Shown: one piece after another, positions 1 to 37,267 of the stretch
How the letters are laid out: every line of letters starts with the position of its first letter
Position numbering within the stretch: the first letter of the stretch is position 1
Assembly: GCA_029934705.1 (NCBI GenBank)
Contig: JAOZLS010000006.1
Coordinates: 1-37,267, forward strand
Length of the DNA: 37,267 nt
DNA from: Bacteroidales bacterium
Lineage (GTDB): Bacteria; Bacteroidota; Bacteroidia; Bacteroidales; JAADGE01
Direction of reading: 5' to 3'
Program-made: the position numbers and the translations under genes
Notes under the pieces: generated by a model
Database searches by the model: none
The model's input: only the letters and a program-made list of their open reading frames with translations
What the model was told of the DNA's origin: nothing

Positions 1-301
1 TTATTTTTGTGCCTTGTTTGGTAATTCTTGTTTCTTTTTTTAGATACGCAAATTTGTAAAAACTTTCACGTTTATAAAAAGGATGATCTGGTTCGATAAA
101 AACTTGACCTTTACAATTTATTTTATCAACATAACAATTTATTTCTTTAATATTTTCGAAATTATAGTTTTTATAATGCCTAAGTGGTATAAGATGTTTT
201 TTATTAAATGGGTCTTCTAAAATAATAAAATTTTCATTATCTATTTTTGTCTTTTTATTTATTTTGAATGTATAAGATTTTCCTTCAATCATTTTATCCA
301 T
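1..301 (-). CDS. Partial hypothetical protein (C-terminus runs off the window start)
   Basis: Minus-strand open frame from ATG at 301 (MDKMIEGKSYTFKINKKTKIDNENFIILEDPFNKKHLIPLRHY...), open through position 2 with no stop; not in the supplied ORF track. Confidence 0.6.
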   Translation of the reverse strand, partial: MDKMIEGKSYTFKINKKTKIDNENFIILEDPFNKKHLIPLRHYKNYNFENIKEINCYVDKINCKGQVFIEPDHPFYKRESFYKFAYLKKETRITKQGTKI

Positions 302-305
302 TAGC

Positions 306-1253
306 TTATTTGTTTACAGGTATTTTTATTAAACTTTGTTCATTTTTTAAATAAAAAAGGAAATAAATATTACCATCAATATCTGTAATATATTTTGAGT
401 TTGGTAAATATTTAAAAAGGTTACAATTCCATTTTCCTTTTCCCCAACCTTTGTATAACGCTCTTTGTCTGCCAATTTTGTCTTTTAAGCGTATATTGTC
501 TTTATTTACAACAACTTGTATTTTATATTTGCAAGAAGAGACTAAACTCATAATACTTTTTTTTCGGCATAAATAAATATGCTCTTTAATTATATATTTT
601 TTGTTTTCAAAATAATTCACGGTCCTTTTTTTTCTTATATTTTCTCTATAATAAGATGTATCGACCTGTGAACTAATAATATTTGCAAAGTTTTCAATTT
701 TATTTCTGTTTTTCTCTTCTGTTTTTTTTGTGCGTAAAATTCTGGAATAGAGTGCTAGCTGTTCACCATTTTTATAATTAAGAATGTATAGTTCATCTAA
801 TAAAGAAATAATACTTTCCCCTTCAAAATCTGAAATTTTGTCATTAAAGTATTTCATTCTTTCTTTATCGGTAGCGATGGCTTCTGACGCTGTTTTTCCT
901 GATTTATACTCTTTATATAAAAAAGGAATTTCAGCAACAAAATTATCATTTTTTATTTTATATACACATTTTTGGCCTACAATGTATAAAGCATCAGATT
1001 TTACACAAAACATTGGTTGTTTTATAAAATAATCGTCTCCATCAATTCCTGTTTTTATAGTTGTATATTCCTTTGTCTTAACATTGTAAACTAATAAATT
1101 CTTATCGTAATCCAACATATAAATTTTTGTTCTTTCCGCATTGAATTCGTAAAATTTAATATGTTTATTAATAATTTCATATTTATTATTTTGACCAAAA
1201 GAAAAGATAGAAGACAAAATCATAATTAATAAGATTATTTGTTTTAGTTTCAT
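306..1253 (-). CDS. Hypothetical exported protein
   Basis: 315 aa ORF with N-terminal signal-peptide-like segment MKLKQIILLIMILSSIFSFGQ. Confidence 0.7.
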   Translation of the reverse strand: MKLKQIILLIMILSSIFSFGQNNKYEIINKHIKFYEFNAERTKIYMLDYDKNLLVYNVKTKEYTTIKTGIDGDDYFIKQPMFCVKSDALYIVGQKCVYKIKNDNFVAEIPFLYKEYKSGKTASEAIATDKERMKYFNDKISDFEGESIISLLDELYILNYKNGEQLALYSRILRTKKTEEKNRNKIENFANIISSQVDTSYYRENIRKKRTVNYFENKKYIIKEHIYLCRKKSIMSLVSSCKYKIQVVVNKDNIRLKDKIGRQRALYKGWGKGKWNCNLFKYLPNSKYITDIDGNIYFLFYLKNEQSLIKIPVNK

Positions 1254-1424
1254 TGTTTTAGAGTTAAATATACATGCGTTTAGTTAAAAAAGCTTACACT
1301 TAGCTATTAATACCAAATTAACATCAAAATGGAATAATAGGTACGCGTTTCTATTGTTTAAAACTATTTTGTTTTAGCAATAGTACAACTAATTTTTGAA
1401 GAACAAATCTATATTTAACAGTTC

Positions 1425-1850
1425 CTATTTATTGTCAAGCCATTTACGAGCTTCGTTTTCACCTTCAAAAAACATTGTTGTCATTAACTTTCCTGCCGAC
1501 TCCTCTACTGTTTGTTCTACAGAAACCGAAGCAAATAAATCTGAGCTTACAATATATGCTGTTTTAGTTTCATTCATTTTTGCAAGTAATGAGTTAACAT
1601 TTGTATTTATCCATTCTTGCAATTCAGGAATAACAATAAAATAGAAATTTCGCATATCAATCAACAGTTTATGAGGTTGAAATTGTTCTATAAACTTTAC
1701 AAGTTGAAGCATTTCTGTTTTAAACTCCTCTTCATTCATAGCTTTACTTGCTCTTGTCCATGTTTGAGTTAAAAAACTTTCGTTCTCATTATACTCTAAT
1801 GTTTGAATTTCATTTTGATAATTTTCCATTTTGTAAGTATTAGTTATCAT
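1425..1850 (-). CDS. SpoIIAA/STAS-like hypothetical protein
   Basis: 141 aa; small alpha/beta protein with pattern ...HKLLIDMRNFYFIVIPELQEWINTN...TAYIVSSDLFASVSVEQ...FFEGENEARKWL resembling Bacteroidota SpoIIAA-like proteins; overlaps the upstream MCP gene. Confidence 0.5.
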   Translation of the reverse strand: MITNTYKMENYQNEIQTLEYNENESFLTQTWTRASKAMNEEEFKTEMLQLVKFIEQFQPHKLLIDMRNFYFIVIPELQEWINTNVNSLLAKMNETKTAYIVSSDLFASVSVEQTVEESAGKLMTTMFFEGENEARKWLDNK

Positions 1851-3183
1851 TAAAAAGTTTCATCATTTCGGTAAGTTGTTCGGCCTGAGCAGATAATTGC
1901 TCTGCTGATGCCGACATTTCTTCTGCTGAAGCAGAATTCTCTGTTGTTATATTAGATAATTGTTGTATTGAATTATTTATCATTTGTGCATTTTGATTTT
2001 GCTCTAAGCTAGCAGTTGCAATAGTCTTCATTGAATTTGCATTTTCATCTATTTCTACTAAACTTTTTTCAAGAACTTTTCCTGCTATCTGCGACATATT
2101 TTTACCGGATTTTGATAGTTTTTCGATTTCACTAGATGCAACTTTACTTTTTTCGGCAAGTTTTCTTATTTCATTTGCAACAACATTAAAGCTATCGCCA
2201 AATTCGCCAGCTTTTGATGCAATTATTGACGCATTAAGAGAAAGTATATTTGTTTGAAAAGCAATATCTGTAATTATTTCTGTTTTTAATGAAATTTGAT
2301 TTACAAGATCTATTGTTTGCAAAATTACACTACTACTCTTTTTTAATTTTTCAGAAGATTTTGTTGCTTTCACATTTGTATCTTCTGCATTTGCTGTGTT
2401 ATTAATAATTGTAACAAGCATTTGTTCCATTGATGAGGAAACCTCCTCGGTATTAGCCGCTTGTTTATTTGAGCTTTCCGAAATTTGCTGTGAGATTGCT
2501 GTTAATTGATTACTAGCACCTGTTAATTCAAATGCACTTAACTTTATTTTTTCAGCAACACTTTCCATTTTTAGGTTTTTCTCTTCAATTTCTAGTGTTT
2601 TTTTTGATAAATTAACTACTGCTTTATTAATAAATTGAGTAAAATAATATGTTAGTACAAATATCATAACCATTACAAACAAATATGTTATAATAGCAGT
2701 GCTTGCAGGACCAGCAACATTTTCGGGCAAATTTTCATTTGTAATAATATAAGTTATTATAGAACTTGATAACATTAAAACAAAAGAGCCTACAAATACA
2801 ATACGAGTTGCAAACATTGCCGAAAATACTATTGCAAATAGAAACAGATAATAATCGTTTATAAAATAATTAAAAATTACATTATCGCTGAAATTTAAAA
2901 CTGCAGATAAGGAAACGACTATACTTATAATAACTGCAAAGAAATTGCCTGCACATTTATTTTTACCTCGTTGTATGAGTATTATTAGTATAGAATACAT
3001 TACTAATACTATTAAATTTGTTGTAATATTTTTGTATAATCCTTGAAATATATATATTACAATTAATGTTGAGACCAAGCCAAGATTTGCAAAACCAAGA
3101 ATTAATAACAGTTTTGCTTTTCCATAAGCTATTTCGTTTTCTTTGTCTGTTCTCTTTAAAAAAAAATCAAATAGTGTTTTCAT
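1840..3183 (-). CDS. Methyl-accepting chemotaxis-like transducer with multi-TM N-terminal domain
   Basis: Several TM helices then MCP signalling domain (IAFQTNILSLNASIIASKAGEFGDSFNVVANEIRKLAEKS). Start trimmed from the ORF-track TTG (3216) to ATG at 3183 (MKTLFDFFLKRTDKEN). Confidence 0.85.
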   Translation of the reverse strand: MKTLFDFFLKRTDKENEIAYGKAKLLLILGFANLGLVSTLIVIYIFQGLYKNITTNLIVLVMYSILIILIQRGKNKCAGNFFAVIISIVVSLSAVLNFSDNVIFNYFINDYYLFLFAIVFSAMFATRIVFVGSFVLMLSSSIITYIITNENLPENVAGPASTAIITYLFVMVMIFVLTYYFTQFINKAVVNLSKKTLEIEEKNLKMESVAEKIKLSAFELTGASNQLTAISQQISESSNKQAANTEEVSSSMEQMLVTIINNTANAEDTNVKATKSSEKLKKSSSVILQTIDLVNQISLKTEIITDIAFQTNILSLNASIIASKAGEFGDSFNVVANEIRKLAEKSKVASSEIEKLSKSGKNMSQIAGKVLEKSLVEIDENANSMKTIATASLEQNQNAQMINNSIQQLSNITTENSASAEEMSASAEQLSAQAEQLTEMMKLFNDN

Positions 3184-3191
3184 TTGTTTGT

Positions 3192-3213
3192 TTATTATTA
3201 TTATTATTATTAT
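3192..3213. repeat. Trinucleotide simple sequence repeat (TTA)7
   Basis: Uninterrupted TTA x7 plus one T, directly upstream of the MCP start codon. Confidence 0.95.
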
Positions 3214-3221
3214 CAAATTTA
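3214..3221 (-). promoter_or_regulatory. Candidate Bacteroidota -7 element TAAATTTG upstream of MCP
   Basis: Plus strand CAAATTTA = minus TAAATTTG (TAnnTTTG); no clear -33 TTG at standard spacing. Confidence 0.35.
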
Positions 3222-3236
3222 GTTATTTAAAGCTTT

Positions 3237-5426
3237 TCATATTACAGGATTATAAGGAATTGTTAATAGAAATATCGCTCCTTTTCCTTTTTCAGATTTA
3301 AGAGTAATTTTACCTCCTAATAATTTAGCATTTTCTTTGGCTATTGGCAATCCCAAACCAATACCTCCAACATTTCGGGATAAACCTTTTTCTTCTTGCG
3401 AAAAGCTACTAAATATTGTTTGTTGGCTTTCTGGCTTTATTCCAATTCCTGTATCTTTTACATATATTTCCAGTTGAGACGCATGGTCGTGCGTCTTTAC
3501 AAGTTTATAACCAAGCTCGACAAAGCCTTCGAGTGTAAACTTTAATGCGTTTTCAAGTAAATTACTTAAAATTTTATTTAGTAATATAGAGTCTGTTATT
3601 ATTGTACTTTCATGGTTTGGTAGTGCTTTTTTCAGATATAGCTCTATTTTCTTTTTTTTAGCTTTTTCTTCAAAAGCATTAAATAATTTTACTAATAATT
3701 TATTTAAACAGACTTGTTTATTTTCTACTATAATTTGTTTTGTTTCTAGTTTCGAAATTTCTAAAATATTGTCAATTATAAGCATTAAATTCCTTCCACT
3801 ATTTTGTATTATATCTATATATTGTTTTCTCTTTTCAGCGGTTAAATTAGGTTTGTTTAAAATATTTGAGAACCCAAGTATTCCGTTCATTGGTGTTCTT
3901 ATTTCGTGTGATAAATTACGTATAAATTCAGTTTTAAGTTTATCACTTTCTTCTGCTTTTTGTTTTGAAATTACTAATTCTGCTGTTCGCTTATCTACCA
4001 TTTCGTCGAGATGCTCGTTATGCTGAAATAGCTCTTCTGTTTTATTTTCTAAATCTTGTTTTTGCAATAATATCACATCTTTTTGTAGTAGTATTTTTTC
4101 GTTTTTTTGATGTAATATTATATTTGCTTTTTTCTTAATTGTAAAAAGTCTAAAAACTAAAAAAATTATTGAAATTGCTATAAGAAATCCAAAAATAAAT
4201 ATATTTATTAATCTTTTTTGTTGTTTAATTTCTTCGGCATAAACAATATCTTTTTTTTGTTGTTCTAAGTCTGATATTTTTTTTTCTTCATTATATTTAT
4301 AAAGCAATTCTAAGCTTGTTATTTTTTTTACATTGTTTTCATTAAACATACTATCGCTTAATTCTTTATACAGTAGCAGACTTTGATATGCTTTTTTATA
4401 TTTTTTTGTTGCATTATATATTTTTGAAAGTAGCTGGTAATTTTTAGCTTGTCCTTCTAATATTTCATGTTCTTTAGTTAAACTAAGACTTTTTAAATTA
4501 TAGTTTAAAGCCTTTTCATATCTATTTGTTTCGAAGTAAAGCTTAGCCATATAATAAAAAGAGATACTAATTTCTTCTTTATTTCCAATACTATCATTAA
4601 TTTTTAATGATTTTAAAAAACATTTTAGAGCTGTATCATAACTGCCTTGAATTAAATTAATTTCACCTATATTATTTAAACATAAGGGAATTTCAAATTT
4701 ATCATTAATTTCTTCGGAAATTTTTAATGATTTTTGATAATACTCAAGAGCTAACAAATAATCCCCTTGCATTTTATATATTTTTCCAACATTAATAAAA
4801 TTCTCTAAAATTCCACGCTTATCATTTATTTCTTTTTTTATTTTTAATGATTTTTGGTAATAATCGAGGGCAACAGGGTAGTTTTCTTGATATTTATATA
4901 TTGTTCCAATATTATTTAAACAATAGGCTATGGTTTGTTTGCTTTTTAGTTCCTTTGCTATTTCTAGGGATTGTCGAAAACACTCAAGTGCATAAGAATA
5001 ATTTCCTTTAGTTTTATATATTAATCCTATATTATTTAAGCAGAATGCTATTCGTTTTTTATTTCCTAGTTCTTTATAATATTCTAAAGATTTGTTGTAA
5101 TATTTAAGAGCTTTAGGTATTTCTGCTTTCATTTGCCAGTACAAACCCAGGAGAAACAGACTTTTTGCTTTGCCTCTTGCAAAACTCAACTTGTTTGCAA
5201 GAGCATTACTCTGGGTAGCATACTCAAATAATTTATCATTATTTACACGAAATAGTTTTAAAGCTATTTCATTTAATAAATTAACTCTTACTGTATCTTG
5301 ATCAATATGTTGTTTCAAAATATATTCTAGGCTATCAACTTCAACTATTTGGGCATTTAATTTAGTTGAGATGGAGATAGCACCTAAAAATATAATAATA
5401 AATATTCGTATTTTCATAAATATCAA
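3237..5426 (-). CDS. TPR-repeat sensor histidine kinase (signal peptide, TPRs, TM, HisKA, HATPase_c)
   Basis: Multiple 40-aa TPRs (A..YY.KSL.I..E......), TM IFIFGFLIAISIIFLVFRLF, H-box SHEIRTPMNGILGF, N-box NLLENALKF, G-boxes DTGIGI / GGIGLGLPIAK. Confidence 0.93.
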   Translation of the reverse strand: MIFMKIRIFIIIFLGAISISTKLNAQIVEVDSLEYILKQHIDQDTVRVNLLNEIALKLFRVNNDKLFEYATQSNALANKLSFARGKAKSLFLLGLYWQMKAEIPKALKYYNKSLEYYKELGNKKRIAFCLNNIGLIYKTKGNYSYALECFRQSLEIAKELKSKQTIAYCLNNIGTIYKYQENYPVALDYYQKSLKIKKEINDKRGILENFINVGKIYKMQGDYLLALEYYQKSLKISEEINDKFEIPLCLNNIGEINLIQGSYDTALKCFLKSLKINDSIGNKEEISISFYYMAKLYFETNRYEKALNYNLKSLSLTKEHEILEGQAKNYQLLSKIYNATKKYKKAYQSLLLYKELSDSMFNENNVKKITSLELLYKYNEEKKISDLEQQKKDIVYAEEIKQQKRLINIFIFGFLIAISIIFLVFRLFTIKKKANIILHQKNEKILLQKDVILLQKQDLENKTEELFQHNEHLDEMVDKRTAELVISKQKAEESDKLKTEFIRNLSHEIRTPMNGILGFSNILNKPNLTAEKRKQYIDIIQNSGRNLMLIIDNILEISKLETKQIIVENKQVCLNKLLVKLFNAFEEKAKKKKIELYLKKALPNHESTIITDSILLNKILSNLLENALKFTLEGFVELGYKLVKTHDHASQLEIYVKDTGIGIKPESQQTIFSSFSQEEKGLSRNVGGIGLGLPIAKENAKLLGGKITLKSEKGKGAIFLLTIPYNPVI

Positions 5427-5617
5427 TTTATTTTGTTTTTTTCAAATACAGTCTCAATATACAAATAGTTTATTTGAATATTATACACAATTAAAATTAT
5501 ATTTACGGTAATTGACCAACGGTGGTTTCTATATTATTAACAGTTTAAAAACTTACATAAAATATTATGAGAAATTACAAATTGTTTAAATTGATTTATA
5601 AGTAAAAATACTAGTTA

Positions 5618-8128
5618 CTAATTTAAAACGGCTAATGTAAAGATAAAACTGCTACCTTTTCCTTCTTTGCTTTCAACCCAAATTTTTCCTCCATGCTTTT
5701 CTACAAAATCTTTACAAAGAATTAAACCTAAACCTGTTCCCTCCTCATTTTCAGTTCCTTTTGTTGATGTACTTTCGCCAATTTCAAACATTTTTAATTG
5801 TATTTGTTCCGAAATACCAACGCCTGTGTCTTCTACAGTAATTTCAAAAACTTGCTGATTATTATTAGTTCTTTGTTGTGCTTTTATTTTAATTTGCCCT
5901 CCTTTTTCTGTAAATTTTATAGCATTCGACAGTAAGTTTCGCAAAATTGTTGAAAGCATATTTATATCGGCATCAACAAAAGCACTTTCAGACACTTCAT
6001 TAATTAATGTTATATTTTTTTTATCGGCTAATTGCTTTAATAATTCAAAAACATTATTGCTCAATATTAATAAGTTTAGTTTTTCTGGATTAAAGCCTAA
6101 ACTACCTCTTTGTGAACGAGACCACAGCAGTAAGTCTTCAAGTAAATTATATGTATTTTGAATTCCTATGTTTATGTATGATAGTAGTTTCTTTTGTTTC
6201 TCGGGTTTAAATTCATCAAATTTTTCATTTAATAATCTAGAAAAACCTAACATTGAGCTAAACGGACTTTTTAAATCATGTGCTATTATTGAAAAAAACT
6301 TATCCTTTGTCGCATTTATTTTTCTTAACTCAGTTTCATTCCTTTTTAAGGTTTCCTCTGCTAATTTTCTATCTGTTATATCTTTTAAAACAGTTAATTT
6401 GTTACCATCCTTAAGAACAACATTACTTACTAAAAACATTTTATTACTTTCTAACTTATGCTCATATTCAAATCTTTCTTCAATTTTCAAATTTTCGTAA
6501 ATACACCAGCTACATTTTTCTTGAAGATTATACATTACTTTAAAACATGATTTACCAATAGGGTTATAACCTAATTTACTACGTAGCACCGAATTAACGT
6601 AAGATATTTTATAATCATGAGTAGTTATATAAATTCCATCTTTAAATGTATCAAGTATTTTTTTTTGTCTTTCTTCATTTAATTTTATTGTTTGTTCGGC
6701 ATTTCGTCTTGCAGTAAAATCTTCTTTTATTGAAAGGTAATTGATAATTTCATCTTCTTCATTTTTTATAGGGGTTATTGTAACTTGCTCCCAAAAATAT
6801 TCGCCATTTTTTTTCTTATTATGAAATTCACCTTTCCAAGTTTTTCCTGCTGTAATTGTTTTCCATAATTTATTATAATATTCTTTTTCCTGTGTTCCTG
6901 CATTCAATATTCTAGGGTTTTGTCCGTGAGCTTCTTCTGCAGAATAGCCTGTTAATTCGGTAAATTTGGGGTTTGTATATTCAATATCACCATCTATATT
7001 CGTAATAACTATTACATTTGCACTTTGCTCTACTGCTATTGATAATTTTTTTATTTCGGCTTCGGCTTTCTTTCGTTCAAAAGCAGCTATTTCTAAAATT
7101 TCTTTAATCTTTATTTTCTTCAATAAAACTACTATAATAATTAGAGTTATAATAGCATATAAAATAGCTAATACTACCTGCATTATAAAATATTTTTTAA
7201 TATTTTCTGCTATAACTTTTTCATCTTTATGATAAGAGAATACATAAGCTACGTGGTTTCCTTCAACATTAATTATTGACCTAAAGGAAATAATATAGTT
7301 TGCTTTGTTTATCTGATGTAATATGGAAAAGCTTTCATTATTTGCTAGTTGTTCGGCTATTTTAGAGTTTATATCTTTATCAATTTTCTTGAATATGCCT
7401 AATGTGTCATTATTATAATGTAGAAATATTTTTTCGTGCAAATAGTCATCAGAAATAAAGCTAGAGACATAATCACCTATTTTATTTGCAGATACTTTAG
7501 AGTCCACAATATCTTTTTTTATCATTAGGCCATAAGTACCTCCGTCTTGTTCTAATAATAGTCTTATAGCAAAAGAGAAGCTTATTTCAATTACACCAAT
7601 ATGTTTATTGTTGTAATATATGGGAAATATGTTACGAAAGCCTGTATATGTACGCCCTTCTTCAAAGCCTATTTGTCTTTGTTTTGTTGCATTTGCTGTT
7701 TTTACGGAGTATCTTACATCGGTAAGGTCATCGTCATATTTTTTGAGCCTATGAAAACGCAGGAGAACTTTATTATTGGGCAAAATAAATATAAATTGCC
7801 TAACATTAGTTAGTTTTAGTTGTTCATAAGTAGGCGATAATAAGTTATAGAGGCTGTCTCTTATTTCATTTTTTTTAATACTATCAGCTAAAATTGCATT
7901 GTTACAAAGCTCTAACACTCTGGGCTTTGTAATAATTTGACTAAAAATTGTTTGAATCATTCCTATATAAGCCCCCTGTACTGCTTTTTGCCTAACTTCT
8001 AATTCGTTAGTTTTTTCTTCTAAATAATTTGAAGTTTCAATTTTATACAAATATTCAATAAACAAAAAAGAGCTTATCTCTATAATTATAAATGCTAAAA
8101 TTGCTATGAATATTTTTCTTTTTTTCAT
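5618..8128 (-). CDS. Membrane sensor histidine kinase (Cache-like periplasmic sensor, PAS, PAS, HisKA, HATPase_c)
   Basis: Two TM segments flanking a dCache-like domain (LPNNKVLLRFHRLKKYDDDL...GFEEGRTYTGFRNIFPIYY), PAS (NPKFTELTGYSAEEAHGQNPRILNAG), second PAS with C-x(n)-CxxC, H-box AHDLKSPFSSMLGFS, G-box DTGVGI. Confidence 0.92.
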   Translation of the reverse strand: MKKRKIFIAILAFIIIEISSFLFIEYLYKIETSNYLEEKTNELEVRQKAVQGAYIGMIQTIFSQIITKPRVLELCNNAILADSIKKNEIRDSLYNLLSPTYEQLKLTNVRQFIFILPNNKVLLRFHRLKKYDDDLTDVRYSVKTANATKQRQIGFEEGRTYTGFRNIFPIYYNNKHIGVIEISFSFAIRLLLEQDGGTYGLMIKKDIVDSKVSANKIGDYVSSFISDDYLHEKIFLHYNNDTLGIFKKIDKDINSKIAEQLANNESFSILHQINKANYIISFRSIINVEGNHVAYVFSYHKDEKVIAENIKKYFIMQVVLAILYAIITLIIIVVLLKKIKIKEILEIAAFERKKAEAEIKKLSIAVEQSANVIVITNIDGDIEYTNPKFTELTGYSAEEAHGQNPRILNAGTQEKEYYNKLWKTITAGKTWKGEFHNKKKNGEYFWEQVTITPIKNEEDEIINYLSIKEDFTARRNAEQTIKLNEERQKKILDTFKDGIYITTHDYKISYVNSVLRSKLGYNPIGKSCFKVMYNLQEKCSWCIYENLKIEERFEYEHKLESNKMFLVSNVVLKDGNKLTVLKDITDRKLAEETLKRNETELRKINATKDKFFSIIAHDLKSPFSSMLGFSRLLNEKFDEFKPEKQKKLLSYINIGIQNTYNLLEDLLLWSRSQRGSLGFNPEKLNLLILSNNVFELLKQLADKKNITLINEVSESAFVDADINMLSTILRNLLSNAIKFTEKGGQIKIKAQQRTNNNQQVFEITVEDTGVGISEQIQLKMFEIGESTSTKGTENEEGTGLGLILCKDFVEKHGGKIWVESKEGKGSSFIFTLAVLN

Positions 8129-8278
8129 CTATTTATAAATTATTTAAAAGGTTAGATGCGACACCCGCATGCTATCTTTTTATGTATTTACTTGGGCAAA
8201 ACTGCAATAATCATTTTCTTGTGTGTTAAAACTTATTTATCATGGGTGTTTCATGATTCAATTAATTCTTATAATGTT

Positions 8279-11200
8279 TTAGTTTAATTCTAAATATTTA
8301 ACCACTATACCATTCAATGCACCCTCACTTATAGGTTTTGAAATAAAATCATTACATCCTGCTATAGATGCACGTTCTTTTTCTTCTTTTGTTGAGTATG
8401 CTGTTTGCGCAATTATTGATAAATTTGGCCTGAATTCTTTTATTAATTTTGTTGCTTCAAAGCCATTCATAATTGGCATTTTCAAATCCATTAAAACAAG
8501 GTTTATTTCTGAATTTTCTTTGCATATTTCAACTGCTTCTTTTCCATTTCTTGCATGTATTGTTGTTAGTTCATATCCAAAATTCTCGAGTAATGTATCA
8601 ATATATAAATGATTTATTTCTTCGTCTTCTACAATTAAAATTGTATTAACATTAGTAAAGGAGTCATTGTTTATCATTGGCAATTTATTTTCTGAAATTA
8701 AAGAGAGCTCTATTTGTTTACCTTCAGCACTTATGGGTTTATACGGGATTGTAATAAAAAAAGTTGCACCTTCTCCTTTTTTAGATTCAAGACTAATAAA
8801 CCCTCCAAGTAATTTGGCATTTTCTTTAGCTATTGATAATCCTAAACCTAAGCCTCCTACATTTTTAGATAATTCTTTTTCTTCTTGTGAAAAGCGGTCA
8901 AATATTATTTTTTGACTTTCTATTTTAATACCAATACCTGTATCTTTCACGTAAATTTCCAGAAACACAGCATTTTCACTTTTTATAATATTATATCCAA
9001 ATTCTACAAAGCCTTCATTTGTAAATTTTAGTGCATTTTCAAGTAAATTACTTAAAATTTTATTTAATTTAACCTCATCTACCAATATTATACTCTCTTT
9101 GTCTTTAAGTCCTTTTTTTAAGTATAATGGGATTTTATTTTCTTTTGCTTTAATATCAAAAATTGAGAATTGTTCTAATAACAAATCATTTAAGCAAATT
9201 TTATTTTCAGAAACTTTAACTTGCTTTGTTCCTAATTGAGAAATTTCTAATATATCGTCAATTATTCTCATTAACTGATTTCCACTATTCTTGATGATAG
9301 TAATGTATTGGTTACGTTTTGTTTCTGTTAAGTCTGGCATGCCTAGAAACTCTGAAAAACCAAGAATCCCATTCATTGGAGTTCTAATTTCATGAGACAT
9401 ATTATTAATGAACTCCGTTTTTAAGCGATCGCTCTCTTCGGCTTTTTCTTTAGCTATTACTAATTTTTTTTCAGTAATAATTCTTTCAGTAATATTTACA
9501 TTTAAAGCAATAATATTTAAAAACTTTTTATTTGCATCAAAAACAGGTTGTGCTGAGCGTAGTACATTAATACTGCTTCCATCTTTGTGAATCATTACTG
9601 CTTCTGTTAAAAAAGGCTGCCCTTCTTTTATTTCTGCAAAATTTTTCTTAAAGACATCAATTGTTTCTGCATTAACAAAATTAGTTATATGTTTTCCTAT
9701 AATTTCCTCTACACTATAGCCTAACATGCGGGCAGAGCTTTGACTACAGTTAACAATAATGCCTTCTGAATTAAGTATTTCGCCTCCATAAGGTAGCATA
9801 TCAAATAATTGCAGATATCGTTCTCCTATTTCAACTGCGTCTTCTTTTGCTTTTATTAATTCATTGTTGCTTTCTTTTAAAGCATCTGATGTTGAAATTA
9901 ATTCTTCATTTGCAGCTCTAACTTCTTCTTCCGAAGATTTTAATTCTTCAATAAGGGAAAGATACTCTTCTGTTTGTTTTTTTATTTTTCTTTCATTTTT
10001 TTTTCGTTCTGTAATATCGAGTAAACTAAATAGTAATAGCTTTTTATCCTTGTGTTCAATAGTCATTAAATGAACTTCGCCATCCCAAATTTCACCGTTT
10101 GGTCTTTTGTGTTTCCATTCAAATAAAACTGAGTCTTTTTCTTTTGCTTCATTTATTTTTTCTAAGGCTAATTTTAAGGAATCTTCTCCATTGTATTGTG
10201 TTGGATAAGAAACATCAAGTGGTGTTTTTCCCAATACTTCTTCTTTATTTTTATAACCATATATATCTACTGCTGCTTTATTACAATCGGTATATTTATT
10301 GGTATGCAAATCCATAACAATTAAAGGAATACTTGAGTTATTAAATAATACTTTATTATAAGCATTACTTTCCTTTAATGCTTGGGTAGCAAGTTTTTGT
10401 TCAGTAATATTACGAGCAATATATAGAACTGTATTTTTAGTTTTAGGAATTGCTCTGCCTTCAAACCAAACGGTTTTACCTTCAATATTTAAGGGATATT
10501 CAATTATATTTATTTTATCTTCACATAACGATTTGCGTATAAATTCAAGAAAAACATCTGCTTCAGCCTTAGCAAAAACGTCGTGTAAGGTTTTACCAAT
10601 GGTAAGAGAAGAAGGTTTAAACATTAACTCGGGAGATGTTGGAGCTATATAAATATAAGTTCCTTCATCATCGATCTCAAAAACAACATCAACCATTGCG
10701 TTAAAAAGTGTGCGTAAGTGTGTTTCATTTTCTTCAATTTGTTTTTTTGCTTCTTCGAGTTCAGCATTTGTATTTTGAATACGAATTACACTTTCATTTA
10801 GTTCTTCGTTAAGGGTTAAATATTCTTCATTTTGTACTGCAAGTTCTTCATTTAATTCTTGCATTTTTTTTTCGGCTTGCTTGCGAATGGTTACGTCTCG
10901 ATAATTAATAACAATTCCTTTAACATAAGGTGAGCCTAGCATGTTTTTGCCTGTTCCTTCGAGGTAACGTAGTGTTCCATCTTTATGGTAAGATCTGAAA
11001 GATATTTGCTTAATCTCCAAAGGGCTTTTAAGGCTTGAGGCTAATTGTTGCATTAGTATCGCTCTATCATCGGCATATATAAATTCAAAAATATTTTTAC
11101 CTAACATTTCGCCTACTTCAAAGCCCATAATTTTTTCGTAGGATGCACTTCTATATATTGATTTTCCTTTTTCATCTATTACAGAAATTGCATCAGTACT

Positions 11201-11815
11201 ATTTTCTATTAAAGCTTTAAAATACTCTTCACTTTCTACTATTTTCTTATTTGTATTTCTTAATTCGTCATTTACTGCTTTATATTCTTCGTTAAGGGAT
11301 GCATATTCTTCTATTTGTTTTTTTAGGTCTCGTTCTGCTTGCTTACGTTTACTAATATCGTTAAAAGTTACTTGTATTACTTTTTCATTATTAAAAACAG
11401 TTTGTTTTGCAAAAACAATAACGTCAATATGTTTACCATCAACTCTTATAAATTTTTGTTCTTTATGAAAGGGTATATTTTTTTCATAAGCATTTTTTAT
11501 ACCTATCACGGTAACTTCTAAGCAATTAGGATGAATAAAGTTAGAAACTGGAGTTTTGTAGGCTTCTTGGATATTTTCAATTTTCATTATTTCAAGAACT
11601 CTACTATTCATATATTTAATGTTTCCATTTACATCATGAATAACAACTCCCATTATTGCATTTTCGACTAATGCTTTATATTTTTCTTCGCTATCGCATA
11701 TTGCTTTTTCAGATTTTTCTTTTTCAGCTAAATTAATTTCTATTTGATTGTTTTTATAGCTTTCTAATTCTTTTATTTTGTTTTCTAATTCTTGGTATGT
11801 CGGTTTTGCCATCAT
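8279..11815 (-). CDS. Hybrid sensor histidine kinase/response regulator with about five PAS domains
   Basis: Five PAS-like segments separated by coiled-coil linkers, H-box SHEIRTPMNGILGF, HATPase G-boxes, C-terminal receiver (ILIVEDEEINHLYI...LVLMDLKMPIMNGFEAT...IAQTAYSTKEE...ISKPI). Confidence 0.95.
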   Translation of the reverse strand: MMAKPTYQELENKIKELESYKNNQIEINLAEKEKSEKAICDSEEKYKALVENAIMGVVIHDVNGNIKYMNSRVLEIMKIENIQEAYKTPVSNFIHPNCLEVTVIGIKNAYEKNIPFHKEQKFIRVDGKHIDVIVFAKQTVFNNEKVIQVTFNDISKRKQAERDLKKQIEEYASLNEEYKAVNDELRNTNKKIVESEEYFKALIENSTDAISVIDEKGKSIYRSASYEKIMGFEVGEMLGKNIFEFIYADDRAILMQQLASSLKSPLEIKQISFRSYHKDGTLRYLEGTGKNMLGSPYVKGIVINYRDVTIRKQAEKKMQELNEELAVQNEEYLTLNEELNESVIRIQNTNAELEEAKKQIEENETHLRTLFNAMVDVVFEIDDEGTYIYIAPTSPELMFKPSSLTIGKTLHDVFAKAEADVFLEFIRKSLCEDKINIIEYPLNIEGKTVWFEGRAIPKTKNTVLYIARNITEQKLATQALKESNAYNKVLFNNSSIPLIVMDLHTNKYTDCNKAAVDIYGYKNKEEVLGKTPLDVSYPTQYNGEDSLKLALEKINEAKEKDSVLFEWKHKRPNGEIWDGEVHLMTIEHKDKKLLLFSLLDITERKKNERKIKKQTEEYLSLIEELKSSEEEVRAANEELISTSDALKESNNELIKAKEDAVEIGERYLQLFDMLPYGGEILNSEGIIVNCSQSSARMLGYSVEEIIGKHITNFVNAETIDVFKKNFAEIKEGQPFLTEAVMIHKDGSSINVLRSAQPVFDANKKFLNIIALNVNITERIITEKKLVIAKEKAEESDRLKTEFINNMSHEIRTPMNGILGFSEFLGMPDLTETKRNQYITIIKNSGNQLMRIIDDILEISQLGTKQVKVSENKICLNDLLLEQFSIFDIKAKENKIPLYLKKGLKDKESIILVDEVKLNKILSNLLENALKFTNEGFVEFGYNIIKSENAVFLEIYVKDTGIGIKIESQKIIFDRFSQEEKELSKNVGGLGLGLSIAKENAKLLGGFISLESKKGEGATFFITIPYKPISAEGKQIELSLISENKLPMINNDSFTNVNTILIVEDEEINHLYIDTLLENFGYELTTIHARNGKEAVEICKENSEINLVLMDLKMPIMNGFEATKLIKEFRPNLSIIAQTAYSTKEEKERASIAGCNDFISKPISEGALNGIVVKYLELN

Positions 11816-12083
11816 CTAATTATTATATTACATCATCAAGTTAAAATTATTTGTTATTGGTTATAATTTTTCAGTGTTATTTCAAGCACTAAGTGCTATT
11901 TAACGCGACCTACAAACCTGTGCAAAACTTTATCAATCAACAGCTTGCCGATAAATAAATATACAATTAATTTTATACTAATGCTTATTAAATATTTTAA
12001 ATAATAAATATACGCAATATTTTTAATTATTCAATAAGTTGACCAAGTTTGTCATCAAAATATTATATAAAATTCTATAAAGA

Positions 12084-12121
12084 AAGCCTATATTCCACAT
12101 TTTGTGTGAGAATATAGGCTT
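12084..12121 (-). terminator. Rho-independent terminator after the hmuY-like gene
   Basis: 12-bp perfect arms AAGCCTATATTC / GAATATAGGCTT with an internal cacat/gtgtg extension; T-rich tract follows on the minus strand. Confidence 0.75.
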
Positions 12122-12151
12122 AAAAAATGTAAACATTTAATATTAGTTCAA

Positions 12152-12769
12152 TTAAAATACGTTTGTACCATTGGCCTGATACGAATATTTGAAAGTGATA
12201 TAACCAGAATCACCTGTTTCATTATAATAATCTAACAACATAATTTTAACAAATTTACCAGCTTCAGTCTTAAATATATATACATGATTTGATGCACTAT
12301 ATGTTGGCGGATGTGTATTTTCGTCGTAATCAAAAGCATTTTCGAACACTGTACTAGCTGGAGTATCTACATAGATTGGTCCCATATCGCCCATGCCAAC
12401 ATAAATTGAAATAATACTATCTGAAACAAAACCAGTTTCGTTAGCAATAAGTAATTCGTCAAAATTAACGACTCCTGCATCGTAGGATTCGCCCATTCCT
12501 GCAGCTGATTGCCCTCCATTTAATCTTACATGGCGAGAGTGAAATGCTATATCCCAATTATTGGAAGTGGCAAAATTAGAGCTATCAATACCACTAACTT
12601 CTGCCATTGTCGTAAACGAATAATATACCCAAACATCTGGGCTAACATTATTTTGTGTTGTTAAACTTACTGTTGCCGTAACAGCAGGAATCTCTTCTTC
12701 TTTACAAGAGATAAAAATAACGCTAATGCTTAATAACATTAGGGTAAACAATTTTACTGTGTTTCTCAT
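12152..12769 (-). CDS. HmuY-family heme-binding lipoprotein
   Basis: Lipobox LLSISVIFISC; HmuY-like NNWDIAFHSRHVRLNGGQSAAGMGESYDAGVV; adjacent TonB receptor. Confidence 0.8.
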   Translation of the reverse strand: MRNTVKLFTLMLLSISVIFISCKEEEIPAVTATVSLTTQNNVSPDVWVYYSFTTMAEVSGIDSSNFATSNNWDIAFHSRHVRLNGGQSAAGMGESYDAGVVNFDELLIANETGFVSDSIISIYVGMGDMGPIYVDTPASTVFENAFDYDENTHPPTYSASNHVYIFKTEAGKFVKIMLLDYYNETGDSGYITFKYSYQANGTNVF

Positions 12770-12793
12770 AATTTTAATTGTATTTATTTGTAT

Positions 12794-15046
12794 TTATTTA
12801 TAAAATTTGTGTAAATCGATTTTAAAGCTGATAAATGCTTTTCGTCCTGGGCTTGTTGAAGTATTAAAGCTCACAATATCTGCTGTATAATTAAATATAT
12901 TATCAATGCCTAATGTAATATTCAAACCGTTTTTATATTGCTGATTAACTGCGAATTTAAAAATAGTATAACCATCGAAATGTACTGGGTAAACAGCTTC
13001 AATATTTTCGCCTCTGTATTCAATCATTTCGCTAACTTCATAATTTTTTTCGCCTATATAGTTTGAAGAAAAATTAACATTTATATCATAAGCATTCTTT
13101 CTAAAATTATAGCCTAACTTTAAAGTTCCTGAGTGTGGGCTTGCCGATGAAACAAGCTCGCCTTGTGGTCTTTTATCATATAAATAACTATATGCAGTAC
13201 CTAAAGAGAAATGTTTTAAGAATTTAACTTTTGTAATCAGCTCTATTCCCATAAGTTCGGACTCGCTAACATTAACGTATTGATATACTGTTTGATTATT
13301 ACTCCAAACTCCATCAATTTTATTTTTCAACCAATTTTTATAAGCTGTTATTGATGTGTTAATAAAAGAATAAGTATATTCTGCCGATGCCGATAAGTAA
13401 TTATTTGTTTCGGGTTTAAGATTTTCATCACCTTTTATTACAAACCATGCTATTGGCCACTCCATATATAATTCTTTTAGGGCAGGCGACCTAAATCCGT
13501 TTGCATAATTTCCTCGTAAAGTAACTTTCTTCAGTTTATACATTAATGATAGTTTAGGCGAAAAATGAGTTCCAAATGCTGAATGAATATCAAGCCTTCC
13601 ACCTAAAATTATATTTAGCTTATTTGTTAAATTTATATCGTTCTGAATAAATAAAATTGAAGTTTTTGTTTCTTTTTCAACTATTTCTCCGTTTACGAAC
13701 TTATCGCTTAGTAGTTTCTCTAATAAATATTCTGCTCCTGCTGTTATTTGCTGCTTTTTGCCAAAGTTAAAAACCGAAGTTAACCTAGGATTTATAATTG
13801 TATTTGAATAATTTACTTGTTTTTCGTTTAGCTTTTCAAAAAAATCAAATTTCTTGTAAATATCTGAATTACAAGACGCAATTAAACTAAAATTGTCTAA
13901 ATTATAAATTAGATTTCCTCCAAAAGAATAGTCTTCAAAATTCTGAAAAACATTGTCGGGAACAAAATCGTACTGGTTATGATTATAGTACGAACCTTTA
14001 ATATTTAATTCTAATTTATTATTTATTTTATAGCTAATTTTCTGATTAACGGAATAATCTTCGTAACCATCCACACCTGTAGGAAATGGGTTTAAAGAAT
14101 TATGTGCTACGGTATCAATATCAATATAATTTTTGGTAATACCATATTTATCGAACAGTTGATAAGCATCAAAACTTTTTCTTATAAAATCGGTTCTTAG
14201 CTTAAATTTATTAAGGTTAAGTCCTATAGATGCAAAATAGTTATAATTAATTTTATCTAAATTATTTTTAAATGTATAGCTATAATCGTCGGTACTCAGG
14301 TTTTGATAATTTATTTCGTTAGTCTCAAATATTTTTGAGCCAAGCGAAATTTCTATTTTATGCTTAGGCTGTTTTGTTATAATATTAATTACTCCGCCCA
14401 TTGCTTGCGAGCCATATAATGCCGAGGCAGCTCCTTTAACAATTTCTATTCGCTCAACATTTTCGGTATTTAATCTTGAGTAATCAACATTATAGCCACT
14501 TTCGCCAGCAAGTCTTTCTCCATCAATCAAAATGAGTATGTTTTTGGCTTCTAATCCTTGCATTTTAATATCAACACCAAAGCCACCTCTCTGAAATTCG
14601 AGTCCTGGGATGTCTTGTTCCAAAACATCTTTAACATTTGTTAGTCCCCTATTTGCTATATCTTTTGCAGTAATAACCTGTGTAATAACAGGAGCATCTT
14701 TTAACGATTTTTCAGTTCTGGTTGCAGTTATTACTATTTGATTTAGGTCGAAAATATCTTTTCTTAACTTATAAGTTATAGATTTTCCATTGTCAATAGT
14801 ATCAACAATTGCTTTATAACCGTACAATGACAGTGTTATAAATGATTTACCAGTGGACAAATTCGTTACAGTTCCATTGTTACTTGTTATTTTAAAATTT
14901 TCTTTCGAGGTTTTAATATCTTGAAAAAAAACTTCCACATTAGATAATGGTAACTCTGTTTCATTATCAATAACAGTAATTATTGAATTTTGTGATTTTA
15001 CTAAAATTGATGAGAAAATTGGAAAAATAATTAGAGAATATTTCAT
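12794..15046 (-). CDS. TonB-dependent outer-membrane receptor (HmuR-like)
   Basis: N-terminal carboxypeptidase-like domain, plug (VLEQDIPGLEFQRGGFGVDIKMQGLEAKNILILIDGERL...IEIVKGAASALYGSQAMGGVINIIT), beta-barrel with C-terminal signature; 24 bp from the HmuY gene. Confidence 0.9.
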   Translation of the reverse strand: MKYSLIIFPIFSSILVKSQNSIITVIDNETELPLSNVEVFFQDIKTSKENFKITSNNGTVTNLSTGKSFITLSLYGYKAIVDTIDNGKSITYKLRKDIFDLNQIVITATRTEKSLKDAPVITQVITAKDIANRGLTNVKDVLEQDIPGLEFQRGGFGVDIKMQGLEAKNILILIDGERLAGESGYNVDYSRLNTENVERIEIVKGAASALYGSQAMGGVINIITKQPKHKIEISLGSKIFETNEINYQNLSTDDYSYTFKNNLDKINYNYFASIGLNLNKFKLRTDFIRKSFDAYQLFDKYGITKNYIDIDTVAHNSLNPFPTGVDGYEDYSVNQKISYKINNKLELNIKGSYYNHNQYDFVPDNVFQNFEDYSFGGNLIYNLDNFSLIASCNSDIYKKFDFFEKLNEKQVNYSNTIINPRLTSVFNFGKKQQITAGAEYLLEKLLSDKFVNGEIVEKETKTSILFIQNDINLTNKLNIILGGRLDIHSAFGTHFSPKLSLMYKLKKVTLRGNYANGFRSPALKELYMEWPIAWFVIKGDENLKPETNNYLSASAEYTYSFINTSITAYKNWLKNKIDGVWSNNQTVYQYVNVSESELMGIELITKVKFLKHFSLGTAYSYLYDKRPQGELVSSASPHSGTLKLGYNFRKNAYDINVNFSSNYIGEKNYEVSEMIEYRGENIEAVYPVHFDGYTIFKFAVNQQYKNGLNITLGIDNIFNYTADIVSFNTSTSPGRKAFISFKIDLHKFYK

Positions 15047-15354
15047 TCTATACTATTTTATATATCCATAATAGTTTTGTACAAAAACAGAAGTAAGTAT
15101 GAAAAGTAAACTTAACAACCTTGCTTTATATATTTTGTATTACTATGGATACAGTTAAAAAAAATGACAATTTATACTGAAGAAGTATAATGTTTTACAC
15201 GCTATTTTCGTTTTCTATTTTAGAATAAAAATGAACAATAACTATTTACAAGCTAATGTAAATTTAAAGTACCAATCAATATCCTAAATAATAATCTATA
15301 ATATAATCTACACTAGACTATTAAAATATCAAAAAATACTTTTATGTGTAATTA

Positions 15355-15732
15355 TTAAACTAGAGGAGGACCTCTTAGGAGATTTGTTGAGAATGTGTAA
15401 TTAGACAAAGTAATATCTACAACAGAGAAGTTGAAAATATCTAAATAATTTATAGAAAAATAAAAATTAGATTCAACTATAAAACCGTCAAAGTCTAAAT
15501 AGCTTTGTTTATCTTTATGTTTTTTGGTTAGCTTATAGCACTTTTTATCAGTTTTTTGAACTTTTGTATATTGTATGTGTGAATTATAATCGTGATTATC
15601 GCTAAGTACTCTTATGTGCATGGAAACTAAATCGCCTATAATTACCCATAAAAAAGCAAAAATCATTATGCTTATATAAGTATTATATTTAGTTGTATTT
15701 TTAGAGTTCCACATAAAAATATTAATCTGCAA
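15355..15732 (-). CDS. Small membrane/exported hypothetical protein with C-terminal LRGPPLV tail
   Basis: 125 aa, single hydrophobic helix near the N-terminus (YISIMIFAFLWVIIGDLVSM), ends NLLRGPPLV, located upstream of the TonB receptor gene. Confidence 0.55.
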   Translation of the reverse strand: MQINIFMWNSKNTTKYNTYISIMIFAFLWVIIGDLVSMHIRVLSDNHDYNSHIQYTKVQKTDKKCYKLTKKHKDKQSYLDFDGFIVESNFYFSINYLDIFNFSVVDITLSNYTFSTNLLRGPPLV

Positions 15733-15867
15733 TAACAGTAAAAAAAAAGTTCTTAACTATTTTACAAATGTTAGTTTTTTATTTGATTAAAAAAAACAAT
15801 CTAGCATTTAATATATGTTTTATACCATAAACTTTTTTGTGTATTAGTAATATCAAGTAAAAACTTA

Positions 15868-15906
15868 CTAATTTGTCAATATTATTTTACGGGTGAAAAT
15901 TCTCAG
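15868..15906 (-). pseudogene. Remnant of a T9SS C-terminal tag (duplicate of the 16066 gene 3' end)
   Basis: Minus-strand ELRIFTRKIILTN* versus GIFTRKIILTNL* at the end of 16066..17499; in-frame stop a few codons upstream (tag tcc gaa ctg aga). Confidence 0.65.
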
Positions 15907-15911
15907 TTCGG

Positions 15912-15998
15912 ACTAGGCTGTGAAAATAAATAAAAGAAAGCGTTCGGTTTAGGCTTTTGCCTAAGTCGTTTTATTTATACAGGCTTCCCGAAAAACGG
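15912..15998. repeat. GC-richer imperfect inverted repeat (possible small mobile element remnant)
   Basis: Nested arms aggctgt / ataaataaaa / ...cggtttaggc - tttt - gcctaagtcg / ttttatttat / acaggct. Confidence 0.45.
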
Positions 15999-16065
15999 TA
16001 CAAGTTATGCCTATAAATTAAGCAAAAAACATTCCTCCTACAATTTCCTATTAGTGAGTAATAAC

Positions 16066-17499
16066 TTACAAATTTGTCAAAATAATTTTACGGGTAAAAA
16101 TTCCTTCAGAAGAAATAACTTTAACAATATAAATTCCTTGATTGAAGTTAGTTAAATCGATATATTCCAATGTGGTATTACTATAAATATTTAGCAATTG
16201 TTTTCCAGAAATATCATAAATATAAATTGTTTTTGAACCATGTAGGTCAATTGTAATTCCATTTTTTGCAGGAATAGGGTAAATTTTTAATTTATTTTCG
16301 TATAAATCTCTGATACTAGAATGTTCAGAAGCAGAAACTGTCCATTCTTGACTAATATCTAGTTCTGTATTAAAGACGGTATAAATTACAGGTCCATCTG
16401 CAAAGCTAACAGAATCGCCAGATGCAGGAAATATCTCATATCCGTCATAAATCTCAATTTCAGGCCAAACATCGGCTAAATCGGCACCTTGCTCAAGAAA
16501 CAATTCAATAGTATAAAATGGTTCTGCTAATATTATTGAAGTATCAACTTGATGCGAAACAACAAAATCTAAAATATAAGGAGGAGCATTTATAACTTTA
16601 ACATCCCATTCTTGTGTAATTTTGGAGTAATCATTAGTTACAGAATAAATAACAGAGCCTTGAGAGAAATCAATTATATCACCAGAAGCTGGAGTAATTT
16701 CATAACCAGCAGGAATAAAAATGTCTGGTGCTAATTCAGTCAATTCGGAATATAAAGGCATAATAATATCAATGGTATATTCTGGTTCGTTCAATATAAA
16801 TGTTTCTTCTATTTGCTGATCTATATTAAAAGAAATTATTTTAGGATCAGGAGAAGCATATACTCCATAAATATTAAGAATTAACATCATATCTGGGTAG
16901 CCAACATCTGAAATATTAGTTGGAAATTCTACTCCACAATCTAATGCACAAATATAAGTATAGTCAGACTGTCCAAGATTATTTGAGCCTAGAAATAGGA
17001 CATTTGAATCCTCTGTACCATCAGGTATTAGAATTTCAACAACTAGAGTTTTACCATCTGGGATTGTAACAGGATTTAATAATTCTACGCTTATAACTGA
17101 ATTAGACTGGTTGTCAGCAATCATTACACTTTGCGAGCCAAGTAAAGTAAGACTATCTAATACAATTTGAGAATTGTATTGCGACATAGAGTATAAGTTG
17201 ATAAAAATCTCTTGAGAGGAATTTTGTCCTGCTTGAGCTATAGCAATGGCTAAGTCAATGTTTGTAACAACCCAATCGCCATAAATATTAAATGTATTAT
17301 ATAAGTCAAAAGCTCTATAAAATGAATTTTCATATACTGAGGAGGATGCTGTATTACAGACAACCGAAGTATTTACATCTATATTTTGACTAAAGGAATG
17401 GGTTAACATTAAAGAGTGAGATTCTTTATTGATAACATTTTGGGCATTTACAATAGAAGTAAATGCAATTAGAATGATAATAATATATTTTCGGTTCAT
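16066..17499 (-). CDS. T9SS type A sorting domain-containing secreted protein with two DUF5018-like repeats
   Basis: Signal peptide MNRKYIIIILIAFTSIVNAQ; C-terminal KIYPIPAKNGITIDL...IYDISGKQLL...YIVKVISSEGIFTRKIILTNL; two tandem ~85 aa repeats. Confidence 0.85.
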   Translation of the reverse strand: MNRKYIIIILIAFTSIVNAQNVINKESHSLMLTHSFSQNIDVNTSVVCNTASSSVYENSFYRAFDLYNTFNIYGDWVVTNIDLAIAIAQAGQNSSQEIFINLYSMSQYNSQIVLDSLTLLGSQSVMIADNQSNSVISVELLNPVTIPDGKTLVVEILIPDGTEDSNVLFLGSNNLGQSDYTYICALDCGVEFPTNISDVGYPDMMLILNIYGVYASPDPKIISFNIDQQIEETFILNEPEYTIDIIMPLYSELTELAPDIFIPAGYEITPASGDIIDFSQGSVIYSVTNDYSKITQEWDVKVINAPPYILDFVVSHQVDTSIILAEPFYTIELFLEQGADLADVWPEIEIYDGYEIFPASGDSVSFADGPVIYTVFNTELDISQEWTVSASEHSSIRDLYENKLKIYPIPAKNGITIDLHGSKTIYIYDISGKQLLNIYSNTTLEYIDLTNFNQGIYIVKVISSEGIFTRKIILTNL

Positions 17500-17522
17500 T
17501 ATATAAGTTTTAATATATAATG

Positions 17523-17530
17523 CAAAAATA
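17523..17530 (-). promoter_or_regulatory. Candidate -7 element TATTTTTG for the T9SS gene
   Basis: Minus-strand TATTTTTG (TAnnTTTG) 24 bp upstream of ATG at 17499; no clear -33. Confidence 0.35.
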
Positions 17531-17531
17531 A

Positions 17532-17560
17532 AAAAAGAGGGATTAAAAATCCCTCTTTTT
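17532..17560. terminator. Terminator of the ribosomal protein operon (possibly bidirectional)
   Basis: Perfect 12-bp stem AAAAAGAGGGAT-taaaa-ATCCCTCTTTTT, 21 bp beyond the rplQ stop. Confidence 0.92.
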
Positions 17561-17580
17561 CGTATAAAAAATATATTTTA

Positions 17581-18117
17581 TTATTTTTTCTCTTCTTTTT
17601 TCTTCTCTTCTGTATTTTCTACAACCTCTGCATCATCTTTAACTTCTTCTTTAACTTCCTCTACAACGTTTTCAACAACCTCTGTAGTATCAGTTTTTTT
17701 CTTAGTTCTTCTAGTTCTCTTCTTCTTAGTTGCAGTACCTTTGTCTAAGCTATAAGTTTCGTTATAATCAACCAATTCAATAATACACATATCGGCATTA
17801 TCACCAAGTCTGTTACCAGTTTTTAAAATTCTAGTATATCCACCTGGCCTGTCAGCAACTTTCTTTGAAACTTCTCTAAACAATTCAGTAACAGCTTCTT
17901 TATTTTGCAATAGACTAAAAACGATTCTTCTAGAGTGAGTAGAATCAATTTTGGATTTGCTAATAATAGGCTCTACAAATATTCTTAAAGCTTTAGCTTT
18001 AGCAACAGTTGTTTTAATTCTTTTGTGTTCAATTAGGGAAATTGACATATTAGTAAGCATAGCTTTACGATGAGCCGTTTTTCGTCCTAAGTGATTAAAT
18101 TTCTTATTGTGTCTCAT
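17581..18117 (-). CDS. rplQ: 50S ribosomal protein L17
   Basis: [24 protein letters not shown]...; acidic/lysine-rich C-terminal extension. Confidence 0.98.
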
Positions 18118-18123
18118 TTTTCT

Positions 18124-19116
18124 TTATTCCTTATCTAATTTATACTTAGTAACATCCATTCCGAAAGAAAGAGTTCTATCAATTAATAAATCTTCAATTT
18201 CATTTAAAGATTTTTTTCCGAAATTTCGGAATTTCAATAAATCATTTCTATTGTAAACTACTAATTCACCAAGAGTGTCAACATCAGCAGCTTTTAAGCA
18301 GTTAAGAGCTCTAACAGACAAGTCCATATCCACAAGTTTAGTTTTAAGTAACTGTCTCATGTGCAATACTTCTTCATCAAACTCGTCATTTTCTTTCTTA
18401 ACGTCAGAATCAAGAGTGATTTTTTCGTCGGAGAATAAAACAAAGTGATGTATTAGAATTTTAGCTGCTTCTTGAAGAGCATCTTTTGGGTAAATAGAAC
18501 CATCAGTAACTATGTCAAAAATAAGCTTTTCATAGTCAGTTTTTTGTCCTACCCTAAAATTCTCAACTTTATATTTAACGTTTTTAATAGGGGTAAATAT
18601 TGAATCAATAGCAATAACACCTATTTTTTCGCTAATATTAACTTGTTCTTCAGAACCAATGTACCCTCTTCCTTTTTCAATAGTAATTTCGATTTGAAGT
18701 TTAACATCTTCTTCAAGTCTGCAAATTACAAGGTCAGGATTTAACACCTCGAAAGATGACATAAATCCGTTAAGATCGCCAGCGGTAAATTCAGTTTTAC
18801 CTGAAACAGTAATAACTGTGCGTTCCTCATCAAACTCTGGTACAATATTTTTAAATCTTATTTGTTTAAGATTTAAGATCATATTAGGTACATCTTCGAT
18901 AACACCTGTGATTGTAGAAAATTCGTGTTCGACTCCGTCGATATGAATAGAAGTTATAGCATATCCTTCCAAAGAAGATAACAATATTCTTCGTAAAGCA
19001 TTACCAACTGTTATTCCGTATCCAGGTTCAAGTGGACGAAATTCGAATTGTCCGACAAAATCGTCAGAGTTAATCATTATTACCTTATCCGGTTTTTGGA
19101 AATCTAAAATTGCCAT
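18124..19116 (-). CDS. rpoA: DNA-directed RNA polymerase subunit alpha
   Basis: [30 protein letters not shown]-type sequence and C-terminal alpha-CTD. Confidence 0.99.
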
Positions 19117-19133
19117 AAATTTATCCTTATTTA

Positions 19134-19742
19134 TTATTTTGAATATAATTCAACGATAAGTTGTTCTTTAATATTTTCAGGTATTTCGTCTCTTTCTGGT
19201 ACATTAAGGAATTTTCCAGCCATTTGGCTATCATCCCATTCTAACCAAGAAAATTTAGTGTGAGATTGTCCTGCTAATGCGTCGGTTATAGTTTCTAATG
19301 ATTTAGATTTTTCTCTAACACCTACAACATCACCAGCTCTCACATGATAGGACGGTACATTAACTAATTCACCATTAACAGTAATATGTTTATGAGAAAC
19401 TAATTGTCTTCCACCTGCTCTTGATTTAGCTAGACCTAATCTAAAAACAACATTATCTAATCTTGACTCTAAAAGTTTCAAGAATACTTCACCAGTAATA
19501 CCCTTAGTTCTAGTTGCTTTAAGAAATAGATTATAGAATTGCTTTTCTAATAATCCGTAAGTGTATTTAGTCTTTTGCTTTTCTTTAAGTTGAATTCCAT
19601 ATTCAGAAACTTTCTTTCTTCTCTTATTTGGTCCGTGCTGTCCTGGAGGATAATTTTTCTTTTCAAAAGCTTTATCAGCACCAAAGATTGGTGAACCGAA
19701 TTTACGTGCAATTTTGGTTTGTGGGCCTCTATATCTTGCCAT
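19134..19742 (-). CDS. rpsD: 30S ribosomal protein S4
   Basis: [16 protein letters not shown]..., S4 RNA-binding domain. Confidence 0.99.
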
Positions 19743-19770
19743 TTATTCTTAATTTATAATATTTCTAAAA

Positions 19771-20166
19771 TTAAACTCTTCTTCTTTTAGATGGTCTGCA
19801 ACCATTATGAGGTAACGGAGTTACGTCAATAATTTCTGTAACCATTATTCCAGAAGAATGAATAGCTCTGATAGCAGCTTCTCTACCGTTACCTGGGCCT
19901 TTCACATATACTTTTACTTTTCTTAGTCCTAATTCGTAGGCTTCTTTTGAACACTCAGTTGCAGCAGTTTGTGCAGCATAAGGAGTATTTTTCTTTGAAC
20001 CTCTAAATCCCATTTTACCAGCAGAAGACCAAGAAATTGTTTGTCCTGTGCCATTTGATAGTGAGATTATTATGTTGTTAAAAGAAGAATGAATATGTGC
20101 TTGTCCTATTGCTTCTACTAGGACTTTTTTCTTCTTTAAAGCTTTAGTCTTTTTTTTCTTTGCCAT
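19771..20166 (-). CDS. rpsK: 30S ribosomal protein S11
   Basis: [16 protein letters not shown]...[11 protein letters not shown]...[16 protein letters not shown]. Confidence 0.99.
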
Positions 20167-20189
20167 GATATTACAATTACTTATTGCTC

Positions 20190-20540
20190 TTAATTGACTC
20201 TTCTATTCTTACGTGTTTTAGCATTATTTTTGGTATGCTGCCCTCTTACTGGTAAACCGATTCTATGACGGATTCCTCTGTAACATCCAATATCTCGTAA
20301 CCTCTTAATGTTCATCATTTTTTCGGATCTTAACTCTCCCTCAATTTTGTAACTATCAACTATTATAGTTCTAATTACACCTTGCTGCTCATCTGTCCAA
20401 TCTTTAACTTTAGTATTACGGTCAACGCCAGCTTTATCTAAAACTTTTTGAGCGGTAGTTTTACCTAGCCCATAAATATATGTTAAAGAGATTTCTCCTC
20501 GTTTGTTATCTGGTATATCAACACCTGCTATTCTAGCCAT
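20190..20540 (-). CDS. rpsM: 30S ribosomal protein S13
   Basis: [26 protein letters not shown]...[21 protein letters not shown]. Confidence 0.99.
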
Positions 20541-20561
20541 ATTATAATTTATTAAAAATTG

Positions 20562-20678
20562 TTATCCTTGTCTTTGTTTAAACCTAGGGTTCTTCTTGTT
20601 TATTACGTACACTCGTCCTTTACGTCTGACAATCTTACAGTCAGCACTTCGTTTTTTTACGGATGCTCTAACTTTCAT
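20562..20678 (-). CDS. rpmJ: 50S ribosomal protein L36
   Basis: 38 aa ORF below the track size cutoff: [38 protein letters not shown]. Confidence 0.98.
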
Positions 20679-20682
20679 TTTA

Positions 20683-20904
20683 TTAGTTTTTATATCTATA
20701 TGTAATTCGTCCTTTTGTTAAATCGTAAGGTGACATTTCAAGCTTCACTTTATCTCCTGGAAGAATTCTAATGTAGTGCATTCTCATTTTACCTGAGATA
20801 TGAGCAGTAATCACATGCCCATTTTCTAGTTCTACTCTAAACATTGCATTAGGCAATGCGTCAGTGATTATTCCGTCTTGTTCTATTGAAGATTGTTTTG
20901 CCAT
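20683..20904 (-). CDS. infA: Translation initiation factor IF-1
   Basis: [53 protein letters not shown]. Confidence 0.99.
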
Positions 20905-20911
20905 AATTTTA

Positions 20912-22249
20912 TTATATTGCTGATGTACTAGGTCGTCCTTTTACTCGTCCTGATTTCATTAAACCATCGTAATGTCTCATTAATAGATGACTTTCGATAT
21001 GTTGTAATGTATCAAGTACAACTCCTACAAGTATAAGTAGAGATGTTCCACCAAAGAAATATGAAAATTCATTATTTACGCCTGCTAACATTGCAAATGC
21101 GGGTAGTATAGCAACTAATGCTAAGAAAAACGAACCAGGTAGTGTAATTCTAGACATAACTGTATCGAGAAATTCTACTGTTTTTCTTCCAGGTTTTACA
21201 CCCGGAATGAAACCTCCATTCTTTTTCATGTCCTCTGCCATTTGTGTTGGGTTAACAGTAATTGCAGTATAAAAGTAAGTAAAAACAACAACTAACATTC
21301 CAAAAGTAAAGTTATACCAAAATCCAGTTATACTTGAAAAAGCAGCACCTATTGCACTTGTTGTTTCAGTATCAAAACTAGTAAACATCATTGGTATAAA
21401 CATTAACGCTTGTGCAAAAATGATTGGCATTACACCAGCAGCATTAACTTTTAATGGAATATATTGTCTTACACCACCGTATTGTTTGTTTCCTACAATT
21501 CGTTTTGCATATTGGACAGGTATTTTCCTGACCGCTTGCACCAGTGCTATTGTTGCGACAAAAACGAAGAATAATATAACCATTTCAACTAAAAATGCGA
21601 TAAATCCACCACCGCCAGCTCCAACACGAGATACTATTTCAGCAGCAAGTGATTGAGGCATTCTAGCAATAATACCTATCATAATAATAATTGAGATTCC
21701 GTTACCTATTCCTTTGTCGGTAATTCTTTCACCTAACCACATTACAAACATAGTTCCTGCTACCATTATAACAATTGATGAAATCCAGAAAAGGTTTTCA
21801 TTTTGCATTATAAAAGCGTTAGGATCTAATTGATATTTAAGGTTTACTATATAACTTGGGGCTTGAAAACCTGTTATAAGGATTGTTAAATATCTAGTAA
21901 TTTGATTAATTTTGTTTCTTCCACTCTCTCCGTCTCTCTGTAATCGTTGAAAATATGGTACAGCCATACCCATTAATTGGATAACAATAGATGCTGATAT
22001 GTAAGGCATTATGCCTAATGCAAATATAGAAGCATTTGCAAAAGCTCCTCCCGAAAACATATTTATCATAGCAACTAATCCGCCATCAGCCTGATTTTTC
22101 AACCCTCCTAATAATGTTGGGTCAATACCAGGAATAACAACGTGTGCACCAAATCTATATATTAATATAAGACCGAAAGTAGCTATTAGCTTATTTCTAA
22201 GATCTTCTATATTATATATGTGCTTTATAGTTTGGAAAAATTTCTTCAT
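20912..22249 (-). CDS. secY: Preprotein translocase subunit SecY
   Basis: Ten-TM protein with canonical SecY sequence ([32 protein letters not shown]). Confidence 0.99.
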
Positions 22250-22253
22250 TAAT

Positions 22254-22700
22254 CTAAATTTTTACAGCTTGTCCGCCAAGTTTTTCAATTGTTTCAACAG
22301 CCGTTTTAGAAAAGCCATGAGCTTTTAATTCAACTTTAACTGTTAATTCGCCATTTCCTAAGATTTTAATCTTATCATTTTTCGATGCTAAACCAGCTTT
22401 AACTAGTATATCAACATCAATAACTGATAAAGAGTTATCCTTAGCAAGTTTTTCAATTACATCTAAATTAACAGCTTTGTATTCAACTCTGTTAATATTT
22501 GTGAAACCAAACTTGGGTAATCTTCTGTGAATAGGCATTTGTCCTCCTTCAAAACCGAATCTTTTTGAGTATCCTGAACGAGATTTTTGACCTTTATGAC
22601 CTCTAGTTGAAGTTCCACCTCTACCTGAACCGGCACCTCTACCAATTCTCTTTCTATTTTTAACCGAACCTTCTGCAGGTTTTAAATTGCTTAAATCCAT
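22254..22700 (-). CDS. rplO: 50S ribosomal protein L15
   Basis: [41 protein letters not shown]. Confidence 0.99.
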
Positions 22701-22720
22701 TTTTATATATTTTTCAGGAA

Positions 22721-22903
22721 TTATTTAACTTCCTCAACTTTAACTAAATGATTTACTTTTCTTACCATTCCGATAATTTGAGGGTTTGCCTCATGTTCTA
22801 CAGTTGCACCTATTTTTCTTAATCCTAGTGCATCTAAAGTTTTCTTAGTTCTTTTTGGTGAACCAATTCTACTTCTAGTTTGCTTTATTCTTATTTTTGC
22901 CAT
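22721..22903 (-). CDS. rpmD: 50S ribosomal protein L30
   Basis: [32 protein letters not shown]. Confidence 0.98.
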
Positions 22904-22915
22904 TGTAAAAAATTT

Positions 22916-23434
22916 CTAACCGTTAAAAACTTTATCTAAAGTAACACCTCTGTTTTCGGCAATTGTATAAACGTTTCTTAGTTCTTTAAGTGCTAACATA
23001 GTTGCTTTAACTAAGTTATGCGGGTTTGAAGAACCTTTTGATTTTGCTAAAACATCTGTTACACCTGAACTCTCGAGTACCGCACGCATTGCACCACCCG
23101 CTTTAACTCCTGTACCATGTGAGGCAGGAATTAAAAGGACTCTTGCACCACCAAATTTGGCAGTTTGTTCGTGTGGAATAGTTCCGTTAAATACAGGTAC
23201 TTTAAATAGATTTTTTTTAGCATCTTCGACACCTTTTTGTATTGCAGAAGTAACTTCACCTGCTTTACCTAATCCGTATCCTACTACGCCGTTTTCATCT
23301 CCAACAACAACAATAGCTGAGAAACTAAATGTTCTACCACCTTTTGTAACTTTTGTTACTCGGTTTATAGCTACGAGTCTGTCTTTTAATTCTAAATCGG
23401 TATTTCTTACCTTTTTCATATTACTTTTTGACAT
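22916..23434 (-). CDS. rpsE: 30S ribosomal protein S5
   Basis: [31 protein letters not shown]. Confidence 0.99.
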
Positions 23435-23440
23435 AGTTCT

Positions 23441-23800
23441 CTAAATTTTAAGTCCTGCTTTTATTGCAGATTCTGCTAATGCTTTTATTCTACCGTGAAA
23501 TAAATATCCTCCTCTATCAAAAACTACACTTGCAATGCCAGCTTTTTTAGCTTTGTCAGCAATCTTAGCACCAACTAAAATTGCTTGATCTGCTTTGTTA
23601 GTATCTTTCTTTTCAATAATATCTTTTTCTTTTGAAGAAGCAGATAATAAAGTTATTCCGTCAGTATCATTAATTAATTGAGCATAAATATTTTTATTAC
23701 TCCTAAATATAGATAATCTAGGACGCTCTGCAGTACCAGCTATTTTTTTTCTGATACGTCTTTTTATTCTTAATCGTCTATCGCGCTTAGTTAAAGCCAT
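23441..23800 (-). CDS. rplR: 50S ribosomal protein L18
   Basis: [33 protein letters not shown]. Confidence 0.99.
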
Positions 23801-23829
23801 TTCCTTAATTATTTAAATGATATTTTCTA

Positions 23830-24384
23830 TTATTCAGATGCTGATTTACCAGCTTTTCTTCTTACATATTCATCTTTAAACCTTATTCCTTTACCTTTGT
23901 ATGGTTCAGGTTTTCTGTATGAACGAATTTTTGCAGCCACTTGACCTAAAAGTTGTTTGTCTGCACTAGTAAGAGTAATAAATGCATTAGCTCTTTTTTC
24001 TTGTACTACAGTAACTTTAACCTCCTTAGGAAGTTCAAATACAATTGGGTGAGAAAATCCTAAAGCTAATTCTAAGATTTGCCCTGTTACAGTTGCTTTA
24101 TAACCAACACCTATAACTTCCATTTGTTTTGTAAATCCTTCTGATACTCCAATAATCATATTGTTTATTAGAGAACGGCTTAATCCGTGAAAGGCTTTAT
24201 GTTCTTTAGTATCGCTTGGGCGAGCAACAGTTAATGTACCATCTTCAACTTTAATAGCCATAATAGGACTTATTGGTTGAACTAATTCTCCCACTTTTCC
24301 TTTTACAGTTACTACATTCTCTTTCGAAACTTGTACTGTTACACCTGCCGGTATACTTATTGGTAATTTTCCTATTCTTGACAT
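23830..24384 (-). CDS. rplF: 50S ribosomal protein L6
   Basis: MSRIGKLPISIPAGVTV...RKPEPYKGKGIRF. Confidence 0.99.
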   Translation of the reverse strand: MSRIGKLPISIPAGVTVQVSKENVVTVKGKVGELVQPISPIMAIKVEDGTLTVARPSDTKEHKAFHGLSRSLINNMIIGVSEGFTKQMEVIGVGYKATVTGQILELALGFSHPIVFELPKEVKVTVVQEKRANAFITLTSADKQLLGQVAAKIRSYRKPEPYKGKGIRFKDEYVRRKAGKSASE

Positions 24385-24393
24385 TGCTCTATT

Positions 24394-24792
24394 TTAATAT
24401 ACGTAACATAAAACTTCACCACCAACATTAAGTTTAGTAGCTTCTTTATTAGTCATTACTCCTTTTGAGGTAGAGATAACAGCTATACCAAGGCCGTTTA
24501 AAACTCTGGGCATTTCATTTGCACCTGCATATTTTCTTAAACCAGGAGTACTAACTCTCTGAATTTTCTTTATTGCTGGTGTTTTTGTTCTAGGATGGTA
24601 TTTTAATGCAATTTTGATTGTGCCTTGTTTATCGTCTTCTTCAAATTTGTAACTTAAAATATAACCTTGATCAAATAGTATCTTTGTAATTTCCTTTTTT
24701 AAATTAGAACTAGGAATTTGCACAACTCTAAGTTTTGCCATTGCGGCATTTCTAATTCTAGTAAGATAATCTGCAACTGGATCTGTAAACAT
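24394..24792 (-). CDS. rpsH: 30S ribosomal protein S8
   Basis: MFTDPVADYLTRIRNA...VISTSKGVMTNKEA. Confidence 0.99.
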   Translation of the reverse strand: MFTDPVADYLTRIRNAAMAKLRVVQIPSSNLKKEITKILFDQGYILSYKFEEDDKQGTIKIALKYHPRTKTPAIKKIQRVSTPGLRKYAGANEMPRVLNGLGIAVISTSKGVMTNKEATKLNVGGEVLCYVY

Positions 24793-24815
24793 TTTTAATA
24801 ATTTTTAATTTGTGA

Positions 24816-25085
24816 TTACCAACTTGCTTTTTTCACTCCAGGAATAAGCCCTTGTGAGGCCATTTCACGGAATGTAATTCTGCTTAGTCCGAACTGTCTC
24901 ATATAACCTTTAGGTCTTCCTGTTAGACTGCAACGATTGTGTAGTCTAGTAGTTGAAGAATTCTTAGGTAACTTTTGTAAACCTATAGAATCGCCTTCAG
25001 CCTTAAGTTTAGCTCTTTTTTCAGCATATTTGTCAACTAATTTCTTGCGTTTTACTTCACGCGCTTTCATTGATTCTTTAGCCAT
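24816..25085 (-). CDS. rpsN: 30S ribosomal protein S14
   Basis: [16 protein letters not shown]...[39 protein letters not shown]. Confidence 0.99.
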
Positions 25086-25096
25086 TGTTTCTTAAT

Positions 25097-25645
25097 TTAT
25101 TTTTTAAAAGGAAATCCAAATTGTTTTAATAATGCGTATCCCTCTTCGTCTGTATCAGCAGAGGTTACAAATGTAATATTCATTCCGATAATATCGCTCA
25201 CTTGATCTAAAATTATTTCGGGGAATATAATTTGCTCTTCAATTCCTAAAGTATAGTTTCCTTTTCCATCCAATTTACTTGGTATTCCTCTAAAATCCTT
25301 TATCCTAGGAATTGCTACAACTAACAATTTTTCCAGAAATTCATACATTCTGTCTCTTCTTAGAGTAACTTTTACACCAATTGGCATAAATTCTCTAAGT
25401 TTGAAATTTGAAATATTGCTTTTTGAGTTACGCTGTACAGCTTTCTGTCCTGCAATAAGAGTTAATTCCTCTTGTGCGTTTAAGATAAGTTTTTTGTCTG
25501 CTACAGCTTTACCAATTCCCTGATTTAAAACTATCTTTTTTAATTTAGGAACTTGCATAACGCTTTTGTATCCAAACTCTTGTTTAAGATTTGGAACTAT
25601 ATCGTTAAGATATTTTGTCTTTAATGTAGGAATATTATTCTCCAT
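25097..25645 (-). CDS. rplE: 50S ribosomal protein L5
   Basis: Canonical L5 (VMQVPKLKKIVLNQGIG, DFRGI, NYTLGIEEQIIFPEI). Confidence 0.99.
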   Translation of the reverse strand: MENNIPTLKTKYLNDIVPNLKQEFGYKSVMQVPKLKKIVLNQGIGKAVADKKLILNAQEELTLIAGQKAVQRNSKSNISNFKLREFMPIGVKVTLRRDRMYEFLEKLLVVAIPRIKDFRGIPSKLDGKGNYTLGIEEQIIFPEIILDQVSDIIGMNITFVTSADTDEEGYALLKQFGFPFKK

Positions 25646-25977
25646 TATTTAATCTCTTGTTTGTTCGACTTTGTTGACTTTTTTGAAAAACGAACTAATT
25701 TTCCGTCTCTTTCTTCTCTTCCAATTCTTGTAGCTTTACCAGTTTCTGGACAAACTAACATCAAGTTGGATATATGAAGTGGGGCCTCTTTCTTTATTAC
25801 TCCACCTTGCGGATTTTCTGTATTAGGTTGTGTATGTTTTGAAATAACATTTACACCTTCTACTATGGCCTTGTATTTACTTGGGAAAACTTCTAATACT
25901 TTTCCTTGCTTCTTTCTATCGTTTCCAGAAATAACAAAGACCATGTCTCCTTTTTTAATATGTAGTTTCTTGTTCAT
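25645..25977 (-). CDS. rplX: 50S ribosomal protein L24
   Basis: [36 protein letters not shown]. Confidence 0.98.
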
Positions 25978-25995
25978 AAGAATATACTTTTATTG

Positions 25996-26361
25996 TTATA
26001 ATACTTCAGGAGCTAACGAAATAATTTTCATATTCGTCTTTCTCAATTCTCTAGGTACTGGGCCAAAAACTCGAGTTCCTCTCATTTCGCCAGCTGCGTT
26101 AAGCATTACTACAGAATTATCGTCAAATCTAATATATGACCCGTCTGCTCTTCTTATTTCTTTTTTTGTTCTAACAACTACTGCTCTAGAAACTGCTCCT
26201 TTCTTTATTTCACCTGCGGGTAAAGCACTTTTAACGGCAACTACAACAACGTCTCCAATACTAGCATAACGCTTTTTGGTTCCGCCTAATACTCTTATCA
26301 CCAGTACTTCTTTAGCTCCGCTATTATCGGCAACATTTAATCTACTTTCTTGTTGTACCAT
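25996..26361 (-). CDS. rplN: 50S ribosomal protein L14
   Basis: [27 protein letters not shown]. Confidence 0.99.
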
Positions 26362-26363
26362 GA

Positions 26364-26621
26364 TTACTTAGCTCTTTCTATGATTTCAACTAATCTCCAA
26401 TTTTTCAATTTGCTTAGTGGTCTTGTCTCCATTATTCTAACTTTATCACCAACCTTGCAAGTATTTTCTTCGTCGTGAGCAATATAGTTTTTTGTTTTAG
26501 TAACAAATTTACCATATTTAGGATGCTTCAATTTTCTGCTTACTAGTACAGAAATAGATTTTTGCATCTTATCACTTACTACGACACCTGTTCTTTCTTT
26601 TCTGAGATTTCTTTTTTCCAT
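26364..26621 (-). CDS. rpsQ: 30S ribosomal protein S17
   Basis: [27 protein letters not shown]; start trimmed from 26651 to ATG at 26621 to match family N-termini and remove overlap with rpmC. Confidence 0.97.
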
Positions 26622-26631
26622 TTTAGTATCT

Positions 26632-26838
26632 TTATTTCGATCTTGCTTCACTGTTTTCTCTCTGTCTCAATTCAGTTTTTAATCTTGCGATGAATCTTTT
26701 TGATTCAGTGATTTTGTGAGGATTATCAAGGCTTGATACTTTATGATTGATTCTCAAGCGAATTAGAAGTGTCTTTTCTTCTTCGATTTTTACGATAATC
26801 TCCTTTTCTGTTAAATCTTTTATTTCAGAGTTCTTCAT
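26632..26838 (-). CDS. rpmC: 50S ribosomal protein L29
   Basis: [32 protein letters not shown]. Confidence 0.97.
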
Positions 26839-27269
26839 TATTCTTCGGTATTTTCAATGTAATCTCTTCTGATAACAAATTTAGTTTTTACAGGCATTTT
26901 CTGAGCGGCTAATCGTAAAGCTTCTTTTGCAACGTGCAAAGGTACTCCATCTGCTTCAAAAATAATTCTACCTGGTGTAACTCTGGCTACAAACATTTCT
27001 GGTTCACCTTTACCTTTACCCATTCTAACTTCTGCAGGCTTTTTTGATATTGGTTTGTCAGGAAATATTCTAATCCATATTTGTCCTTCTCTCTTCATGT
27101 ATCTTGTAACTGCCTGACGTGCAGCTTCAATTTGTCTTCCATTAACCCAAGTAGTTTCAAGAGACTTTATTGCAAATGATCCAAATGCGATGGTATTTCC
27201 TCTTCCGGCATTACCTTTCATTCTTCCTTTTTGCTGCTTTCTGTATTTAGTTTTTTTGGGTTGTAACAT
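26838..27269 (-). CDS. rplP: 50S ribosomal protein L16
   Basis: [24 protein letters not shown]. Confidence 0.99.
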
Positions 27270-27296
27270 TATTCCAAAATTTCAAATGTGTGATAT

Positions 27297-28013
27297 CTAA
27301 TTTCTTTTCTTTCTTCTAAATCCACCTTGTGGTCTATTTGAAGTTGGCTTTCTCTTTTTCTTATCGAAATCAGGACTTAAGTCTTGTTTTCCGAATTTTT
27401 CTCCTCTACAAATCCAAACTTTAATTCCAAGTAAACCTACTTTAGTAAGAGCTTCTGCATGATTATAATCGATATCAGCTCTTAGTGTGTGTAATGGAGT
27501 TCTACCTTCTTTATACATTTCAGATCTTGCCATTTCAGCTCCGTTCAAACGCCCAGAAACTAAAATCTTAATACCTTCAGCCCCCATTCTCATTGTTGAC
27601 GCAATTGACATTCTAACTGCTCTTCTATAAGCAATTTTTCCTTCAATTTGTCTTGCAATGTTCTCAGATACAATAACTGCATCTAATTCAGGTTTTTTAA
27701 TTTCAAAAATATTAATTTGAATATCTTTTCCTGTAATGTTTTTCAATTCCTCTCTTAACTTATCAACTTCCTGCCCTCCTCTACCTATAATAATACCAGG
27801 TCTTGATGTAGTAATAGTTACTGTAACAAGTTTAAGTGTTCTTTCAATGATAATTTTTGAGATTCCTGCTTTAACAAGACGTGTTTTCAGGTATTTTCTA
27901 ATTTTTGAGTCTTCGTAAATCTTGTCAGCATATTTTTTGCCGCCATACCAGTTTGAATCCCAACCTCTGATAATACCTAGTCTGTTACTAATCGGATTTG
28001 TCTTTTGTCCCAT
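27297..28013 (-). CDS. rpsC: 30S ribosomal protein S3
   Basis: [34 protein letters not shown] domain [11 protein letters not shown]. Confidence 0.99.
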
Positions 28014-28414
28014 TATTTAATTTCTTTACTGTCAATATATAAAGTTACATGATTTGAACGCTTCCTTATTCTGTGAGCTCTTCCTTGTGGTGCAGGTCTG
28101 TATCTTTTAATCATCCCAGCTGCATCTACTTGTATGTTGCTTACAATAAGGTTACTTTCATCGGCTCTTTTTCCAGAGTTTTTAACTTCCCAATTTGCAA
28201 TTGCAGATTTTAAAAGTTTTTCTAGTCTGAAAGAAGCGTCTTTAGGACTAAATCTTAAAATATCTAAAGCTTTTAAGACTTCTTTTCCTCTAATCATATC
28301 GGCAACGAGTCTCATTTTTCTAGGAGAAGTAGGGCAATTGTTTAATATTGCGAAATACTGCTCTTTCTTAGCTTCTTTTATTTGTTCAGCTCTTTGCTTT
28401 TTTCGTGCACCCAT
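28013..28414 (-). CDS. rplV: 50S ribosomal protein L22
   Basis: [21 protein letters not shown]...[16 protein letters not shown]. Confidence 0.99.
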
Positions 28415-28420
28415 CGCTTT

Positions 28421-28693
28421 CTATTTTTTCTTTTTGTTATCTTTATGTCCTCTATATGTGCGAGTAGGTGAAAATTCGCCTAATCTGTGTCCTACCATAT
28501 TTTCGGTAACATATACAGGTATAAATTTGTTTCCATTATGTACTGCAATTGTTTGACCTACAAAATCAGGAGAAATCATAGAATTTCTAGCCCAAGTTTT
28601 AATAACTTGCTTTTTTCCTGACTTACTCATAGCCTGAACTTTTAAATCCAGCTTATAGTCTAAATAAGGTCCTTTTTTGAGTGATCTGCTCAT
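28421..28693 (-). CDS. rpsS: 30S ribosomal protein S19
   Basis: [15 protein letters not shown]...[18 protein letters not shown]. Confidence 0.99.
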
Positions 28694-28703
28694 ATCTTAG
28701 TGG

Positions 28704-29540
28704 TTATTTTTTACGTTTCTTAATTTTTCTTCTTTCTAAGATAAACTTATCAGAATCTTTTTTACCTCTAGTTCTAAAACCTTTAGCAAGAACTCCATTT
28801 CTAGATCTTGGATGTCCTCCAGAAGAACGTCCTTCTCCACCACCCATTGGGTGATCAACTGGGTTCATTGCTACACCTCTTACTCTAGGTCTGCGTCCTA
28901 ACCATCTTGAACGTCCAGCTTTTCCTGATCTCTCTAATGCGTGATCAGAGTTTGAAACTGTTCCAATAGTTGCTTTACAAGTTACAAGAATTTTTCTAAT
29001 TTCTCCAGAAGGCATTTTAACGATACCGTATTTTCCTTCTTTAGAAACTAATTGTGCGTAAGTTCCTGCACTTCTAGCAATTTCAGAACCTTTACCTGGT
29101 TGTAATTCAATACTATTTATTATTGTTCCTAATGGTATTTCAGATAAAAATAATGCGTTTCCTATTTCAGGAGCAACACCTTTTCCAGATAATATTTCTT
29201 GCCCAACTTTTAAACCGTTTGGAGCAATAATGTATCTTTTTTCACCGTCTTTATAAACAATTAAAGCTATTCGAGCTGTTCTGTTAGGATCATACTCAAT
29301 AGTTTTAACGATTCCGGGTATAAGATCTTTATCTCTTTTGAAATCAATAATTCTGTATTTCTGCTTGTGACCTCCGCCAATATACCGCATTGTCATGCGT
29401 CCTTGATTGTTTCTTCCTCCAGATTTTGTCTTTCCGCTTAACAAGGATTTTTCAGGTTTTGAAGAAGTTATTTCTTCAAAAGTATTGGCTATCTTATGTC
29501 TCTGTCCGGGAGTTACCGGTTTTATTTTTTTTACTGCCAT
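28704..29540 (-). CDS. rplB: 50S ribosomal protein L2
   Basis: [16 protein letters not shown]...[26 protein letters not shown]. Confidence 0.99.
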
Positions 29541-29546
29541 TTTACC

Positions 29547-29837
29547 TTAAATATTGCTGTAAAAATCAATTGAATCGCCATCAGCTAAAGTAATAATTGC
29601 TTTTTTGTAGGAATTTGTTCTTCCTTTCACAACACCACCTTTAGTATTTCTAGATCTAACTTTACCACCATAATACATAGTATTTACGTTATTTACGGTA
29701 ACATTATATAAATCTTCAACAGCTTTCTTGATTTCAATTTTATTAGCTTGCTTCTTTACGATAAATCCGACTCTGTTTAACTTTTCAGTTAAACCTGTCA
29801 TTTTCTCGGTAATTATCGGTTCTATCAAAATGCTCAT
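29547..29837 (-). CDS. rplW: 50S ribosomal protein L23
   Basis: MSILIEPIITEKMTGLTEKLNRVGFIV. Confidence 0.98.
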   Translation of the reverse strand: MSILIEPIITEKMTGLTEKLNRVGFIVKKQANKIEIKKAVEDLYNVTVNNVNTMYYGGKVRSRNTKGGVVKGRTNSYKKAIITLADGDSIDFYSNI

Positions 29838-29846
29838 AACTCGTTT

Positions 29847-30485
29847 TTATTCTTGATTTATACCAAAATTTGTGTTAATACTGCTAATTGAGCTTTCAGT
29901 TAAAACTAAAACAGAAGTATTCATTACATTGTATGTGTTTAATTCTGAAACAGCTAACACTTGCGTTTTTTTCAAATTTCGGGCTGACAAATATATGTTT
30001 TTATTTTTATTTGAAAGCACTAAAAGTGATTTTTTATCAGCAATTTTCAAATTATTTTTCAAATCAATATATTGTTTTGTCTTAGGTGCCTGAAAATCAA
30101 AATCTTCCACGATAATAATATTTTTATTAACGGCTTTATAAGTTAAAGCAGATTTACGAGCTAATTGTTTAACCTTTTTGTTAAGTTTAAAGCTATAATC
30201 TCTTGGTCTTGGGCCGAAAATTCGTCCACCACCTCTAAACACAGGACTTTTACGGCTACCTGCACGAGCAGTACCTGTTCCTTTTTGTTTTTTAATTTTA
30301 ACGGTACTATAGGCCATCTCTCCCTTTTCTTTGGCTTTATGAGTTCCTTGTCTTTTATTTGCTAGGTGTTGTTTAACATCTAAGTAAATAACATGATCAT
30401 TAGGTTCTATTCCAAAGATTGCATCTTCTAACACAATTGTTCTGCCTGTATCCGTTCCTGATATATTTAATATATTAAGTTCCAT
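29847..30485 (-). CDS. rplD: 50S ribosomal protein L4
   Basis: [39 protein letters not shown]. Confidence 0.99.
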
Positions 30486-31102
30486 TATTTTTCAATTAAT
30501 ATGTATGAACCTCTAGAGCCGGGTACTGACCCTTTAACAACTATTAGGTTTTGTTCTGGAATTATTTTAAGAATTTTCAAATTTTGGATTTTCACAGTAT
30601 CTCCACCCATTCTTCCAGCCATTCTCATGCCTTTAAAAACTCTTGATGGATAAGATGATGCTCCTAGTGAACCAGGCGCTCTCAATCTGTTGTGTTGTCC
30701 GTGAGTTGCATCACCAACTCCTTTAAAATTATATCTTTTAACAACTCCCTGAAATCCTTTACCTTTAGATATTCCAGTTACGTCAACCCATCCGTTTTCG
30801 TCAAAAATGTCAACAGTAATTACATCTCCAAGAACGTATTCTTTCATGTAATTTGAAAATTCTAAGACTTTTCTTTTAGGAGTAGTCTTAGCTTTCTTAA
30901 AATGACCTTTCTCTGGAGCATTTGCTCTTTTCTCTTTTTTGTCATCATACGCTAACTGTAGCGCATCATAACCGTCATTTTCTACTGTTTTCACTTGTGT
31001 AACAACGCAGGGTCCGGCTTCTAAAACAGTGCATGGGATACTTTTCCCCTCGACACTGAAAATGGATGTCATTCCAATTTTTTTACCAATTATTCCGGCC
31101 AT
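30485..31102 (-). CDS. rplC: 50S ribosomal protein L3
   Basis: [15 protein letters not shown]...[21 protein letters not shown]. Confidence 0.99.
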
Positions 31103-31131
31103 TTTCTTTATTTATTACTAGTTAAAAATAA

Positions 31132-31437
31132 TTATACTTTAATTTCTACTTCAACACCACTTGGAAGTTCTAATTTCATTAATGCATCAACTGTTTTTGG
31201 TGTTGAGCTATAAATATCAATTAGTCTTTTGAATGATGATAACTGAAACTGTTCTCTTGCTTTTTTGTTCACAAAAGTTGATTTCAATACAGTAAATATC
31301 CTTTTATGAGTAGGAAGCGGTATTGGTCCGCTTACTACGGCTCCTGTTGCTTTTACTGTCTTTACGATTTTTTCAGCTGAATTATCAACTAAGTTATGAT
31401 CGTAGGATTTTAATTTTATGCGAATCTTTTGAGCCAT
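31132..31437 (-). CDS. rpsJ: 30S ribosomal protein S10
   Basis: [43 protein letters not shown]. Confidence 0.99.
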
Positions 31438-31455
31438 TTTTACTTTATTATATGG

Positions 31456-33558
31456 TTATTCAACGTTTCCTGTTACTTTATTTATAATTTCTGTTGCAAT
31501 TTTTTCGGTTACTCCTTCATAATGTGAAAATTCCATTGTTGAAGTTGCTCTTCCAGAACTTAGTGTTCTTAAAACTGTAACATATCCAAACATTTCAGAT
31601 AAAGGTACTGTGGCTGTTACTGCTTTTACATTAAGCTTGTCGGCAGTTCCTGCAATACGTCCTCGTCTTCTGTTTACATCTGATATAATATCACCCATAT
31701 TTTCTTCTGGAGTTAATACCTCCATATTCATTATAGGTTCCATAATAACAGCTCCTGCTTTTTTTGTTGCATGTTTAAATGCTTGCACTGCTGCTATTTC
31801 AAACGAAAGAGCGTCGGAGTCAACATCGTGGTATGAACCGTCAAAAAGTGTTACTTTTAAGCTATCCATTGGAAAACCGGCTAAAGGACCATTCTTCATT
31901 GCTGTAGTAAATCCTTTTTTTACTGCTGGTATAAATTCTTTTGGAACTGCTCCTCCTCTTATTTTGTCAACAAATTGTAGTCCAACTTCATCTTCGTCAG
32001 CTGGTTCAATTATAACGCTAATGTCTGCAAATTTACCTCTACCACCTGATTGCTTTTTGAAAGTTTCTCGGTGTTCTATTGATTTAGTAATTGCTTCTTT
32101 ATATGCTACTTGAGGTCTTCCTTGATTACATTCTACAGAGAACTCTCTTAGTAATCTATCAATTAAGATTTCAAGATGTAATTCACCCATTCCAGAAATA
32201 ATTGTTTGTCCTGAAGTTGGGTCAATAGTAACAATAAAAGTAGGATCTTCTTCGGCAAGCTTATGTAGTGCTATACCTAATTTGTCTAAATCTTTTTTAG
32301 ATTTTGGTTCAACTGCTATACCAATAACTGGTTTAGGAAATGAAATTGTTTCTAGAACAACTTGCTTGTTTTCAGCAGATAATGTATCTCCTGTAACAAC
32401 ATCCTTAAAGCCAACTACTCCGCAAATGTCTCCAGCTCTAACTTCGTCTTTCTTCATTTGCTTATTAGCATGCATTTGATATATATGCGATATTCTTACT
32501 TTTTGTCGAGTTCTAGGATTATAAACAAATGATCCTGATTTCAACACACCTGAATATACTCTAACATAAGCTAATCTTCCGACAAATCTATCAGTCGCTA
32601 TTTTAAATACGATTGCTGAAAGAGGTTCGTCAACATCTGGTTTTCTAATAACCTTTTCGTCGTTTTTAGGATTTATTCCTTCAACAGGTGCTATGTCAGT
32701 TGGTGCTGGTAAAAATTCTACAATTCCGTCTAGTAAGCGTTGAATTCCTTTATTTTTAAATGCAGAACCGCACATAACAGGAATAATTCTTCTATCAAGA
32801 ACTGCTTTTCTAGTTGCAGCCATAAAATCTTTTTCAGAAATAGAATCTCTATCGTCAAAAAATCTTTCAAGCATTTCTTCGTCTTGCCCTACGATTTCTT
32901 CAATAAGATTTTCTCTCCATTTTTCAGTCTCTTCTTCCAGTTCTTCAGGAATATCAACGTATTTGTAGTCAACTCCAACTTTGTCGTCTTCGTGCCAAAC
33001 AATTGCTTTTCTTTCAATTAAATCAATAATTCCAATAAAATCGTCTTCCGATCCTATAGGAATTTGAACTGGTACTGCGTTGCCACCAAGTCTTTCTTTA
33101 ATTTGATCTACAACGGAAAAATAATCTGCTCCTATGCGATCCATTTTATTAACGAAAGCTATTCGCGGCACTTCATATTTATCGGCTTGTCTCCAAACTG
33201 TTTCAGACTGAGGTTCAACACCACCTACAGCACAAAATACAGCAACGGCTCCGTCAAGTACTCTTAAAGATCTTTCAACCTCAACAGTAAAATCAACGTG
33301 CCCTGGAGTATCGATAATATTAATTTTATATTTATCGTCGTTAAAGTTCCAGTAGGTGGTTGTAGCAGCAGATGTTATAGTAATACCTCTTTCTTGCTCT
33401 TGTTCCATCCAGTCCATAGTGGCTGCGCCGTCATGAACTTCTCCAATTTTATATGTTACACCGGTATAAAACAATATACGCTCAGTAGCGGTTGTTTTTC
33501 CTGCATCAATGTGTGCCATGATGCCGATGTTTCTCGTATGTTTTAAATCTGTTGCCAT
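31456..33558 (-). CDS. fusA: Elongation factor G
   Basis: 700 aa canonical [29 protein letters not shown], full domains I-V. Confidence 0.99.
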
Positions 33559-33565
33559 TTCTTAA

Positions 33566-34042
33566 TTAAAACCTAAAGTGTGCAAATGCTTTGTTAGCTT
33601 CGGCCATTCTGTGCATATCTTCTTTCTTCTTAAATGCTCCGCCTTCTTCTTTAAATGCGTCAAGTATTTCGCTTGCAAGTTTCTCACTCATAGACTTACC
33701 TTTACGGCTACGTGCATAAGTAATAAGACTTTTCATACTTACGGCTACTTTTCTATCAGATCTAATTTCCATAGGAACTTGGAAGGTTGCACCTCCAACT
33801 CTTCTTGACTTTACTTCTACATGAGGAGTAACATTTTCAAGAGCTTTCTTCCATATATTTAGAGCAGATTCTTCAGTATCTTTCTTTCTTTTTTCTACAA
33901 AATCTAATGCTCCGTAAAATATTTCGAAAGAAATAGTTTTTTTTCCACTTAACATTAAGTTGTTAACAAATTGTGTTACTAATTTGTCGTTAAATTTTGA
34001 ATCGGGTACAATTTCCCTTTTTTTTGCGCTAGCTTTTCTCAT
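33566..34042 (-). CDS. rpsG: 30S ribosomal protein S7
   Basis: [27 protein letters not shown]. Confidence 0.99.
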
Positions 34043-34060
34043 GTCTTAAAAAATCAATAT

Positions 34061-34438
34061 TTATTTCTTTTTAGGAGCTTTAGTTCCATATTTTGAACGT
34101 CTCTGTGTTCTTCCGTCAACGCCTTGAGTATCTAATGTACCTCTTACAATATGATATCTTACACCTGGTAAATCTTTTATTCTTCCGCCTCTTACTAATA
34201 CAATAGAGTGTTCTTGTAAGTTATGACCTTCTCCTGGTATGTATGCATTAACTTCTTTACCATTTGTTAATCTAACCCTTGCAACTTTTCTCATTGCTGA
34301 ATTTGGTTTCTTAGGAGTTGTTGTATAAACTCTTACACACACACCACGTCTTTGAGGGCATGAGTCTAACGCAGGAGATTTACTCTTCTTTACTACTCGC
34401 TTGCGTCCGTTTCTTACTAATTGTTGAATTGTAGGCAT
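34061..34438 (-). CDS. rpsL: 30S ribosomal protein S12
   Basis: [51 protein letters not shown]. Confidence 0.99.
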
Positions 34439-34476
34439 ATATAATTATTGTGTATAATGTTGTTAATTTCGGCTTG

Positions 34477-34506
34477 CAAAGGTAAAATTATTATTTTTTA
34501 AAACAA
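34477..34506 (-). promoter_or_regulatory. Promoter of the str-S10-spc-alpha operon (Bacteroidota sigma-70 type)
   Basis: Minus strand TTG (34506-34504), 19-nt spacer, TACCTTTG (34484-34477), matching TTG-N17-23-TAnnTTTG; 38 bp before the rpsL ATG. Confidence 0.75.
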
Positions 34507-35005
34507 CTCTTTAGCATATTATTTTTTCAAATAAATATTTATACTTAATAAAGTTTTGCCATTTTAATTAAAAACAATTTTACCCTTACAGCTTAAAAAA
34601 TGCAAAGTTATGATTTTTTTTTTAATATGCCTTAAACTATATAATATAAAATTTATATATTTTCATGAAATTGATATATTTAGATGTATTATAATCTAAA
34701 TTAATAATTAGCATCCAAAATTTATATATATTTTATTGATATTCTTTAGTAATTATATAATAGGGTTTACAAAGTGTGTTTAACCTAAAAAAAGACTGTA
34801 TTTTAATTTCGAAATAAATTTGCTAATTTACTGATTATAAGTCGATGATATTATTAAGCTTTTATAAAGACATTTAGCACCGACACTTTTTGTATAAATC
34901 TAACTTTATCATTGTTCAAATAAATTATTTTTCAATTTTATTAACAAATTTATTACCTATTATAATATAAGGTATAAATATTTATTTTAAAATGTTGATG
35001 AAGTA

Positions 35006-35036
35006 TTGAAAGTTAATGTTTTTTTTTTTATGTTTG
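35006..35036 (+). promoter_or_regulatory. Promoter of the EF-G-like gene
   Basis: TTG (35006-35008), 20-nt spacer, TATGTTTG (35029-35036), 46 bp upstream of ATG at 35083. Confidence 0.7.
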
Positions 35037-35082
35037 CAAGTGAATACATTTTTTATAACATTTAAATACAAAACCATTTAAA

Positions 35083-36492
35083 ATGAAAGTTTATAAAACA
35101 GGAGACATACGAAATGTAGCATTAATTGGAAATGCAGGGTCAGGTAAATCTACTTTTGCTGAAAATATGCTACTTAAAGGCGGTAAGATTTCTCGAAGAG
35201 GAACAATAAATGCAAAAAGCACAGTATCGGATTATAGAGCAGTTGAACACGAGCAAGGTGGTTCTGTATATTCATCAGTAATGAATACTGAATGGGAAGG
35301 AGTTAAGATAAACATTCTTGACAGCCCAGGTGCTATAGATTTTGTTGGAGGAGCGGTTTCGTCTCTTTCAATGGCAGACACTGCTATTATGTTTATAAAC
35401 TCACAAAATGGTATTGAAGTAGGTACAGAAATTCACTGGAGACAAGCCCAGAAATTAAATAAGCCTATAATGATAGTTGCAAATCATTTGAACCATGATA
35501 AAACAAATTTTGAAAAAACGATTGACGAAGCTAAAGAAAAATTTGGTAAAGGTGTTATATTAGTACAATACCCAGTTAACCAAGGTCCTGATTTTAACGC
35601 CATTATTGACGTTATTATGAGAAAAATGTACACTTGGGATAAAGATGGTGAAAATTATAAGGAAACTGATATTCCTGAAGAAGAAGTAGAAAAAACTGAA
35701 AAAATTAGAAGTGCTTTAACTGAAGCTGCTGCTGAGAGCGATGACGCTTTAATGGAAAAATTCTTTGAAACAGAGACATTAACTGAGGATGAAATGAGAG
35801 CTGGTATTCTTGCGGGAATACAAAATGGTGAGCTATATCCTGTAATGTGTGCTGCAGCAGACAAAAACATGGGTACTAAAAGAATTTTAGATTTCATTAA
35901 AAATGCAATGCCTTCACCAGATATTGCAAAGCCATCGATTACTAAAGAAGGCGAAGAAATTAAATTTGACTCTGAAGGGAAAAAATCAATTTTTATATTT
36001 AAAGTTTCTATAGAGGAACACTTAGGCGAAGTTCTTTATTTTAGAGTAATGTCTGGAACTATTTCTGAAAGTGAAGACTTAATAAATACAATTTCAAACT
36101 CGAAAGAACGTATTTCTCAAATTTTTGTATCAAACGGTAAAACAAGAGAAAACGCTACAACAATGCATGCTGGAGATATTGGAGCCACTGTAAAATTAAA
36201 ATCGACAAAAGGAGAGCATACACTTGCTGAAAAAGGCACCGATTATATTTTTGAAAACATTAAATATCCAAATCCTAAATATAGAGCTGCAATTAAAGCT
36301 ATTGATGAATCTGATGAAGAAAAATTAGGTGAATATTTACACAGATTAAGAGACGAAGATCCTACTTATATTCTTGAATATTCAAAAGAATTAAAGCAAT
36401 TAATTTTGCACTCACAAGGAGAACACCATTTGAATACATTAAAATGGCACTTAGACAATATTTATAAAATTCAAACAGAATTCATTTCATAA
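35083..36492 (+). CDS. EF-G paralog (EF-G2-like), short form containing only domains I-III
   Basis: 469 aa aligning with the fusA product from residue 1 to the end of domain III; P-loop GNAGSGKS, switch II DSPGAIDF, G4 NHLN; stop codon where domain IV should begin. Confidence 0.88.
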   Translation: MKVYKTGDIRNVALIGNAGSGKSTFAENMLLKGGKISRRGTINAKSTVSDYRAVEHEQGGSVYSSVMNTEWEGVKINILDSPGAIDFVGGAVSSLSMADTAIMFINSQNGIEVGTEIHWRQAQKLNKPIMIVANHLNHDKTNFEKTIDEAKEKFGKGVILVQYPVNQGPDFNAIIDVIMRKMYTWDKDGENYKETDIPEEEVEKTEKIRSALTEAAAESDDALMEKFFETETLTEDEMRAGILAGIQNGELYPVMCAAADKNMGTKRILDFIKNAMPSPDIAKPSITKEGEEIKFDSEGKKSIFIFKVSIEEHLGEVLYFRVMSGTISESEDLINTISNSKERISQIFVSNGKTRENATTMHAGDIGATVKLKSTKGEHTLAEKGTDYIFENIKYPNPKYRAAIKAIDESDEEKLGEYLHRLRDEDPTYILEYSKELKQLILHSQGEHHLNTLKWHLDNIYKIQTEFIS

Positions 36493-36632
36493 AAAAAGAA
36501 AAACTAAATAGTAAAATTATTGTTAACTGTTTCATTATTGTTGGTTTTTAGAAAAAAATAATTGTATATCACTAAAAACAACGAAATTGTATTAATATTA
36601 TTACAATAATGTATAAATTCTAAATTAAAGTT

Positions 36633-36902
36633 TTATAAATAGGGTAAATATTCTCTGTCAGTATTTAGAATATGACCAATAAGCCAATTTTTTAAAAAAG
36701 TTAGCATTTCTATAAAAGTTTTATGACTACATTCTTTATAAGTGTTCTGAAACTCAATAACTTTTTCTTTAAACTCAGTATGGATTTTGAGATGCTCTTT
36801 GGTAAAAGGATATTTACTGTTCTTAAAAAGCTTTTCTTCTGTTATAAAATGATATTCGGAATATTTTATTAAATCATTAATAATAATATGCTTTACTGCC
36901 AA
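36633..36902 (-). pseudogene. N-terminally truncated bacteriohemerythrin-like protein
   Basis: YHFITEEKLF, HLKIHTEF, WLIGHILNTDREYLPYL keep the helix B-D metal ligands; helix A with its His ligand is absent and the only start is TTG. Confidence 0.65.
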
Positions 36903-36943
36903 ATATTGTGATGCTGTAACTAAAAAAAGAGTAGAAATATGAA

Positions 36944-36973
36944 TTTTATGAAAAAATCATATTTTTCATAAAA
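36944..36973. repeat. Perfect 12-bp inverted repeat with 6-nt loop
   Basis: TTTTATGAAAAA-atcata-TTTTTCATAAAA. Confidence 0.85.
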
Positions 36974-37099
36974 ATTTCTCACATCTCTTTAAAGATATTG
37001 AAATTTTGAGCAAAAAAGTAAAAAAAGAACATAAGAATAGTAGTAATACCTAAAAATAGCATATTGTAATGACACTGAAATTATTACTTGCTCATATCC

Positions 37100-37267
37100 T
37101 TAAATATATACAAGTTCTTCATAGGTTTTGAAAAGATTTTTAAATCTAGGATAAGATTGATTATCTGCTAAAGAACACTCCATCATTTCCTCTATTTTTA
37201 CTTGTTTAAATAAATTTTTAAATCTAAACCAGTTTAAATAATTATCTAGGTATTTTGTAGAAACACC
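37100..37267 (-). mobile_element. C-terminal fragment of an insertion-sequence transposase (IS1595-like suspected), running off the window end
   Basis: Open minus frame from the window edge: GVSTKYLDNYLNWFRFKNLFKQVKIEEMMECSLADNQSYPRFKNLFKTYEELVYI*; the GVxTKYLxNYLxWFR pattern resembles transposase C-termini. Confidence 0.5.

Follow-up and report, generated by a model that had tools for sequence, protein, structure and literature searches.

The window analysed here, that is, the whole of a 37,267-bp contig of a Bacteroidales draft genome (G000:C211:1-37267), carries near its 3′ end an EF-G paralog that stops at the boundary between domains III and IV. The question raised by this locus is whether such a gene encodes a functional short form, or whether it is what is left of an ordinary gene after a recent 3′ deletion; the first-pass annotation had allowed for both. 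The second possibility gained support from relatives in which the gene is full length, while no positive evidence was obtained for the first, be it as a stalk binder, a modulator of hibernation or recycling, or a competitor. The coordinates of the relevant features are summarized in Table 1.

Table 1. Features at the 3′ end of the window that bear on the truncated gene.
Feature	Coordinates	Strand	Basis
Bacteroidota-type promoter 5′ of fusA2 (TTG, 35006-35008; TATGTTTG, 35029-35036)	35006..35036	+	direct reading
fusA2′: EF-G2 domains I, II and III, 469 codons, truncated	35083..36492	+	Pfam and NF058620 profiles; orthologs of relatives full length
Junction: last bases homologous to congener fusA2; DNA beyond unrelated to fusA2	36487..36496	+	BLASTN to G001 stops at 36496
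Hemerythrin-like gene fragment without N-terminal third, upstream side running into IS end	36633..36902	-	PF01814, 38-127, E 5.8e-10
End of IS1595-type element, contig stops within; transposase C-terminus 37100-37267	36889..37267	-	repeat match and NF033547

The reading frame of the gene is uninterrupted from an ATG start to a TAA stop. Pfam profiles placed GTP_EFTU at residues 8-277 of the product, EF-G domain II at 302-376 and EFG_III at 396-466, and neither EFG_IV nor EFG_C matched the 469-aa protein. With the profile of the Bacteroidota EF-G2 family (NF058620, EFG2_Bacteroid), residues 1-468 aligned with profile positions 1-468 of 717 (652 bits, E 1e-195), which confirms both the position and the domain content first assigned to the gene. 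By this profile the protein is of the EF-G2 type in domains I-III, and it is 74% identical to the ortholog of a congener; its score lies below the curated cut-off for full-length members (1000 bits), domains IV-V being found instead on another contig, C482 (see below). The alignment with the window's own canonical EF-G (31456-33558) over domains I-III, also proposed in the first pass, was recovered at 32% identity over 457 residues. Bacteroidota EF-G2 (fusA2; BT2167 of B. thetaiotaomicron) is colinear with the window protein over residues 1-468 and shares its switch-I region, but has domains IV and V, both of which are missing from the window frame. RF3 (prfC), a translational GTPase that naturally lacks EF-G domains IV-V, resembles the window protein in this respect; however, the scores obtained with its profiles were far below the cut-offs (124.5 bits vs 467, more exactly 466.95, for TIGR00503; 155.9 vs 473 for NF001964), and this identity was rejected.

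The good promoter that had been noticed 5′ of the gene is indeed present. Its TATGTTTG element is of the TAnnTTTG type, and together with the TTG we take it to represent the Bacteroidota TTG/TAnnTTTG promoter consensus. In the aligned upstream stretch of the congener gene (L007), TTG and TATTTTTG occupy matching positions, which indicates that the promoter was inherited along with an ordinary gene.

An EF-G2 ortholog was found in 55 of 59 related genomes (the window's own excluded), at 43-74% identity and, where the contig allows, with an open frame of 714-763 codons. Across the order, 356 of 393 genomes matched EF-G2 at E <= 1e-95 (the other 37 gave no match), and among the matches listed all frames except that of the window were ~700-800 codons long or were cut by a contig end. 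A survey of 80 named GTDB loci included 73 genes whose 3′ end lies within the locus; their median length was 718, and the shortest (L068) measured 596. Shorter frames were considered as possible I-III-only relatives and rejected: that of G016 (491 codons) stops at the end of its own contig, that of G398 (549 codons) likewise runs into the end of its contig, and that of L068 is interrupted by a stretch of Ns, i.e. an assembly gap. In G029 the gene is split over two contigs. Neither among the matches listed in the 393 order genomes nor in the 80 GTDB loci was there a second I-III-only EF-G or an independent genome that retained this truncated length. The orthologs thus speak against a functional short form, since at the homologous rpsL-fusA2 locus the relatives carry a full-length gene.

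The gene lies near rpsL in 65 of the 80 GTDB loci, as it does in the window, and this place of fusA2 is therefore ancestral. In the congener (G001) the gene order is rpsL - fusA2 (718 aa) - lptG - enolase; the window shows the same rpsL side upstream, whereas downstream a hemerythrin gene and an insertion sequence replace lptG. We consider it probable (roughly 0.7) that the window gene is a recently truncated copy of an ordinary EF-G2 gene, full-length EF-G2 probably being supplied by a second copy. What remains would be the first two thirds of a normal Bacteroidales fusA2 gene, located in its ancestral place beside rpsL-rpsG-fusA.

Protein homology to EF-G2 stops at codon 468, and a search of the assembly revealed no trace of domains IV-V 3′ of the fusA2 stop on this contig, which ends 775 bp further on. 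The hemerythrin homologs of relatives are ~140 aa long. The IS end that closes the window is 99% identical over 293 bp to C476:7995-8287, and the same end occurs on C394 and C53; the transposase tail matched the C-terminal 18 positions of NF033547 (transpos_IS1595; E 9e-4) and had no match in a plasmid search. The hemerythrin fragment and the IS end past the stop show that the truncation lies where the DNA is rearranged and rich in repeats. In the genome analysed, or in a fraction of the population sampled, a rearrangement probably joined codon 468 to unrelated DNA with the loss of domains IV-V, the joined DNA presumably being a hemerythrin gene itself interrupted by the IS1595-type element. 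A rearrangement beside the insertion sequence was probably the cause of the cut.

When the assembly was searched with domains IV-V of the congener, these domains were found at G000:C482:33-779 (84% identity). On this contig of 2695 bp the EF-G2 frame is open to the contig start and corresponds to NF058620 positions 461-717; it is followed, as in G001, by a full lptG gene (PF03739; 76% DNA identity over 1974 bp), the only full-length lptG of the assembly. The identity of the C482 domains to G001 (84.0%) is close to that expected from domains I-III of the window (83.4%), and the identity residuals against 28 relatives were all within ~two standard deviations. Repeats in the tail of C482 occur at 24 places in G000, at 1 in the congener and at 0 in three further relatives. 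The abundance of these repeats in G000, the sole full lptG and the matching divergence make it most likely that C482 belongs to the same organism as the window; for the same reasons, its origin from a contaminating sibling organism is less likely.

Short interspersed repeats of ~100-180 bp, 82-94% identical, were detected with the query L040:1979-2695 on C482, C400, C405, C510, C403 and other contigs of G000. This repeat family is almost absent from the congener, and the contigs of G000 tend to end in the repeat.

The first-pass annotation had also advised looking for a second full-length EF-G2 elsewhere in the genome. Domains IV-V of such a putative copy lie on C482, but the only EF-G2 I-III match in the assembly is the window gene itself. 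The bin lacks the 5′ half of the copy found on C482; the contig that carries it was perhaps too short for binning. The first ~30 bp of C482 overlap codons 457-468 of the window fusA2 and are not identical to them (ATGTTTATAAAATTAAAACTGAATTTATTGCTCC vs ATATTTATAAAATTCAAACAGAATTCATTTCATAA): there are 4 base differences, which are codon-consistent (I/V, Q/K and two silent). A single gene merely split over two contigs was rejected as the sole explanation on account of this mismatch. In addition, a second lptG tail (the last 16 codons; 69 bp, 87% identical to C482) is present on C394 (L151, 2943-3081), where it directly adjoins the IS end in which the window also terminates. The non-identical overlap (only ~30 bp long) and the second lptG tail (C211 and C394 being known as separate contigs) point to two fusA2-lptG copies or alleles, the one on C482 apparently complete on its 3′ side and the other apparently broken (C211, perhaps C394). 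We infer that the two alleles share a single cell, as opposed to belonging to two different strains. The missing half would then persist on C482 as a divergent copy, still linked to lptG, from which the cell would obtain full-length EF-G2 and LptG; the 5′ part of this copy is probably unassembled or unbinned.

The same observations bear on an artefact of assembly or binning, in which there would be one intact fusA2-lptG locus with a false join past 36490, or a MAG mixing two strains or species. We regard this as improbable. In its favour, the genome is a 519-contig draft, the contig ends within a repeat 0.8 kb past the junction, the two halves of one gene are on separate contigs of the same bin, and domains I-III show no decay (see below). 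However, the codon-consistent differences at codons 457-468 are not those of one allele, the junction (~36490) stands ~390 bp off the IS repeat, and a second allele of the lptG tail exists.

It is very unlikely that EF-G2 has been lost from this organism through a rearrangement that split the gene and left the window and C482 pieces as remnants. The assembly does contain just one I-III piece and one IV-V piece, and 37 of the 393 genomes of the order lack a match at E 1e-95; moreover, the EF-G2 of Bacteroides (B. thetaiotaomicron), an alternative translation factor required in gut colonisation, is dispensable for laboratory growth (PMC6989115). Against such a loss, the diverged overlapping codons suggest two copies, the sequence 5′ to C482 is simply not in the assembly, and the IV-V half is also free of decay, with 1 deviation at sites that are invariant in 28 full-length relatives.

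At such invariant sites the I-III protein of the window has 0 deviations, and relaxed selection on the remaining domains, which had been raised in the first pass, was not seen. Relative-rate tests against the congener were not significant with 7 of 8 outgroups; the eighth, L027, gave a chi2 of 13. Pseudogene decay of domains I-III was rejected on both counts, at the invariant sites and as a rate excess with 7 of the 8 outgroups. These domains were hence constrained normally until very recently. The lack of decay implies that the cut is recent or that it is an assembly junction; it would be expected of a short form under constraint just as much as of a very recent cut or an assembly error, but the survey of relatives makes such a short form unlikely.

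A maintained I-III-only EF-G2, binding the ribosomal GTPase centre as a competitor or modulator, is likewise very unlikely. It would agree with the intact frame, the conserved promoter, the constraint on domains I-III and the coincidence of the cut with a domain boundary, as well as with the finding that removal of domains 4/5 leaves EF-G able to hydrolyse GTP on the ribosome, although tRNA movement is then extremely slow (PMC4490557). Nevertheless, no second example occurred among the matches listed in the order survey or in the GTDB loci, the new 3′ end runs into an IS-interrupted hemerythrin gene, and the assembly has domains IV-V on another contig. The engineered EF-G (PMC4490557) has the same kind of truncation as the window protein, but it is a laboratory construct derived from canonical EF-G, whereas the window protein is an EF-G2; B. 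thetaiotaomicron EF-G2 is described as promoting translation and translocation without GTP hydrolysis in passages of PMC12775393 and PMC10994844 that cite Han et al. Since EF-G lacking domains 4/5 barely moves tRNA, a I-III product is not expected to replace EF-G2.

Returning to the recently truncated copy, its product would be expressed from the promoter that came with the gene and, by analogy with the engineered EF-G, could bind ribosomes without efficient translocation. By the same analogy, the truncated gene has most likely become a pseudogene recently and serves no function of its own. The least likely of the readings considered here is that the 469-residue protein is expressed and has been retained to serve full-length EF-G2 from the second copy as a dominant-negative or regulatory partner, binding the ribosomal factor site without translocating. 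Neither a natural domain IV-less EF-G2 nor a natural truncated EF-G was found in the literature searched. The gene is most likely an ordinary truncation specific to this lineage and not a novel type of short factor; an assembly junction is the less likely alternative.

The locus has little import beyond this genome, but it serves as a warning: in fragmented MAGs, rearrangement or assembly can produce a clean stop at a domain boundary, and the other contigs should be searched for the missing half before any new protein class is claimed. A short form that proved to be real and maintained would constitute a naturally occurring EF-G2 without domain IV and would offer a direct handle on domains I-III acting alone.

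The window protein and its family relatives have the same degenerate G4 motif, NHL(D/N). At residues 134-137 of EF-G2 in the relatives printed, NKxD reads NHLD or NHLN (once NHVD), which indicates that the change in guanine recognition is shared across the family and not peculiar to the window protein. Among solved structures, PDB 7uvp / 8dmf is the closest to the window protein (E 4e-150; the best EF-G structure gives 6e-76). It carries the label ‘Tetracycline resistance protein TetQ’; it comprises 718 residues, is colinear with EF-G2 and looks like an EF-G2 under a wrong label.
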